Of a stretch of 64,000 bases of DNA, positions 1 through 64,000 are shown piece after piece. The notes beneath the pieces were generated by a model. The model was not told the origin of the DNA. It saw nothing but the letters and a program-made list of their open reading frames with translations, and made no database searches. The position numbers and the translations under genes are program-made. Numbering within the stretch: the first letter of the stretch is position 1; each line of letters opens with the position of its first letter. This DNA comes from Lujinxingiaceae bacterium. Lineage in GTDB: Bacteria; Myxococcota_A; Bradymonadia; Bradymonadales; Bradymonadaceae. The stretch lies in the NCBI GenBank assembly GCA_013697635.1, contig JACCWM010000062.1, positions 1 through 64,000 on the forward strand, given 5' to 3'.

Positions 1-60
1 GACCAGGGTGGTCTGGCCGCCGCGCTCATCGCCAACCATTGCAGGGTGACTTCCGGGTGA
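1..60 (+). CDS. 3' end of an upstream gene, possibly recB or recC (partial)
   Basis: Frame 1 is open from the window edge and ends at the TGA at 58-60, giving 19 residues. The stop overlaps the GTG at 57 (GTGA), which suggests translational coupling to recD. Because recD commonly follows recB or recC in an operon, this is probably one of those, but 19 residues are too few to identify it from sequence. Confidence 0.4.
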   Translation, partial: DQGGLAAALIANHCRVTSG

Positions 61-2255
61 ATAGCCGCCCCTCTCTCGATCCGACCGGCACGGCCACCAG
101 AGCCTTTCGGCCTTTGCGCGCGCTGGCCGACGATGACGTCGCGCGTCTGCTCGCTGCTGCCGAAGACCACGAGCTCGATGCGCGCATCGCCTACATGGCC
201 CGCGAGCTCGTCGGCTTACAAGACGATCTGGCGCCGCTCGAGGCACGTGCGATGTTGTGTCTGGTGCTCGTTTCGCTGTTCAATCAGCGCCAGGGCAGCA
301 CGCGTCTGCCGCTCGATGCCTCGGCCGGCGGCTATCTGGCGACGCGGTTGGCCGAGTTCGTGCCGCGCGAGCTCTGGGAGCACGACGCGAGTTGGCAGCC
401 GGCCAACCTCGTCGCCCAGATTCGCACGCTGATCGACACCGGACGCGCGTCGGTGATCGTTGGGCGCACCGGCGAGTTCAAGCCCTTGATCGTCGCCGGA
501 GACTACCTCTACCACCAGCGCATGCACCACTTCGAGACTCGCCTGGTCGAGGCGCTCAAAGGCCGAATTGCGCGCCCCCCAGCCGCGCTCGATGCCGCCC
601 ATTTGTCGGTTGCGCTCGAGGAGGTGCTGGCCAATGCACCGCTTCGCGACGACGGGCGCGCCATGACGCTCAATGCCGAGCAGCAGTACGGCGTGTTGAC
701 GGCGCTGTTTGCGCCCTTGTCGATCATCACCGGCGGGCCGGGCACGGGAAAGACCTCGATCGTCGTCTCGATTCTGCGCATGCTTGCCCGCCAGGGCGTG
801 GCTGGCGAGGCGATCGCGCTGGCGGCGCCCACGGGCAAGGCGGCCAACCGCATGGGCGAGTCGATCAGCGCCCAGCTCGCCACGCTGGTGGAGCCTGGTG
901 CGGCGGATCTGGTGCTGCTCGAGTCACTGCCCAAGGCGCGCACGCTGCACCGGCTGCTCGGCTATTCACCCTCGCGCCAGACCTTTCATTTTCACGAAAA
1001 CAACCGTCTGGCGGAGCGCTTCGTGATCGTCGACGAGGCGTCGATGATCGATCTGTTCATGATGGAGCGCCTGATCGGCGCGGCCGGTGCGCCGTGCAAC
1101 CTCGTGCTTCTGGGCGACAGTGAGCAGCTTCCCTCGGTCGATACGGGCGCGATCTTGCGTGATCTGCTGCCCAAACAGCTCTCGACCAAGACCGCCTGGC
1201 GCCCGTTGGTCAAGGCAGCGCTGATCGATACGGTCTCGAGCGAGCCGCTGGCCGATGCCGCCGTGCGCCTTCGCGAGAGCTACCGCATGGATCCCAATCG
1301 GCCCACGGGCCGCAAGATCCTGGCCTTTGCGCAGCACATCAACGATGGCGCTCGAAGCGAGAAGCTGCTCGAGCTTTGCGACGACCTCGACGGGGCGCCG
1401 CTCGTCATCGAGCGCCCGGCGGCCTCGGCGCTCGAGTACCGCGCCGTCGAGCTGCTGCGTGCGCCGCGCGAGTTCGCCGACAGCTACAGCGCGCTGTTGA
1501 GCGACTTCGTCGATCACTGGTTCGAGCAGCGCATTCGCGCTTTGGCCGACTTCGATGCGCGCATCCAAGCGAGCTATTTCTACGACGGCACAAGCTTTGA
1601 TCAGGCCGCCATGGGCGGGCTCGAGGCCCTGTTCAACCACTTCAACCAGGCGCGCGTGCTGACCCTGACGCGCGTGCATCCAACCGGCTCCGAGCGCATC
1701 AATGCTGCCTTTCACGCGCGTTATCTGGAGCAACGCGAGGGCGCGCGTTGGGATTATGTGGCCGGCGAGCCGGTGCTCATGCTTCGAAACGACTACGAGC
1801 GAGGCTTGTTCAACGGCGATCAGGGGCTGATCTTGTGGGTGCAGCGCGAGCCTGGCGAGAAGGCCGAGTTGATGGCCGTCTTTGCGCGCAACCGGCGCTT
1901 TGAGCCCTACCATCTGGGCGCCTTGCGACCGCACATCGAGCATGCGTTTGCCATGACCGTGCACAAGGCTCAGGGCTCGGAGTTCAAGCACATCGCGCTG
2001 GTCTTGCCGCATCGCGACCTGCCCCTCTTGAGCCGCGAGATCTTGTATACTGGAGTCACCCGCGCCAGCGAGTCGGTCAGCGTGATCGGGCGCGCCGATC
2101 TGCTGGAGAGCGGCTCCAGGCGCAGCATCGAGCGCTTCTGCGGCGTGGCCGAAAAGCTCGCGGCCGGCCTGTCCGCTGGCGCGCCGGCCGAGCTGGCGGT
2201 CGTGGCCCAGGCGCCATCGCGCCCGGTGCAGGGCGTGCTCTTCCCCCTCGAATAG
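57..2255 (+). CDS. recD: RecD, exodeoxyribonuclease V alpha subunit (5'-3' helicase)
   Basis: This is the superfamily 1B helicase subunit of RecBCD, which unwinds and resects double-strand DNA ends for recombination. A P-loop (GGPGTGKT) lies near residue 226, a Walker B (VDEASMID) near 325, and the late helicase motif TVHKAQGSEF near 634, followed by YTGVTRA, which is typical of RecD C-termini. The length of about 732 residues is somewhat longer than the Escherichia coli protein. The N-terminal 200 residues are the helical RecD N-domain that contacts the rest of the complex. A TTG at 39 would add six codons, but the GTG at 57 overlaps the upstream stop and fits coupled translation better. The end at 2255 is followed by a short AT-rich gap. 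Confidence 0.93.
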   Translation: MNSRPSLDPTGTATRAFRPLRALADDDVARLLAAAEDHELDARIAYMARELVGLQDDLAPLEARAMLCLVLVSLFNQRQGSTRLPLDASAGGYLATRLAEFVPRELWEHDASWQPANLVAQIRTLIDTGRASVIVGRTGEFKPLIVAGDYLYHQRMHHFETRLVEALKGRIARPPAALDAAHLSVALEEVLANAPLRDDGRAMTLNAEQQYGVLTALFAPLSIITGGPGTGKTSIVVSILRMLARQGVAGEAIALAAPTGKAANRMGESISAQLATLVEPGAADLVLLESLPKARTLHRLLGYSPSRQTFHFHENNRLAERFVIVDEASMIDLFMMERLIGAAGAPCNLVLLGDSEQLPSVDTGAILRDLLPKQLSTKTAWRPLVKAALIDTVSSEPLADAAVRLRESYRMDPNRPTGRKILAFAQHINDGARSEKLLELCDDLDGAPLVIERPAASALEYRAVELLRAPREFADSYSALLSDFVDHWFEQRIRALADFDARIQASYFYDGTSFDQAAMGGLEALFNHFNQARVLTLTRVHPTGSERINAAFHARYLEQREGARWDYVAGEPVLMLRNDYERGLFNGDQGLILWVQREPGEKAELMAVFARNRRFEPYHLGALRPHIEHAFAMTVHKAQGSEFKHIALVLPHRDLPLLSREILYTGVTRASESVSVIGRADLLESGSRRSIERFCGVAEKLAAGLSAGAPAELAVVAQAPSRPVQGVLFPLE

Positions 2256-2285
2256 AAATCTTGAAAGGCTCAAGCTGCTGATTAC

Positions 2286-2305
2286 ATTGGATTCTACTGT
2301 CCAAT
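2286..2305. other. Inverted repeat downstream of recD
   Basis: ATTGGA and TCCAAT form a 6-bp stem with an 8-base loop in the 156-base gap between recD and the secreted-protein gene. It lies in a locally AT-rich stretch. It could be an operator for the downstream gene or part of a weak terminator. There is no U-tract directly after it, so an intrinsic terminator is unlikely. Confidence 0.3.
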
Positions 2306-2411
2306 ACAGCCATTTTAAGCGTTTCGTTCTTGTCAATCGCGCCCGGTGTTGTTTTGCGCCGCCAGACGCCTTGTCATGCGCGATCTCGAGCGCTCTTAGC
2401 GGGAGCTTGCC

Positions 2412-4148
2412 ATGCACCAATGTGTCAGCACGTCGGATCACGGTTGGAAGATTGTTCTTTTGAGCGCTGTGTGCACTGTAGCGCTGCCATCGCTTGCCTG
2501 GGCGGCCACGCCCCAGGCACCCGATGCCATCTTTCTCGTCGGCGGCAGCATCTACTCGAACGGACAGTCGAACAACCTTGGTCCGGCGGCCCAGCAGGTG
2601 CTTGACGACTACTGGATCTCGGGAGCCTGCCCGCTGGCCGACGGTACAACCTCGCGTTGCGACGCGCTGCGACTGGGGTTATCGGTCTATGCCCGATCCT
2701 GTGCACAGCCGGGCGTCAAGGTTGTCGTCGCGCCCCAGGAGGACGGCGGCGCGCTGGTCAAGAGCGCGATGCAGAGCCTGCACACTCAGGCCGGCGCGCT
2801 GTTCTGCGGCGATACGACTTACCGACCACTTGACGAGGCGCTCTGGAGTCACGAAGCCGCCACCTTTCCCGGGGGCGTGGGCGCCGACGAAGATCTCAAG
2901 GACATTTGGTTTGAGCGAGCGCATCTGACGCTGCTGATCGTCGACGATCTGCCCCAGAGCTCGGAGGGCGTCTATGGCAACCGCGTCAAAGCGAGCTTGC
3001 AGGCGACATGCGAGCTCTTTGAGGGAAACATTGCGCAAGGCGTGCCCGCGATGCCCAGTTGGGTGATGCTCGCGCGCCAGCACCACCATCGCGCCGCCCC
3101 CTTCGCCGGGCTGCTCGCTGCGGCCGGTGGCACGGGCACGTGTTGCCATGCGCCAAGCGGCATCTGTGATCCGATCGCCGACGTGATCGACGTCTGTGAG
3201 CACGCCTCCTCGCGCACTGAAGCCGCTCTGCGCGCCGATCTGGCCGGTGGACGCTACCGCTGTTCGCCAGGATCCAAGAGCTTTTCGACGGGCCTGATGG
3301 ACTTTGGCACCGCCACCAACGATCAGGGAACGCTACCCCAGATCCGCTGTCACCTGGCCGGAAGCAAGACCGGCGACATTTGCAACCAGGGTCGCCGGCG
3401 TGAGACCGACATCCTGGGTATTTTTGCCTGCGTGCATCAACTGCCACGCGGCGTCAGCGCCGAGGATGCGGTCATCCGTTTTTGCCCGAACAACAGCGTC
3501 AACTGTGAGCTGCTCACCGAAGCGAACGGCGGCATCGAGTTCATTGACTCGGCGCGCACGCTCTACACTCTGGCCGGAAAGACCGCCAGCGGTCAGTCGC
3601 GCTGCCAGGCACTGGCACAGGGCAAGGGCACGATCGAGGTCAACGTTTGCCTTGGCGAAGGTGAGCCGTGTTTGACCGGAAAATCCGGCCGCTGCGCCGA
3701 GGGCCGGATCTACTGTGAGGGTGGCCAGGAGCTGTGCCGCCAGCTCTATGCGCCGATGCCCGAGATTTGCAACGGACTCGACAATGACTGCGATGGGCGC
3801 GCCGACAATCTCTCGAGCAGCAGTGCCGAGACTGCCAGTCTGCCGGCAAGCCACAAGCAGCTCGCCTGCTTTGGACGTGACGCCTGCACCTGCCCCAATG
3901 GTGCAGAAGCCGAACATGCCGGCGCTAATCTGCAGAGCTATCTCAATGCCTGGACGGGCCGCTGCCACTGCAGTCCGTCGCTCGACGACGGCCCCCTGGC
4001 GCTGGTGCCAGAGGCCGAGATTCGCGACGGGGCCGCCTGCTCGCAGGGCAGCGAGCGGCGCGCAACGGGCTTTGGCATCGCCGGAGCTGGACTGCTGTTG
4101 TTGCTGGCCTGTATGCGCATCATCATGGTTTCGAGAAAGCCGCGCTAG
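2412..4148 (+). CDS. Secreted or membrane-anchored cysteine-rich protein with a CNGxDNDCDG motif
   Basis: The product has 578 residues. It begins with a signal peptide (hydrophobic core at residues 16-30 ending in AWA) and ends with a single membrane segment near 556-572 followed by arginines and lysines, so it is probably exported and anchored by its C-terminus. Residues 38-300 have a faint von Willebrand A-like layout, with a beta strand running into a GGS loop and a later LDEAL segment. I do not see an intact MIDAS, so this is only suggestive. Near residue 455 is ICNGLDNDCDG, a motif common in myxobacterial surface proteins related to the MopE/putative metal-binding families. Many cysteines suggest disulfides outside the cytoplasm. 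GGGAG precedes the ATG. Function unknown. Confidence 0.75.
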   Translation: MHQCVSTSDHGWKIVLLSAVCTVALPSLAWAATPQAPDAIFLVGGSIYSNGQSNNLGPAAQQVLDDYWISGACPLADGTTSRCDALRLGLSVYARSCAQPGVKVVVAPQEDGGALVKSAMQSLHTQAGALFCGDTTYRPLDEALWSHEAATFPGGVGADEDLKDIWFERAHLTLLIVDDLPQSSEGVYGNRVKASLQATCELFEGNIAQGVPAMPSWVMLARQHHHRAAPFAGLLAAAGGTGTCCHAPSGICDPIADVIDVCEHASSRTEAALRADLAGGRYRCSPGSKSFSTGLMDFGTATNDQGTLPQIRCHLAGSKTGDICNQGRRRETDILGIFACVHQLPRGVSAEDAVIRFCPNNSVNCELLTEANGGIEFIDSARTLYTLAGKTASGQSRCQALAQGKGTIEVNVCLGEGEPCLTGKSGRCAEGRIYCEGGQELCRQLYAPMPEICNGLDNDCDGRADNLSSSSAETASLPASHKQLACFGRDACTCPNGAEAEHAGANLQSYLNAWTGRCHCSPSLDDGPLALVPEAEIRDGAACSQGSERRATGFGIAGAGLLLLLACMRIIMVSRKPR

Positions 4149-4185
4149 TCCACATGCTTTTGAGCGTCGACAACCATGGCGAATC

Positions 4186-4220
4186 CCGTGTAAAAATCCT
4201 TTCTCAGGACGCATACACGG
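4186..4220. promoter_or_regulatory. Nested inverted repeats ahead of the malate synthase-like gene
   Basis: CCGTGT (4186-4191) pairs with ACACGG (4215-4220). Inside it, TCCT pairs with AGGA around a short loop. The element ends 18 bases before the start codon, so it could be an operator or a folded 5' leader that masks or exposes the ribosome-binding site. This is based only on visible symmetry. Confidence 0.3.
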
Positions 4221-4238
4221 CCCCGGCGCAGGATTCCC

Positions 4239-6290
4239 ATGACCACCTACGACATCGCTTATTATCTCGATTACCTACCGCCCGGTCTGCTCGCGCAGGC
4301 CGACGCACAAGCAGTGCCTGTCGCTGGCGTGGCCGGGCTGCGTGTTGCGCCGGGCCTGCGCGAGGCGTTTGCCACGATCGAGACCGACGAGGCGCTGGCC
4401 TTTGTCTGTGAGCTCTACGAGGCAACCCGCGAGCATCTGGCCGACGTCTTGGAGCAGCGCGCGATCGATCGCGCTTTTATCGACGCGGCCGTAGAGGGCT
4501 GCGCAAAACGAAACGTCGGTCGCGTGTATCTCAGTGAAGAATATGAGACGGTCATTGGCAAGCGTGATGCCGATGGCCGCGTCGTCGTCGGGCCGCTGCC
4601 GGCCGGCCAACGCGCTGAGATCGATCAGATTGCGCCCGTTGTGATCCCGGAGTTTTTGCGCGGCGATCAGGTCACCCTCTTTGGGCCGCCGGATACGGCC
4701 AAGATGTCGATCAACGCGATGAACGCCCTGCACCGTCGCGCCCCCGGCGAGCCGGCGATCGTCGGCTCGCTCGTCGAGGCCAGCGGGCAGGTCCCGCGCT
4801 GGGGCGCGGACAACGAGGACTCCAAGACCCCGATCATGCGAGCCTTCTTGCAGGCCTGCGAGAACCTGACGGGCTGCTTTGACGGCACGCTTCGCATCGA
4901 GGAAGACGGCGCCAAGACCTATGAGCTTGCCGCCGATGGCCTCTCAAAGCCGATCAAGCGCATCCCGGGCATTGCCCTGCCCGACGGCAATCACCTCTTG
5001 CGGGGCAATCCGCTGCCGTTGCACCTCTATGATTTTGCCATGCACCTGTTTCACAACTGGAGCCGGCCCGAGGCGCTGGTTTTCTATATCCCCAAGCTCG
5101 AGAATGAGGAGGAGGCGGCCTACATCAAGGCGATGATCGGCCAGGCCGAGGCGCAGATTCGAGCGCTTCATCCCTGCTATGAGCTTGGCACGGTGCGCCT
5201 GTTCATCGTCTTTGAGAACCCGCGCGCGATCTTTCGCATCCGCGAGATCGTCGCCGCGCTCTCGCCGCATTTTCTCGGTGGGAGTCTGGGTTGGCACGAC
5301 TTTTTGGCCTCGACGGCGCGCGTCTTTCGCCGCGATCCCAACTACCGCATCCCGGTCAAAGCCGATCCGAACATCGTGATCAACCACATCCGCGAGAGCC
5401 ACCATATTCTGGTCGACGCCTTGACGCCTTTGAACGGCATCAAGATCGGCGGCATGTACGGCGTGCTCTATGAGAGCGGCAACCCGGCTTCCTATCAGGT
5501 GACGATGGTCGGCTACGTCAAGGACATCGTCACCCAGCTCAAGCGCGGGCTCGATGGCTTCTGGGTCGCCCACCCAGATTTCGTGCGCCCGGGCCTTGCG
5601 CTGGTCGAGGCCTTTCGCCGCTGGAGTGCAGACCCAGACGACGGCGTGCTCGTCGAGCTGATCGGCGCGCTGGTCACCGATCCGGTCGAGCGCGCGCCGC
5701 TGCTCGAGTTCGTGCTCGGCGAGGACGTCAGCGGCCTGGCGGCTGACCACCCGCTCTACAACCGCGGCGTGCTCGCGGCCGACATCACGATCTCCGACTA
5801 CATCGCCAACGATGACCCCGAGGAGGTGCGCTACAACGTCTTTCAAGCCTTGCAGTATCTGGCAGACTGGCTGTCGGGCAATGGGTGCGTGGCCCTGCCC
5901 GCAGCCATGACGTCGGCCTCGGGTGAAGCGGTGTTTGTGCGTATCATGGACGATCTGGCGACCACCGAACGCTCGCGTTGGGAGTTGTGGGCCGAGATCG
6001 CCCATGGTCGCGTGCCCCTGGCGCTCTTTGAGCGCATCCTCGACGAGGAGCTCAGCTTCATCCGCCAGGGCCAGGAGACGGCCTCCAAGCGCGTACAGGT
6101 CAAGTGGGAGGGTGAGGCGGCCGGCTGGTATCCGATCGCCGCGCGCCTGTTGCACGAGCTGGCCACGCGCGCCGAGCCCCCGGAGTTCGCCACCGAGCTG
6201 CTCATGCCCTTTACGCTCGACTGCGTGCGCCTGGCCGCCGACCCCTGGGCGACCGTCGTCGCGCTATGCCCGGAGCACTTTCAAGCGTGA
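4239..6290 (+). CDS. Divergent malate synthase family protein
   Basis: Malate synthase condenses glyoxylate with acetyl-CoA to form malate. The family landmarks are in order. HLLRGNPLPLH is near residue 250. FYIPKLENEEEA starts near 280. Glu326 (FEN) and Asp353 (WHDF) match the two magnesium ligands of the TIM barrel. GLDGFWVAHPDFV, near residue 432, is the equivalent of the family GFDGTWVAHPDL block. IMDDLATTERSR, near 568, matches the segment carrying the catalytic aspartate base. At 683 residues it is longer than the bacterial A form (about 530), with an extended N-terminus. No isocitrate lyase gene is nearby. It may be a true malate synthase or a related lyase of changed specificity. GGA precedes the ATG. 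Confidence 0.75.
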   Translation: MTTYDIAYYLDYLPPGLLAQADAQAVPVAGVAGLRVAPGLREAFATIETDEALAFVCELYEATREHLADVLEQRAIDRAFIDAAVEGCAKRNVGRVYLSEEYETVIGKRDADGRVVVGPLPAGQRAEIDQIAPVVIPEFLRGDQVTLFGPPDTAKMSINAMNALHRRAPGEPAIVGSLVEASGQVPRWGADNEDSKTPIMRAFLQACENLTGCFDGTLRIEEDGAKTYELAADGLSKPIKRIPGIALPDGNHLLRGNPLPLHLYDFAMHLFHNWSRPEALVFYIPKLENEEEAAYIKAMIGQAEAQIRALHPCYELGTVRLFIVFENPRAIFRIREIVAALSPHFLGGSLGWHDFLASTARVFRRDPNYRIPVKADPNIVINHIRESHHILVDALTPLNGIKIGGMYGVLYESGNPASYQVTMVGYVKDIVTQLKRGLDGFWVAHPDFVRPGLALVEAFRRWSADPDDGVLVELIGALVTDPVERAPLLEFVLGEDVSGLAADHPLYNRGVLAADITISDYIANDDPEEVRYNVFQALQYLADWLSGNGCVALPAAMTSASGEAVFVRIMDDLATTERSRWELWAEIAHGRVPLALFERILDEELSFIRQGQETASKRVQVKWEGEAAGWYPIAARLLHELATRAEPPEFATELLMPFTLDCVRLAADPWATVVALCPEHFQA

Positions 6291-6354
6291 AAACCTGGCC
6301 GTAGCTTGTCGCGAGCATCGCACCCGGATTCGCAAGGCCGAACGCAGACGCCGT

Positions 6355-6417
6355 GGGGGTAGACGTCCATCGCGACCAATGTTGGCGAGGATTTCCCGCG
6401 ATTGAAGCCGGGCTTCG
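6355..6417 (+). repeat. REP-like 63-bp element, copy R1
   Basis: It starts with GGGGGTAGAC and ends with GATTTCCCGC, then GATTGAAGCCGGGCTTCG. The end is a near-perfect palindrome able to form a hairpin. It is exactly 63 bases from the first G of the run to the end of the palindrome, like the other copies. It sits between convergent genes, 65 bases after the malate synthase stop. Confidence 0.8.
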
Positions 6418-6545
6418 GACGGCGGACGGCACGCGCCGCGTGGTAAGATGTGAAATCTCTTGTTGCACGTGTGTTATTGGCTGGCGTCGGTGGCGTCGTC
6501 GCCAGCAGACACGTCGTCGGTGGCGCATTGGTTAGGAAACCTGAA

Positions 6546-6584
6546 GGCAGCCAAACCCCAGGGGCAGCAAACCCCAGGGGCAGC
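6546..6584. repeat. Short tandem repeat, about 16-17 bp units
   Basis: GGCAGCCAAACCCCAGG is followed directly by GGCAGCAAACCCCAGG, and the start of a third unit (GGCAGC) merges into the palindromic end of REP-like copy R2. The repeat appears to have grown from the edge of that element, as also seen downstream of the RAYT gene. Confidence 0.6.
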
Positions 6585-6641
6585 AGGGCTTCCATTGCGG
6601 GGAATCCGCACAGGAGTTGGTCGATCGAGCCATTCACCCCC
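6579..6641 (-). repeat. REP-like 63-bp element, copy R2
   Basis: Read on the minus strand it begins GGGGGTGAATGG and ends GATTCCCCGC, then AATGGAAGCCCTGCTGCC. The palindrome is partly degraded, but the length is again exactly 63 bases. It faces R1 with its palindromic end and lies between the same convergent genes. Confidence 0.75.
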
Positions 6642-6647
6642 AAACAC

Positions 6648-6676
6648 GGTGGCATTTTGACGCGATTAGGAGCCGA
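6648..6676. repeat. 29-bp direct repeat, first copy
   Basis: The sequence beginning GGTGGCATTTTGACGCG and ending GAGCCGA recurs at 6819-6847 with about three mismatches. The second copy overlaps the stop codon of the FemAB-like gene, so this copy may be a relic of a duplicated gene end. Confidence 0.55.
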
Positions 6677-6818
6677 AGGCTAACGCTCGCGCGCCGAGTC
6701 AAAGGCCGCCGCGTGGTGCAAGCGCCTTGCAGGATTACGCAGATACGGTGAGACGCTGCACACAAGCAAATAGCGGGTCTGACGGCCGGCCACGATGAGC
6801 CATTGGGCGAAGACGCTA

Positions 6819-6847
6819 GGTGGCATTTTGACGCGCTTAAGAGCCGA
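6819..6847. repeat. 29-bp direct repeat, second copy, at the 3' end of the FemAB-like gene
   Basis: This is the partner of the repeat at 6648-6676, lying 171 bases further on in the same orientation. It covers the last codons and stop of the minus-strand FemAB-like gene. Confidence 0.55.
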
Positions 6848-7985
6848 TTGGCGAGTGGCTCGCCAAGTAGACGATCTCGGCTTCGAGCTGGGCGCGCTCG
6901 CGGGTGATGAAGTCGGCCACGGCCATGCGCAGGCGCGTGTCACGGATAAAATGTGCGCTGTAGGTTCTGGTCGGGCTAAAGCCGCGCTCGAACTTGTGTT
7001 CGCCGCCGGCGCCGGGCTCGAAGACGGCCACGCCGTGCTCGATGCACCAGGAGATCGCGCGGTACATGCAGACCTCGAAGTGCGTAAACTCCACCTCTTT
7101 GAGCGCGCCCCAATAGCGGCCGTAGAGGCGCTCGCCCTTGTAGAGATTGAAGGTGCCGGCAAATGGTGCGCCGCTCTGGTGGGCAGTGACCAGATGCAAC
7201 CGATCGGGAAGCGTCGTGTGCAGCTCCTCGAAGAATTCGAGGCTGAGGTACTGCTGGCCGTAGTAGAACTTGTTGACCGTGTCTTTGTAGTATTTGAAGA
7301 CGCGCTGTAAATCCTTGCGTTCGACTTCGCGGCCGAGCTTGATCTCGGTGGTTACGCCCGCTTCGTCGAGTTTGCGGCGCTCGCGGCGGATGTTCGCGCG
7401 GCGCTTGGCGCCGAAACGGCCCAAAAACGCGTTGAAGCTCGTGTAGTCCGTGTTCTTCCAGTGGTATTGCAGCCCGGTGCGAATCGGCAGGCCGAGCTCC
7501 TCGAAGACCGGGATTTCCTCTTCGGTGATGAAGTTGAAGTGCACGGAGGAGAGGCCCATCTGCTCGGCAAGCTGCACGGCGGCCGCAGCGAGCACGCGGC
7601 GCACCTCGCTGGCATCCTCGGCGTCGGCCGCGACGAGCAGGCGCGCACCGGTTACGGGCGTAAAAGGCACGCCGACCACGGCCTTGGGATAGTAGGCGAT
7701 GCCGGCGCGCTGGGCGCCCTCGGCCCAGCCCCAGTCGAAGACGAATTCACCCGTGGAGTTGGTCTTGAGATACAGCGGCAGCGCGCCGACGATTCGGGCG
7801 CCCTCGCGAAGCACGAAGATCTGGGGCAGCCAGCCGCTGGCTTCGCCGACACAGCCGGTGGTCTCGAGGGCGGCCAAAAAGCCGTGCTCGAGAAACGGAC
7901 TGTGCTCGCCTACCAGCGCATCCCACGTCGCGCGCTCGAGGCGCGCGACGCCGTCGAGGATCTCGACGACATATTTGGAGGACAT
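6837..7985 (-). CDS. FemAB-like GNAT-fold acyltransferase (PF04339 type)
   Basis: The 382-residue product matches in layout the FemAB-like peptidoglycan biosynthesis/recognition family (DUF482). An N-terminal GNAT-like half (VGALPLYLKTNSTGEFVFDWGWA, given here only as the segment near residues 65-90) precedes a second half holding the conserved AKRRANIRRERRK basic segment near 200 and HFEVCMYRAI plus FEPGAGGEHKFERGF near 310-345. It is cytoplasmic, with no signal peptide. The acceptor is unknown. The family is usually annotated as transferring aminoacyl or acyl groups to cell-wall or small-molecule substrates. The ATG lies three bases after the rsmG stop, so it is the last gene of the clp-like/rsmG operon. 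Confidence 0.8.
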   Translation of the reverse strand: MSSKYVVEILDGVARLERATWDALVGEHSPFLEHGFLAALETTGCVGEASGWLPQIFVLREGARIVGALPLYLKTNSTGEFVFDWGWAEGAQRAGIAYYPKAVVGVPFTPVTGARLLVAADAEDASEVRRVLAAAAVQLAEQMGLSSVHFNFITEEEIPVFEELGLPIRTGLQYHWKNTDYTSFNAFLGRFGAKRRANIRRERRKLDEAGVTTEIKLGREVERKDLQRVFKYYKDTVNKFYYGQQYLSLEFFEELHTTLPDRLHLVTAHQSGAPFAGTFNLYKGERLYGRYWGALKEVEFTHFEVCMYRAISWCIEHGVAVFEPGAGGEHKFERGFSPTRTYSAHFIRDTRLRMAVADFITRERAQLEAEIVYLASHSPIGS

Positions 7986-7988
7986 GGC

Positions 7989-8615
7989 CTACCTCAAAGG
8001 TGCTCGAAACGCGTACACAGCCCGATCTTCGCCGTCCGACGAGCTGCTCGCGCATTGGCCGACCAGCGTGAATCCGAGCTCGCCGGCACGCTGCTGCAGG
8101 CCTTCGAGCGCGTGGGGCCTGGTCATGCAGACGATGGTGCCCTCGGGTTGCACCCAGGCGCTGGCCGTCTCCAGCCACTCAAGCGGCGGCTGAAAGGCCT
8201 TGGAGACGACGTAGTCGTAGCGGGCAGCGGTGAGCTCCTCGATGCGCTTGTTCTCGATCGTAACACCGCTCAGGCCCAGACGGGTGGCGACGATTTTGAG
8301 GAAGGTCGCGCGCTTTCGGCGCGGCTCGACCAGCGTCAGGGCGCAGTCGTCGAAGACGATGCGAAGCGCGATGCCGGGAAGCCCGGCGCCCGTTCCGACA
8401 TCAAGCATATGCCCGACGGGGCGCGCGGCAACGCCGGCGCGCAGGCTGTCGATGAGCAAGTCGTCGACGATCGCCTGCGCGCTCAAGGGGCCGATGAGGT
8501 TGGAGCCCTCGTTGAAGCGCTGCAAGAGCGCCAGATACGTGGTGAAGCGCTCGCCGGTTCGGTTGTCAAAGGGTAAGCGCTGGGCGTGGCAAAAGGACTC
8601 GATGGCCTCGATCAT
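7989..8615 (-). CDS. rsmG: RsmG (GidB), 16S rRNA m7G527 methyltransferase
   Basis: RsmG methylates N7 of G527 in 16S rRNA using S-adenosylmethionine, and its loss often gives low-level streptomycin resistance. The product has 208 residues, the usual length. The SAM-binding loop DVGTGAGLPGI begins at residue 72, and the later VVSKAF segment matches the family's conserved block. The chosen ATG at 8615 overlaps the stop of the upstream Clp-like gene (ATGA), which indicates coupling. The longer reading frame upstream is inside that gene and is not used. Confidence 0.92.
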   Translation of the reverse strand: MIEAIESFCHAQRLPFDNRTGERFTTYLALLQRFNEGSNLIGPLSAQAIVDDLLIDSLRAGVAARPVGHMLDVGTGAGLPGIALRIVFDDCALTLVEPRRKRATFLKIVATRLGLSGVTIENKRIEELTAARYDYVVSKAFQPPLEWLETASAWVQPEGTIVCMTRPHALEGLQQRAGELGFTLVGQCASSSSDGEDRAVYAFRAPLR

Positions 8616-11158
8616 GTGGTTTCGATGCGAGTCGGCGCGCGGGGCTCGCGCGGCACGGCGGCCTTCTTGGAGGTGGACTCCTCGATGTTGACCGCGATGC
8701 GGCCCTCGGTGAGCGAGACCTTGATCAGCTTGTTCTCGTGCGGGCCGCTCTCGCTGATCAGCTGGCGGCCAATCTCGGTGAGCACGCTTTTTTCGATCGT
8801 GCGCTTGAGCTCGCGCGCACCAAAGCGCGGGCTGAATCCATGCTCCTCGAGCCACTTGCGCGCGCTCTTTTTGACATCAACCTCGAGGTTTCGTCGCTTG
8901 AAGCCGCGTCGTTTGAAGGCTTTGGCCAGCTCGATGTCGACTAGGCGAGCCATGGCCGCCTCGGTCAGCGGGCTGAAGACGACGATGTCGTCGAGGCGGT
9001 TCAAAAACTCCGGCGCGAAGAACTCGTCGAGCTTGTGGCGGATGCGCCCGGAGATCTCGTTGGCCCCCTCGCCAAAGCCTACCGGCGCAAGGCTTGCGCG
9101 TGACGCGCCCAGATTGCTCGTCAAAAAGATCAAGGTCTGGCGAAAGTCCGTCGTGTTGCCGCGCGCGTCGGTGAGCCTGCCCTCGTCGAGGATCTGCAAG
9201 AATAGATTGAAGATCTCCGAGTCGGCCTTCTCAAATTCGTCGAATAAGAGCACCGAGTAGGGCTGGTTTCGCACGGCCTCGGTGAGCAGGCCCTCGCGGT
9301 CTTTGTCGTGCGGCGAGCCGATGAGCTTCTCAATTGCGAAGCGGCCCTGATACTCGCTCAGATCGAAGCGCAGCATACGATCGGCGGTGCCAAAGAGGCG
9401 CTCGGCGACGAGCTTAGTGAAATAAGTCTTGCCCACGCCGGTCGGCCCGACGAGAAAAAACACCCCGAGCGGCTTATCCGCATCGCCAAGACCCGACTTG
9501 ATCAGGGCCAGGCGGTTGACGATCGTGTCGACGGCGTGCTCCTGATCGACGAGGCGATCCAAAAACCACTTGCGCGTCTCGGAGAGGCTGAGCGGGATCG
9601 TATCGTCGAGCAGATCGAGGCTGATGCCGGTGATCTCGGCCAGACACGGTGGAATGTTCTCGGCCTGCAGCAGCACACTGGCGCCGGCTTCGAGGTTTCG
9701 CGTCGTCTGATCGACGAGCGCGTCGAGCAGGTCGCAGGCGCGCCCCGGGCCGACGCTGCGCGTAAAGAAGCTGCGCGAGAAGTCGACCACGCTCTCCAGA
9801 CAGCCGCTCTCGGCCGTGATCGTGTAGTCGGTGCGCACGCGGTAGTCGACGAGGCGCTTTTTGAGCACGTCGAGCGTCTGGGCGTCGTCCATCTCGTGGA
9901 CCTTGACCTGGCGAAACAGGCGCAAGAAGCCCGGATCGCGGGTCAGCCCCTTTTTGAGGTCGTCCTCGGTGCACTCGGCGATGATCCGGATCTGGCCGCG
10001 CTGCAGGTAGGGCTTGAAGAAGTCGGCAAAATTCTCGTCGCTCTTGGAGTGGGCGCCCGCGCCGAGCAGATCGTTGGGGTTGGTCAGATAGACGATCACA
10101 CGGTCGTGCTTGAGAATGGCCTCGGCCATCTCCTTGAGCTTGGTCTCCCAGTCGCCCAGATAGCGCGTGCCGCTGATAAGCTCACTGGTGTTGGTCTCCA
10201 TGATCTGCCAGTCGAGCTCTTCGCCGAGCTCGACGAGGCGCTGGGTCATCTCATGGATGATCGCGGTTTTGCCCACGCCGGCCTGGCCGACGAGCAAAAT
10301 GCTGCGTGAGGCCTTGGGATCGGTAAAATGGTCGACGAGCTGGCTGACCACGTCGTCTCGGCCGTAGGCGTGCATCAAAAAAGGCTGCTCGTCGGCGTTG
10401 TTCAACAGCCGGCCGTACTTGTCCAGACCGCGCGGGGCGGCCGCCGCGCGCGAGACGAGTTGCAGACGCTGCCACAGCGTGCCGTAGACCTCTTGGAGGT
10501 TTCGCGCCTCGAAGTAGTTGAGGATCAGCCGACGCTCACGCGGGGTGAGCTGCTCGGGCAGGCGCTTGTAGTGCTCGCGGGTCATCTTGGGCACGATGCG
10601 ATCGAGGATCTCCTCGGCCATCTGCTGCATCTCGACCTCGCGCTCGAGCAGCGACTTGAGCACCACGGCCACGGCTTTGGGGCTTGCCACCTTGCGAAGC
10701 TGCGACAGGCCCTGCTCACGCACGCCGAAGGCCTCGTCGCCCATGCAGCGCACCAGCACGTCCTCGAGCTGGGCGTAGTTGAGATCTCCCAGCGCGACCA
10801 GCGCCCGGTAGCGCACGTCGGCATCGTAGTCGTGCAAGGCGCCCAAAACGGCGTCGACCGCGGCCAGATCTCCCAAGATCCCCAGCGCGAAGATCGCCAT
10901 CTCGCGCACGCTCGCTTGGGGATCGTTGACCAGCATGATCAAACCCGGCACGGCCTCCAGATGCCCCAGACGCCCCAGGTTGGTCGCCGCCGCCATACGT
11001 CGTGACGGGTGGCGGTGGCTGAGATCTTCGCGCAACAACGGGATGATCTCCGGGCCAAGCCCGTAGAGCTGATCGCGGTAATCCCGGTAGCGATCTTCAT
11101 CTTCGGTGGACTCGATTTTTTCGAGAAGTTGGCGTGCTGTTTCGAGAGTATCTTCCAT
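8612..11158 (-). CDS. Clp/Hsp100 AAA+ ATPase with an N-terminal HEAT-repeat domain
   Basis: This is an 848-residue double-ATPase chaperone of the ClpA/ClpB class. Instead of the usual Clp N-domain, residues 40-190 are HEAT-like helical repeats (for example AVPGLIMLVNDPQASVREMA). NBD1 has an intact Walker A (GQAGVGKT, near 290), but its Walker B reads VIVYLTNPND, with Thr359-Asn360 where Asp-Glu is expected. NBD2 has Walker A GPTGVGKT (near 569), Walker B LLFDEFEKAD (Asp639, Glu640) and the conserved FLNRLDDIVVF sensor region. No clear ClpB middle domain or IGF/IGL loop for ClpP is evident. It probably remodels proteins recruited by the HEAT domain, powered mainly by NBD2. GGAGAG precedes the ATG. 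It heads the operon with rsmG. Confidence 0.88.
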   Translation of the reverse strand: MEDTLETARQLLEKIESTEDEDRYRDYRDQLYGLGPEIIPLLREDLSHRHPSRRMAAATNLGRLGHLEAVPGLIMLVNDPQASVREMAIFALGILGDLAAVDAVLGALHDYDADVRYRALVALGDLNYAQLEDVLVRCMGDEAFGVREQGLSQLRKVASPKAVAVVLKSLLEREVEMQQMAEEILDRIVPKMTREHYKRLPEQLTPRERRLILNYFEARNLQEVYGTLWQRLQLVSRAAAAPRGLDKYGRLLNNADEQPFLMHAYGRDDVVSQLVDHFTDPKASRSILLVGQAGVGKTAIIHEMTQRLVELGEELDWQIMETNTSELISGTRYLGDWETKLKEMAEAILKHDRVIVYLTNPNDLLGAGAHSKSDENFADFFKPYLQRGQIRIIAECTEDDLKKGLTRDPGFLRLFRQVKVHEMDDAQTLDVLKKRLVDYRVRTDYTITAESGCLESVVDFSRSFFTRSVGPGRACDLLDALVDQTTRNLEAGASVLLQAENIPPCLAEITGISLDLLDDTIPLSLSETRKWFLDRLVDQEHAVDTIVNRLALIKSGLGDADKPLGVFFLVGPTGVGKTYFTKLVAERLFGTADRMLRFDLSEYQGRFAIEKLIGSPHDKDREGLLTEAVRNQPYSVLLFDEFEKADSEIFNLFLQILDEGRLTDARGNTTDFRQTLIFLTSNLGASRASLAPVGFGEGANEISGRIRHKLDEFFAPEFLNRLDDIVVFSPLTEAAMARLVDIELAKAFKRRGFKRRNLEVDVKKSARKWLEEHGFSPRFGARELKRTIEKSVLTEIGRQLISESGPHENKLIKVSLTEGRIAVNIEESTSKKAAVPREPRAPTRIETT

Positions 11159-11360
11159 TTACATCTCTCCAATGCCACGACGGGGGACAAGGCGGGCAAA
11201 GCGGAGTGTATCGCTCCGTCAATGGATTGACAACCGAGCACTCAGCGCATCAACCCCCAGGTCCAGACAAGCTCGCCGCTGCCTGAGGCGTTGTCCTTTT
11301 GGGAGCGTGTTTAATTTTCGTTTGTCCACTCGACGAAATTTCGTGCAACGGAGCACAGCG

Positions 11361-11987
11361 ATGAACTACGAAATATTTATGCAGCGCGTCATGAGGCGCA
11401 GCGGGATCGACGACGAGGCGTTTGCCCACAAGGTGGTCGTCGCGACGTTGGAAGTGCTGGGCCAGCGCCTGCCCGAGGTCAACTTAGAGGTCGTCGCCGC
11501 CCAGCTTCCGGCTCCGTTCGAAGAGGCCCTCTGGGCCGTGGCCGCCTACCAGCGCTTTGAACCCGAGCAATTCTATGAACAGGTCGGACTGCGCACCGGC
11601 GTACAGACGCGCTTTGCGCTCGAGCACGCTCAGGTCGTCTGCCAGGTGCTCACCGAAGCGCTCAATGAGCAGGGACGAACCCACTTGTGCATGCACCTGC
11701 CCCAGCAATGGTGCGAGCTCTTTACTCGGCGCGAGCACACCTTTCCGCCAAGCGAGAGCCGACGCCGCCGTGGCCAACATACGCTGGCAGGCGGACACAG
11801 CGGCAGCTCGCGCCCGCTCAGCGAGAGCAGCGTCGCCCAACGCAACTCGATCGCCGCCGGCGATGAGCCGCACGCCGATCAGATGCTCGCCACCAGCCAT
11901 GGAAAACCCGCTCGGCGCACCCTGGCCGAGGGTGAGGCGGGCAGCTCAAGACCGATGAGTGAGGGCTTTCACTCCGAATCAGGTTGA
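11361..11987 (+). CDS. DUF2267 domain protein with a repeated low-complexity tail
   Basis: The 208-residue product begins with a DUF2267 helical domain (residues 1-130; MNYEIFMQRVM, then ATLEVLGQRLP, FYEQVGLRTG and ALNEQ are the family pattern). The last 75 residues are hydrophilic and carry two similar blocks, HTLAGGHSGSSRPLSES and RTLAEGEAGSSRPMSEG. DUF2267 proteins are often stress-linked, but their biochemical role is unknown. The ATG at 11361 follows ACGGAGC. A longer frame from 11106 crosses the promoter region of the divergent Clp-like gene and is rejected. The last nine bases overlap the convergent flavoprotein gene. Confidence 0.8.
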   Translation: MNYEIFMQRVMRRSGIDDEAFAHKVVVATLEVLGQRLPEVNLEVVAAQLPAPFEEALWAVAAYQRFEPEQFYEQVGLRTGVQTRFALEHAQVVCQVLTEALNEQGRTHLCMHLPQQWCELFTRREHTFPPSESRRRRGQHTLAGGHSGSSRPLSESSVAQRNSIAAGDEPHADQMLATSHGKPARRTLAEGEAGSSRPMSEGFHSESG

Positions 11988-13196
11988 TTTGAGCAAGGTC
12001 GAGAAGACAGCATCGATCTGCTCGAAACCAACTTTGAGGATGAAATTCGAGCCGCGCCCGTAGCTCTTCGAGCCCAGCACGAAGAAATTGGGCTCCGGGT
12101 TGAGCAAGGTCTCAGGGCCGTTTGATGCCTGGGCCAGACAGTCGGCTCCGCCGCCGCCGCCCGATGCCAAGAGCGCAGCGGCAAGCGCCATCGGCCCTTC
12201 ACTGGCATAGCAGTAATGGACCTGCAGCTCGCGGCTGATCGCCTGGTCGGGGCGATAGCCAACGTTGGCCACGATGCGGTCGACCTCGAAGCGCTGGGGG
12301 CGGCCGTCGCGATCGATGACGACGTTGATCGTGGCCTCGTCGAGGGCTTGCAACTCCATGATCGTTGCGCGGCCGACCGCCGTAATACCCTCGATCTTGC
12401 CGCACGACGCCTCGTTGGCAAAGTGCGTGAGCGCGCGGCGAAGCGGCAGCGAATCGTCCGCGATCTGCGCGTAAGGCGCCTCCTGCGGGCGAAACAACCA
12501 CACGATATGCGTTGTCGGCTCCTCGGCCTTGAGCATGTGCAGATTCTGCAACGTGGTCGCCGCCGAGTGACCCTCGCCGACGACGAGCACGCGCTTTCCG
12601 CTGTAGTGCGCGCGTGCAGCGCCCAAAACATCGGGAATGTGGCGCTCGATGGTATCGCCAAGCTCACGCTCGCCAAGGGCGGGCAGGCCGCCGACGCCAA
12701 GGTTGTTCGGCTGGCCAAAAATGCCGGTCGCATCGATGATCACGTCAGCCTCGACAAAGCGCTCCTGACCGTCTTCTCGCAGCAGCATCACAAACGGCCC
12801 GATGCCCCGCTCGGCGCGACCGACAAAATCGCCCTTGGAAGCGTACTTGCGCGAGATGGCGAGCACTTCGCAGCGCTCGTGGATCCGCCCGGCCAGGGCT
12901 TTTGAGCTGGTCAAAGGCACGAGGTATTGTTCGAGATACTCGCGCCCTGTCGGAGAGTGCGCCGCGTCTTGGAGTGTGCCCTGGCCGTCGGCGATGACCG
13001 CCTCGCCCCAGGCGCTGCGGTTGAGCGACCATGGCGTAAAGAAGGTGACGTGGCTCCAACTCGCGATGTGGGCGCCAATCTGGCCGCGCTCGTAAACATC
13101 GACCGTGTATCCGTCGCGCACACCGCGAAGGGCAGCCTCAATACCGATCGGTCCAGCGCCGAGCACTGCCAGACGTTTCTTCGTATTCTCAGTCAT
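11979..13196 (-). CDS. FAD/NAD(P)-dependent oxidoreductase (flavin monooxygenase-like)
   Basis: The roughly 405-residue product has two dinucleotide-binding motifs. GAGPIGIEAAL near residue 11 binds FAD, and VVGEGHSAAT near 200 probably binds NAD(P)H. This is the layout of flavin-containing monooxygenases and thioredoxin-reductase-like proteins. The segment IIDATGIFGQPN between them is the common ATG motif of the superfamily, and VANVGYRPDQ near 315 is the final conserved strand. The substrate cannot be predicted. The ATG at 13196 follows GAGGAGAAG, and an alternative TTG lies six codons upstream. It is last in a minus-strand run starting at transketolase, 34 bases after a small lipoprotein gene. 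Confidence 0.8.
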   Translation of the reverse strand: MTENTKKRLAVLGAGPIGIEAALRGVRDGYTVDVYERGQIGAHIASWSHVTFFTPWSLNRSAWGEAVIADGQGTLQDAAHSPTGREYLEQYLVPLTSSKALAGRIHERCEVLAISRKYASKGDFVGRAERGIGPFVMLLREDGQERFVEADVIIDATGIFGQPNNLGVGGLPALGERELGDTIERHIPDVLGAARAHYSGKRVLVVGEGHSAATTLQNLHMLKAEEPTTHIVWLFRPQEAPYAQIADDSLPLRRALTHFANEASCGKIEGITAVGRATIMELQALDEATINVVIDRDGRPQRFEVDRIVANVGYRPDQAISRELQVHYCYASEGPMALAAALLASGGGGGADCLAQASNGPETLLNPEPNFFVLGSKSYGRGSNFILKVGFEQIDAVFSTLLKST

Positions 13197-13230
13197 CGAT
13201 CTACTTCTCCTCAAAACGTTACTTCCACAT

Positions 13231-13626
13231 CTACAAGCGTGGCCACAGTCCTCGGGCGGCGACCGCTTCAGCGCTCACGATCTGCCACTGGCCGCCCGTA
13301 TCCCGAGCGATCACCAGGCGAATCGCACCTGCATCGGCCGGCTCGCCGGCGGGCGATACGAGCGCATGGTAGCGCCCCTCGCCGGCCAGAAACAAGCGCG
13401 ACACGCGCGGATTGTTCCAGCTCTCGACCTGCTCCCAGAGCGCGTCGCCGGCCTCGGGGCCGGTCTGCAGCCAGCGCTCGGCCAGGCTGAGCGGATCTTC
13501 GGCGACGGATTTTACCACGGGAGCAAGCTCGACGGCATCGGCCGGCAGCGTGGACTGACTGGCGCCGCCGCAAGCGCAGCTCAGCACGAACGTAGATAGG
13601 ATGCCAAAGTAAATAAAGTGATTCAT
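13231..13626 (-). CDS. Small predicted lipoprotein
   Basis: The 131-residue product has a hydrophobic signal ending in the lipobox VLSC (Cys17), followed by CGG, so it is probably lipid-anchored outside the inner membrane. The remaining 110 residues look like one small alpha+beta domain ending in GGQWQIVSAEAVAARG. I do not recognise it. Its ATG overlaps the stop of the upstream exported-protein gene (ATGA), so the two are very likely translated together and may act together. Confidence 0.7.
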   Translation of the reverse strand: MNHFIYFGILSTFVLSCACGGASQSTLPADAVELAPVVKSVAEDPLSLAERWLQTGPEAGDALWEQVESWNNPRVSRLFLAGEGRYHALVSPAGEPADAGAIRLVIARDTGGQWQIVSAEAVAARGLWPRL

Positions 13627-14732
13627 TTTTGGATGAACCCCATGAAGACCTTCTCTTGATCAAGGCGCATCGCGCGCGCGGTGGCCAGCATGTAGTCGAG
13701 CGCGGTCTGCAGCGAGGCGTTGGGCAATGTTGCGAAGATCACATGCGTCGCAGCGGCGGTTGCAAGCTCCCTGGAGTCATTGACGAGTGAGTCGAAGCGC
13801 GTGGCGAACTCCTCGGGGGTCGTCGCACAAAAGCTCATCTCTTCATCGCAGGCGGCGAGCTCGGCCTTGAAGATCTGCTCGTCCAGCGCGATGCGAAAGC
13901 CAAGTTGTCGGGGCGCGCCGGCGGCCACCGTGATCGGATACATGGCGACGACGAGCATCTTCATGTTTGCCGGGAGCCGCTCAGCCTCGAAGATCGGCGA
14001 GTTGGCGACCACGGAGCAGACGGCGCCGTCAGAGACGTCGTTGGTTATCAGGTGGACGCGGTAAAAACCCACGGCGGCCGCGGCCATCAGCGTGCTCGTC
14101 ACCGTGCGCCAGGAGACGCGGGCGTCGACGATCAAGTCAATGCCTGCGGGCGCGGGCGCGCTCTCCAGGATATCTCGCACCCAGCGCTGGGCATGGCGAG
14201 CGAGCTCCTCGGGTGTGGCAAGTGCTGCCGGCCCTTTGGCGTCGATGACGATATCGCCAAAGGGTGTGGTGTATTGTTGGCGTGTCACGATGATCGGAAA
14301 CGCCACGAGCCGCTGCTCCTGTGCCCAGGCGGGCGCGTCTCGGGTCGTGGGCAGCGCACCGCTTCTGGCCAGGTTCAACAGCGCCCGGGTATAACTCTCG
14401 GCAGGCACCCAGGCCAGCTGCCAGGGCTCGCACGTGGCGGCGCGGGTGAGCTTGACGGGGTAGCGAAGGCGGCGGTTCTGGTGGACGAGCTCAACCTCGA
14501 CGACGGCTGCGCGCTGGCTCTCGAGCAGCTCGACGCTGAGCACGTCGCCAAGGCGCGCCCCGTCTTTGGCGAGCAGCGCGAGGCTCTTTCCAACACCGGG
14601 CTCTGTGTGACCTCGGGTGAAATAGTTGTCCAGCGTGGTGCTCAATGAGCGTGTCGCCATCGGCTCGGCCGCGGCCGCAAGCGAGGGCAGTGCAATGCTT
14701 GCAAGCAGCGCGCAGAGCAAAAAGAGGCGCAT
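13623..14732 (-). CDS. Exported protein of unknown function
   Basis: The 369-residue product begins with a clear signal peptide (MRLFLLCALLAS to the AAAAEP cleavage region). The mature part has no cysteine pattern or motif that I recognise. Two alpha+beta sections appear, one near residues 55-110 (charged strands LSVELLESQ and VVEVELVHQNRRL) and one near 160-290. The ATG at 14732 lies just after the methyltransferase stop, and a TTG two codons upstream is less likely. The gene is coupled by ATGA overlap to the small lipoprotein gene, so the pair may form one envelope module. Function unknown. Confidence 0.7.
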   Translation of the reverse strand: MRLFLLCALLASIALPSLAAAAEPMATRSLSTTLDNYFTRGHTEPGVGKSLALLAKDGARLGDVLSVELLESQRAAVVEVELVHQNRRLRYPVKLTRAATCEPWQLAWVPAESYTRALLNLARSGALPTTRDAPAWAQEQRLVAFPIIVTRQQYTTPFGDIVIDAKGPAALATPEELARHAQRWVRDILESAPAPAGIDLIVDARVSWRTVTSTLMAAAAVGFYRVHLITNDVSDGAVCSVVANSPIFEAERLPANMKMLVVAMYPITVAAGAPRQLGFRIALDEQIFKAELAACDEEMSFCATTPEEFATRFDSLVNDSRELATAAATHVIFATLPNASLQTALDYMLATARAMRLDQEKVFMGFIQK

Positions 14733-14734
14733 CG

Positions 14735-15853
14735 TCAAGCCCTCGGTGAGCAGATGACGTAGTGGAAGAGATCGCGCTTGCCGTGCTCGCTGTAACCCCA
14801 GTGCTCATGCCACTCGTGCAGCAAGATCTCGAAGCCGTGGCGGTCGATCATGGCTGCCAACGAGGTGCGCGAGGGAAACCAGCGCGACTGGCCGTCGTAG
14901 TTGATCCAGACGTCGGGGCGGTAGAGCGCGGTGCCTTCGCCGTCCCAGATGCTGCCCTTGCCCTTGATCGCAAAACAAAACAGACCGACGCCGGCCTCGA
15001 GCACTTCGTGGACGAGCTTGAAGATCTCGGCAAGCTCGCCGGAGCTGAAATAGTGCAAACTGGAGTACGAGTAGATCAGGTTGAGCCGCTGCAGCATCGC
15101 GTTCTTACGATCCGCCAGGGCGCTGACAAAGTCGCCCTCGATCAGGCTGTGCGCGAGCTGGGGGCGCTCGTCTAGCAGCGGCTTCACACGGCCAAGATGC
15201 TCGTCGAGCGCGATGCGGCTGATATCGCAGCCGACGTAGCTTGCCGTGCGAAGGCTTGAGAGCAGGCCGAGCGCATCGTTGCCGATGCCGCAGCCAAGCT
15301 CGAGCACGTGCAAATGCTCGAGGCGGTCGCTCGCCATGTTCTGAGCGCGGGTTTCGACGTGATCCAACAACTTCCAGGCGAGCGGATTGGGATCGCGCGG
15401 TTGAAAAAAACCGTAAGCGATGCCGGCTTCCTGATAGAGCGCACCGTAATCGAAGTCGACCGCCACCAAAAAGCGAATCATCGCCGCGGTTTCTCGGCGA
15501 AAACCGCGCTGCCACATCCGCGAAGCCAGTCCAAAGACCAGCGCTCCCAGATGAAATTTCTCGCTCTGATCGAGGTTTCGGGCGAGCCACAACAAGGTCG
15601 CCAGGTCGCCGCCGCGCTCGAAGATCCACTCCGGTGCGGCGTCGAGTAGATGGCGAACAGGCGCGCTGAGCATGGTATCGACGCGCTCGGCTGCGCGCTC
15701 CATGCTCTGCTCGATGCCAAGCGCCACGCCCTGCTTGGTGCCGACCAGGCCCAACTGCTCAGCATCTTCGTAGAGCAGGGCGATGGCCTGCTCGGCGTCT
15801 GAAAATCCCGCGTCGAGGAAGAGGTCGCGGCGGCGAGTGAAATTTGCGGGCAT
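14735..15853 (-). CDS. SAM-dependent methyltransferase with a helical N-terminal domain
   Basis: The 372-residue product has a class I methyltransferase fold in residues 170-370. Motif I is LELGCGIGNDAL near 183, the acidic residue after strand 2 is in VGCDIS, and IYSYSSLHYFSS is the strand-4 region. The first 160 residues are helical and may bind the substrate. The C-terminal IDRHGFEILLHEWHEHWGY resembles small-molecule and lipid methyltransferases, but the acceptor is unknown. It lies 19 bases after transketolase and directly before two exported proteins, all on the minus strand. Confidence 0.8.
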   Translation of the reverse strand: MPANFTRRRDLFLDAGFSDAEQAIALLYEDAEQLGLVGTKQGVALGIEQSMERAAERVDTMLSAPVRHLLDAAPEWIFERGGDLATLLWLARNLDQSEKFHLGALVFGLASRMWQRGFRRETAAMIRFLVAVDFDYGALYQEAGIAYGFFQPRDPNPLAWKLLDHVETRAQNMASDRLEHLHVLELGCGIGNDALGLLSSLRTASYVGCDISRIALDEHLGRVKPLLDERPQLAHSLIEGDFVSALADRKNAMLQRLNLIYSYSSLHYFSSGELAEIFKLVHEVLEAGVGLFCFAIKGKGSIWDGEGTALYRPDVWINYDGQSRWFPSRTSLAAMIDRHGFEILLHEWHEHWGYSEHGKRDLFHYVICSPRA

Positions 15854-15872
15854 GAAGACTCAAATAAGGGTT

Positions 15873-17864
15873 TTAGAGCAACGCCTTGGCACGTGCTGCG
15901 ACGTTGGACGCCGTGAGGCCAAACTTCTCGTAGAGTACTTCAAATGGCGCGGAGGCACCGAAGTGGTCAATGCCCAAGATATCGCCCTCGCTCCCAGTCC
16001 AGCGCTCCCAGCCCATGGTCGCCGCCGCCTCGACGGCGAGCCGGCGCCTGATGTTGGGCGGCAGAACCTGGTCGCGCCATGCGCGATCTTGGAGCGCGAA
16101 GATCTCCCACGAGGGCATACTGACAAGACGAACCTTGATGCCCTCGGCGGTGAGCTGATGCCAGGCTTCCAGGCAAATCGGCACTTCACTGCCCGTTGAA
16201 ATCAGGATCAAATCGGGCGCGCCATCGGCTGCATCGGCGACAATGTAGGCGCCGCGTGTGGCATCGCCAATGGTGCCGAGTGCCTTTCGGTCGAGCGTGG
16301 GCACGTCCTGGCGAGTGAGCACGAGCGCCGAGGGGCCATCGGTACGCTCGATGGCGATCTGCCAGCACTCGCGCACCTCGTTGGCGTCGGCCGGTCGCAG
16401 CACGACGTAGTTTGGGATCGCGCGAAGCGCTGCCAGATGCTCGATCGGCTGGTGGGTCGGCCCGTCCTCGCCAAGGCCAATTGAGTCGTGGCTAAAGACC
16501 GTCAGCGAAGGCTGGTGCATCAGCGCCGCGATGCGAAGCGCGGGGCGCATGTAGTCGGCAAAGACCAGAAAGGTCGCGCCAAAGCCGCGCACGCCGCCGT
16601 GCAAGGTGAGCCCGTTTGCAATCGCACCCATGGCGTGTTCGCGAACGCCAAAGTGGATGTTCTGGCCGGCGTACTCACCGCGGGCGATGACGCCGTACTT
16701 CTCGAAGAAAGTCTTGTTGGAGCCTGCGAGGTCGGCCGAGCCGCCGACGAGCTCGGGCAGCACACCGAAGAGTTTTTCGACGACCTTGCCGCTGGAGGCG
16801 CGCGTGGCCATGCCCTTCTCGGAAGGCTCAAAGGCCGGCAGTGCCGCCAGCCAGTTCTCGGGCAACTCGCCACTCAACCGGCGCACGAGCTCGTCGTGAG
16901 CGCTTGCGTCCTGGCTCTTGTAGGCGTCGAGGCGCGCCTGCCATGCCTGCTCGTGCTCGGCTCCGGCCACAGCCGCGCTCATATGATCGCGCACCGCGTC
17001 GGGCACGTAAAACGCCTCCTCGTAGGGCCAGCCGAGCTGTGCCTTGCTCAGTCGAATCTCCTCCTCGCCAAGCGGGGAGCCGTGCGAGCCGGAGGTGTCG
17101 GCCTTGTTCGGTGAGCCAAAGCCGATGATCGTGCGAACGTTGATCAGGCTGGGGCGCGCCGTCTCGGCCTTGGCCGCCTCGATCGCGCGGTCAATCGCCT
17201 CGATATCGTTGCCATCGGCGACCTTTTGGACGTGCCAGCCGTACGCCTCGAAACGCTTGGCGACGTCCTCGCTAAAGGAGATGTCGGTGCGCCCATCGAT
17301 CGTGATGTTGTTGTCGTCGTATAAAAAGATCAGCTTGCCAAGGCCCAGATGCCCGGCGATCGAGGCCGCCTCGTGCGAGATGCCCTCCATCAGATCGCCG
17401 TCCGAGCAGATGCCAAAGGTGTAGTGATCGATGGTGCCATCGTAGCGCGCGCCCAGGTGGGCCTCAGCGAGCGCGAGGCCAACGGCGGTGGCAAAGCCCT
17501 GGCCCAGTGGGCCGGTGGTCGTCTCGACGCCCGGCGTGAGCTCAGCCTCGGGATGGCCAGGCGTGAGGCTGCCCCACTGACGAAAGTTCTTGATCTGCTC
17601 GAGCGTCATCGCCTCGTAGCCCGTCAAATGCAGCAGGCTGTAGAGCAGCATCGAGGCGTGGCCGTTGGAGAGGACGAAGCGGTCACGGTTGGCCCAGGTG
17701 GGATTCTTGGGATTGTGGCGCAGGTGGCGCGCCCAGACGACATAGGCCGTCGGCGCAAGGCCCATCGGCGCGCCGGGATGGCCGCTGTTGGCTTGCTGGA
17801 CGGCGTCCATGGCTAGCGTTCGGATGGTGTTGATGCTCAGCTCGCTGACGCGCTCGTTGCTCAT
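15873..17864 (-). CDS. tkt: Transketolase
   Basis: This is a thiamine-diphosphate enzyme of the pentose phosphate pathway that moves two-carbon ketol units between sugar phosphates. The 663-residue length is standard. The N-terminal [20 protein letters not shown] and GLAP match the family. The ThDP and magnesium motif GDGDLMEG is near residue 152, ending in DDNNIT. The pyrimidine-binding domain holds [14 protein letters not shown] near 410, and the C-terminal domain begins after the DVPTLD segment. It is first in a minus-strand gene run. Its upstream 285 bases are shared with the divergent haloperoxidase gene. Confidence 0.96.
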
Positions 17865-18059
17865 GTCCTGTCGCTCCGTGATGGGCCCTGATTTCCAGAA
17901 ATCTCAGGCACACTTTCTGCCCTCTGGCAGCTCGGGTGTCAATGCCTGCTCGCGAACAGGGGCCGGGGGTGCAGCCCTGACGCACGAAACAACAGCTTTG
18001 GGCACCGGGCATTCCAAAGCAGGTGGCACGCCCGCGCGCGCGGCGCCCATTGTAATCCT

Positions 18060-18149
18060 CAAAACGATGGTTAGGTTTATTAAATGCATAAAATATAAAG
18101 AGTTTTTAGCCCTGTTGCGTGCACGGTTGTTCTGTTTGAGGAGGTATCA
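18060..18149 (+). promoter_or_regulatory. AT-rich promoter region and strong ribosome-binding site for the haloperoxidase
   Basis: The gap at 17865-18149 between divergent genes is GC-rich on the transketolase side. It becomes markedly AT-rich at 18060-18115 (TTTATTAAATGCATAAAATA), which would suit a promoter firing to the right. GAGGAGGTATCA directly before the ATG at 18150 is one of the best ribosome-binding sites in the window. Exact -35 and -10 boxes cannot be set with confidence. Confidence 0.45.
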
Positions 18150-19469
18150 ATGTCAGTCTGTTGGAAGCTGTTGATGGTTTTGGTGATGCCAGCATTTTTG
18201 AGCGTGAGCTGTGGCAAGCAAACCACCGAGGTTGGGCCCCAACACTCCGAGCCGGTGCGCAACCACTCCGGCGAGTTTGCCAGGCAATGGATGGAGCTTA
18301 GCTACGAGCTTGTGCGCGCCGAGCGCCGGGCGCCACCGGTTGCCTCGCGCATCTATGCTTACGCTGCCATCGCGCTGTACGAATCGGTGGTCGAGGGCAT
18401 GCCCCATCATCGTAGCCTCAGTGGTCAAATCGAGGGCATGCCGGCGATGCCAGACCGCCCCTTTGGCCAGACGATCGACTGGCCGACGGTGAGTGCGACG
18501 ACCATCGCGATGACCGGAGCCTGGCTCTTTTTTGAGGGCGACTCGCAGCTGGCCATCGGGGAGCTCTTCGAGCGCCAACTCGAGGCGCGCCGGGCAGCCG
18601 AGATCAGCGAAGTGGTGATCGAGCGCTCACGGCTCTATGGCGAGGAATTGGCGGAGGCAATCGGCGCCTGGGCAGCTCAAGACGGCTACGATACGCTCTC
18701 CAATCAGCTGTTTTCGCCGCCATCGACAGGCGCGCATGCCTGGGTGCCAACGGCCGAGGGCATGCAGCCCTTGCAGCCCTTTTGGTCGAGTCTGCGCCCT
18801 TTTGCGCTCACGCGCGCCGATGTCTGCGCGCCGCCGGCGCCGGTGGCCTTCTCCAGCGAAGCCGATTCAGCCTTCTTTCGGGAGGCGATGGACGTCTACG
18901 AGGTCTCCCATTCGATGAGCGAGGAGGAGGCGACGATTGCGCGCTTCTGGTCTGACGATCCGGGCACGACCGGCACGCCGTCCGGCCACTGGATCGCCAT
19001 TGGCAGCGGCCTGGTCGACCAATTGGAGTTGGGACTCGACGAGGCCGTGGAGATGTACGCCCTGGTGGGCATTGCCGGCGCCGATGCCTTCATCTCCTGT
19101 TGGGACGAGAAGTTTCGCTCCTATTTGTTGCGACCGGTCACCTACATTCAGCGCCATATCGACCCCGAGTGGCGCCCCCTGTTGAACACGCCGCCCTTTC
19201 CCGAGTACACCTCCGGCCACTCCAACGTCTCGGGCGCGGCAGCGATGGTCTTGACCCACCTCTTTGGTGAAATCGCCTTCGTCGACAACACCCGTGAGAG
19301 CATCGGCATGGCGCCTCGCGCCTTCAATTCCTTTGCCGAGGCCGCCGAAGAGGCCGCCGTCTCCAGGTTGTACGGTGGAATTCACTATCCGATGGGCATC
19401 GAACACGGGGTGCCACAGGGCGCATGCGTCGGTCAGGCAGTGCTGCACCGTTTGCGAACACGTCACTAA
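18150..19469 (+). CDS. Vanadium-dependent haloperoxidase / PAP2-superfamily lipoprotein
   Basis: The 439-residue product starts with a lipoprotein signal ending in SVSCGK (Cys24). The body matches vanadium haloperoxidase-type proteins. RFWSDDPGTTGTPSGHW is near residue 267. The vanadate-binding sequence YTSGHSNVSGA is near 352, with its acid-base histidine. GGIHYPMGIEHG, near 409, carries the second conserved histidine. The expected lysine and arginine of the first vanadate motif are less certain: the segment SYLLRPVTYIQ near 330 is the likely site. Such proteins either halogenate substrates with hydrogen peroxide or act as acid phosphatases. Export as a lipoprotein puts activity at the cell surface or in the periplasm. 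It appears to be a single-gene transcript. Confidence 0.85.
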   Translation: MSVCWKLLMVLVMPAFLSVSCGKQTTEVGPQHSEPVRNHSGEFARQWMELSYELVRAERRAPPVASRIYAYAAIALYESVVEGMPHHRSLSGQIEGMPAMPDRPFGQTIDWPTVSATTIAMTGAWLFFEGDSQLAIGELFERQLEARRAAEISEVVIERSRLYGEELAEAIGAWAAQDGYDTLSNQLFSPPSTGAHAWVPTAEGMQPLQPFWSSLRPFALTRADVCAPPAPVAFSSEADSAFFREAMDVYEVSHSMSEEEATIARFWSDDPGTTGTPSGHWIAIGSGLVDQLELGLDEAVEMYALVGIAGADAFISCWDEKFRSYLLRPVTYIQRHIDPEWRPLLNTPPFPEYTSGHSNVSGAAAMVLTHLFGEIAFVDNTRESIGMAPRAFNSFAEAAEEAAVSRLYGGIHYPMGIEHGVPQGACVGQAVLHRLRTRH

Positions 19470-19554
19470 AAGCCACTAAAAGTTCGCGCGAGGATTGCGC
19501 ACGTCCGTGCGTTGACTATGTTTCGAACCGTCGGGATTTGCCAGGGAGTCTACG

Positions 19555-20073
19555 ATGCCCGAATCCATTACCCAGACGCGGTTTCTGGGAGTCAATTGGC
19601 GGGGGGGACTGCTCGGCGGACTGGTCGGTGGCCTGTTGTGGCTGCTGATCATGATGGCCACCGCCCCGCTCGTTGGCATCAGCGTGTGGGCGCCGTTGCA
19701 ATACATCGCCGCCCTGGTGCTGGGCGCAAACGCCGCCCTGGTGAACGCGACCTTTTCCTGGAACGTGCTCGCCGCCGGTCTCTTTTTACATCTATTCTTG
19801 TCCGTGCTCTACACCTTCGTCTTGGGTGCCTACATCCGCTTTCACCCCATCGCCAACGCAACCTTCGCCGGCCTGATCTACGGCCTGATCCTCTACATCC
19901 TGAACTTCCACCTCTTCGGCCCGGCCTACCCCTGGTTTGGCGCCCTGCTCCACCCAGGCACGATCTTCGCGCACATGGTCTTTGGAATGGCCGCAGCATG
20001 GGTCTACATACGCGTCGAGCAGGCCACGGATCCGATCCCGCCGCCGCAGTCCGAAGAACCCCGTTTTTTTTGA
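19555..20073 (+). CDS. Small integral membrane protein, unknown
   Basis: The 172-residue product has about four hydrophobic helices: residues 18-38 (glycine-rich GGLLGGLVGG), 45-60, 70-118 as one or two spans, and 125-155. The C-terminus is hydrophilic. GGAG precedes the ATG. I do not recognise a specific family, although the glycine zipper and two half-repeats are common in small transport or anchoring proteins. It ends just before the REP-like copy R3. Confidence 0.65.
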   Translation: MPESITQTRFLGVNWRGGLLGGLVGGLLWLLIMMATAPLVGISVWAPLQYIAALVLGANAALVNATFSWNVLAAGLFLHLFLSVLYTFVLGAYIRFHPIANATFAGLIYGLILYILNFHLFGPAYPWFGALLHPGTIFAHMVFGMAAAWVYIRVEQATDPIPPPQSEEPRFF

Positions 20074-20087
20074 AATCCGCCCTCACT

Positions 20088-20150
20088 TGAAGCCGGGCTT
20101 CAATCGCGGGATCTGACGGTGAAAACTGGAGCAAACAGTCTTCCACCCCC
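20088..20150 (-). repeat. REP-like 63-bp element, copy R3
   Basis: On the minus strand it runs from GGGGGTGGAAGAC to CAGATCCCGC and GATTGAAGCCCGGCTTCA. With flanking bases the palindromic end is a 17-bp perfect dyad around one central base. Exactly 63 bases. It fills the 92-base gap between convergent genes. Confidence 0.82.
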
Positions 20151-20165
20151 GAACACTCGCGTTTT

Positions 20166-21449
20166 TTAGGCTAAATTGCGCAGCCGCTCCAGCCACTCGA
20201 TTTGCAGCTCCAAAGGAGCGTCGTCGGGCTCGGGCCGAGCGAGATCTGAGACGCGCTCGCTGAGCAGATCGGCCAGCGCATCGAAGATCCACTGGGCGCC
20301 GATGAGTTGCTTGCCGAAGTGGCCATATTGCACGGTGCGAAGCCCGTCAAACCAAGTGTGGAAGGCGCGCGTGAAGCGGGTCGCGTCGGTGTGGTTGGTG
20401 CGAAGACGCGCCAGCGTTTCGCGGCCACCGAGAGTGTCGAGGTAGGCGTGCACGGTCGGAGCGGCCTGACGATCGAGGGCTGCGGGCTCTTGGAAAATCA
20501 TCGGCAGCGAAGCAAAAAACCTGGCGAGTTCGGGGTAGAGCGCAGCCGGCTCCACGTGTTGGTAGCGTGTGCGCCCGACATCGACGCAGTGGGTGACGGC
20601 AGCGCCGGTGCCAAATGGGACGCGATCGGAGAGGCGTGCTGAGGGCTCGACGAGAACCTGGTCGAGGCTGATGATGCAGCCCGCGCCGCCGACCTTGACG
20701 AGCTTGTCGAGCATGTAGAAGTCCTCGCCGGCCTTGCGCCGCGGCATGCCGTCTGCCATGGCGTAGCCACGCGCCGTAATCACGGTGCAAGAGCCGATGG
20801 TCTGAAATGCATAGGGTGAGCGCGCGCGGCGAAGGCAGAGCTCGTAGTAACGAAGCCACAGCTCGTAGGAAACAATTGCGGCAGCCAGCTCCTGATCTTC
20901 GGGAATCGGATGGCGGTAGTGGCACAGACCGGCAAGGTGATCCCCGTCCTCGAAAGCCGCGAGCAAGCCGTCGATATGGCCGGGGGCGACCGGCGAGTCG
21001 CCGTCAAGACAGGCGATCACGCCGCGGGCGGCGTTTCCGGTTGCGTGCAGCCGGGCCAACGCCAAATCCATGCCCACTCGGCGCGCGCAACCTACACCAG
21101 CCTCACGCCACGCGAACGCTCGCCCTGGCGAGGCCCGATCGAGCACAACGCAGCCAAGCGCGCCGTTGGGTCTGTCTGCCAGCAGGGCGAGAGTGGCCAT
21201 GTTGTCGTCGAACACCGCGGCTGAAGCGTTGTCCGGGGCGTTGATCACGATGATCACCTCGGCCTCCCCAAGGCGCGTCGAGCCTAAAGCAAGTGAGTCG
21301 AGTACGCGCGCAATGTTTTGATGCTCGGCCATCGCCGGAATGACCACACACAGCTTGAGACCGGGCGCCGGCGCGCTGAGCGCGTCGCAGGGATCTGCGG
21401 GTGTAGCGTGGCGCGCCAGGTAGCGCTCGATCGGGCGAAGGGCCTTCAT
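20166..21449 (-). CDS. Family 2 glycosyltransferase
   Basis: The roughly 427-residue product has a GT-A nucleotide-sugar domain. LCVVIPAMAEHQNIARVLDSL is at residue 33, IIVINAPDNAS follows, and GVIACLDGDSPVAPGHIDG near residue 145 carries the acidic metal-binding sequence. RRKAGEDFYMLDKL near 240 is typical of the acceptor side. The acceptor and sugar are unknown. There are no membrane spans. The ATG at 21449 overlaps the miaE stop (ATGA), so it is coupled to miaE despite having no obvious functional link. The last 110 residues are helical. Confidence 0.85.
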   Translation of the reverse strand: MKALRPIERYLARHATPADPCDALSAPAPGLKLCVVIPAMAEHQNIARVLDSLALGSTRLGEAEVIIVINAPDNASAAVFDDNMATLALLADRPNGALGCVVLDRASPGRAFAWREAGVGCARRVGMDLALARLHATGNAARGVIACLDGDSPVAPGHIDGLLAAFEDGDHLAGLCHYRHPIPEDQELAAAIVSYELWLRYYELCLRRARSPYAFQTIGSCTVITARGYAMADGMPRRKAGEDFYMLDKLVKVGGAGCIISLDQVLVEPSARLSDRVPFGTGAAVTHCVDVGRTRYQHVEPAALYPELARFFASLPMIFQEPAALDRQAAPTVHAYLDTLGGRETLARLRTNHTDATRFTRAFHTWFDGLRTVQYGHFGKQLIGAQWIFDALADLLSERVSDLARPEPDDAPLELQIEWLERLRNLA

Positions 21450-22033
21450 CAATGCAGAGCCGCGCGGATGGGCAGCGAATTGACGATCGTGGCTTCTAGG
21501 TCGAGCAGCTCGTCGAGGCGCGCGTTGACCTCGTCGTTTGGAAAATAGAGCAGGGCGCACTCATAGAAGTCCATGCGATGCTGCGACTCCGAGGCGGCGA
21601 GCTCGCGGTAATAGTCCGAAAGCCCGCTCTCTGTCGGGTGCTCGGCCAACGCTCGCGAAAGCATCGCGAAGCGCTCGCAGCCGCGGTACTCAATGATCGA
21701 GCCCAACAACAAGCGATCGATGCAGCGCTCGTTGCCTGTCGGCCGGCAGGCTTTGAGCAGAGCGTTGACATAGGGGTCCGCCTCGTCGGCCGCAAGAGCG
21801 ACGCCGCGTTTGACCATGAGCCGAAACACATCGTGAAAGTGCTCGAGCTCCTCTCGGGCAATGGCGATCATCTTGTCCACAAGCTCGAGCCGGTCCGGAT
21901 AGCGCACCACCATGCCCATGGCGTTGGCCGAGGCCTTGCGCTCGGCTGCGGCGTGGTCGACCAAGAAGGCGTCCATGTTGTTGGCGACATGGGTCGCCCA
22001 CTCGTTGGGTGTGTTCGCGCGCAGTTTGAACAT
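21449..22033 (-). CDS. miaE: MiaE-like tRNA 2-methylthio-N6-isopentenyladenosine hydroxylase
   Basis: MiaE is a ferritin-fold diiron oxygenase that hydroxylates the isopentenyl group of the modified adenosine at tRNA position 37. The 194-residue product has the family's sequence landmarks: MFKLRANTPNEW, the iron-ligand segment DHAAAERKASANAM, AREELEHFHDVF, SIIEYRGCERF and ASESQHRMDFY, which supply glutamates and histidines for two irons. The ATG at 22033 matches the family N-terminus. A TTG at 22078 would add 15 unlikely residues. miaB and miaA are not in the window. Confidence 0.9.
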   Translation of the reverse strand: MFKLRANTPNEWATHVANNMDAFLVDHAAAERKASANAMGMVVRYPDRLELVDKMIAIAREELEHFHDVFRLMVKRGVALAADEADPYVNALLKACRPTGNERCIDRLLLGSIIEYRGCERFAMLSRALAEHPTESGLSDYYRELAASESQHRMDFYECALLYFPNDEVNARLDELLDLEATIVNSLPIRAALH

Positions 22034-22112
22034 TGGAAACTCGGGGCTTGGGGAAATGAAGAAGAACCAGGGGTTCAAGTCGGTGCGCCTTGTTCATAAT
22101 CCACAGCACTGC

Positions 22113-22158
22113 ATTTTTCACGCAACTTTTCGACCCGATCTCTCGATAACAATAGAGG
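22113..22158 (+). promoter_or_regulatory. Dyad repeat S1, upstream of fliO
   Basis: It contains GCAACTTTTCG, then CGATCTCTCGATAACAA and TAGAGG, and recurs almost unchanged at 26370-26416 and in degraded form at 22677-22719. TTTTCG and CGATAA form an imperfect dyad with an 11-base spacer, as expected of a regulator-binding site. It ends 39 bases before the fliO start codon. Confidence 0.5.
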
Positions 22159-22197
22159 CGGAAAACTTACACTGCCCCCAAACCACGAGGATCGCCC

Positions 22198-22677
22198 ATG
22201 GCCCGCTCCTGGATTTTCCTGTTCGCCATCGTCGTGCTCGCGCTCTGCGTGCCTGGCCCTGCACTGGCCGAGGAGCTGATAGCTGCCGCGAGCGCCCCAT
22301 CGACCGGCACTGCACGTGCCATGGGTTATGGCACGCTCTTGTTGCGCATGACCTTGATGCTCACCGCCGTTTGCGTCGTCGCCTATGTCTCCCTGCGCTG
22401 GGGCGTCAAACGCCTCATCGGCAGCCATTCGAGCGAGCCAATGGTCGAGGTGCTCTCGCGCACGGTCATCGAGCCTCGCCGCGCGATCCTGATCGTTCGC
22501 GTCGCCAACCGCCACCTGATCGTGGGCACCACCGAGCAGGGAATGTCCGCTCTGGGCGAACTATCTGCAGACGAAGCAGCGCAAGTGGTGGTCGCTAAGG
22601 GTCTGAAAACAAACGCTAAATCGTTCAAGACGGTGTTCAAGGGCAGCAAAGACGATGAAAATAGCCAAAGAAAGTAG
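22198..22677 (+). CDS. fliO: FliO-like type III export accessory membrane protein
   Basis: FliO assists assembly of the FliP/FliR export gate. The 159-residue product has an N-terminal signal-like segment (residues 5-23), a second hydrophobic helix at 43-66, and a small cytoplasmic domain containing VEVLSRTVIEPRRAILIVRVANRHLIVG in parts, which is the FliO core pattern. The lysine-rich tail may be disordered. It is first in the cluster, immediately before fliP, matching flagellar gene order. FliO is generally missing from injectisomes, so its presence matters for classifying this system. Confidence 0.78.
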   Translation: MARSWIFLFAIVVLALCVPGPALAEELIAAASAPSTGTARAMGYGTLLLRMTLMLTAVCVVAYVSLRWGVKRLIGSHSSEPMVEVLSRTVIEPRRAILIVRVANRHLIVGTTEQGMSALGELSADEAAQVVVAKGLKTNAKSFKTVFKGSKDDENSQRK

Positions 22678-22719
22678 GCAACTTTTCGCCGCGATCGCTC
22701 GAAAACAAGAAGGGGGCCG
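22677..22719 (+). promoter_or_regulatory. Dyad repeat S2, upstream of fliP (degraded copy)
   Basis: GGCAACTTTTCG followed by CGCGATCGCTCGAAAACAAG resembles the S1 and S3 repeats. Here TTTTCG and CGAAAA form a perfect 6-bp dyad with an 11-base spacer. It starts at the fliO stop codon and ends about 44 bases before the fliP start, so fliP may have its own control site. Confidence 0.4.
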
Positions 22720-22762
22720 TGTCTGCAGCCCCTGTCGCCGACCGCCTTCTTGGAGACCGACC

Positions 22763-23545
22763 GTGCCCCAGCCCTCCCGCTACTCCTCATCTTTATGTCA
22801 ACAAATGCGCCGACCGGCAGCCGCGCTTTTCTTTGCGCTGATCCTGCTCGCGGCACCCAGCGTCTGGGCCCAGGGTATTGGCACCGGTGGCAATCCGCTG
22901 ACCATGGTCGTCATGCTTGCTGTGCTCGCCATGCTGCCTTTTTTGCTGATCATGGTGACAAGCTTTGTGAAGGTGGCCGTCGTGCTCTCGATCTTGCGCA
23001 CCGCGATCGGTGCCCAGCAAGTCCCGCCCAATCAGGTCATCACCGGGCTGGCAATCATCTTGAGTATCTACATCATGGCCCCGGTTGGCATGGACATTTA
23101 CGCCCACGTCGCCCCCCACATCGACCACGCCCAACAGAGCAAGTCGCAGCCCTCGGTCACCGAGATGCGCACGATCGCCGACGCCGCGCTCGACCCGCTG
23201 CGCGCCTTCCTGCTCAAGCACGCCGATCCTGAAGAACGCCTGCTGCTACACGAGTTGGCCCTCGAGCTGCGAACGGCCGAACAACGTGAGAGCCTCGGCG
23301 CCGAGGACCTGATCATCGTCGTTCCAGCATTTGTGATCACCGAACTCAAAGAGGCCTTCATCATCGGCTTCATCCTCTTTGTGCCCTTCATCATCATCGA
23401 TCTGGTCGTCGCCAACATTCTGCTCAGCCTTGGAATGCACATGCTGAGCCCCACCACGATCAGCCTGCCCTTCAAGCTCTTGCTCTTCGTGCTCGTCGAC
23501 GGCTGGTACCTGGTCGTGAAGGGCCTGGTGCTGGGCTACGTTTGA
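22763..23545 (+). CDS. fliP: FliP/SctR family type III export gate protein
   Basis: This subunit forms the pore of the type III export gate in the inner membrane. The protein has a cleavable-type signal, then membrane helices near residues 47-85 and 92-110, a periplasmic loop, and C-terminal helices. Several positions are more injectisome-like (SctR) than flagellar: SFVKVAVVLSILR, IGAQQVPPN, YIMAPVG and SPTTISLPFKLLLF. The GTG at 22763 follows GGAGACCGACC, while an ATG at 22805 lacks a good site, so I prefer the former. The longer frame from 22655 overlaps fliO. Export of substrates depends on partner proteins outside this window, notably FlhA/SctV and the ATPase. Confidence 0.9.
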   Translation: MPQPSRYSSSLCQQMRRPAAALFFALILLAAPSVWAQGIGTGGNPLTMVVMLAVLAMLPFLLIMVTSFVKVAVVLSILRTAIGAQQVPPNQVITGLAIILSIYIMAPVGMDIYAHVAPHIDHAQQSKSQPSVTEMRTIADAALDPLRAFLLKHADPEERLLLHELALELRTAEQRESLGAEDLIIVVPAFVITELKEAFIIGFILFVPFIIIDLVVANILLSLGMHMLSPTTISLPFKLLLFVLVDGWYLVVKGLVLGYV

Positions 23546-23581
23546 AACGAGATCGAAAACGAAAACGACCACAGGCCCAGC

Positions 23582-23845
23582 ATGGAAGAACACATCTTAC
23601 AGATCGCCCGCGAGGGTCTCTACCTGGTGGTGATCGCCTCCGGCCCGCCCTTGCTGGCGAGCGTGGTGATCGGACTGATCGTCAGCGTGTTCCAGGCGAC
23701 AACCCAGATTCAGGAGCAGACGCTTACCTTTGTGCCAAAACTCGTCGGCGTCTTTTTGACGCTCGCGATCGCCGGTCCGTGGATTGGCTCGCAGTTGGTT
23801 CGTTTTACGCGCCTGGTCTTCGAAGGCTTTCCCAATCTGTTCTAA
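23582..23845 (+). CDS. fliQ: FliQ/SctS family type III export gate protein
   Basis: This 87-residue protein has the two membrane helices expected of FliQ/SctS (residues 12-38 and 52-75). The loop motif FQATTQIQEQTLTFVPKL combines the IQEQTL of injectisome SctS with the FVPKL and AGPW of flagellar FliQ. It follows fliP by 36 bases and precedes fliR, the conserved order of both systems. Confidence 0.9.
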   Translation: MEEHILQIAREGLYLVVIASGPPLLASVVIGLIVSVFQATTQIQEQTLTFVPKLVGVFLTLAIAGPWIGSQLVRFTRLVFEGFPNLF

Positions 23846-23885
23846 GAGCCGTTTTCGATTCCGTTTCACACTTCGAGCGTGCGTC

Positions 23886-24716
23886 ATGCTCCAACTGCTT
23901 CAAAGCGAAGCCATTCAGCAGCCGCTCAACCAGTCGATCCTGCTGGCCGCACTTGTCGCAGCGCGCTTGATGCCGATCGTTCAGCTTGTTCCGTATCTGG
24001 GCGGCAAAGCCGTTCCTCAGTCTGTAAAGATGGCCTTGGCGCTGGCACTGGCAGTGCTCGTTTATCCGACTGTCTGGTTGTCCGGAGCCGCTGAAGCGCT
24101 GCCGACCTCGGCGGGAGCGATCGCAGCGTTGGTCCTAAAAGAGGTCATGGTGGGATTCATGATTGGCTTTGTCGCGGCCCTGGTCTTTGATGCCGTGCGA
24201 ACGGCCGGGCAACTCATCGACAATTCGGCGGGCATCACGCAGGCCACATCGCTTGCGCCGCAGCTCGAAGAGCGGGTGAGCTTGAGCGCTAATTTCTTGT
24301 TTCAGCTGACCGTGGTGATCTTCTTTGTGAGCGGCGGTCACCGAGTATTTCTGGCGGCCCTGGTGCGAAGCTTCGAGCGCATACCGCCGCAGTCTTTCTT
24401 GCATTCGGGCGACAGCCTGACGGCGCTTGCCTATGGCAGCGCTCGATTGGGCGCTGATGCGATCACGCTGGCTGTGCTGCTGTCCTTTCCAGTGATCGCG
24501 GCAGTCTTGTTGGCAAACCTGTTTCTGGCATTGGTCAACAAGAGCGCGCCCCAGATCAACGTCTTTTTTCTGGGGATGCCGATCAAGGCCGCTTTGGGGG
24601 TGATCGTGGTCTTGTTGGGGCTGGACATGCTGCTCGAGCGCTTCATGCTGGCGGCAGCGGACAACTTCGTGGAGCTGGCAAAGCTTGTCGAGGCGATGGG
24701 CTCAGGTGCACCGTGA
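23886..24716 (+). CDS. fliR: FliR/SctT family type III export gate protein
   Basis: The 276-residue membrane protein has six or seven hydrophobic helices. The region KEVMVGFMIGF, near residue 85, followed by AGQLIDNSAGI, contains the IDN sequence common in SctT. DGHR-like SGGHRVFLAALVRSFE, near residue 150, is typical of FliR. Family length is normal. The ATG at 23886 is chosen over an upstream frame that runs back into fliQ. Its stop overlaps the flhB start. Confidence 0.9.
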   Translation: MLQLLQSEAIQQPLNQSILLAALVAARLMPIVQLVPYLGGKAVPQSVKMALALALAVLVYPTVWLSGAAEALPTSAGAIAALVLKEVMVGFMIGFVAALVFDAVRTAGQLIDNSAGITQATSLAPQLEERVSLSANFLFQLTVVIFFVSGGHRVFLAALVRSFERIPPQSFLHSGDSLTALAYGSARLGADAITLAVLLSFPVIAAVLLANLFLALVNKSAPQINVFFLGMPIKAALGVIVVLLGLDMLLERFMLAAADNFVELAKLVEAMGSGAP

Positions 24717-25762
24717 GTGAAAAGACCGAGGAGGCGACATCAAAAAAGAAGCGCAAGTCGCGCGAGGATGGGCAGGTGGCGCGCTCGGCGGAATTCACCG
24801 GCGTCGCTGTGATGATTTCCGCCGTAGCGGTGATGGCGATCATGGGCGTGTCGATCGCACAGCAGCTCGGCGGACTGTGCGCTCAGGCGATCGAGCTTGC
24901 CGCACGCCCAGATCTGGATCCGAGTGTGACCGGACCCTTTTTGATGGATGGACTTCGAGCACTGGCAATCATTTTGGCGCCGTTACTGGGTGTAACCTTT
25001 GTGATTGCGGCGTTCATCAGCTACCTGCAGGTCGGAGCGCTGTTCACGATCAAGGCGTTGATCCCCGATTCCAAGCGCATCGATCCGATCAAGGGCGCAA
25101 AGAACATCTTCTCCAAGGCCAAAGCCGTCGAGCTGGTCAAGAATGTCGCCAAGTTGAGCCTGATGGGGGCGGTCGGCTACGCCGTGTTGCGCGCGAACAT
25201 CGCGCCGGTGTTGATGACGCCGCGCTTGGAGTTGACCACAGCGCTGGCCGTCTTTTTGGCGGCGGCGCTCGAGCTGTCTTTGTATCTGGTGGGCGGACTG
25301 ATCGGCTTTGGTGTCTTCGATCTGCTCTGGCAGCGCTACAAGCACGGCAAAGATTTGCGGATGAGCAAAGACGAGGTCAAGCGCGAGTACAAAGATAGCG
25401 AGGGCGATCCGATGATGAAGGGTCAGCGTCGCCGGATGCACAAAGAGCTGGCCAGCGCCGCCGGTGCGGTTCGTGTCAAGGACGCCGATGCGGTGGTCGT
25501 CAACCCCACCCACGTTGCGGTTGCGCTTCGCTACCGTGAAGCCGAAATGCACGCACCCGTCGTGGTCGCGGCCGGGCGAGGCGACGCCGCTCTCGAGATC
25601 AAACGCCTGGCCAGGCGCTACCAGATCCCGATCGTTCACAATGTCGATCTTGCCCGCGCCCTCGTCGAGGTGGGTGTTGAAGACGAGATTCCTGAAAATT
25701 TCTACGAAGCCGTCGCCGAGGTGTTGCGCTTCGTCTACGCGCTTCGAAAGGAGGAACAATGA
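24713..25762 (+). CDS. flhB: FlhB/SctU family substrate-specificity switch protein
   Basis: FlhB/SctU sits beside the export gate and cleaves itself to switch substrate class. The 349-residue product begins MSEKTEEATSKKKRKSREDG, the classic start. Four membrane helices fill residues 28-215. The cytoplasmic domain has the autocleavage sequence NPTH at residues 264-267, intact, followed by VAVALRYREAEMHAPVVVA. This C-terminal domain looks more flagellar than injectisome-like. The GTG start overlaps the fliR stop (GTGA). Confidence 0.93.
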   Translation: MSEKTEEATSKKKRKSREDGQVARSAEFTGVAVMISAVAVMAIMGVSIAQQLGGLCAQAIELAARPDLDPSVTGPFLMDGLRALAIILAPLLGVTFVIAAFISYLQVGALFTIKALIPDSKRIDPIKGAKNIFSKAKAVELVKNVAKLSLMGAVGYAVLRANIAPVLMTPRLELTTALAVFLAAALELSLYLVGGLIGFGVFDLLWQRYKHGKDLRMSKDEVKREYKDSEGDPMMKGQRRRMHKELASAAGAVRVKDADAVVVNPTHVAVALRYREAEMHAPVVVAAGRGDAALEIKRLARRYQIPIVHNVDLARALVEVGVEDEIPENFYEAVAEVLRFVYALRKEEQ

Positions 25763-26136
25763 AGCTGACTGAGTTGGAGAGCTGGAGCATCGCCCGGCTC
25801 GGCTATCTCTATTACAGCCGTGAGCACTTCACCGAAGCCGAGGCAATCTTCGCCGGTCTGGCGACGCTATGTCCCCACGATCACTACTGCTGGCACGTGC
25901 TGGGGCTGATCGCGCGCCGGCAAAAGAGCCACATCCAGAGCGTGCAGTATTTTCAACACGCGCTCAAACTCGCGCCCGACGCTTACGCCTCCCGCGTCGC
26001 TATGGCCGAGACCCTGTTCGAAGCCGGCCAGATCCGCGAGGCCCGCGAGGCCCTCGCCACCCTACAAAATCACCCACAACCCGCCCCCGAGGCCGTGCGC
26101 CGTGGGCAGGTCTTATGGGCTAGATGGTCCAAATAA
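25759..26136 (+). CDS. TPR protein, possible type III secretion chaperone
   Basis: The 125-residue product is almost entirely three tetratricopeptide repeats (YYSREHFTEAEAIFAGLATL, then HVLGLIARRQKSHIQSVQYF, and a third near 80-105). Length and layout resemble the LcrH/SycD class II chaperones that hold translocator proteins in injectisomes. Its start overlaps the flhB stop (ATGA), so it belongs to the export operon. The chaperone role is inferred from size and position. A structural or regulatory TPR protein is the alternative. Confidence 0.72.
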   Translation: MKLTELESWSIARLGYLYYSREHFTEAEAIFAGLATLCPHDHYCWHVLGLIARRQKSHIQSVQYFQHALKLAPDAYASRVAMAETLFEAGQIREAREALATLQNHPQPAPEAVRRGQVLWARWSK

Positions 26137-26160
26137 CGTGGTCTTCGGGACGGCATGCCC

Positions 26161-26223
26161 GGGGGTGATCAGGTGGAATCGTTAGTTTCGGCGCGGATTT
26201 CCGGCAATGCAAGCCCGTCTTCC
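26161..26223 (+). repeat. REP-like 63-bp element, copy R4
   Basis: It begins GGGGGTGATCAGG and ends GATTTCCGGC, then AATGCAAGCCCGTCTTCC. Exactly 63 bases. It forms a tail-to-tail pair with R5, with 19 bases between the palindromic ends, the arrangement called a BIME in other genomes. It lies upstream of the RAYT gene in the 391-base gap after the TPR gene. Confidence 0.82.
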
Positions 26224-26242
26224 ATGGCGGGCGCCTTCATCT

Positions 26243-26305
26243 GGAAGCCCGGCTTACGCGACAGTAACTCCTTGCACAATAAGGCTGACCGGCCATTCAA
26301 CCCCC
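26243..26305 (-). repeat. REP-like 63-bp element, copy R5
   Basis: On the minus strand it runs from GGGGGTTGAATGGCC to the end TAAGCCGGGCTTCC. Exactly 63 bases. It is the inverted partner of R4. Confidence 0.8.
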
Positions 26306-26369
26306 GATTGCTCTGCAACTCATGCTTTCCCAGTCCGATAACAAGCGGGCGGTATATTTCAGTTTCGAC

Positions 26370-26416
26370 ATTTTTTACGCAACGTTTGATAGCGATCTCT
26401 CGATAACAAGTAGAGG
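26370..26416 (+). promoter_or_regulatory. Dyad repeat S3, upstream of the RAYT gene
   Basis: ACGCAACGTTTG, then CGATCTCTCGATAACAAG and TAGAGG, matches S1 upstream of fliO along about 45 bases. It ends 112 bases before the RAYT start, so it may control the transposase gene. Confidence 0.5.
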
Positions 26417-26527
26417 GATATTTGCTCCCTGATCGTTGAGACGACTTCTTCTTGTTCTTGCTTTCATACTGCGCTGCGAGGTGTTTTGGCCTTGCCAGAC
26501 GCGAGTTCCCATATTGAGGGAAATGCC

Positions 26528-27616
26528 ATGACGGATCGTACTTTTATCAAGCGCCACATGGCGCAAATGGCCGAAGTTCAGAGGCTGTTCGAAGAAAACG
26601 CACCTTTGTTCGAAGACATCCTCGTTCCGCCCAAACCCAAGGCTTCGAGCCGCAGCGATGCGACGCCAGCCCCAGGCACTGACGAGGTTGAAGAAACAGT
26701 GCCGTCCGAAGATGAAGACGATGAAGCCTGGATCTTCTTTCACATCACCAGCCGCATTCACTTTCAACGCCGCCTTTTTGAGCGCGATGAGGTCAAGGAC
26801 ATGCTGGCTAAGCACTGCCTGCATTATGCTCGAGTATGCGAGGTTGGACTGCTCCACTACTGCCTTATGGACAATCACTTTCATCTCAAGATTGCCGTGC
26901 GGCGGGGGGCCTTGAAGTGTTTCAATGCCTCGAAGTTTGTGGGCTGCATCAAGCAGCAGTTCACGATCGAGTACAAGCGCTGGTACAATGGCCCTTATCG
27001 ACGTGAGCAGCGCCACCGCCCAGAGTCGCTCGGAAACGGAACGCTGTGGGAAGGCCGTCCGCACATCGAGCGTATCGAAGATGATGCCCAACTCGCAGCC
27101 TGCACCCTCTACATCGAAGCCAATCGAGTACGCGCCTGTGCGGGGACGCAATTGATGGCCCTGCAAGAGCCGCCCATGCTTCTAACCAGCCAGGACGAGG
27201 TCTCACGCCTTCAGCCCTGCTACGAGGAGCTGCTCGAGCGTATTGAGTCCTATCGTTACCAGTCGGCGGGCTGGTACATCAGCGGCTGTGCGGGCCCAGA
27301 ACCGCTCCTAACCGACGGCTATGACGGCAATTGGGCAAGCGAAGAAGAACTTGAGCGTTGGTGGGATGAGCCCGTACGCGAGCTGCCCGAAGGCTGGCGC
27401 AAGGTGTGGTTTAAAGAACGCCTCGGAATTCTCAAACCCACGCTACCCCAGGCCCGTCGCTATATGGAAAATCCGTTTATTGCGCGCCTTGGAACCACAC
27501 CCGAGACACGCGGGCGCACGTTTGCGCGCCTGCTGATGAGCGCATGCTGGCACGGTCGCAAGCGGCCAGTGCGTGATGACGAGGAAGGCAGCGTGCCAGG
27601 CGTCTTGAGCAAGTAA
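26528..27616 (+). CDS. REP-associated tyrosine transposase (RAYT, Y1/HUH family)
   Basis: RAYTs are single-strand DNA nucleases related to IS200 TnpA that act on REP palindromes. The family pattern is clear: FFHITSRIHFQRRLFERDE near residue 74, then LLHYCLMDNHFHLKI with the HUH pair His117 and His119, a basic helix (FVGCIKQQF), GTLWEGRPHIERIEDD, and LYIEANRVRA. Tyr195 in the last segment is one candidate for the catalytic tyrosine, which cannot be fixed by eye. At 362 residues it is longer than usual. The first 70 residues are acidic and probably disordered, and about 160 residues follow the core. The ATG at 26528 follows GAGGG. Palindromic repeats flank it on both sides, supporting a cognate pairing. 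Confidence 0.9.
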   Translation: MTDRTFIKRHMAQMAEVQRLFEENAPLFEDILVPPKPKASSRSDATPAPGTDEVEETVPSEDEDDEAWIFFHITSRIHFQRRLFERDEVKDMLAKHCLHYARVCEVGLLHYCLMDNHFHLKIAVRRGALKCFNASKFVGCIKQQFTIEYKRWYNGPYRREQRHRPESLGNGTLWEGRPHIERIEDDAQLAACTLYIEANRVRACAGTQLMALQEPPMLLTSQDEVSRLQPCYEELLERIESYRYQSAGWYISGCAGPEPLLTDGYDGNWASEEELERWWDEPVRELPEGWRKVWFKERLGILKPTLPQARRYMENPFIARLGTTPETRGRTFARLLMSACWHGRKRPVRDDEEGSVPGVLSK

Positions 27617-27824
27617 GCCCTCCGATCCGCTGTACATACAGGGAACAGAGCTCCATGACCGGCGAACGCACTCTCTGCAAGCGCCAATGCCCCAGTGCGC
27701 CCCAAGCCTCAGGATTAAAGTCCATTTTGAGTTTTTCAATCAGTGCTCACCAGCTTTACGGTGCCAAATATCGTATTGGTCACCCACTCAGAGCCACATC
27801 TGACAGTTTTGCGACGCCAAGTTC
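27617..27824. other. Gap downstream of the RAYT gene with no recognised feature
   Basis: This is the first part of the 363-base region between the RAYT gene and the convergent lipoprotein gene. It is less GC-rich than the surroundings and holds no credible open reading frame on either strand. The rest of the region is occupied by the REP-like copy R6 and tandem repeats. Confidence 0.4.
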
Positions 27825-27887
27825 GGGGCATGAACGGTTGATCGAGCATATGGCATGCGGAAATGCCGCCATGGAAGCCCGTCTGCC
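27825..27887 (+). repeat. REP-like 63-bp element, copy R6
   Basis: It begins GGGGCATGAACGGTTGATCG and ends GAAATGCCGC, then CATGGAAGCCCGTCTGCC. Exactly 63 bases, with the palindrome partly altered. Its right half is the first unit of the 49-bp tandem duplication. It lies 209 bases downstream of the RAYT stop. Confidence 0.75.
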
Positions 27888-27981
27888 TGTGGGATCCTAT
27901 GGCATGCGGAAATGCCGCCATGGAAGCCCGTCTGCCTGTGGGATCCGTCTGCCTGTGGGATCTCGTCTGCCTGTGGGATCT
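27849..27981 (+). repeat. Tandem repeat: two perfect 49-bp units plus extra copies of a 16-bp unit
   Basis: Bases 27849-27897 and 27898-27946 are identical. Each unit contains a hairpin (TGGC to GCCA with inner GGCAT and ATGCC), the GGAAGCCCG core of the REP-like family, and GTCTGCCTGTGGGATC. That last unit is then repeated twice more (27947-27980), giving four copies. The array reaches the stop codon region of the convergent lipoprotein gene. Confidence 0.9.
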
Positions 27982-30103
27982 AGAGCACCGGCGGTGCGTG
28001 CAGCTCGAACATGTACCGTAGGGTCGCGACCCCGCCGGCGCTGTGTGGACGAATCGAGATGATCATCGGACCGAGGCGCTGCACGACGATGCCCAGGTCG
28101 AGCGGCTCGAGGGTGTGGGGTCGCCACTCGGTGAGCAGTGACATCAGGCCAAGTGGCTCGAGACGAAGAGATAAGACGTCAGCGTCGGTGGTGACCGGGC
28201 GATCGTTGCGTTGCAGGCGCTTGAGTTGGCTCTCGGCCTCGTCGTAGCTCAGGCCACGGGTTAAGAAAACAAAGGGTTTGTCGTTGGTCGATTGGTAGAA
28301 GTAGTGCAGATCCGAGAGCGCGTGCTGCTCGGGCAGCTCAAAGGTGGTGAGCACATCTTTTTTGAGGGGGCTGGTCATCGACTCCGAGATCTGGTTTCGC
28401 AGTGTCGCGCTGCCGCCGCTGAGCTCCATGGCGGCGTCGACGACGAGCATACGCAGCGCTTCGACCAGGCCGTCGCGCTCCTCGGCGCTGGCCTCCTCCT
28501 TGAGCGCGAACATGGCGGCCAGGCGCGAATGCCAACTCTGGCGGCGCATGTCCAGATCGACACTTGCGATCTCGAGGCGCTGGATGTGGCGCAGAGGAGC
28601 GATGAAGTGCTCATATTCGGAGGGCTCTTCAATCCCAAGATCCTCACCGAGCACGGCCTCCACGTTGACCAAGGTCAGGGCCATGCCGCGCGGAATCGAC
28701 AAGATTGAGAGCACCGGATCGATGTGGGAAGCGTCCATGCCGTCGAGCAGCTCAACCGGTGTGGTGACGCCGATCCATTGCTTCCAGGCCGGCGAGAAGA
28801 AGGGATCGAGGTCGATCGAGGCGCCCATGCTGCGCTCGGAGATGTCCAGCCCGATGTGTGGCGAAACGACATTCAACCCGGGAAGCGCACGGCTCCCAAA
28901 GAGGTGCATCTCGAGGTTGAAGATGCACTGCGCCTCGCTCTGGCAGCCGCGTGCAAGGCTGTAGGTCGTGCCAGGCAGATTGCGCGCGCCGATTTCCCAG
29001 GTGTGTGCGCTCTCCATGGTACGCGCGGCCAACTCGATAAACTGATCGTCGCGCGCCCGTGCGCCCGTGGTGCGAAGCGACTCCAAGGCGCGCATATAGC
29101 CGCGAACGCGCGCAAGCCAGGCGGCCTCCAATTGATGGAATGCAAGCGCGACTGCCGGGCGATCCGGTGGCCGCGGTGCGGCCGGCGCACCGGCCGGAAA
29201 ACGCGTCGTGGCGCTCAACAGGTCGGATAACATACGCTTTCGATACAGATGGGTCTCGGAGGGCGCCAGAGCGCGCGCTTGAAACTCCTTGAACACCACG
29301 TCGATCGTGGCATAGCCCCCCTCCAGACGCACCATAAAGGCCGGCCAAGAGCTGTCGGCGTTGAAGAAGACATGATCGCCGCCAGCAAGACTTGGACCGG
29401 TGACCTCGTCGTTTGCGACCTGCTGGTAATTGGTGGCCGCCGCCATCTTGATCACGTTCGCGAGCAAACGCGCGTCATCGGTGACCGGGATGATCAGGCG
29501 CGCACCGCTTTGCGGGCGCAGACCACTGACGGCGCGCAAAACATCGGCGGTGACACCGCGGGCAAACTCGGCGTCGCCGTCGTTGAGCTGGGCGCGGATC
29601 GCGTCGATGGCGTTCTCCTCCGATTCAAGCTCGAGGCGGCTCAAAAGCGTGCTCTCGATGGCCTCGACGAATGCCCGCGAATCACCTTGCGAGGCCGGAT
29701 AAAAACCAAAATACAATTCACGCACCGGATCGATGCCTTGCTGTTGCCATTGAACCGCAGAGAAAGGATCGGCCCCAAGTTCTTGCACGACGCCCTGCCA
29801 GGCCATCAAAAAGGCGCCAACCACCGCATCGCCGTTGGGGCCGAACATCTGTGGCTCGGCCGCGGCCCAATCCATCAGACCCTGGGCGCCGGCAAACACC
29901 TCCTCGAGGCGCACCACGCCCACAACGGGGGCGTGGGCCGGCAGGCGCAGTGCAGCGCCTGACCACTGCTCGGCGCCGGGCGACATGCGCGCCTCGGCAA
30001 GCCTTGGATCAGGCCGCTCGGACGGGCTCGAGCACGCGCTTAAGAGCTGGCTCGCCAAGACAAAGAGCAGGGGCAGGAGCGCTTGAGATCGGATTCTGGA
30101 CAT
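27980..30103 (-). CDS. Large predicted lipoprotein of unknown function
   Basis: The 707-residue product has a lipoprotein signal with lipobox LSAC (Cys24). The mature protein resembles bacterial proteins annotated as DUF3352-like or hypothetical, with repeated alpha+beta units (for example LPAHAPVVGVVRLEEVFAG near 55, and a similar strand-helix unit near 380-470), but I cannot assign a family with confidence. The ATG at 30103 is chosen because it starts the signal; the frame extends 27 codons further upstream. The stop touches the tandem-repeat array. Its neighbour upstream on the same strand is the membrane Fe-S protein, 112 bases away. Confidence 0.7.
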   Translation of the reverse strand: MSRIRSQALLPLLFVLASQLLSACSSPSERPDPRLAEARMSPGAEQWSGAALRLPAHAPVVGVVRLEEVFAGAQGLMDWAAAEPQMFGPNGDAVVGAFLMAWQGVVQELGADPFSAVQWQQQGIDPVRELYFGFYPASQGDSRAFVEAIESTLLSRLELESEENAIDAIRAQLNDGDAEFARGVTADVLRAVSGLRPQSGARLIIPVTDDARLLANVIKMAAATNYQQVANDEVTGPSLAGGDHVFFNADSSWPAFMVRLEGGYATIDVVFKEFQARALAPSETHLYRKRMLSDLLSATTRFPAGAPAAPRPPDRPAVALAFHQLEAAWLARVRGYMRALESLRTTGARARDDQFIELAARTMESAHTWEIGARNLPGTTYSLARGCQSEAQCIFNLEMHLFGSRALPGLNVVSPHIGLDISERSMGASIDLDPFFSPAWKQWIGVTTPVELLDGMDASHIDPVLSILSIPRGMALTLVNVEAVLGEDLGIEEPSEYEHFIAPLRHIQRLEIASVDLDMRRQSWHSRLAAMFALKEEASAEERDGLVEALRMLVVDAAMELSGGSATLRNQISESMTSPLKKDVLTTFELPEQHALSDLHYFYQSTNDKPFVFLTRGLSYDEAESQLKRLQRNDRPVTTDADVLSLRLEPLGLMSLLTEWRPHTLEPLDLGIVVQRLGPMIISIRPHSAGGVATLRYMFELHAPPVL

Positions 30104-30215
30104 CGCTTTACAGCCTGAGACAAAAGATGATTCCCGCACACGGGCGTATTTCGGGAACATTGCTACAGCTTGGTTTTCATTCACGCCGGCGTCAAATACT
30201 TGGCATCGGCGCCGC

Positions 30216-32114
30216 TCAAGCCGTGCGCATCTCCATGGGTTGGGAGAGCAACCACAGTGCGGCGATGCTCAGCGCAGCCACAAAGATGATCATCGCAATG
30301 GCCGCGCGTAGCGCCTGGTGACGGTTACCAAACATGCGGTGGCTGGCCCGGTTGACCAACCAGACGGCGGCCAGATTACCTGCAATGACCAGCGCGAGCT
30401 GAGCGATCCACAAATACTGGATCGGCACGAGCATCGTCAGCGCGTTTTGGGCCGTGCCGAACAGATCCCATCCTCGCCCGAAGGGATCGCTGACCAGGCG
30501 CACCAGCTTGCTGCCCTCGTAGAAAAAGTGCAGCGAGTTGTGCGCCAGATGGTAGGCCAGCGCGACCGGCAAGAGCGGATAGGCAAACGCCGTAAAGAAG
30601 TCACGAAAGCGATAAAAGGCGTTGCCACTTGCCAGGCGCATGGCCTGGCAAGCCAGGGCGTAGGCGGCGATCGAGGCCGCAAAAAAGACGCTCATCGCCA
30701 GGCTGAATACGGCCAGATAGCCCATGTCGAAGCCCAGCCAAACGACGAGTTGCTCGCGAAGCGGCGCGATCGTGTGATGGGTCCAAAGCGGGATCATCGC
30801 CAGGCCATGAAAGATCGTGACCACAAAGATGATCAAGAGCAGCCAGGCTTCGTCGTGGCGACGCCGGTGCGGCCCCATCAGGTCGGCAAGCGGTACGCGC
30901 ACATTGATGGCGATGTTGTCGTGCGGACAGCTCTTGAGGCACTCGGTGCACATCGTGCAATAGGAGTTCTCGTTCATCGCACCCATGAATTCGCTTGTCG
31001 GGCAGGGCAGCCCGCGCTCGTTTCCGTGCAAACAATCGTGGGTTGTACACGACTTGCACACCCCAGCCTCGCGCCGGCGAATCTCCAACATGCCGGTGGT
31101 ACCGTAGGCGCCCGTTACGCGCCCGATCGGGCAAACGTAGCGGCAAAAACCTTTGCGCTCGAAGACAAACAACGTGCCGGCAGCCATGGCCACCATCGCA
31201 AGACCGAGCAGCGCCGTCAGCGCAGGCCGATAGGGCGCGTCGTAGGCCAGCTCGACCCAGGTCAGGGCGATGAAGAGTCCGATCGCCGGATAAAGATTTT
31301 TGAGCGCCGTGGGCCAGCGTCGGCCCGGCCCCCGGCTATGCTGCGGGCCGCGCAGCTTGCGGCTCAGACGCCCAATCCAGTCTGGAATCGCCATCCACGG
31401 GCACACCGTGCACCACACCTCGCCGGCAAAGAAGGCAAAGAAGATCAGGCCCATCCACCAGATGTTCCACGTGAGCACGGGCGCAATGTTTTGGCTCGCG
31501 TCCTGGTTGCCAAAGAGCCCTGCGGCGATCACGAGCACAAATACCAAGACGACCGGAGCCTGGAGCATCGGCTGAAATCCGCGCCATTTGACCAGACGAT
31601 CAAAGGGTTTAAACCGCGTCAGCTCAAAACGCGGGTACTTCCAGCGCTCTGAGGTCTTCTTGATGTTGCGGCGCGGCTCGCCTAACAAGACAAGCAACAA
31701 GAAGGTGATCAGCACGACGACACCGCTTGCGCCATAGAAGAGCGCGTTGGGAACGCCGGGCATCAAGGCACGAGCCGGCTGCTCGACGATCTCTTCGTTG
31801 TCGAGCAGAAAAGCCGCCTCGAAGAAGCCACCCTCATCGAGCTGTTCGAACATCAGCGCGTCGGGGGAATCCGGCGCCGGAGCGCGGCGCACACGGTGGG
31901 CCACGATCGCCATGTTGCAGACCGGACAGTCGCCCGGCTGCGAAAAGCGCAGCCCGTCGCACTGCATCGGGCAGATCCACTCGATGACATGGACGTTGTC
32001 GACCTGAGCCTGGGCGAGCTGGGCGTGCGCTGCGGGCAAGGCCGCAAAGCTGGCAGCGACCAGCAAAATCGCGACGAGGAGCGCAAACGGCGCTGTATGA
32101 GAAGTGTACTTCAT
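30216..32114 (-). CDS. Membrane 4Fe-4S protein with an N-terminal heavy-metal-binding domain
   Basis: The roughly 632-residue product starts with a signal peptide, followed by WICPMQCDGLRFSQPGDCPVCNM, whose CPM and CPVCNM parts (residues 47-68) match the heavy-metal-binding domain found in copper efflux proteins. Membrane helices follow, then CTVCPWMAIPDW, FCRYVCPIGR and two clusters near 345-405 (CKSC, CLHGNERGLPC, CTMCTECLKSCP) typical of NosR/NapH/CcoG-type ferredoxins. Five or more helices complete the protein. It probably carries electrons across the inner membrane, perhaps for metal or nitrogen-oxide metabolism. There are no nos, nap or cco genes nearby. The ATG at 32114 is preferred to a TTG at 32123. 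Confidence 0.82.
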   Translation of the reverse strand: MKYTSHTAPFALLVAILLVAASFAALPAAHAQLAQAQVDNVHVIEWICPMQCDGLRFSQPGDCPVCNMAIVAHRVRRAPAPDSPDALMFEQLDEGGFFEAAFLLDNEEIVEQPARALMPGVPNALFYGASGVVVLITFLLLVLLGEPRRNIKKTSERWKYPRFELTRFKPFDRLVKWRGFQPMLQAPVVLVFVLVIAAGLFGNQDASQNIAPVLTWNIWWMGLIFFAFFAGEVWCTVCPWMAIPDWIGRLSRKLRGPQHSRGPGRRWPTALKNLYPAIGLFIALTWVELAYDAPYRPALTALLGLAMVAMAAGTLFVFERKGFCRYVCPIGRVTGAYGTTGMLEIRRREAGVCKSCTTHDCLHGNERGLPCPTSEFMGAMNENSYCTMCTECLKSCPHDNIAINVRVPLADLMGPHRRRHDEAWLLLIIFVVTIFHGLAMIPLWTHHTIAPLREQLVVWLGFDMGYLAVFSLAMSVFFAASIAAYALACQAMRLASGNAFYRFRDFFTAFAYPLLPVALAYHLAHNSLHFFYEGSKLVRLVSDPFGRGWDLFGTAQNALTMLVPIQYLWIAQLALVIAGNLAAVWLVNRASHRMFGNRHQALRAAIAMIIFVAALSIAALWLLSQPMEMRTA

Positions 32115-32194
32115 GCGATACAATTGAGGCTTGAGGACCCGATGGCTCCAGGCGCGCAGGGCGCCAAAGCGAGGCGACTCTAACAGGTTTGATT

Positions 32195-32611
32195 ATGGCT
32201 GCACAGGAAATCCGGGACCACCTCGCGCGCGCCAAGCGCGCGCCGACGACCCAAAACCTCGAAACACTCTGGCGCGCGGTTTTCATGCTTCAGGCCTGGT
32301 ATTTCTTGCCTGCGACCGACGCCGAAGGCCCAAGCCATCCCAGCGTCACCCTGGTCGAGGGCCAAGCTTGGCTGCTTGCGTTTACCAATGTGCGCCGCGT
32401 CAAGGAGTTCGCCCGCGCCGCCAAACGTGTGAACACCAAAGACGAGATGTTTCTGCTCGTGCTCGATCCCTTACAGTCGATCGAGCGCATTCGTGAGGCC
32501 GGCGAGCACATCGAAGGCGTGATCTTCAACATCGGCTCGGATGAAACCTTTCGCACGACCACCGAAGCGCTGGAAGGATTTGCACGTCACTTCGGATTGC
32601 CGCTATCTTAG
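32195..32611 (+). CDS. SseB-like domain protein
   Basis: The 138-residue product resembles the SseB N-terminal domain (PF07179). WYFLPATDAEGPSHPSVTLVE, then QAWLLAFTNVRRVKEFARA, is the characteristic strand-helix pattern, with the C-terminal part ending in LEGFARHFGLP. SseB affects serine sensitivity in Escherichia coli, but the molecular role is unknown. The ATG at 32195 is preferred over a TTG two codons upstream. It reads toward the kinase gene and may be transcribed with it. Confidence 0.7.
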   Translation: MAAQEIRDHLARAKRAPTTQNLETLWRAVFMLQAWYFLPATDAEGPSHPSVTLVEGQAWLLAFTNVRRVKEFARAAKRVNTKDEMFLLVLDPLQSIERIREAGEHIEGVIFNIGSDETFRTTTEALEGFARHFGLPLS

Positions 32612-32655
32612 GAGCCGATCGCACTCTAAAGATCGCGACCAAGAGGGCAATGAGC

Positions 32656-34059
<1,404 letters not shown>

Positions 34060-34164
34060 GTCCTTTGGATTGTTACGATCGATCTTGGCATTGCCCCCGC
34101 CGCCCGATTGAATTAGCTTAGCGGCGTCCGAACCTGTTATCTGGCAACGCGGACGCTCCCCTCC

Positions 34165-35466
34165 ATGATCTCTTATGATCGCTGCCGTGCCGACATGACA
34201 TCCCAAACAAGCGACGACTCTGTGCAAACCGAAAGATCGGCTGAACCCGTTGTGGCCGAACCTCCCTTGCACAAAGAGTCCTCCGGCAGCTTTGCAAGCG
34301 CGCAGCGGCTGACCATTTTTAACGAGATTCACGCGATTCGTGCCGCGCTCTTTGTGATTGCGGCCGGCGTGGCGCTGGCGATCTTGCATTTTGCCAGCTC
34401 GATTCTAATCCCGATCGTGCTCGCCATCTTTCTCTCTTACGTGCTCAATCCTTTCGTGCTTGGATTGATGCGCCTTCGCATCCCACGCACCCAGTTGAAG
34501 ATGCCGCGCTCGTTGGCCTCGTTGATCGTGGTCTTGATGATGGTCGCGATGACCGGCGTCGTCGGTATGTTCATCGGCGATCAGGTGCGCCGGCTTGCCC
34601 TGGACTTGCCTCACTACGAAGATCGCGTCAGCGGAAACATCAGCGCGCTTCGCACCAATCTGCTCGATGTGCAGCAACGCTTTGAGGGCATGCTCCAGCC
34701 AATCCGCCGTGATGCGGAGGAAGTCGCGCTGTCGAGCTTCGACCCGGTCACGGCCGCTGAGGACAGCGCCAACGAGCGCGTTCAGGTCTTTCTCGACCAG
34801 AACACGGGTGACATCTGGGCGGCCGCCACCGGCTATATCGCCGGCGGAATCACCGGCTTGCTCGGCATCTTCGCCCAGGCGCTGATGTGCGTCTTCGTGC
34901 TGGTGTTCATCCTGGCTCAGGCGCCGGTCTTTCGTGTCAAAATCATCGGTCTGTTGGGCAATAACCCTCGCCGGCGACGCTTGATCATCGACATCTTGGA
35001 GAACGTCAACGACGACATCCAGCGCTACCTCTTCAACCGCTTTGCCACCAACACGATCGTCGCCTTGCTCGTCGGCTTGAGCTTCTATATCTACGGGCTC
35101 GATTACGCCTTCTTGCTCGGCATTTTGGCGGGCATCCTCAACTTCATCCCCTATGTCGGTCCAATCATCGGCACGTTTTTCCCCGCTCTGATTGCCTACA
35201 TGCAGTTTGGAGACCTCCAATCGGTGTTCTGGTGCGTGCTGATTTACGGCTGCATCACCGGTCTCGAGGGCAACCTCGTGACGCCCGTGATCATCGGGCG
35301 CCACCTCAAGCTCAACAGTCTCGCGGTCTTGCTCTCAGCGATCTTTTGGGGTTGGATGTGGGGCGCCATCGGACTGCTGTTGGCCATTCCCATCTTGGCC
35401 GGCGTCAAAGCCGTTTCGGCCCATGTCGATGGCCTGCGGCCTATCAATGAGCTCTTGCGCGGCTGA
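34165..35466 (+). CDS. AI-2E/PerM family permease
   Basis: The 433-residue membrane protein has the family layout: two N-terminal helix pairs (residues 50-90 and 105-135), a soluble helical insert at 145-220, and four or five helices toward the C-terminus. ILNFIPYVGPIIGTFFPALIA, near residue 325, and the GNLVTPVIIGRHLKLN segment are the conserved family signatures. Members have been linked to AI-2 export, sodium-proton antiport or osmotic tolerance, so the substrate is uncertain. The first 45 residues are polar and probably cytoplasmic. Confidence 0.9.
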   Translation: MISYDRCRADMTSQTSDDSVQTERSAEPVVAEPPLHKESSGSFASAQRLTIFNEIHAIRAALFVIAAGVALAILHFASSILIPIVLAIFLSYVLNPFVLGLMRLRIPRTQLKMPRSLASLIVVLMMVAMTGVVGMFIGDQVRRLALDLPHYEDRVSGNISALRTNLLDVQQRFEGMLQPIRRDAEEVALSSFDPVTAAEDSANERVQVFLDQNTGDIWAAATGYIAGGITGLLGIFAQALMCVFVLVFILAQAPVFRVKIIGLLGNNPRRRRLIIDILENVNDDIQRYLFNRFATNTIVALLVGLSFYIYGLDYAFLLGILAGILNFIPYVGPIIGTFFPALIAYMQFGDLQSVFWCVLIYGCITGLEGNLVTPVIIGRHLKLNSLAVLLSAIFWGWMWGAIGLLLAIPILAGVKAVSAHVDGLRPINELLRG

Positions 35467-35622
35467 TGCTGCGTGCTGGACGTACGCGCACTTGTGCAGA
35501 TGCAGCGCACAGACTAAGATTCCCCGACGAAGTCCTGGCGTCGGCAGACATTCGTTAAGCTCGTCTTTGAGACGAAAGCCGCCGCCGGACTGTCGAAATT
35601 GATATGTTGCGAAGGAGTTCGC

Positions 35623-38600
35623 GTGGCGAACGAGACCATTCTCGTAGTTGATGCAGATACTAAGAGCCAGAAAGTCCTGGAAGTCAGCTTTAAGAAGGCC
35701 GGCTACAGGGTGGTCATGACCGACTCGGTCTTGGACGCAATGAACAGGATGGAGCAGCTCGCTCCCTACTTGATCATCTCGGACACCGTGCTGCCCGACG
35801 GCGATGGCCTGGAGTTTTGCGCGGATCTCAAGCTCGATCCACGCTACAAAGCAATTCCCTTCATCTTCTTGACCGAAGATCGCTCTCTTGCTCAAAAAAT
35901 GCGCGGCTTCGAGCTTGGCGCCGACGACTACCTGACCAAGCCCGTTTACATCAAGGAGGTGACCACGCGCGTCGAGCTGCTGCTGCAAAAACGCGCCAAG
36001 GAGTTGCTCTCCGAGTCCGATATCGAGGAGTTCGAAGGCAACTTCTCCGATATCACGATGATCGATTTGCTCCAGACCATCGAAGAAGAGCTTCGATCGG
36101 GTTCGATTCGGGTTACGCGCGGCACACATCAGGCCGCCATCTACTTTCGCGAAGGCAACATCCTCGATGCCATCTGTGGCAAGCTCCAGGGCGAGGATGC
36201 GCTCTACCGCGTCATGCTCTGGCCGGAGGGGCGCTTCGTTGTACGCTATCACGAGCATGTGCGCCGCGCCGACCATATCGAGAAGGACTCCAGCGCCCTG
36301 CTGCTCGAGGGCATTCGTCGCCTCGATCAGTGGAACGACCTGGTCGCAACCTTGCCCGATGTCACACAGATTTTCGAAGCCGACTACCAGCGGCTTCCGG
36401 CCATGCTCACGGATCTGCCGACCGAGGTTGAACGCGTCGTTCGTCTCTTCGATGGCCACCGAAACCTGCGCGACGTCATTGACGACAGCCCTGTTGACGA
36501 TCTCAAGACGCTGCACATCATCCGCAAGCTGCTCGAAGACGATATCCTGCTCGACGTGACTCCAATCGAGGCCGTCTCCTCGGCCTCCCTCGCCGAAGAG
36601 CGCAGCCTCAACGCCTGGCTGACCAGTGGCGGCGGTCCCAAAGGCACAAGTCCCGGACTTCCCTTTGGTAGTCATGAAGGGGAGCTCAGCGAGCCAGTCA
36701 ACGATCAAGTCGACGCGGTGCGATCCGATCCGGACGAAGTGCAGACCATCGATCTCAAGCGCCAGCAAGATGACCCTGTGCCGCCAGACGCGCAACAGCC
36801 AAGCGCCGGCCAGGGGCCAGGTGGAGCCCACTGGAAGTTCAGCCGCGCCGGTGATGAGCACGCTTCGCCCGATGAGAGCGAGGCCGGCGACGCGACCGTG
36901 GCAGACGCAGCCCAAGGCGGCGAGGCGCTTCGTGAGCTCGAAGCTCGCGAGACGACTCGCCGTGAGGAAGAGGCGCGCCGACTGGCCGAGCAAAACCGCC
37001 AGATCCAGAACACCGCTCCCCAGGCCAATCTGCAGCAGCTTCCTGTCGCGATCGAGGAGCCCACAACGCTCATCGAGCCGGACGCGCCTCTCGCGCCCGA
37101 CCAAGAGAGCAGCGAGCAGCCCCGGATCCCGGGCGCCAAAGAGAGCGGCGAAACCTCACGCTTCGCGCGCGACCCGAGCAACCCGGATATCACCCAGGAG
37201 TTGTTCATCCGCACCCAGATCACGACGGCGCGCGCGCGCTCCAATACGCCTTTGTCGAGCCCTGCTCAACAGGACCGTCGCGACGTGGCCAGCGCCGATG
37301 AACTGGAAACAACCACGGTCGTGGGCATCGAATCGGCCGCCGCCTCCATGGTCGCCCGGCCAGAAACTCAAGAAGCGCGCGTGGTCGATCAGCCTGTCGA
37401 CGTGAAGGCTGATGTGCAGGCCGAGGAGCAAGATGGCCTCGACGCCGACGCCGACGCCACCCGACACGACGAACCGACCACGACGGCGATGAGCAGCGCT
37501 GAGCGGCGCGCCCTCGCGATCGAAGAATCTGACGCCGTCAAGCAGGAGGCTGCCGCAAGTGTTCGCGAGCAACTCCAGCCGGAAACCGAGCAGCCGGCCG
37601 AGCTTTCCGAGCCAACCAGTGATCCGGGCGACGAGACGCTCGAAGCCGAGCCGACGGCACGTCCCGCCCGCGAGCGACTGTCCACTTTGCCCTTTGGCTT
37701 GAGTGAGGAAAGTGAGCCCACACGCCGTGCTCGACGTGTCACCGAGGAGCTCTCATCGGCTCCAGAAATACAGCAAATTGACCGTGACGAGCGTGTGACA
37801 CTGCGTCTTGGCGCAGCCTCTCGGGATCCAAAGGCAAGCGAGCAGAGCGAGCTCACGGTCGAGACCCCTGTCGAAGCCGAAGTGGCCGAAGTGGCCGAAC
37901 AGCCGACAAAACAACTTCCCCAGCCAGAGTCGGTTGACGCGTTTGAAGAAACAGCCGAGTTCGAGGCACCCGAGATCGATGTGCGCTCCGAAGACCGTAT
38001 TGGTCTTCGCGAGTACGTGCCCCGCACCGTGCGTGACGGCGAGGTTGTTCGTGCCACCTACGATTTGAGCAAGAGCGGCTCACGCAAGAAAGAGTCGACA
38101 TCTGCGGAGGCGGCTTCGATTGTTGTGGCCAAGGGCGAGCCCGCTCCCAAGCCAGACAAAGAACCCAGCGTTGAGGTCACGCTCGAGGTCGAGCCGGTTG
38201 TCGAGGAAACCCAGGAGCAAAGTCCGCCGCAGATTTCGTTTGGCGATACCCCCGTCACCGTGCCAGCGATCAGTGAGTCGCCCTCGCGTGAGCCGGCCGT
38301 CGTCGAAGCGGCTCCCGCGCCCAAGGTGGCAAACAGCGTTAATGAAGACGTTTTTTTCTCCAAGAGCGATCATGACTTCTCAGATCTCGACGAGCCTGCC
38401 AACGATAGCTGGAAGACGCCCGTCTTGATCATCGGCATATTGGCCCTGCTTGCGATGTTAGCCCTGGGCGGATCGGAGTTTTTGGGCTTTCTCTCATCGT
38501 CGGACAAGAAAGCCACGCCGGCCCAACCCGTTGCCCAGTCACCGCGCGAAGCCGAGCCCGTCACGCCCCCCGTGGTGGTGGCGCCTGGACTGAGCAGCGA

Positions 38601-39273
38601 GCAGGCCTTGGCCAAGGCGAGCTCTGACGGTTCAGGTGTTGGCTACAGCGCACGCGAAATTTCGATGCTGCTCGCTGGCATCGAGCCGCTCGAGGACGAC
38701 GAGCCGCTCGAGGACGAGGAGCCGATCGAAGACGCGCCGATCGAAGACGCGCCGATCGAAGGCGCGCCGATCGAAGACGATCTTGCTGCCCAAGAGGCCG
38801 CCGCCGATCTTGCTGCCCAAAAGGCCGCCGCCGATCTGGCTGCCCAAAAGGCCGCCGCCGATCTTGCTGCCCAGAAGGCCGCCGCCGATCAGCAGCGCGT
38901 CGCCACGCCGCCGGCCACGGATTTGAACAGTCAGATAGCCGAGCTTCGCAACCTCATCCGCCGCGATCGCATCTCCGAGGCGCTCACCCTGGCACGCGAT
39001 CTCAGCACCAAAGCACCCGGTGATCGCAACATCGCCTTTTTGCATGGCCAGGCCGCCCTCTATGAGAGCCGCAATAGTGAGGCGATTGAGCACCTCGCGC
39101 GTGCCGAGCGCCTGGGCCTCAAGACCAGCGAGCTCTATCTCGAGCTCGCCCAGGCCTACCAACTGGCTGGCCGACGCGACCAGGCCAAGCGCGCCTATGA
39201 GAGTTTCCTCCAGATTCAGCCCACCGGTCGAAGTGCCGACGAAGTGCGCTCGATCTTGAAAAATCAGTTCTGA
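35623..39273 (+). CDS. Receiver-DUF4388-TPR regulatory protein with a central membrane segment
   Basis: The protein has about 1216 residues. Residues 1-125 are a response-regulator receiver (phosphoacceptor Asp54, KP pair in LTKPVYI). Residues 140-330 are a DUF4388/PATAN domain (EGNFSDITMIDLLQTIE). Residues 330-920 are a long acidic, glutamate- and alanine-rich linker, probably disordered. One membrane helix is at about 935-955 (VLIIGILALLAMLALGG). A variable repeat region follows (about 1020-1090), and TPR repeats end the protein. DUF4388 proteins occur in myxobacterial polarity and gliding systems, but the role here is unknown. Having a receiver and a TPR on opposite sides of a single membrane span is unusual. 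The GTG at 35623 has a perfect GAAGGAG ahead of it. Confidence 0.86.
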   Translation: MANETILVVDADTKSQKVLEVSFKKAGYRVVMTDSVLDAMNRMEQLAPYLIISDTVLPDGDGLEFCADLKLDPRYKAIPFIFLTEDRSLAQKMRGFELGADDYLTKPVYIKEVTTRVELLLQKRAKELLSESDIEEFEGNFSDITMIDLLQTIEEELRSGSIRVTRGTHQAAIYFREGNILDAICGKLQGEDALYRVMLWPEGRFVVRYHEHVRRADHIEKDSSALLLEGIRRLDQWNDLVATLPDVTQIFEADYQRLPAMLTDLPTEVERVVRLFDGHRNLRDVIDDSPVDDLKTLHIIRKLLEDDILLDVTPIEAVSSASLAEERSLNAWLTSGGGPKGTSPGLPFGSHEGELSEPVNDQVDAVRSDPDEVQTIDLKRQQDDPVPPDAQQPSAGQGPGGAHWKFSRAGDEHASPDESEAGDATVADAAQGGEALRELEARETTRREEEARRLAEQNRQIQNTAPQANLQQLPVAIEEPTTLIEPDAPLAPDQESSEQPRIPGAKESGETSRFARDPSNPDITQELFIRTQITTARARSNTPLSSPAQQDRRDVASADELETTTVVGIESAAASMVARPETQEARVVDQPVDVKADVQAEEQDGLDADADATRHDEPTTTAMSSAERRALAIEESDAVKQEAAASVREQLQPETEQPAELSEPTSDPGDETLEAEPTARPARERLSTLPFGLSEESEPTRRARRVTEELSSAPEIQQIDRDERVTLRLGAASRDPKASEQSELTVETPVEAEVAEVAEQPTKQLPQPESVDAFEETAEFEAPEIDVRSEDRIGLREYVPRTVRDGEVVRATYDLSKSGSRKKESTSAEAASIVVAKGEPAPKPDKEPSVEVTLEVEPVVEETQEQSPPQISFGDTPVTVPAISESPSREPAVVEAAPAPKVANSVNEDVFFSKSDHDFSDLDEPANDSWKTPVLIIGILALLAMLALGGSEFLGFLSSSDKKATPAQPVAQSPREAEPVTPPVVVAPGLSSEQALAKASSDGSGVGYSAREISMLLAGIEPLEDDEPLEDEEPIEDAPIEDAPIEGAPIEDDLAAQEAAADLAAQKAAADLAAQKAAADLAAQKAAADQQRVATPPATDLNSQIAELRNLIRRDRISEALTLARDLSTKAPGDRNIAFLHGQAALYESRNSEAIEHLARAERLGLKTSELYLELAQAYQLAGRRDQAKRAYESFLQIQPTGRSADEVRSILKNQF
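38683..38886 (+). repeat. In-frame tandem repeats within the receiver-DUF4388-TPR gene
   Basis: Two 18-bp units encoding EPLEDD/E are followed by 15-bp units encoding PIEDA (with one PIEGA). Four 27-bp units at 38779-38886 then encode DLAAQKAAA (the first with E in place of K). Unit lengths are all multiples of three, so copy number could change without breaking the frame. Confidence 0.95.
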
Positions 39274-39289
39274 CACAGCAAGCAAGCCT

Positions 39290-40345
39290 ATGCTCGTCTT
39301 AACGATCGAATCAAGCTGCGACGAAACATCTGCGGCCGTCATCGTAGACGGGCGCAGGATGCTGTCCAACGCCGTGGCAAGCCAGATCCCCATTCATCGA
39401 CGCTTCGGTGGCGTGGTGCCCGAGCTGGCTTCCAGAAATCACATCCGGGACATCCACACGGTGATCAACGACGCCCTGGCAGAGGCCCAGGTCGGGCTGG
39501 GCGAGATCGAGGGCTTTGGGGTCACCTCCGGCCCGGGCCTGGTGGGCAGCCTGCTCGTGGGCATCGAAACGGCCAAGGGTCTGGCCTGGACGCTCAAGAG
39601 GCCCTGCGTTGGCCTCAACCACCTCGAAGGCCACCTGACGGCGGTCATGTTGGAGCTCGAAAACCAGCCGTCGCCGCCGGCCTTTCCCTACCTGGGCTTG
39701 ATCGTCAGTGGCGGCCACTCGGACATCTACGTGGTCCATGGCTTTGGCGACTATGAGCTGCTCGGGCGCACCCGCGACGACGCCGCCGGCGAGGCTTTCG
39801 ACAAGGTTGCCAAGATGCTCGGCCTGCCTTATCCGGGCGGCGTCGAGATCGATCGCCTGGCCCAGGGGGCAAATCCCAAGGCGATCGCCTTTCCACGGCC
39901 CATGTGGACACGCAAGCACCTGGATTTTTCGTTCTCCGGGCTCAAGACGGCCGTGGCCACTCATCTGGCAACGCACGGCATCCCGACCGGGCTGGCCCTG
40001 GCCGATCTGTGCGCCTCGTTTCAGCAGGCCGTGGTCGATGTGCTCGTCATGAAGTCGGTCGAAGCCGCGCGCTCGCGCTCGCTCGAGCGGCTGATCATCT
40101 CCGGCGGCGTGGCCTGCAACAGCATGCTGCGCCAGCAAGCGCAGACCGCCTGCCAGGAGGCCGGCCTCGAGCTTTTTGTCGCGCCGGCGTCGCTTTGCAC
40201 GGACAACGCCGCGATGCTCGGCCCGATCGCCGAGTTTTACCTGAGCGCGCAACAAATCGATGGTTTTCATGGACACGACATTCGAGCTCAGGCAAATATG
40301 GCCCTTGGGACCAGTCGCCGTGAGACCTCCCGTTCTTATCGCTAG
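39290..40345 (+). CDS. tsaD: TsaD, tRNA threonylcarbamoyladenosine synthase subunit
   Basis: TsaD (Kae1/YgjD) transfers the threonylcarbamoyl group to adenosine 37 of ANN-decoding tRNAs, with TsaB and TsaE. The 351-residue product starts with LTIESSCDETSAAVI. The metal site HLEGH is near residue 110. The ATP-binding segment LIVSGGHSDIYV is near 137, and ISGGVACNSMLR near 265. Length is standard. It lies 16 bases after the regulator gene and is followed closely by a small gene with a TTG start. Confidence 0.96.
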   Translation: MLVLTIESSCDETSAAVIVDGRRMLSNAVASQIPIHRRFGGVVPELASRNHIRDIHTVINDALAEAQVGLGEIEGFGVTSGPGLVGSLLVGIETAKGLAWTLKRPCVGLNHLEGHLTAVMLELENQPSPPAFPYLGLIVSGGHSDIYVVHGFGDYELLGRTRDDAAGEAFDKVAKMLGLPYPGGVEIDRLAQGANPKAIAFPRPMWTRKHLDFSFSGLKTAVATHLATHGIPTGLALADLCASFQQAVVDVLVMKSVEAARSRSLERLIISGGVACNSMLRQQAQTACQEAGLELFVAPASLCTDNAAMLGPIAEFYLSAQQIDGFHGHDIRAQANMALGTSRRETSRSYR

Positions 40346-40354
40346 GAGACAGCC

Positions 40355-40687
40355 TTGAACGCCGACGACGCCAAACAAAAGCAACTGGTTGAAGCGCTGG
40401 CCGATAACGAGCTGATCAAGGCCGTCGTCGTCATCGATCCGCGCGGCCGCGTCAAGGCGCGCCGGGGTAAGGCGTTGGCACTTCGAACCCTGGTCGATGC
40501 CGAAACGACGACCATGCTGCCCGCTCCTGGCAACCCGAAGACCCCTCCCAAAGAATCGGTCTACATCGCGCGTGCCGCCAGCGACTTTGTCGTCGTCTTC
40601 TTCGACGAGAATACAAGCTTCGACGCGCTCAAGCACGAGGTCGATCGCCTGCTCACTCAGCTCGAGTTGGTCCCCGCCGAAGGCTAA
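40355..40687 (+). CDS. Small conserved-looking protein, unknown
   Basis: The 110-residue product starts at a TTG preceded by AGGAGACAGCC, nine bases after the tsaD stop. The pattern ELIKAVVVIDPRGRVKARRG, VYIARAASDFVVVFFDE and a C-terminal helix resembles a roadblock/LC7-like alpha+beta fold, but similarity is too weak for a firm call. It probably shares the tsaD transcript and ends just before a convergent gene. No ATG is available near the start. Confidence 0.6.
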   Translation: MNADDAKQKQLVEALADNELIKAVVVIDPRGRVKARRGKALALRTLVDAETTTMLPAPGNPKTPPKESVYIARAASDFVVVFFDENTSFDALKHEVDRLLTQLELVPAEG

Positions 40688-40690
40688 ACG

Positions 40691-41182
40691 CTAATTCTTC
40701 TTACCCTTGGAGAGGTTGTCGTAGCTCTCGTCGGTAAAGGGCTCGGCCTTCAGGCCGCCGGTCATCATGACTTGCGGCAGGCCGGCTATCTGCTCGATAT
40801 TCAGACCATCGGCGCGCGGGATGATCAGAAAAGCCATCAAGGCATAGGCCGCCAACACCACGGCCCACATTATCAGCGCCTTGAGCACGTCGGCGTGGCT
40901 GATGACGACCAGCATGACAAAAAATGTGGCCCCCGAGCCCAACACGCCAAACAGGCCGAAATCCTTCAGCAAATAGGCGACACCATTGCTGATGACCGCG
41001 GCCATCAAGGCGCCGATAAAGGTGTTGTACTCCGGCTCGAGGTGCATCAGGCGAAAACCCAGCAAGATGACCACCAGGTGGACTACGCCCGCCGCGATGT
41101 AAAACGTCTCCACCGTCCAGGAAAATGATCCAAGCTGGGCCAGAACGAAATAGCTTGCAAACATCGATAACGTTTCAAGCAT
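40691..41182 (-). CDS. Membrane protein, unknown
   Basis: The 163-residue product has four hydrophobic helices (residues 8-22, 30-46, 58-75 and 82-120 as one or two spans), then a soluble C-terminal tail of about 45 residues ending in KGKKN. I do not recognise the family. The ATG at 41182 follows GAGG, and a TTG five codons upstream is less likely. It lies 27 bases after tatA on the same strand, so it may be cotranscribed and related to membrane biogenesis. Confidence 0.6.
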   Translation of the reverse strand: MLETLSMFASYFVLAQLGSFSWTVETFYIAAGVVHLVVILLGFRLMHLEPEYNTFIGALMAAVISNGVAYLLKDFGLFGVLGSGATFFVMLVVISHADVLKALIMWAVVLAAYALMAFLIIPRADGLNIEQIAGLPQVMMTGGLKAEPFTDESYDNLSKGKKN

Positions 41183-41209
41183 AGTCGGATGCCTCAAAGC
41201 GCCGAAGCG

Positions 41210-41455
41210 CTAGTCTTTTTTCTCAGCCGAAGGGGCTTCGTATTCGGCGTCTTCCACCGGCTGAGGACGTGTACCAGGCTTGGTCGAGTTGGCCGGCTGC
41301 GATATGGGAGAGTCGATATAATTGTCGGCAAGCCCCTGGGTGTATTTCAGCCGCAGATGCGCGACGGCCTTGCCGATGGCCGGCAGCTTATTCACGCCGA
41401 AGACCAGCAAGGTGATCAGCAGGATAAGGATGAGTTCTGGAAGGTTCAACATCAT
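41210..41455 (-). CDS. tatA: TatA/TatE-like twin-arginine translocase subunit
   Basis: TatA oligomerises to let folded proteins cross the inner membrane. The 81-residue product has the classic form: a short N-terminal membrane helix (LPELILILLITLLVFGV), the hinge NKLPAIGKAVAHL and a polar, charged tail. The FG before the LP motif is typical. tatB and tatC are not in the window. A TatB-like role cannot be excluded on sequence alone. Confidence 0.82.
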   Translation of the reverse strand: MMLNLPELILILLITLLVFGVNKLPAIGKAVAHLRLKYTQGLADNYIDSPISQPANSTKPGTRPQPVEDAEYEAPSAEKKD

Positions 41456-41497
41456 GAGCGTCTGTCGTTTTTTGTGGAGACCAACTCCAAAGATTTG

Positions 41498-42262
41498 CTA
41501 ACGAAACACGAGCACGATCACATCGTAGATAGCGTGCGTGTATACCGCAACGGCAAAACCCCGCAAGTAAAAGATAGCGGCTAGCAAGATGCCCGCGACA
41601 AAGCGGAACATGAACGTGCCCAACACGAAAGGCTCGCCCAGCGAGCCGAGGTGATGAACCGCGCTGAAGGCCAGACTCGAGATGAGCAACGCAGCCAACG
41701 CCGCGGCCAACCGCGGCCAGCCCAGCAGCCGCACACCCAGCCAGAATAGCCCACCCATCATGAACAGGCGAAAGACCAGTTCTTCGTAGAGCCCGGCACC
41801 GATGCTGAGCACCCAGGCATTGAGCCCGCTGAGCTCGCCGACGCCGCCTGCGCCCGAGGAGAGCAGCACGTCGAGGCCCAGGGCCTGCATCAGGCCGATC
41901 ACCACGCCGCCAAAGAAGAAGGCGTAGAGCGTGCTCTCGGCGACCACCCAGGGCCAGATGCGCGGGTGAAACGAGCCCTTCTTGCGCAGCACGAAGAGCA
42001 GCACGCCAAAGACGAGCAGGATCAACACGTTGGCCAGCAGGTAGTTGGTCAGGCTCGCCCCCGAGGCCCACCACAAGGCGTCGGTCATAAAATCTACGCC
42101 GTTGCGAATCCCGCCGGTCATCATCACGCCCAGCTGGTAGAGCACGAACAGGGGCAGCACCAACACGAGGCTGGTGAACAGATCGCGGCTTTGGTCGAAG
42201 TAGCCGCGAAGGCCCGTTAGAGCGGGCGGCATCGCGCCAGCCGGCGACTTTTTTTTGATCAT
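41498..42262 (-). CDS. CPBP family intramembrane metalloprotease (CAAX protease-like)
   Basis: The 254-residue membrane protein has about seven helices. The three active-site motifs are present: EELVFR near residue 160 (Glu-Glu and Arg), FSAVHHLG with its histidine, and HAIYD near the C-terminus with its histidine. These coordinate zinc within the membrane. Bacterial members process small membrane peptides or act in protein maturation, but the substrate here is unknown. The ATG at 42262 follows AGAGGAAG. tatA lies 42 bases downstream on the same strand. Confidence 0.87.
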   Translation of the reverse strand: MIKKKSPAGAMPPALTGLRGYFDQSRDLFTSLVLVLPLFVLYQLGVMMTGGIRNGVDFMTDALWWASGASLTNYLLANVLILLVFGVLLFVLRKKGSFHPRIWPWVVAESTLYAFFFGGVVIGLMQALGLDVLLSSGAGGVGELSGLNAWVLSIGAGLYEELVFRLFMMGGLFWLGVRLLGWPRLAAALAALLISSLAFSAVHHLGSLGEPFVLGTFMFRFVAGILLAAIFYLRGFAVAVYTHAIYDVIVLVFR

Positions 42263-42426
42263 GGTGCTTCCTCTCAAATCCCGTGCTTATACATTGGCTC
42301 ACTGCGTCGATCGAACCATGACAAGGTCAGGCTCGACACCAGGTGCAACAAAAAGGGGCGCAATAATTATTCAGTAGCGCGCCCGGCCTCGCGCTTGAGG
42401 CACGCGCGCTCGAGGACCGGTTCTTT

Positions 42427-44514
42427 GTGAATGCGGACGAGTCCATCGCCAAACCGGCGAAGGCCACACCCATCTGGCCGTCGCGCTCGCGGCCCATCTT
42501 CGCGTCAGGCCCGCTGGCCTTCGTGCTCCTAATACTGGTGTGCATGGTGCCCGCGCTTCTGATCGCGCTTGGCTTCGAGCTGCGCATCCCCGCACAGCGC
42601 GCCTTCAGCCTCCAGGAGGGCGCTGTTCGCGAGGTCCTGGCCCACAGTCTCTACGATGCGCTCGGCGGCGGCTTCACCCACACGGCCCTGCTCTTGCTCG
42701 CGGGCGCCGTCGCGCTGATGAGCTCCTTGTTGGCCTTCGCCAATTTTTGGATCAAGCGCGAGCGCCTGGCCGCCGTCTTGAGCGCCGCCCTGTTCTGGTC
42801 GGGATTCATGTCCGTGTCCCAGGCGCTGATGGTCGAGGGCCTGCTGTACTGGAGCAATGACGCCACCAACGTCGTGCCCTTCTCGTGGGCGATCTCGCGC
42901 CTGTTCAACGCGACGATCCTCGTCGGCGGCGGCGCGCTCTTATTGTTCGATCGCCCGCGCGGTGAGACGCGCTTTGGACCGGGCGCCCTGGCGCTGACCT
43001 TTGCCCTCTTCGGGGTCGCCGCGCTGGCCATCCTCGCGCTGGTCGTGCGCACCGACCTGCCTCAGACGATCTTCTCACAGGCCCTGATCAAGCGGCCCTG
43101 GGACCTTCCCGCGCTGGTCGTGCTCACCGTCGGCGCGCTGATCGTCTATCCCAGGCTGCACCGGCGCTTCAAGGGTTACTTCTCCTTTGCCGCCTGGCTG
43201 AGCATGACCCCCCTTATTGCCGCCCAGCTCTACCTGATCTTTGGTGCCGCCCAGCTCTTCGACAACGCCTTTACCGCGGCCTACATAATCAACCTGGTCG
43301 CAAACCTCGTGCTCTTCTCGGGCCTGCTCGGCGACTATGTGCGCACCTCTCTTCAAGAAGGCCAGCTCACGCGCACCGTCGAAGACCGCGAGCTGCGCCT
43401 TCGCGCCATGATCGAGGGCGCCGCCGACGCGATCATCGCCGTCGACGAACAGGGCACCATCGAGATGTGGAACCCGGCCGCCGCTCGCATCTTCGGCTGG
43501 GCCAAAGACGAGGCGATCGGCCAAAACGTCGTCGAGCTTCTGGTCGTGCGCGGCACGGAGAACCTCGAAGAGGTCAAAGCCCTCTTGCTCCAAAAAGTGG
43601 CCGGCGTTCCGATCGATACCCGCGAGTTCATCGCGCGCCGACGAAACGGCCAGGAGATTCCCGTTGAGTTTACCGCCTCGATGATCCCCGCCGAAGCGGG
43701 CACGGCCTACACCGTCTTCGCCCGCGACGTCACCGAGCAACGCCAGGTGCGCCTGCGCATGGTGCAGATGGACCGCCTGATCACCGTGGGCACCCTGGCC
43801 GCTGGCGTGGGTCACGAGATCAACAATCCGCTCTCCTTCGTGCTCGCCAACTTGAGCTTTGCCGGCGACGAGCTCGACGCCCTGATCTCGCACGAGGGCG
43901 CGCCGCCCGAGGCCGCCGGCCTGGGCGACTCGCTCAAGGAGATCCGCGAGGTGCTGGCAAGCGCCCTGATGGGCGCAACGCGCATCGAGACCATTGTCGA
44001 AGACCTGCGCCTGCTCTCCAATTTCCAACCCCAGGACAAGTCGTTGCGCCCCGTCGAGCTGGAGACCGCCGCGCGCATCGGCGTGCGCATGACCCGCCAC
44101 CGCATCGCGCCTCATGCCCGGCTCACCGAGCACTACGATGCCGGCGTGCCCCCGATCGACGCCGACGAGGCCCGCTTGACCCAGGTCTTCATCAACTTGC
44201 TCGTCAACGCGCAGCAGGCCATGGCCGAGCGCGACGTCGAGCAAAACGAGATCGCCGTGCGCGTCTTCTTTGAAAACGACAAGGTCTGCGCCGAGATCGC
44301 CGACAACGGCGTGGGCATAAGCGAGGACGTGCTGCCCAACATATTCGAGATCTTCTACACCACCAAGCCCGTGCGCGAGGGCTCCGGGCTGGGCCTGGCC
44401 CTCTCGCGCCAGATCGTCGAGGCCTTCGACGGCCAGATTTCGGTGCGATCGCGCCTGGGCCAGGGCAGCGTGTTTCGCATCGAATTTGCGCCCTCGGCCC
44501 TCGACGCCGCCTGA
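42427..44514 (+). CDS. Membrane sensor histidine kinase with PAS domain (first of two paralogues)
   Basis: The 695-residue product has an N-terminal membrane sensor region of about eight helices (residues 20-310), a PAS domain ([25 protein letters not shown] starts near 320), a dimerisation helix with His463 in [10 protein letters not shown], and an HATPase_c domain ([29 protein letters not shown]). It should autophosphorylate and signal to a response regulator, but no receiver gene is adjacent. Its closest relative in the window is the next gene, with the same domain plan and near-identical motifs, so they arose by tandem duplication. The start is GTG. Confidence 0.9.
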
Positions 44515-44602
44515 TGGCCGACGCCGCACATGTTGAATTATGTGCGGCGTTCAAGTTGTTGAAAACATGGAGCTTTCCTCCGCTGTCTGAAGCGAGGTCT
44601 TT

Positions 44603-46705
44603 GTGAGCGAAAACACGGTGCACATGGGACGGCGGCGCCACTCAAGTCGGCTTTTGCGATGGAGTCTGCCCACGCTTCGCCCTGTGCACGTCGGTATTTT
44701 TGCCCTTGTCGTGCTTTGTTCGTTGCCCCTGCTCCTGATCGAGCACGGGCTGCACTTCGAGCTGCCGGTCTTTCGCGCGCTCTTTGCCGAGCCCTACGAG
44801 AGCTCCACGGCGCTGGCGATGACGCGCGGAATCAACGCGCCCATCGACGGGCTCTTGACCCACATCGTGCTGGTGCTGCTGGCAAGCGTCGTCGCCTTAT
44901 TCTCCGCCTCGCTCGCCCTGGTCAACTACCACGTCAAGCGCACGCCCCTGGCTGCCGTCATCGGGCTGGCGCTGTTCTGGTCGGGATCGACCGACGTGGT
45001 CCAAGTCCTCTTTACCGACGGCTGGCTCATGCAGCTGAGCGACGGCGCCGACCTGATAAACCTGACCTGGACGCTCTCACGCCTCTTTACGGCAGGCATC
45101 TTGATCTCGGCGGCGAGCATTGTCTACTACCGCCTGGAGAAGGGCTATACCACCCTGCCTGCGCGCACCATCGTACTGACCTTCTTGGGCTTTGGCGCCG
45201 CCGCGCTCCTGATCGCGGTGCTCGCCACGGGCTTTGACCCGGTGCGCCTGATCTATCCTTTGGCGGCGGTCAAGCGGCCCTGGGACCTGCCCGCGCTCGC
45301 CCTGTTCGTAGTGGGCGCCGCGCTGCTCTTTCCAAGACTGCACCGCAGCTATCAGAGCCACTTCTCGCTGGCTCTGTGGCTGAGCATGATCCCGCTGATC
45401 GCCGCTCAGATCTGCCTCATCTTTGCCTCGCTTATGCGCTTTGACGACGCGTTTGTGGTCGCCTACGGCCTCAACCTGATCGGTTTTCTCGTGCTCTCCG
45501 GCGGTCTGGTCGCCGATTACGTGCACAGCGCGCGCCAGGAGGCCACGCTGGGCGAAGAGGTCCGAAGCCGCGAGGCACGCCTGCGCGCCGTCATCGAGAA
45601 CGCCACCGACGCGATTATCTCCATCGGGCTGGATCGGCGCATCCAACTGTGGAATCCTCTGGCGATGCGCATGTTCGGCTGGTCCCAAGACGAGGCGCTG
45701 GGCACCGACCTCGTCGATCGAATCTTCCGTTTTGCCGACCGGCCCACGTTGCGCACGAACTGGCGCACGATCATCGAGCATGCCGAGCAAGACACCGACG
45801 GGCCGTTTCGCGAGCTGACCCTGATCCGCCGCGACGGCAGCTCCTTTTGCGCCGAGTACTCGGTGGCCGGAAGCACCGTCGAAGACGCCGACACGACGAC
45901 GCTGTTCATCCGCGACATCACCGAGCAACGCCAGCTCAAGCTGCGCATGATCCAGATGGACCGCCTGATCACCACCGGCACGCTCGCCGCCGGCGTCGGC
46001 CACGAGATCAACAACCCGCTCACCTACGTCATGGCCCACGCCGAGATCGCGCTCTCGAGCCTTCACACCGACCCCGAGCAGGTCGAGCAAAGCCTCGCCG
46101 CGATCGCGCAGGGCGCCGAGCGCATCAACATCATCGTCAAGAATCTGCGCGTGCTCTCGAGCTTTCAAGAGAGCGAGCGCCGCCCGGTCTCGCTCGAGGC
46201 CGCCTTGCAGGTCGCCGTCAACATGACGCGCCACCGCGTCGAGCCCAGGGCGCGCTTTGTCGAGGACAGGCGGCCCACGCCGCCCATTTTGGCCGACGAG
46301 GCGCGCCTGACCCAGGTCTTCATCAATTTGTTGATCAACGCCGCCCAGGCCCTGCCTGAGCGGCCCAAAGAGGAGAACCGGATCGATCTTCGCACCTATA
46401 CAAAGGGCGACCAGGTCATTGCCGAGGTCGAGGACAACGGCGTGGGCATCTCGGCCGAGATCGCTGAGCGCATCTTCGACCAATTCTTCACCACCAAACC
46501 GGCCGGCGAGGGCAGCGGGCTGGGCCTTGCGCTGTGCCGCCAGATCGTCGAGTCCTTCGGCGGCACGATCACCGTCAACTCCAAACTCGGCGTCGGCACC
46601 ACCTTTCGCGTCAGCCTGCCCGCCGCGACCGACTACGCGTTGAGCTCGACCACGCCGTTGGAGAGCACGAGCACCCCGTCGTCGTTGGATGTCTCAAAGC
46701 CGTAG
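44603..46705 (+). CDS. Membrane sensor histidine kinase with PAS domain (second paralogue)
   Basis: The 700-residue product repeats the architecture of the preceding gene: about eight membrane helices, a PAS domain near 325-440, His467 in [11 protein letters not shown], and an ATPase domain ([29 protein letters not shown]). The two membrane regions have clearly diverged while the PAS-kinase parts stay similar, as expected if they sense different signals. The GTG start matches the first paralogue's. The last roughly 24 codons, after the usual FRVSLP end, overlap the convergent SDR-SCP2-MaoC gene by 73 bases. Confidence 0.9.
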   Translation: MSENTVHMGRRRHSSRLLRWSLPTLRPVHVGIFALVVLCSLPLLLIEHGLHFELPVFRALFAEPYESSTALAMTRGINAPIDGLLTHIVLVLLASVVALFSASLALVNYHVKRTPLAAVIGLALFWSGSTDVVQVLFTDGWLMQLSDGADLINLTWTLSRLFTAGILISAASIVYYRLEKGYTTLPARTIVLTFLGFGAAALLIAVLATGFDPVRLIYPLAAVKRPWDLPALALFVVGAALLFPRLHRSYQSHFSLALWLSMIPLIAAQICLIFASLMRFDDAFVVAYGLNLIGFLVLSGGLVADYVHSARQEATLGEEVRSREARLRAVIENATDAIISIGLDRRIQLWNPLAMRMFGWSQDEALGTDLVDRIFRFADRPTLRTNWRTIIEHAEQDTDGPFRELTLIRRDGSSFCAEYSVAGSTVEDADTTTLFIRDITEQRQLKLRMIQMDRLITTGTLAAGVGHEINNPLTYVMAHAEIALSSLHTDPEQVEQSLAAIAQGAERINIIVKNLRVLSSFQESERRPVSLEAALQVAVNMTRHRVEPRARFVEDRRPTPPILADEARLTQVFINLLINAAQALPERPKEENRIDLRTYTKGDQVIAEVEDNGVGISAEIAERIFDQFFTTKPAGEGSGLGLALCRQIVESFGGTITVNSKLGVGTTFRVSLPAATDYALSSTTPLESTSTPSSLDVSKP

Positions 46706-48804
46706 TGCGTCTCGCTCAGCTTCCAGACGCGCGTGGTCAGCGTCTTTCCGGGATACACCGGCTTGGCAAAGCGCACCGCGATGCGCGCAAGGCGCGTCGA
46801 ATCGCCCGCCAGCACGCCGTTGACAAAGGTCTTGGTGGCAAAGGCCATCGTGCACAGACCGTGCAAGATGCAGTCGCCCAGGCCGGCGGCGCGCGCGACG
46901 TCTGGATCGACATGGATCGGATTGTGGTCGCCCGAGGCCTGCGCGTAGCGAAGCGGCTGGTCAGCCGCCACGACCTGCGACTCCTCGTAGACCATCTGGC
47001 GCTCATCGAGCGGCGCCTCCATACGGGCGCCCGCCGACGAGGCCGTTGCAGCGGCGGCTGCCGCCTCGCGGCTGCCATCGCGTGGCTTCTTGACGAACAG
47101 ACCGCTCGTCGCCTCGCAGGCCACCTCGCCGTCGACCATCAGCCACTGGCGCACGTTGATCAGATGGCCTGAGCTCTTCTCCTCGATCGAGGCGATCTCG
47201 CCGCGCGGGGCGACCAGATCCCAGGGCTTGAGCGGCTTGAAAAAGCGCATCTCCTGCTCGCCATGCACCAGGCGAAGCAGGTCGGCGTTGAGCTCCTTGT
47301 CGACGAGCGCCTCGCCCAGCACCGCAAAGAGCGGCTTGACCGCAAAGATAGGCGAGGCGACCACGCCGCCCTCGCGCTGGACGTCGAGATAGCGCGCATT
47401 GTGGTCCTCGGTGGCCTCGGCATAGGCGACGATGTCCTCGGCACGAATGAACGCCGCCGGGTGCTTGAAGCGCTTGCCCACGGCCGCCAGGTTGAGCCCA
47501 TCGGGCTCGCTGGCCGCCGCGTTTAGAGCGTCGCTTGCACCACCGCTTGCGCCTGGAGCACTGGCGGCTTGAGCCGGCGCGGCGCCGCCTGCGGCCACTC
47601 GCCCGGCCGCCGCGAGGTCGAAGTATTTGGAGAAGCTCATCAGCACGCCCATGTTGTTCGCGCTGATTTTTCCGGCCATGAAGGCTTGCTCGGCGGCGAG
47701 CTTGCCGGCCGCGAGTTGCAAGAGGGTGTCGGCACTGTCAAAGGTGACCTTGCCGTCGGGGCCGTCGATTGCGCCGTCGGAGAAGACGGCCTGTCCCTCG
47801 CCCACAGCCAAACTAAAACTGCCCGTACCCTTGACTTCGAAGACGATCTTGGCGGCCCAGCCTTTGGCCTTCTCGGCTTTGAACGCTGAGGGCAGCGCCT
47901 GGAACAGTGCGCGCACCGGCGGGTCGCCGCCGCTGGCATCAGCCCCGCCACCGGCCTGCTTGGCCTCCCAGGCGGGCTGGGTGATCTCCTCGAAGCGCTC
48001 ACCGATCTTGGCGATATCCCAGCGCTCCTGGCCCAGATCGACGCCCGGCGTAATCTCGGTGCGGTACTCGAAATAGTGCGAGCCGTGCGCCCCGAAAACC
48101 CGACCCGTGACCTCGGCCGCCGCCTCGCTGGCCAGCCACAACACCAAGGGCGCGATGTGCCCCGGCTCGAGCTCGTCGGGGATCATGGCGATGTCCTCGG
48201 TCATGCGCGTCTTGGCCAGCGGCGCGATCGCGTTGACCGTGATCCCGAACTTGCGCGTCTCGAGCGCCACGACCCGCGTAAAACCGGCGATGCCGGCCTT
48301 GGCCGCGCCGTAGTTCGCCTGGCCAAAATTACCCTTGAGCCCGGCATACGAGCTCGTATTGATGATGCGCCCGCCGTGGCCGGACTTCTGCATCGCGATT
48401 ACGGCCGCCTGCGTGACCAGATAGGTGCCCTTCATGTGCACGTCGACGACGAGATCCCAGAGCTCCTCTTCGAGCTTGACCAACGTCTTGTCGCGCAAAA
48501 TACCGGCGTTGTTGATCACGATGTCGATGCGGCCAAAGCTTTCGAGCGCCGCGTCGACCATCGACTGCGCTGAGGCCGCATCCGCCACCGAGCCATAGTT
48601 GGCCACGGCTTCGCCGCCAAGTTCGCGGATCTCGGCGACCACGGCGTCGGCCATGCTCGCGCCGGCGCCGGCGCCGTCGCGGCTGCCACCGAGATCGTTG
48701 ACCACGACCTTGGCACCTTCGCTGGCCAGCATAAGCGCATAAGCGCGTCCAAGCCCGCCACCGGCACCGGTTACGAGCGCCACCTTTGCATCAAATAGTC
48801 CCAT
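46633..48804 (-). CDS. Fused SDR dehydrogenase - SCP2 - MaoC hydratase (MFE-2-like beta-oxidation enzyme)
   Basis: The 723-residue protein resembles peroxisomal multifunctional enzyme 2, which hydrates trans-2-enoyl-CoA to (3R)-hydroxyacyl-CoA and then oxidises it. Residues 1-285 are a short-chain dehydrogenase: TGAGGGLGRAYAL binds NAD, and the catalytic residues are Ser151/152, Tyr165 and Lys169. Residues about 290-400 match an SCP2 sterol-carrier domain. After an Ala/Gly-rich linker, residues 445-723 form a double hot-dog MaoC domain with the hydratase-2 motif DHNPIHVD near 623. The order SDR-SCP2-MaoC differs from the animal order SDR-hydratase-SCP2. The ATG at 48804 follows AGAGG. The thiolase gene is 23 bases upstream. 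Confidence 0.9.
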   Translation of the reverse strand: MGLFDAKVALVTGAGGGLGRAYALMLASEGAKVVVNDLGGSRDGAGAGASMADAVVAEIRELGGEAVANYGSVADAASAQSMVDAALESFGRIDIVINNAGILRDKTLVKLEEELWDLVVDVHMKGTYLVTQAAVIAMQKSGHGGRIINTSSYAGLKGNFGQANYGAAKAGIAGFTRVVALETRKFGITVNAIAPLAKTRMTEDIAMIPDELEPGHIAPLVLWLASEAAAEVTGRVFGAHGSHYFEYRTEITPGVDLGQERWDIAKIGERFEEITQPAWEAKQAGGGADASGGDPPVRALFQALPSAFKAEKAKGWAAKIVFEVKGTGSFSLAVGEGQAVFSDGAIDGPDGKVTFDSADTLLQLAAGKLAAEQAFMAGKISANNMGVLMSFSKYFDLAAAGRVAAGGAAPAQAASAPGASGGASDALNAAASEPDGLNLAAVGKRFKHPAAFIRAEDIVAYAEATEDHNARYLDVQREGGVVASPIFAVKPLFAVLGEALVDKELNADLLRLVHGEQEMRFFKPLKPWDLVAPRGEIASIEEKSSGHLINVRQWLMVDGEVACEATSGLFVKKPRDGSREAAAAAATASSAGARMEAPLDERQMVYEESQVVAADQPLRYAQASGDHNPIHVDPDVARAAGLGDCILHGLCTMAFATKTFVNGVLAGDSTRLARIAVRFAKPVYPGKTLTTRVWKLSETHYGFETSNDDGVLVLSNGVVELNA

Positions 48805-48827
48805 GATTACCTCTAAAGTTTCGTGGA

Positions 48828-49982
48828 TTAGCGCTCGATAATGGTCGCAACGGCCTGTCCAAAGCCGATACACAACGTGGCAAGGCCGTAGCGCACGTTT
48901 CGCCGCTCCATCTCGTGGAGCAGCGTCGCCAGAAGCCGCGCGCCGGACGCGCCCAGAGGATGGCCCAGCGCCATCGCACCGCCGTTGACGTTGGTGCGTG
49001 CGAGCAGCTTCTGTGGCTCTCCCGGGCTCAGATCGCTTGCCCAGGCGAGCACGACCGAGGCGAAGGCCTCGTTGACCTCGAAGAGCCCGATGTCCTCGAT
49101 GCGAAGCCCGGCCTTCTCGAGCACCTTCTGAGTGACCGGAATCGGTCCGGTGAGCATCATGGTCGGATCGACGCCTGCCACGGCCGTGGCCACAATGCGC
49201 GCGCGCGCCTCCAGGCCCAGGGCCTCGCCCTTGGCTTTTGAGCCGATCAAGACGCCCGAGGCGCCATCAGATATCTGGCTTGAGCTAGCGGCCGTGACCA
49301 CGCCGTCGGCAAGAAACGCCGGCTTGAGCCGGCCGACCTTCTCCAGCGTCGAGTCGGCCCGCGGCCCCTCGTCGACCGCAAAGTTTACCGCCTCGCCATT
49401 GGGGCGCACCACGGCGACGGGAACGATCTCGCGCACAAAATAGCCCTCGGAGATCGCCGCCAGCGCCCGCCGATGCGACTCGACCGTCAACTGATCGAGG
49501 GCATCGCGCGTCAAGCCCCACTTCTTGGCGATCAGCTCCGCGCTGATTCCCTGCGGCACGATGTCGAAGCGATCCGTGAGCGCCTCGCTCAGCGGCGCCA
49601 CATCGGCACCCATCTCCACCCGGCTCATCGACTCGACGCCGGCCGCCAACACGAGATCCTGCATCCCGCTCATCACCGCTTGGGCGGCAAAATTGACGGT
49701 CTGCAAGCTCGAGCCGCACATGCGGTTGACCGTGGTGCCCGTCGTCGTGATCGGAAAGCCCGCGATCAACGCCGCCGTGCGCCCGATGTTCATGCCCTGC
49801 TCGCCAAGCTGCGTGACGCAGCCCATGATCACGTCCTCGATCTGCGCCGGGTCGACGCCGGCGCGCTCGATCATCGCCGCCAAGAACTTGCCCGCCAGCT
49901 CATCGGGCCGTGTCGCCGCCAGAGAACCACCGCGCCGCCCAATCGCCGTACGTGCCGCCTCGAAAATATATGCGTCCGCCAT
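48828..49982 (-). CDS. Acetyl-CoA acyltransferase (thiolase)
   Basis: This enzyme performs the last step of beta-oxidation, or condenses acetyl-CoA in the reverse direction. The 384-residue product has the catalytic cysteine near residue 88 in NRMCGSSLQT, NEAFASV near 305, GGAMALGHPLGASGAR near 340 with the catalytic histidine, and the final cysteine segment LCIGFGQAVA, where a Phe replaces the usual Gly. It is followed closely by the SDR-SCP2-MaoC gene and preceded by the HIT gene, all on the minus strand. GGAG precedes the ATG. Confidence 0.93.
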   Translation of the reverse strand: MADAYIFEAARTAIGRRGGSLAATRPDELAGKFLAAMIERAGVDPAQIEDVIMGCVTQLGEQGMNIGRTAALIAGFPITTTGTTVNRMCGSSLQTVNFAAQAVMSGMQDLVLAAGVESMSRVEMGADVAPLSEALTDRFDIVPQGISAELIAKKWGLTRDALDQLTVESHRRALAAISEGYFVREIVPVAVVRPNGEAVNFAVDEGPRADSTLEKVGRLKPAFLADGVVTAASSSQISDGASGVLIGSKAKGEALGLEARARIVATAVAGVDPTMMLTGPIPVTQKVLEKAGLRIEDIGLFEVNEAFASVVLAWASDLSPGEPQKLLARTNVNGGAMALGHPLGASGARLLATLLHEMERRNVRYGLATLCIGFGQAVATIIER

Positions 49983-50029
49983 CTCGCTACTCCTTAGACC
50001 TACGTTGACTTGACCGACAAAAAAGCGAC

Positions 50030-50386
50030 TCAGCCCGGAGGCCACGAGAAACTACGTCCACCCAAGATGTGCACGTGCAGATGAAAAACCGACTGCCCCA
50101 CGCCCGCCCCGTTATTGACCACCACCCGATAGCCCGACTCCTCGAGCCCCTCGGCCCGCGCGATCTTCGCGCTCGCCAGCATCAGCTTGCCCAGCACCAG
50201 AGCGTCCTCCTGCCCGGCCTCCAAGAGATTGACGATATGCTTTCGCGGGATCACCAGAATATGCACCGGCGCCACGGGCCTGAGATCACGAAACGCCACG
50301 ACATCGTCGTCCTCATAAACCAGCTCCGTCTCAATCTCGCCCCGCAAAATCTTGCCAAAGATCGTGTCGTTTTCAGCCTCGGCCAT
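50030..50386 (-). CDS. HIT-family nucleotide hydrolase
   Basis: The 118-residue product has the full histidine-triad layout (DTIFGKILRGEI at the start, YEDDDVVAFRDLRPVAPVH, VIPRKHI, and the motif HLHVH at residues 102-106 followed by ILGGR). HINT-type proteins hydrolyse purine nucleoside phosphoramidates. The ATG at 50386 follows GGAGCTC. It is separated from the acyl-CoA synthetase by a gap carrying REP-like copy R8 and lies 47 bases before the thiolase gene. Confidence 0.93.
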   Translation of the reverse strand: MAEAENDTIFGKILRGEIETELVYEDDDVVAFRDLRPVAPVHILVIPRKHIVNLLEAGQEDALVLGKLMLASAKIARAEGLEESGYRVVVNNGAGVGQSVFHLHVHILGGRSFSWPPG

Positions 50387-50489
50387 CGAAGAGCTCCATC
50401 GTCGCAAAGTTCACATCAGAGACCAGCGTCATCCATTGACGCCGAACTCTAACCACTCCCTGCTCACCTGTCGAGCCGCACGACAAATC

Positions 50490-50552
50490 GGGGGTTCAAG
50501 GTCGACTTGCCCAATAAACACGGGCATTTCCCGTGTTGGAAGCCCGGCTTCC
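50490..50552 (+). repeat. REP-like 63-bp element, copy R8
   Basis: It runs from GGGGGTTCAAGG to CATTTCCCGT, then GTTGGAAGCCCGGCTTCC. The 15-base end is the consensus palindrome. Exactly 63 bases. It lies in the 200-base gap downstream of the acyl-CoA synthetase gene. Confidence 0.85.
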
Positions 50553-50586
50553 ACCGGGTTTCGCGCCCCCCGTGGCCCCCCCGCGG

Positions 50587-52380
50587 TCATGTGTACATCG
50601 ACTCAATCTGCTCGCTTCGCCGAGTCGTCACCGCGCGCCGCTTGATCTTCTTGGTCGACGTCAGCTCGCCGGTCTCTTCGGTGAACTCTTCGGCCAAAAC
50701 GACGAACTTCTTGATCGTCTCGACGCGTGCCAGATCCTGGTTGATCCGGTCGATGTGCTCTTGCACGTGGGCCTGGAATGCGGGGTGGGTGGCCAATGCC
50801 GTCAGATCTTTGGGCCAGCCCTTGCGCGCGGCGAAGGACGGGGCCTGCTCGGGGTCGAGGGTGAGCAGGGCGCTTAGGAACTTGCGCTGATCGCCGATGA
50901 CCACGGCCTGGCCAATGCCGTCGATCTGTTTGAGGGCATTTTCGATGGGCTGGGGGGCGACATTCTTGCCGCCGGAGGTGATGATGATGTTCTTCTTGCG
51001 GTCGGTGATGCGCAAAAAGCCCTGGGCGTCGAGCTCGCCGATGTCGCCGGAGTGCAGCCAGCCGTCGATCAGGGTCTCGGCCGTGGCCTCCGGATCTTTG
51101 TAGTAGCCCATGAACACGTTGGGGCCTCGGGCCAGGATCTCACCGTCGTCGGCGATCTTCATCGTGAGACCGGGCAGGGCCAGGCCCACGGTACCCAGGC
51201 GCGTCTTGCCGGGCTGCGGATAGTTGAAGGTCGTCGGGCCGCAGTCCTCGGACTGGCCGTAGACCTCGCGGATGATGATGCCGCAGGACAAAAAGAACTC
51301 CAGCACGTCGGTGCCAATCGGTGCCGCAGCGCTCACCGCGATTTTGAGCCGATCCAGGCCAAGCTGGCCGGCCAGCTTGGAGAAAAACAGCTTGTCGGCG
51401 ATCTGGTACTTGAGGCCCAGCGCGCCGGTGGGCGGCCCGTACTCGATGGTGTGCAAGCCGGCCTCACGGCCCACCTCGCGCGCCCACTTGACGATCGCAG
51501 ACTTGGGAAAGCTCGCCTCGGCCAGGCGGTTCTCCAACGTGGAGTGAAACTTCTCCCAAACCCGTGGCACGGCGAAAAACAGCGTGGGCCGCGCGGCGAC
51601 GAGCGCATCCTTGAGCTGGAGCAGGCTCTCGGCAAACCAGGCCGAATAGCCCAGCGTAATCGCCAGATGAATCGTGAACATCTGTTCGGCGATGTGCGAC
51701 AGCGGCAAATACGAAACCACCGCATTGTCCCCGCCGAGCTGCTCGAGGTTGATCACCTCGTTGGCCATGTTCGCCGTAAAGGCCAGATTGCGATGGCTGA
51801 GCATGACGCCCTTGGGCGGGCCGGTCGTGCCGCTGGTGTAGATCAAGGTCGCCAGATCGTCGTCCTGGATCGCCGCGATGCGCGCATCGACCGCCTTGGC
51901 GTGGGCCTGGCCGCTGGCCAAAAACATCTCGAAGGAGCACACCAGCGGGTCGCTGATCTTCTCGGCATCGCGAAACAGCACCACGCGCTTGACCCGCGGC
52001 AGCTCGCCTCGCACGGTCACGAACTTGCGGTATTGCTCCTCGTCCTCGAACAGCGCGACCTTCGCCTCGCAGTGGCCGATGATGTAGGCGACCTGAGCGG
52101 CCGAGTCGGTCTGGTAAATGCCCGCCGGAACGCCTTGGGCCATCATCGCGCCCACATCGGCGATCACCCACTGCGGACAGTTGTAGCTACAGATCGTCAC
52201 GCAATCGCCAGGCTCATAGCCCTCGCCGATCAGCGCACCGGCGAACTGGCGCGCCTGGCGCGCGTAGCTCGCCCAGTCGATCGGCTGCCAGGTTTGACCC
52301 TTCTTGAACCATAGCGCGGGCTTTCCGCCAATCTCTTCGGCATTCCTCAAAAAACGATCGATGATGGTATCGCGACCCAT
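50587..52380 (-). CDS. Long-chain fatty-acyl-CoA synthetase
   Basis: This AMP-forming enzyme activates fatty acids with ATP and CoA. The 597-residue product has the signature LIYTSGTTGPPKGVMLSHRN near residue 180, a later VYGQSEDCGPTTFN segment, the motif GWLHSGDIGELDAQGFLRITDRKKNII near 430-455, and a C-terminal lysine-containing ELTSTKKIKRR segment expected for adenylation. Length and motifs fit the FadD15-like long-chain group. The ATG at 52380 follows AAGGAG. It probably feeds the thiolase and SDR-SCP2-MaoC genes downstream on the same strand, despite the HIT gene between them. Confidence 0.92.
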   Translation of the reverse strand: MGRDTIIDRFLRNAEEIGGKPALWFKKGQTWQPIDWASYARQARQFAGALIGEGYEPGDCVTICSYNCPQWVIADVGAMMAQGVPAGIYQTDSAAQVAYIIGHCEAKVALFEDEEQYRKFVTVRGELPRVKRVVLFRDAEKISDPLVCSFEMFLASGQAHAKAVDARIAAIQDDDLATLIYTSGTTGPPKGVMLSHRNLAFTANMANEVINLEQLGGDNAVVSYLPLSHIAEQMFTIHLAITLGYSAWFAESLLQLKDALVAARPTLFFAVPRVWEKFHSTLENRLAEASFPKSAIVKWAREVGREAGLHTIEYGPPTGALGLKYQIADKLFFSKLAGQLGLDRLKIAVSAAAPIGTDVLEFFLSCGIIIREVYGQSEDCGPTTFNYPQPGKTRLGTVGLALPGLTMKIADDGEILARGPNVFMGYYKDPEATAETLIDGWLHSGDIGELDAQGFLRITDRKKNIIITSGGKNVAPQPIENALKQIDGIGQAVVIGDQRKFLSALLTLDPEQAPSFAARKGWPKDLTALATHPAFQAHVQEHIDRINQDLARVETIKKFVVLAEEFTEETGELTSTKKIKRRAVTTRRSEQIESMYT

Positions 52381-52572
52381 GTGGTGCTCCTTGGCAAACA
52401 ATGAATAATCAACTGGCCGCGAGTTTCGAACAATTCATGGCCTTCGTAAAGACTCATTGCCCGTGTGAACGCGGAGCGCTAAAATGAAAGCGTTTACTGG
52501 CGCAATAACATGCGGCCCGAGAACGTTATTTTCACGAGTGTCGACGTTGTAACGAGCCTCAAGGAATAGCCG

Positions 52573-53163
52573 ATGAAGACCCGTGTGATCAAGCTGTGCA
52601 CCGCGCTTCTGGCGTTCGGAGTGTTCTCAGGCTGTTCTCCGACCTCAGCCACCTCCGACACGCAACAGAGCCGACGCGGCGCCCTTACGCTCTCGCCCAA
52701 TGCGGCCGTGGCGCAGGCCAATGACGCATCTTCCAGGCAGGCTGCTGAACAATCCAAGCGCGCCGAATTTCCTTTGAATCTCTCCGATGCCCAGTGGCGC
52801 CAACGCTTAACCCCGGCCCAGTACCATGTGCTGCGCGAGGAGGGCACTGAGCGCGCCTTCTCCGGTGAGTACGACAAGCACGACGAGCCCGGCGTCTACA
52901 ACTGTGCGGCCTGCGATCATCCGCTCTTTAGCTCGCAGACCAAGTTCGACTCGCGAACCGGCTGGCCGAGCTTCTACCAGCCAATTTCAGCTGACAACAT
53001 CGCCACCAGCGCCGACCACAAGCTGCGCTCCAAGCGCACCGAGGTACACTGCGCCAACTGCGGCGGCCACCTCGGCCATGTCTTTCGCGACGGCCCCAAA
53101 CCCACCGGCCTGCGCTATTGCGTCAATTCGGTCGCACTCAAGTTCGAGGCCGCCGGCGAATAG
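52573..53163 (+). CDS. msrB: MsrB, methionine-R-sulfoxide reductase, predicted lipoprotein
   Basis: MsrB reduces methionine-R-sulfoxide in oxidised proteins. The 196-residue product begins with a lipoprotein signal (lipobox FSGC, Cys21) and a polar linker, so the enzyme is likely membrane-tethered outside the cytoplasm. The zinc-site cysteines lie in YNCAACDHPLF and VHCANCGGHLGHVF. The catalytic cysteine is Cys183 in GLRYCVNS. RTGWPSFYQP is the substrate loop. No msrA is adjacent. Confidence 0.94.
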   Translation: MKTRVIKLCTALLAFGVFSGCSPTSATSDTQQSRRGALTLSPNAAVAQANDASSRQAAEQSKRAEFPLNLSDAQWRQRLTPAQYHVLREEGTERAFSGEYDKHDEPGVYNCAACDHPLFSSQTKFDSRTGWPSFYQPISADNIATSADHKLRSKRTEVHCANCGGHLGHVFRDGPKPTGLRYCVNSVALKFEAAGE

Positions 53164-53254
53164 ACGATTAACACCTTCTCCTTGACCCTCGATCTACAGG
53201 CCTATTTTTGGCTTGGACATAAATATTGACGATGATCGATACCCAGGAGTTGGC

Positions 53255-53668
53255 ATGATCAGTGTAGAAGAAGTCATGACGCCCAATCCCGAGCGCGCGG
53301 ATGTGGCGGACAGCATTCGCGAGGTCTTGTACAAGCTCGTCGAGCTCGACATTCGCCACCTCCCGGTGGTCGACGACGGCGAGCTTATCGGCATGATCAG
53401 TGATCGTGACCTGCGCGGCTATACGATGCCGCTTGCCAACGATATCGATCCGGTCAATACCAGCGACAGGCGCTTTGACGCGCCGGTGAGCACGCTGATG
53501 AACGGCGACGTCATCTCCGTGACGCCGCAGACTGACATCACCGAGGTCATCGACCTGATGATCGACCACAAGATCGGCGCTGTGCCCGTGATCGACGGGA
53601 TCAGCGGTGTCTTGCTCGGCATCGTCAGCTATATCGACATCATTCGAAATGCCCGAGACGTCCTCTAA
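53255..53668 (+). CDS. Tandem CBS-domain protein
   Basis: The 137-residue product consists of two CBS motifs (MISVEEVMTPNPERADVADS to GMISDRDLRG, then ISVTPQTDITEVIDLMIDH to LLGIVSYIDIIRNA), which together form one Bateman module that may bind an adenosine nucleotide. There is no effector domain. The ATG at 53255 follows AGGAG. Its 3' end overlaps the next gene by 20 bases, so the two are probably translated together, and the CBS unit may regulate the ATP-grasp protein. Confidence 0.88.
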   Translation: MISVEEVMTPNPERADVADSIREVLYKLVELDIRHLPVVDDGELIGMISDRDLRGYTMPLANDIDPVNTSDRRFDAPVSTLMNGDVISVTPQTDITEVIDLMIDHKIGAVPVIDGISGVLLGIVSYIDIIRNARDVL

Positions 53669-54743
53669 GCTCTCTTCGACAAAAGCCGTGCTCGCAAATC
53701 TCGATTTCGAGTACGAGTTGGCCACAGGCCCCACCTACATCACCCCCAAAGCGGTGGCGCGCGTGATCGGGCGCTGGCGCCACATCCTTCGCTTGCTGCC
53801 AGGCTTCGAGGACGCCCGCACGATCATGGCCGAGGCTACCGCCACCGAGGCCACCGCCACCGAAGCGCCAGGTGAGCTGCTCGTCTGGGGCGTGACTGCC
53901 CGCACAGCCGCCCTTTTGGCGCGCCCAAACTTTCCGTCGATCGATGCCGTTCGCCTGGCCAACGACAAGCGCTTCTCTCACGCTCTCGAGGTTCGACTCG
54001 GCATCAGCCTGCCCACAAGCTGCATCGTCGCCTCGCCAGTCGAGCTCGAGCGCGCCGCAAGCGCGTCGGCGTTTGACTGGGTCGCCAAGCACCCGCTGGG
54101 CGTCAGCGGCCGCGAGCGAATCTTGGGCAAGGCCGGGCGCATCGACGAGCCGGCAGCTCGCTGGGCCGCGCGCCAGTTCGACGCCGGCTGGCAGCTCGTC
54201 TTCGAGCCCTGGGTCGCCCGCGAGCGTGAGTACTCCTTGCAATTCGACATCGCTCCACAGGGCTTCGTGAGTTTTGTCGGCGCCTGCGAGCTGCTTACCG
54301 ACAGTGTCGGCACCTTTCGTGGCCACCAAAGCCTGGCCGACAACTCGATTTGCACCCAACTGGTCGAAGCGGCGCTGCCCGCGCTCGCCGCCGTTTTCGA
54401 AGCTGGCTATCACGGCCCGGTCGGCATCGACGCGCTCGTGGGCCGCCTTGGCGACGAGTTCATCGCTCGCCCGATCACCGAGATCAACGCCCGCCACACC
54501 TTCGGCCGGCTCGCTCTGGCCCTCGAGCGCTTCGTGCCCCCAGGCTGGCAATATGTCTGGTGGCATCCGTCACCGGCAGCCTCCCAAAAGGCCGGCCTCG
54601 AGGCCCAGGGCGCCATCGGCCCACATGCCGAGCACCCCGGCGTCTTTCGCTTGCCCGAATTCGCAGATCCGAACAACGCCTCCCAGACCTTTGTGATCGC
54701 CGGCCCCGACCTGGCCGCGCTCGACGCCTGGGGAAGTACGTAG
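53649..54743 (+). CDS. ATP-grasp-like protein, unknown substrate
   Basis: The 364-residue product has an ATP-grasp layout: a variable N-terminal domain, then FDWVAKHPLGVSGRERILGKAG (lysine and glycine-rich loop) near residue 135, FEPWVAREREYSLQFDI near 185, and the metal-binding segment EINARHTFGRLALAL near 277. Such ligases form carboxylate-amine bonds, but neither partner is evident. The N-terminal 30 residues contain an EATATEATATEA low-complexity stretch. The start at 53649 lies within the end of the CBS gene. Confidence 0.7.
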   Translation: MPETSSKLSSTKAVLANLDFEYELATGPTYITPKAVARVIGRWRHILRLLPGFEDARTIMAEATATEATATEAPGELLVWGVTARTAALLARPNFPSIDAVRLANDKRFSHALEVRLGISLPTSCIVASPVELERAASASAFDWVAKHPLGVSGRERILGKAGRIDEPAARWAARQFDAGWQLVFEPWVAREREYSLQFDIAPQGFVSFVGACELLTDSVGTFRGHQSLADNSICTQLVEAALPALAAVFEAGYHGPVGIDALVGRLGDEFIARPITEINARHTFGRLALALERFVPPGWQYVWWHPSPAASQKAGLEAQGAIGPHAEHPGVFRLPEFADPNNASQTFVIAGPDLAALDAWGST

Positions 54744-54821
54744 CCTTTGCCACGCGTTGTATCATCGACTAAGTTCGCACCTTTCGGCCCCTGGCCCCAC
54801 CCACACCCCGAGTTTCGCACC

Positions 54822-55175
54822 ATGAGCTGGTATCCCCACCCCACCGAGATCGATTACGTCCAAGCCGAAGGCTTGCTGCGCATGACCTTCAGCGATGACC
54901 ACGTCGCCGACTACCCGGCCCGCTACCTGCGCGGCTACTGCCCCTGCGCCCACTGCCAGGGCCACAGCGGCGGCCCCCCCAAATGGCAGGAGGTCACCAA
55001 GCCCAATCAGATCCGCATCGACAACGTCACCCAGGTCGGCAACTACGCGATCTGCATCGCCTGGGGTGACGGCCACGACAGCGGCATCTACTCCTTCCAA
55101 AACCTTCGCACGATGTGCCCCTGCCCGACCTGCATGCCCGACGGTCTGCCCGAAGAGAAACGCCGACTCACGTGA
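54822..55175 (+). CDS. DUF971 protein (gamma-butyrobetaine hydroxylase-like N-terminal domain)
   Basis: The 117-residue product matches the small DUF971 domain: LRMTFSDDHVADYPARYLRG near residue 22, then cysteine pairs CPCAHCQG and CPCPTCMP that probably hold a metal, and IRIDNVTQVGNYAICIAWGDGHDSGIYSF between them. Stand-alone forms are common near ATP-grasp and iron-sulfur genes, but their function is unknown. The ATG at 54822 fits the family, and the longer upstream frame is not needed. Confidence 0.85.
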   Translation: MSWYPHPTEIDYVQAEGLLRMTFSDDHVADYPARYLRGYCPCAHCQGHSGGPPKWQEVTKPNQIRIDNVTQVGNYAICIAWGDGHDSGIYSFQNLRTMCPCPTCMPDGLPEEKRRLT

Positions 55176-55196
55176 GGCCCCTGCCCCGGAAAAATC

Positions 55197-55259
55197 GGGG
55201 GTGAGTGTGCAGATTAGCCAGTATCGACGGTCATTTGCCGCGATGGAAGCCCGGCTTCC
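55197..55259 (+). repeat. REP-like 63-bp element, copy R9
   Basis: It runs from GGGGGTGAGTGTGC to CATTTGCCGC, then GATGGAAGCCCGGCTTCC. Exactly 63 bases, with the consensus palindrome intact. It fills the 102-base gap between convergent genes. Confidence 0.86.
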
Positions 55260-55277
55260 CATGGGGTTTTGCGATTT

Positions 55278-56549
55278 TTACAGCGTGCGTTTTTGGCGCT
55301 TGGCGCTCAGCTGCGTGGCCTGGTGCAAGGCCTCGTTGACGGCGTCGCGGGCGAGCTGGCCGGCGTCCCACAGCTCGCTCAGATCGCGGCCGGCGCGCAC
55401 GAGTTTTTCGGCCCGGCGTTGGGTGCGCGGATCGCTCAAGTAGGCGCGAAGGCGCGTGAGCTGGGTGGCGGTCTGCTCGACCCAGCGGTCGGCCTGCTCG
55501 CTGTTGGCGATGCGTTGGGAGAGCGAGAGGTTGCGCTCGTAGACCTGGATGGCGCGCTCCATGAGCGGCTTGATCTGCGATCTGAGCTCGTCGAAGTACA
55601 TGGCGACCTCCTCGTCGGTGAGGTCGTCGGGGATCTCGGCGGTGAAGAGGTCGATGTAGAAGTCCTCGTACATGCGCCCGATCATGTAGCCGGCTGCCAC
55701 CGACCAGTGCGGGTGATGAAAACGCAGCGCGCGGATGTAGTTGGACTGGGCGCGCAGGAAAAGATCGGCCTTTTGTTGCAGATCGTCGCCCATGCGCTCG
55801 GGGGGCAACATCAGGCGGATCGCCGCGACGCGCTGATGGTAGACGCGGCCCAGGCCAAAGTAGCTCTGCACGATGAAGTGGGAGTTCTCGGGCACCTGAT
55901 CGTTTTCGGTGGCCTGCTCGTTGAGGCGAAGCAACGTGCGAAAGCCGCTCTCGGCCTCGACCAGGCTGCCGATCTCGAGCAGGGCGTTGGAGCGGCGCAC
56001 GTGGGCCTCGATGCGATCGAAGTGGCTCAAGTCGCGCAGCATCACCTCGGTCATCAGCTCGACGACCTGGTTGTAGTCGCCCAGCTCAGAGTAGACGTTG
56101 GCCAGCCTGTAGTGGGCGTCGGTGGCCTCCTTGGAGCCGCCGAACACCTCGACCACCTTGCGGTAGTTGCGCGCGGCGCTCTCCCAGAGCTGAAGCTGCT
56201 CGTAGGCAAGCCCGCCGTTGTAGAGCGCGGGCAAGTAGAAGCGACTGGTCGCAAAATACTTGATGATCAACTCGTAGTGCACCGTGGCTTCTTCGTAGCG
56301 CCGGCTCTGAAAGGCCGCGTAGGCGCGCGCAAAGACCTCGTCGGCATCGATCGTTTCGGTCTCGGTGCTGCCCTCGCGAACGCGGATCAGCATCGGGTCG
56401 AGCTCGAGGGTCTCTTCGGGCACCTGTACCGTGGGCGCGCGGTCGGGCCTGGCCGAAGACCCCGAACAGCCGCCGAAAAAGAGTAAGAATCCAAGGCCCA
56501 GAGCGGCGCTGCCGGTCAATCCACCACGTAGAATCGAATCACAAAACAT
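55278..56549 (-). CDS. TPR-repeat lipoprotein
   Basis: The 423-residue product has a lipoprotein signal ending at GGC (Cys28), a short linker, then repeated TPR-like helices from residue 70 to 330 (FARAYAAFQSRRYEEATVHYELII, YRLANVYSELGDYNQVVELM, and further pairs). The C-terminus is helical and basic. Similar lipoproteins act in outer-membrane or envelope assembly in the delta group, but a specific role cannot be assigned. The stop lies just beside REP-like copy R9. The ATP-driven ArsA-type pair begins about 100 bases upstream. Confidence 0.78.
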   Translation of the reverse strand: MFCDSILRGGLTGSAALGLGFLLFFGGCSGSSARPDRAPTVQVPEETLELDPMLIRVREGSTETETIDADEVFARAYAAFQSRRYEEATVHYELIIKYFATSRFYLPALYNGGLAYEQLQLWESAARNYRKVVEVFGGSKEATDAHYRLANVYSELGDYNQVVELMTEVMLRDLSHFDRIEAHVRRSNALLEIGSLVEAESGFRTLLRLNEQATENDQVPENSHFIVQSYFGLGRVYHQRVAAIRLMLPPERMGDDLQQKADLFLRAQSNYIRALRFHHPHWSVAAGYMIGRMYEDFYIDLFTAEIPDDLTDEEVAMYFDELRSQIKPLMERAIQVYERNLSLSQRIANSEQADRWVEQTATQLTRLRAYLSDPRTQRRAEKLVRAGRDLSELWDAGQLARDAVNEALHQATQLSAKRQKRTL

Positions 56550-56651
56550 GCGTCTAGCTCCAGATCTTGGCCGATCTTCTTAGTTTCATTTGCCCGCTTG
56601 CCCGTCCCGTCACTGATCTTGGACACACCCAAGAGATTGTTGTTCCACAAT

Positions 56652-57833
56652 CTATTCGAACAAGGCTCGCCGGGCTTGATCGAGGCCTTCGAGACTATGA
56701 ATGTCGAGGCTGAAATAGGGCACCGTGACGACCGGCGTCTGGCCGGGCAGCTCCTCGTCCAAAAGCGCGATGCTGTGCTCGTCCTGGGTGGCGCGCAATT
56801 GGAACTGGACGGCGTTCTCGAGCAGGCGGCTGGCCAGCGCATCGAAGTCGATCGCCTCAGCCGGCGCCGGCAAGTCTTTGGCCAGCGCCTGCAACTCGGC
56901 GCTGAGCTGCTCAGCCGGCGCGTCGAGCCTCGCGGCGCTCACCCACATCGGGTGCACGCGGTTGACCACGAAGCCACCGACGTGCAAGCGGCTCGTGCCC
57001 AGGCGCTCGTAGAAATACAGCGCCTCCTCGATCGTCAGGGTGTCGGGCGCGGTGACCACGACAAAGGCCGTCTTGTCGCTCAAGAGCAGGCTCTGCACCT
57101 TGCGCGCGCGCTGCTCAAAACCTTCAAAAAGCGTCGAAAACGTGCGCAAAAACACGCTGAGATCGTTGAGCAATTGTGCGCCGGTAAAGCGCCCGAGCGT
57201 CTTGATCACATACGACGTGCCCACCGAGAACAGCCCCAAGCCCGAGCGCCCCGTCATCGCGCCGGGCTTGTACATCCACTGCAGGGCCTTGCCGCTCACA
57301 GCGTCGGCCAGGCGATTGGGCGCCTCCAAAAAGTCCAGCGCGTGGCTCGTCGGCGGCGTATCGAGCACGATCAGATCGAACTCTTTTCGCATGTACAGCT
57401 CGTGCAGGCGCTCCGAGGCGGCGTACTCCTGGGTGCCGGCCAGACTGGTCGAAAAATACTGGTAGAAGCGGTTGTCCAAGATCTCGTCGCGCGTCTTGGC
57501 ATCGGGTGCATAGGTCGCCACGAGGTGATCAAAGGACAGCTTCATGTCGAGCATCATCGCCCAAAGCTCGCCCTTTGGCTCGAGGCCGATCTGGCGAAAC
57601 TGATCGAGCGGGATCTGCTGGATGTCGTTTCCAAGCTCGGTCACACCCAGGCTATTGGCCAGCCGGCGAGCAGGATCGATGGTCAAGACCAACACCTTGC
57701 GGCCCTCGATCGCGGCATGAAGCGCGATCACGGCGCTGGTCGTCGTTTTGCCCACGCCGCCCGATCCCACACAGACGACGACCTTGCGGTTGGCGATGAG
57801 CTTTGAAAACGATTGGGTCGCGCTTGGCTTCAT
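56652..57833 (-). CDS. ArsA/GET3-like ATPase (second of a pair)
   Basis: The 393-residue product has the deviant-Walker-like P-loop VGSGGVGKTT at residues 22-31, switch I TIDPARRLANSLG, and switch II LIVLDTPPTSHALDFL near 155. ArsA-type enzymes normally have a signature lysine before the GG (KGGVGKT). Here that position is Ser24, so ATP hydrolysis or dimer contacts may differ. Its start lies four bases after the stop of the partner ATPase. Paired ArsA homologues also occur as BagA/BagB in mycobacteria. Arsenite transport is unlikely, since the cysteine ligands are not evident. Confidence 0.85.
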   Translation of the reverse strand: MKPSATQSFSKLIANRKVVVCVGSGGVGKTTTSAVIALHAAIEGRKVLVLTIDPARRLANSLGVTELGNDIQQIPLDQFRQIGLEPKGELWAMMLDMKLSFDHLVATYAPDAKTRDEILDNRFYQYFSTSLAGTQEYAASERLHELYMRKEFDLIVLDTPPTSHALDFLEAPNRLADAVSGKALQWMYKPGAMTGRSGLGLFSVGTSYVIKTLGRFTGAQLLNDLSVFLRTFSTLFEGFEQRARKVQSLLLSDKTAFVVVTAPDTLTIEEALYFYERLGTSRLHVGGFVVNRVHPMWVSAARLDAPAEQLSAELQALAKDLPAPAEAIDFDALASRLLENAVQFQLRATQDEHSIALLDEELPGQTPVVTVPYFSLDIHSLEGLDQARRALFE

Positions 57834-57837
57834 CTTC

Positions 57838-58848
57838 TCAGCCTACCGACTTGGTCAGGTTCGACTTGTTCGGGGCGCCGGGGCCAAGTTGGCGCTCGAG
57901 ATCTGCGGCCATCTCGTGGATGATCGCAAAGCTCATCCGGTCCATGAAGTAATAGGGCACGCGCAGCATCGGCAAGTCGAGCTCGGCCTCGAGGCGCGCG
58001 ATGTAGTGCTGCTGCAGGCGCACGCGGCCGGCCCGAAAGCGCCCGGCCTCGATCAACCCGCCAAGCGAGGCGTTGACGCTGCCGGCCTCGGCGGCCCTGG
58101 CGGCTTCAGCGGCCTTGGAGGCTTCGTCGAGCCAGGCGCTCTCGTTGTCATCGAAGAGTGGGCGATAGACGGCGTTGGCGATCACGCAGCCAATGGGCAT
58201 CTTGAGCTTGTCACGGATCACGTCGCGAAGCATCAAGGTCTCGTTGACCGGCATCTCCTCGGGCAGCGTGACCAGGGCAAGCGCCGTGCGCTCGGAGTCT
58301 TGCAAGAGCTCCTCGATGCGCCGCGCTTCGTCGAACATCAGCCCCGAGCCGACCACCGAGGTGATCACCGACGGGATCTGCAAAAAGAAGATCCCGTGGC
58401 CGGTTGCCGGCGCATCGATGATCACCTTGTCCCAGACGGGTTTTCCCTGGGCGTTGGTCTCCATGACGTGAAAATATGCCTTACCCAGCATCACCAGCTC
58501 GTTGAGCCCGGGGATCACGCGCAAAAACGAGCGCACCACGCGGTTCTCGAACACCGCGCGGTAGATGAGCTTCACCTTGAGGATCATCAAGGCGTACTCC
58601 TCCATGGCGGCGGCCGGCGTGATGTTGACGGCATACAGGTTCTCGTCGACCTCGACGATCTCGGTGCCCACGTGCTGGGCACCAAAGAGCGAGCTGACCT
58701 TGTCCTTGACGTTGAGCTCGATGAGCAGCGTTCGCTCGCCGCGCTGCGCGCAAGAGAGCGCAAAGGCCGACGCCATGGCCGTCTTGCCCACGCCTCCCTT
58801 ACCCGTGAAGAGGACGAAACGCTTGTTGTAGAGATCTGGTGATGACAA
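57838..58848 (-). CDS. ArsA/GET3-like ATPase (first of a pair)
   Basis: The 336-residue product has an intact deviant Walker A GKGGVGKTAM (signature Lys17, catalytic-site Lys22), LIELNVKDKVSSLFGAQ after it, and switch II IIDAPATGHGIFFL near 145. The C-terminal half ends in a helix. It starts at TTG (58848) without a strong ribosome-binding site, so the start is tentative. With the next gene it forms a two-gene operon that may make an asymmetric heterodimer. Confidence 0.82.
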   Translation of the reverse strand: MSSPDLYNKRFVLFTGKGGVGKTAMASAFALSCAQRGERTLLIELNVKDKVSSLFGAQHVGTEIVEVDENLYAVNITPAAAMEEYALMILKVKLIYRAVFENRVVRSFLRVIPGLNELVMLGKAYFHVMETNAQGKPVWDKVIIDAPATGHGIFFLQIPSVITSVVGSGLMFDEARRIEELLQDSERTALALVTLPEEMPVNETLMLRDVIRDKLKMPIGCVIANAVYRPLFDDNESAWLDEASKAAEAARAAEAGSVNASLGGLIEAGRFRAGRVRLQQHYIARLEAELDLPMLRVPYYFMDRMSFAIIHEMAADLERQLGPGAPNKSNLTKSVG

Positions 58849-58951
58849 AACAAAGCCGGGTGCGTGCGATGTAAAGACTCCTACCCGCCGGGTCTTGGCG
58901 GGCGCTGGCCTCGGCGAATGTACCCACCGACGGACTCAAACGCAAGACAAC

Positions 58952-60070
58952 TCAGGCCCGATCGCGCACCATGGGCAAGGTTCCCAGCGCGTGCACGCGG
59001 CCAACCACCCCATCGATCTCGACGCTGTCGCCGACCGCGTTGAAACCGCGCTTGATGTAGGCCAAGGCGACGGGCTTGCCCAGCGCCCTGGAAAAGGTCG
59101 CGCTCACGACCTTGCCCACGCTCTTTTTTGCCACGCTCAGCTCGGCATCGGTGCCTGGCACCGCCGCCGATTCGAGCACCACCGCGCGCAGCACGCGCGC
59201 CGGCGTGCCCAGAGTGTCAAGCCGCGCGATGATCTCCTGGCCCAGATAGCAGCCCTTCTTGAAACTGATCGTCTCGTACATGCCCGCCTCGAGCGGGATG
59301 ACCTTTTCGTCGAGCTCGACCCCAAAGCGCGGGATCCCGGCCTCGATGCGAAGCCGCTCCAAGGCCTCGTGGCCAATCGGGCGAAGCCCGGCACCACCGG
59401 CTGCAGCACCACCGGCCGCCTCGAGCGCCTTCCACACCGCCAACGCGCCCTCGACCGCACACGAGATCTCAAAGCCCGGCTCGCCGACCAGCGCGATCTT
59501 TTGAACCACGACGTCCTCCTCTCCAATCACACCCCACGTGCCATGATAGTCGGCGAGTCCATCGAGCCCGCGCGCAAGCTCGCCGGCCGCCGCCAGCACC
59601 TCGGCGGCCTTTTGACCATAAAGGCCGATTCGCGCGGTCTGCTCGGAGCGATCCGTGAGTTTGACCTTCTCCATGATCACGTGGCGGCGCAGGTGCCCGA
59701 GCAAATTCTCGCCAAGCACGCCGGCCTCCAGATCGGCCAGCAGCATGTCCGGAAGATGCAACAAGCGCAGATCGGCGATCAGCCGCCCGGTCGTGCCCAC
59801 CGCGCAGCTCCACTGCCCGCTACCCTCCTCGGCCAGCGCAAAGAGATCGTTGGTCAACAGGCCCTGCAACCAGCTCACCGCGTCGTCGCCCCCGATCACG
59901 AGCAACTCACGCTCGCTGCGATCGGCTAGCCCCACACAGCCCTCGCGCACCGCCTCGTACTCGGCCTGCACATCCCCAAACGAGCCCGCCACCTCGGCGC
60001 CTCGCCAGCCAATCCATTGAACGCCCAGCGCTTCCAAATGGGCTTTGTATCCAGCGGCTCGATTTGTCAT
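58952..60070 (-). CDS. ygfZ: YgfZ-like folate-binding Fe-S cluster repair protein
   Basis: YgfZ helps maintain some Fe-S enzymes and is related to the glycine-cleavage T-protein. The 372-residue product has the signature KGCYLGQEIIAR near residue 272, with its conserved cysteine, and the N-terminal WLQGLLTNDLFAL segment of the folate-binding fold. The ATG at 60070 follows AGAGAAG. A hairpin-forming stretch (CCCGCC, GGCGGG) lies in the 103-base gap between it and the ArsA pair, so it may have its own transcript end or start. Confidence 0.87.
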   Translation of the reverse strand: MTNRAAGYKAHLEALGVQWIGWRGAEVAGSFGDVQAEYEAVREGCVGLADRSERELLVIGGDDAVSWLQGLLTNDLFALAEEGSGQWSCAVGTTGRLIADLRLLHLPDMLLADLEAGVLGENLLGHLRRHVIMEKVKLTDRSEQTARIGLYGQKAAEVLAAAGELARGLDGLADYHGTWGVIGEEDVVVQKIALVGEPGFEISCAVEGALAVWKALEAAGGAAAGGAGLRPIGHEALERLRIEAGIPRFGVELDEKVIPLEAGMYETISFKKGCYLGQEIIARLDTLGTPARVLRAVVLESAAVPGTDAELSVAKKSVGKVVSATFSRALGKPVALAYIKRGFNAVGDSVEIDGVVGRVHALGTLPMVRDRA

Positions 60071-60157
60071 GATCTTCTCTTCTGCATGGTAGGCGCACGT
60101 CGCGATCCACAGCATATGTCACAAGCAGCCCCAATATTCCACGCCCCAGGTTTCTCA

Positions 60158-60754
60158 ATGAAACACCTGCTCGCCACCGTGTTCCTCTCAGCCCTGAGCC
60201 TTTGCACCAGCGTCGCTTTTGCCCAATCCCAGGAACAGCCCCAGGAACAGCCCGACGCCCAACCCGAGCGAAGCACCCGACGCTTCGCCATCGACTTCAC
60301 GGCCGGCATCCACGGCCGCCACCCCGGCGGCGTCGAAGACTTTGGCGGCCAGGTCAAAGGCTCGCTGCCGTTTTGGTACAGCGCCATCGCCGGCCCCTTC
60401 CAGGCCGACCTTCAGGCCCACGCCATGCTCGGCCTCGGCCAATCCCCGACCGTCTACCCGGCCCTGGCCCTGACCGCAGGCGGCCACCTCTACATCCTCT
60501 CCTGGCTCTCCCTCGAAGTACGCATGGGCCCTTTGGCCAGCCTGCAAATAAGCGGCAACGGCATCGTCCCCGTCCTGGGCTTCTCCGGCGGCGGCGGCTA
60601 CGTCTTTCATCCCTGGCCCGACCACCGCCGCCGCCTGCGCCTCGGCATCCAGATGGACCGCGGCTTTCCCACCGTCGCCGACCCGCGCAACGACGATTGC
60701 CCGCTGTGCTACGGCTACATGGGAATCGGCTTTGGGTACGAGACGCCGTATTAG
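60158..60754 (+). CDS. Exported protein, possible small outer-membrane beta barrel
   Basis: The 198-residue product has a signal peptide (MKHLLATVFLSALS to VAFAQ), a glutamine- and proline-rich linker, then alternating polar and hydrophobic strands with aromatic edges (FAIDFTAGIHG, LEVRMGPLASLQ, GYMGIGFGYETPY). The C-terminal aromatic residue (Tyr) fits an outer-membrane barrel, but no family is recognised. It ends just before a hexanucleotide repeat tract. Confidence 0.62.
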   Translation: MKHLLATVFLSALSLCTSVAFAQSQEQPQEQPDAQPERSTRRFAIDFTAGIHGRHPGGVEDFGGQVKGSLPFWYSAIAGPFQADLQAHAMLGLGQSPTVYPALALTAGGHLYILSWLSLEVRMGPLASLQISGNGIVPVLGFSGGGGYVFHPWPDHRRRLRLGIQMDRGFPTVADPRNDDCPLCYGYMGIGFGYETPY

Positions 60755-60770
60755 GGGAGGGGCACGAATA

Positions 60771-60860
60771 CGATCACGATCACGGTCACGGTCACGATCA
60801 CGGTCACGGTCACGATCACGATCACGATCACGATCACGGAGGGCGATCACGATCACGATC
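60771..60860. repeat. Hexanucleotide tandem repeat (CGATCA/CGGTCA)
   Basis: About a dozen units of CGATCA or CGGTCA run from 60771 to 60839. After a 6-base interruption, two or three more CGATCA units follow to about 60860. Unit length six keeps any reading frame intact. One plus-strand frame encodes alternating His and Asp/Gly, but no start, ribosome-binding site or credible gene surrounds it. Confidence 0.9.
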
Positions 60861-60952
60861 GTGCTCGCCATGGCTCGGCTTGTCCTGCCGGCGGCTCCTA
60901 CACTATGCTTGCCGACGATCGTCACCCAGCACCCGACCCCACGGCATAGCCC

Positions 60953-61804
60953 ATGAAATTCTCCACTTTCGACACCCCCGAGGCGTTCGCCCAACGCGTG
61001 CGCCCGTACTTGTTGCGCCATGAGGCGATCAACAACCTGATCTTGGGACTCACTGCGACCTTGATCGACGACGCCCATCACTACCGCGACGTGTTTCTCG
61101 CGACGATCGAGGCCGACGAGCAGGTCAAATTGGCGGCGATGCGAACCGGTGGGCCCTTCATGCTGCTGCTCTCGCATCTGGAGGAGCCCGCCGCGTTGGC
61201 CAGCTTATGTGAGGGGCTGCGCGGTGAGGTGCTGCCCGGCGTCCTGGGCCCGAGCGCGGTGGCGCGCGCCTTTGCGACGCTTTGGTGCGAGGCCCACGCC
61301 TCGCGCTTCGAGCTCGCCCGTGCCCAGCGCATCTATCAGCTCGAGGTGGTGCGCTGGCCCACGCCCGCGCCGGGCAAGATGCGCGGCGCGCAACCTGGCG
61401 AGCAGGAGATGCTCGTCGAGTGGATCTTGGGCTTCGAGCGCGACGCGGAACTTGGCGAGAGCAGTCGCCACGAGGCCGAGCGCTGGGTCGAGAATTATTT
61501 GCGCCGCAAGGCCCTGTTCATCTGGGAGAGCGTCGGCGAGCCGGTCTCGATGGCGGGCTTCAATGGGCCGACACCCAACGGCATCCGGGTCAGCTACGTC
61601 TACTCTCCGGCGCACCATCGCCGCCGTGGCTACGCCTCGAACCTGGTGGCCCACCTCAGCCAGCACCTGCTCGACGAGGGCCGAAGCTACTGCTTTTTAT
61701 ACACAGACCTCGCCAACCCCACGTCGAACCACATCTACCAGGCCATCGGCTACGAGCCGGTCGTCGACGTCGACGAGTACCGCTTCCATCCACAACGTGG
61801 CTGA
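60953..61804 (+). CDS. GNAT-family N-acetyltransferase
   Basis: The 283-residue product has an N-terminal roughly 130-residue domain (MKFSTFDTPEAFAQRVRPYL) and a C-terminal GNAT core. VSYVYSPAHHRRRGYASNLVAHLS near residue 205 has the acetyl-CoA-binding R-R-G-Y-A loop, and DLANPTSNHIYQAIGYEPV near 255 is the usual final motif. The substrate is unknown. It is a single gene after a repeat tract. Confidence 0.87.
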   Translation: MKFSTFDTPEAFAQRVRPYLLRHEAINNLILGLTATLIDDAHHYRDVFLATIEADEQVKLAAMRTGGPFMLLLSHLEEPAALASLCEGLRGEVLPGVLGPSAVARAFATLWCEAHASRFELARAQRIYQLEVVRWPTPAPGKMRGAQPGEQEMLVEWILGFERDAELGESSRHEAERWVENYLRRKALFIWESVGEPVSMAGFNGPTPNGIRVSYVYSPAHHRRRGYASNLVAHLSQHLLDEGRSYCFLYTDLANPTSNHIYQAIGYEPVVDVDEYRFHPQRG

Positions 61805-61898
61805 TCGACGCCAGTTTTAAGACGATGAGCCCTAACAAAACTTTGCCGAGACACATTGTGTTTTCAGCGGAACTTACCCTTTTTATCTGAGTCAAAAA

Positions 61899-62036
61899 AT
61901 GGCTAGAAGCGCGCAAATAGTTTTTGTCGTGACGTTAGTGCTCATCGCCTTGGGCTTATCTTCATGCAGTTACGAGACATCGGAAACCTGCATCGATCAG
62001 TATTGCAGCGAAGGCGAATTCTGCCATAAGGAGTCT
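61899..62036 (+). pseudogene. 5' fragment of a cysteine-rich lipoprotein gene
   Basis: The start encodes a convincing lipoprotein signal (VLIALGLSSC, Cys24) followed by CIDQYCSEGEFCH, the start of an EGF-like cysteine pattern. After residue 46 the frame becomes the antisense of other coding fragments and no longer looks like a protein. I infer that only the first roughly 46 codons belong to the original gene. The frame stays open to 62420, so an altered product might still be made. Confidence 0.6.
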
Positions 62037-62048
62037 CCGGCGCGTCTC

Positions 62049-62220
62049 GTTGACGAAAGATGGACCACTTTCTGGCGCGGATTTGAGGGCATCGGAGGTC
62101 ACAGACTTTCATGTCTTCCTCGGTTCTGGGTACACACTCTTCAGAATCGCTGCAATCGCTGTCCGTTTCGCATCGCGGACGGCAAACCCCCCACGCATTT
62201 GATCCGCGTTTTGATGCGCC
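62049..62220 (-). pseudogene. Inverted fragment of a cysteine-rich protein
   Basis: On the minus strand this encodes CRPRCETDSDCSDSEEC, then a short segment ending MKVCDLRC, the typical C-x3-C-x5-C pattern that follows such lipoprotein N-termini. It has no start or signal of its own and is antisense to the open frame continuing from the lipoprotein fragment. It looks like the missing downstream part of that lipoprotein, turned around. Confidence 0.45.
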
Positions 62221-62243
62221 GCCCCCTGCTCCCCAACCATGTT

Positions 62244-62447
62244 TCACTTACAACAACCACTCCAGCTCGCTCCCCACCTATTTTTGTCCGACGATTTCCG
62301 GGTCTGTCGGGTCGCTTGCCCCCCCAACATCACCACATTGTCTACTTCATCCAGAAAATCGGCACCCAACCCCGCAGCCTTCTCCTCATAAAACGCGCTG
62401 GCGGCATAGAGCTCGTCTAAAGCGAATTCGAGAAAACGGATGGTCAT
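62244..62447 (-). pseudogene. Truncated ParE/RelE-type toxin gene
   Basis: The first 40 or so residues match the family start (MTIRFLEFALDELYAASAFY, then EEKAAGLGADFLDEVDNV). The usual remaining 50 residues, which form the catalytic or gyrase-binding part, are absent. The frame runs into unrelated residues and stops at 67. No alternative frame restores the family end. Its ATG overlaps the antitoxin stop (ATGA), as in intact modules. Confidence 0.7.
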
Positions 62448-62671
62448 TCGCTGAGACGACTTCGCGCGGCGCTGAGTGCTTCATCGGCGTCTATGAGCTT
62501 AGCTTGTCCGCGATGATAGGACTCAAGTCGCTGCCGTACTTCGTCGTGCCAAGCCTCCTCAATATCGTCTTCTTCATCGAGACTTACGATCAATTGGCGA
62601 ATCCAGCGCGCGCGCTCGGCGCGTGGTAGTGCAAGGGCGGCAGCTTCGAGCTCTTCGGATATTGATGGCAT
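62444..62671 (-). CDS. Antitoxin-like addiction module component (PF09720 type)
   Basis: The 75-residue product fits the addiction-module component family: ALALPRAERARWIRQLIVSLDEE near residue 12, a helical middle with EAWHDEVRQRLESYHRG, and the end ADEALSAARSRL. Such proteins neutralise a ParE/RelE toxin encoded directly downstream. Here the toxin gene is truncated, so the antitoxin is probably an orphan. This patch of DNA is less GC-rich than the surroundings. Confidence 0.82.
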   Translation of the reverse strand: MPSISEELEAAALALPRAERARWIRQLIVSLDEEDDIEEAWHDEVRQRLESYHRGQAKLIDADEALSAARSRLSE

Positions 62672-62754
62672 TTTGTGCTCCTGTGACGGACGAGACTCTC
62701 CACTAATATAGATGCGACCACGGAGTTATTCCACAGGTGATCCAAGGATCGTCA

Positions 62755-62805
62755 GCCGTAGGCTCCGCGAGCTCGGCTAGCGCCTCGAACCGCTTCACCT
62801 ACGGC
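62755..62805. terminator. Long inverted repeat downstream of the recQ-like gene
   Basis: GCCGTAGG (62755-62762) pairs with CCTACGGC (62798-62805) around a 35-base loop, 22 bases beyond the stop of the minus-strand recQ-like gene. It could end transcription of that gene, but there is no clear U-tract, so factor-assisted termination or an operator is equally possible. Confidence 0.35.
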
Positions 62806-62826
62806 GGCGAATCGTGACGCCCCGAA

Positions 62827-64000
62827 TTACTGGCGCTCCATCAAGATCTGGACGAGGTGGATCTTCAGCGCGTCGTAGGTGCAGCTTGCGGGCATGCGCT
62901 CTTTGAGCGGGGCGAGCGGGGCGCCGAAGACCCAGTCTTGGGCGGCGTCGCGGAGCATGGGCAAGATCTGGCCGTCGAGGTGGCCTTCGAGGTCGATGGC
63001 GTGGCCGTCGTTGGCGAGGACCATGAAGTGGCGAAGTACGCTGGCCGAGGTCAGGCCGCGCTCTTTGGCGATCTCGTCGTAGTCCATGCCCTGGCGGACC
63101 ATGTCGAGGGTGCGCTCATAAGTGTCGGAGCTGGCGCCCTCGGCGGAGATGGTGGGGGCGCGAGGAGCGCTGGTTGAGGTCGAGGACGATGTGGGGCGCG
63201 TGGGGCTCTGGGCGCCAAAGCTCAGGCGCATGGCGAGCTGTTGTTGGAGGGCGTCGGGCATGGGGCGCGTGCCCATCATGACCTCGGCGCCTTCGTCGGT
63301 CAGCGAGACACAGCCGTGGACGTTCTGGGTGGTGAGGCGGCAGCGCTGGCAGAGGTCGAGCAGGTCGACGACGTCTTGTTGGCGCAAGTAGGAGAGCACG
63401 CCAAAGGTGGAGAGCTTGTCGAGGCCGGCGGCGGTGATCTTTTTGGCGGCGGAGCCGCGCAGCATGCCGGCGACGTTGTGGGCGCCCCACTTGCCGCGGG
63501 CGCGGGCGACGCCGCTGAGCAGCTTGCGCACGAGCAGCTCGGGCGGATCGAGGCTGTGGATGCGGTCGGCGCCGGCAGACGTGGTGCCGCTCGAGGCGGA
63601 GGCTTTGAGGGCGTATTCGGGGCGGCCGCTGCAGATCTCGCAGTTGCCGCAGGTCTTCTCGGCGCTCTTCTTGCTGCTGAAATAGCGCAGCAAAAACTGC
63701 TGGCGACAGCTCTGGCCGGAGGCGTAGCTCAAGACGTCGAGCAGGTGGCGCTCCTCGGCGTCGCGGCGGCGTTGCAGGCCCTCGAAGTCGATGCGCAGAT
63801 CGCGCACGCGCGCCTGATCGACGACCTGCAGCCAGGGATAGCCGTCGCGGTAGCCGTAGTCGATATGGCCGGCCGAGCGCAGCTGGCGAAGCGCGGCCTC
63901 GACCGCCATCGGGTGCACGCGCTCAGCGTTCTTGCCGCGGCTTAGGTGCTGGGCGAGCTGGTCGGTGCTGAGCGCGTGGGTGCCGACGCCGTGCTTGGCG
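62827..64000 (-). CDS. RecQ-like DNA helicase, C-terminal part (5' end outside the window)
   Basis: The frame is open to the window edge on the minus strand, so the helicase core lies beyond 64000. Seen here are a winged-helix-like stretch (EAALRQLRSAGHIDYGY), the RecQ zinc-binding subdomain (CRQQFLLRYFSS followed by CGNCEIC), an RQC-like region with ARGKWGAHNVAGMLRG, a Ser/Thr/Pro-rich linker and a C-terminal helix-turn-helix (YDEIAKERGLTSASVLRHF). RecQ enzymes unwind recombination intermediates. The GTG at 63918 is internal and not the true start. Cysteines for zinc are intact. Confidence 0.85.
   Translation of the reverse strand, partial: AKHGVGTHALSTDQLAQHLSRGKNAERVHPMAVEAALRQLRSAGHIDYGYRDGYPWLQVVDQARVRDLRIDFEGLQRRRDAEERHLLDVLSYASGQSCRQQFLLRYFSSKKSAEKTCGNCEICSGRPEYALKASASSGTTSAGADRIHSLDPPELLVRKLLSGVARARGKWGAHNVAGMLRGSAAKKITAAGLDKLSTFGVLSYLRQQDVVDLLDLCQRCRLTTQNVHGCVSLTDEGAEVMMGTRPMPDALQQQLAMRLSFGAQSPTRPTSSSTSTSAPRAPTISAEGASSDTYERTLDMVRQGMDYDEIAKERGLTSASVLRHFMVLANDGHAIDLEGHLDGQILPMLRDAAQDWVFGAPLAPLKERMPASCTYDALKIHLVQILMERQ

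Follow-up and report, generated by a model that had tools for sequence, protein, structure and literature searches.

The Y1 HUH gene described here from the window (the whole stretch of 64,000 nucleotides analysed, from contig JACCWM010000062.1 of a Lujinxingiaceae bacterium) probably forms, together with the palindromic elements around it, a REPtron-like unit, to which we give a probability of about 0.7. This unit would be composed of a chromosomal, selectively maintained RAYT of a divergent subfamily and of the short single-strand substrates on which the protein acts. The element, of 72-75 bp, spreads through intergenic DNA as a single unit, and where it occurs tracks this RAYT subfamily. 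The system is RAYT-REP-like, although not of the textbook kind, and represents a variant on an unusual branch, in which partial copies of the element with a 3' polarity are new.

The RAYT gene and its product

The gene (Table 1) was assigned by Pfam and NCBIfam matches, alignment and predicted structure, in agreement with the sequence-only reading, which had called it a Y1/HUH-type gene. Its product matches Pfam Y1_Tnp (PF01797) with 25.3 bits, above the gathering score of 23, and contains the HUH motif (N116-H117-F118-H119) that is a core feature of Y1_Tnp. Against the NCBIfam model NF047646 (REP_Tyr_transpos) it reaches 45.9 bits, below the cut-off of 80, which is also missed by the other RAYT-like genes of the genome. 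The HUH core (residues ~68-203, including H117, H119, W174 and Y195) is preceded by an acidic N-terminal extension (residues 1 to ~65, with a DEDDE stretch) and followed by a C-terminal domain with some 150 residues (~205-362), which contains the conserved motifs LTDGxDGxWA and LPxGWRKVW and has no match in Pfam; both extensions, acidic at the N-terminus and long at the C-terminus, had been noted before and are real.

H117, H119, W174, Y195 and N199 are invariant in the alignment of all seven subfamily members, and the tyrosine motif reads Y[IV]E[ANT]N[RH], with R or H where the Y---NP motif has P. In the known TnpA_Y1 classes, as described in PMC6006769, the catalytic tyrosine lies within Y---NP or Y---NQ, and since that source places the tyrosine in the Y---NP motif, Y195 is the probable catalytic-type tyrosine; the comparison with known RAYT motifs that had been proposed for locating this residue thus points to a position invariant in the seven members. 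Loss of the catalytic tyrosine in the four paralogs (LWEGRP against LWDGPY/RRY in relatives) was considered and rejected, because LWEGRP is the W motif and Y195 is invariant. The AlphaFold model, built from an alignment of 4 sequences, is of moderate confidence (mean pLDDT 64.6, 70-85 in the core). Its core was matched by Foldseek with a probability of 1.00 to IS608, ISDra2 and the E. coli RAYT 4er8 (entries 2a6o, 2xm3 and 4er8), so the product is predicted to have the IS200/IS605-RAYT fold, with Y195 in the helix that follows the final strand of the core. Sequence searches of the PDB with the protein gave no relatives, and nothing was found in PADLOC and plasmid searches. Comparison of the gene with its paralog on contig C170 gave a dN of 0.18 and a dS of 1.47 (dN/dS ~0.12), which indicates purifying selection and shows that the RAYT is selected for function.

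Table 1. Window positions of the RAYT gene, the repeat elements and the upstream motif
Feature	Position	Strand	Remarks
Dispersed element	6353-6424	+	tail-to-tail with 6572-6643; 92% identical to C176:3085, flanks unrelated
Dispersed element	6572-6643	-	carries a 3' partial tandem copy
Dispersed element	20081-20152	-	between convergent genes
Upstream element A	26159-26230	+	head GGGGGT at 26161; palindrome near 26209-26223; core 26161-26221
Upstream element B	26236-26307	-	core 26305-26245; head facing the gene, at 223 bp from its start codon
31-bp motif GCAACNTTTN6GATCNCTCGAWAACAA	26379-26409	+	upstream of the RAYT gene
RAYT/TnpA_REP-like Y1 HUH gene	26528-27616	+	362 aa
Downstream element C	27823-27894	+	core 27825-27885
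3'-anchored partial copies after element C	27895-27981	+	one of 49 bp, then two of 17-18 bp, all ending TGTGGGATC
Dispersed element	50488-50559	+	best folder: three hairpins, z = -3.95 as DNA
Dispersed element	55195-55266	+	between convergent genes

The repeat family

The elements upstream of the gene had been described as a tail-to-tail pair of 63 bp each. The pair and its 19-base gap stand (one palindrome ends at 26223 and the other begins at 26243), and the window contains only one other close tail-to-tail pair; the length does not, as the two cores measure 61 bp each, from GGGGGT to CTT, and the conserved unit has ~72-75 bp. Downstream, the element and the perfect 49-bp tandem duplication that had been reported were both recovered, positions 27849-27897 being equal to 27898-27946, and the two shorter partial copies extend up to 27980. 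Aligned copies occupy 72 columns nearly without gaps and share the layout (T/C)CGGGGGT-(~43)-TGGAAGCCCGGCT(T/G)CC-(~5)-GGG, composed of a CGGGGGT head, a terminal palindrome (GGAAGCCCGGCTTCC) 50 bases further on and a short GGG tail. The GT[AG]G tetranucleotide is absent from the foot of the hairpin, where the bases preceding the palindrome are of the ATG/TTG type, and Rfam has no family for the element.

A covariance model built from 13 copies finds 53 copies in the 6.2-Mb genome at E <= 0.01 (best 3e-16), which collapse at 1 kb to 44 loci on 25 contigs. The loose pattern CGGGGGT-N34-54-GAAGCCC has 18 matches in the genome (none for the reversed control), 17 of them of exactly 57 bp; in other genomes its frequency is about that of the controls and its lengths vary, with two matches of 57 bp in G011, a genome of a second genus. 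Mean identity among copies is 59%, most of them being old. Contig-wise sub-families were considered, and copies on the same contig are barely more alike than others (0.612 vs 0.591, P = 0.045), so that no claim is made. Base-pair covariation for three hairpins was also tried: among 39 non-redundant copies it is weak, with some support only for columns 51 and 65, which pair at the foot of the terminal palindrome, and most single copies fold no better than shuffles. Therefore, much of the element represents sequence conservation, and a fold beyond the terminal palindrome is unproven.

All eight elements of the window are intergenic, although about 89% of it is coding according to the simple codon-bias gene call made for this test. 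The element thus has REP-type features: it is palindromic, dispersed, intergenic and adjoins a RAYT gene. The intergenic position, between convergent genes in several cases, together with a palindrome and an occasional T-rich tail that resemble a terminator, could also be expected of host structures (bidirectional terminators, or hairpins that stabilise RNA at the ends of genes) for which the nearness of a RAYT would be secondary. This explanation is very improbable, because a terminator has no use for a constant 57-bp spacing between head and palindrome, mobility is shown by near-identical copies whose ends are sharp, and the repeat is confined to one of 144 genomes, where it tracks one RAYT subfamily.

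Mobility is evident in three sets of recent copies (C62/C170:46124, C74/C82/C186 and C102:6353/C176), which are 92-94% identical inside the element and 25-33% identical, as expected by chance, outside it. Their ends are sharp, at the GGGGG head and mostly just past the GGG tail. Near-identical interiors with unrelated flanks indicate that the spreading unit is the single element; an inverted pair of the REPIN type was not found as the spreading unit among these recent copies, all of which are single units.

Association with one RAYT subfamily

The genome encodes four paralogs of the subfamily (the window gene and those on C170, C200 and C138, with 73%, 55% and 46% identity to it), which differ in up to half of their residues. 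All four have an upstream element with its head towards the start codon, at 223, 220, ~197 and ~200 bp, respectively. Those of C200 and C138 match weakly, with 20.3 and 23.1 bits, as though repeat and protein had diverged in parallel. Nine contigs that harbour RAYT-like genes outside the subfamily (C2, C5, C30, C32, C98, C164, C171, C180 and C191) all lack the element, and on C105 one element is found at ~8 kb from a RAYT-like gene that is partial. Of the loci on the four RAYT contigs, 12 distinct ones are separated from the gene by more than 1.5 kb, where 1.6 would be expected (P = 1.4e-7); this clustering may reflect a regional preference or local spread, two possibilities that look alike in a draft assembly.

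Among 379 genomes of the phylum, the RAYT subfamily was found only in the source genome (G000), in G011 and in G003. The closest RAYTs, 48% identical, are the two genes of G011, and both of them are preceded by tandem repeats in the same orientation, with a GGGG(G)T head and an GAAGCCCCCCTTC palindrome, that is, repeats of their own built on the same plan; in one case the 3' part CTTCTTGGGCG is in tandem, and further copies are present elsewhere in that genome. No recognisable repeat was found adjoining the gene of G003 (37% identical). A search of 143 relatives for the repeat of the source genome gave a convincing score in none, with at most a single borderline match each. Abundance of the repeats in genomes lacking the gene had been named as the result that would speak against a RAYT with its targets, and it was not observed: the link proposed between the gene and its probable repeats is supported by the four paralogs with an upstream element, the nine other RAYT-like contigs without it and the parallel in G011.

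Alternatively, the flanking elements might be terminal repeats, and the gene together with them a TIRYT unit or an IS200-like insertion sequence. RAYT-like genes flanked by GGGGWSAS inverted repeats are described in PMC3733652, and the head GGGGGTGRAC is similar. This alternative is unlikely, although less so than host structures, because the downstream element is absent or otherwise placed or oriented in the paralogs, which therefore lack a constant right end, because paralogs with 46-73% identity are unlike recent IS copies, and because GGGGWSAS inverted repeats at both gene ends, which define TIRYTs, were not found here.

Two observations concern other RAYT-like genes. A second group in the source genome (C2, C5, C30, C32, C98, C164 and C180) has the canonical Y---NP motif and a long C-terminal tail, and shows no link to the element. 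The Spirochaetaceae MAG Im510_bin15 (JAISMB01) and Spirochaetia PG1894_164 (BOBG01) contain dozens of distant RAYT-like genes each, suggesting an expansion.

Partial copies anchored at the 3' end

About 20 of 54 elements are trailed by partial copies of themselves. The 54 downstream segments comprise 48 that have the 3' end without the head, five full copies, one internal fragment and none with the head but without the 3' end, so that 48 of 49 partial copies retain the 3' end but not the 5' end. The end positions of the partial copies have quartiles of 71-74, whereas their starts have quartiles of 31-58, with peaks at 57-60, 41-45 and 31. The clearest array, on C20, contains a full copy followed by copies of 44, 39, 23 and 16 bp, all ending AGCAACAT(G). 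The 3' boundary of the dispersed copies lies near this common 3' end. Such polarity is not described for tandem REP/REPIN clusters in the extracts of PMC3116915, PMC3733652, PMC6006769 and PMC8266576 covered by a limited literature check.

These arrays are compatible with a 3'-end nick used as a primer or with replication slippage. RAYTs cleave single-stranded REP DNA, leaving a 3'-OH and a 5'-phosphotyrosine, as reported in PMC8266576. In a REPtron-like unit, the protein would bind the single-stranded element through its head and palindrome, and Y195 would cut at the 3' boundary, so that the element would retain the 3'-OH and the enzyme would be attached to the 5' flank. Transfer of the freed 3' end to a new site would produce the dispersed full copies; alternatively, this end could re-anneal within the element and be extended, giving tandem partial copies with a common 3' end and differing 5' ends. 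The 3'-anchored, 5'-truncated copies might then be transposase footprints, marking a nick at the 3' boundary whose 3'-OH is re-used as primer or attacking end, a reading that we consider less likely than not.

Hairpin slippage without any transposase can likewise make 3'-anchored duplications. The repeats would still be RAYT substrates, and the arrays would arise when replication pauses after the terminal hairpin, falls back to internal microhomology and recopies the sequence, without involvement of the RAYT. We give this account of the arrays a chance a little short of even. The partial copies start most often at columns 57-60 and 41-45, which are the 3' arms of the two palindromes, in line with what hairpin-driven slippage predicts, and the covariance-model search of the genome found no stand-alone 5'-truncated copies of useful length away from full elements; on the other hand, the strongest predicted folds (50488 and 55195) have no partial copies, and clear microhomology is missing at many junctions.

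If the transposase-footprint reading were true, the arrays would be a readable record of RAYT repeats multiplying by copying and not by cut-and-paste. To our knowledge, cleavage by RAYTs is known in vitro, whereas the step that adds copies during repeat multiplication is still open. The system described here offers a small single-unit family, four paralogous enzymes within one genome and a related counterpart in another genus, and the strict 3' polarity of its arrays predicts where the cut should be expected.

Comparison with known systems

The locus shares with the REPtrons of E. coli, Stenotrophomonas and Pseudomonas a chromosomal Y1 HUH protein under purifying selection and palindromic repeats that adjoin the gene and are also scattered through intergenic DNA. 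It differs in the repeat, a 72-75-bp unit without GTAG/GTGG at the foot of the palindrome and with a GGGGGT head 50 bases from it; in its spread, which involves single units and has produced ~53 copies instead of hundreds; and in the protein, with Y---NR/NH for Y---NP and a ~150-residue C-terminal domain without Pfam match. The sequence-only reading had likened the arrangement to that of enterobacteria and pseudomonads, and this likeness holds for a RAYT with adjoining repeats but not for the textbook form, as the GTAG foot is lacking, REPIN dimers are not the spreading unit and the protein is divergent. The locus extends the known RAYTs by a branch whose tail domain is new and whose repeat lacks the GTAG guide, so that a different rule must govern recognition.

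TIRYTs and TIRtrons, as presented by Di Nocera et al. 2013 (PMC3733652), are similar in having a RAYT-like protein, GGGG-headed repeats near the gene and small dispersed families, although here the repeats are not inverted gene termini and the head does not fit GGGGWSAS exactly. According to Quentin et al. 2018 (PMC6006769), TnpA_Y1 subclass 2.6 and class 3 are also accompanied by atypical secondary structures that lack GT[AG]G, both next to the gene and at other genomic sites; the Y[IV]E[ANT]N[RH] motif, the spacing and the tail found here match none of the subclasses listed there. The REPINs of Pseudomonas fluorescens SBW25, described in PMC3116915, are likewise miniature palindromic mobile DNA that occurs with a RAYT and clusters near RAYT genes, but the inverted doublet is what replicates and next-neighbour distances above 200 bp are random, whereas here it is single units that spread, and they accumulate on RAYT contigs.

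Other sequence features

Immediately upstream of the RAYT locus lies an export-apparatus operon (window 22198-25762) with FliO, FliP and FliQ-, FliR- and FlhB-family genes. The 31-bp motif of Table 1 has only 5-7 occurrences in the whole genome (none for the reversed control). Within the window it is found at 22122-22152 and 22678-22708, upstream of fliO and fliP, in addition to the copy before the RAYT gene, all three on the plus strand. It also precedes the C170 and C138 paralogs, its distance from the RAYT starts being 136-149 bp, and weaker matches, two in number, are on C78 and C140. It is perhaps a shared promoter or operator. Two tandem repeats of other kinds were also observed in the window, one with a 27-bp unit (CGATCTTGCTGCCCAAAAGGCCGCCGC), a multiple of three, at 38751-38912, and a histidine/aspartate-coding one with units of 6-12 bp (GGTCACGATCAC) at 60760-60838.
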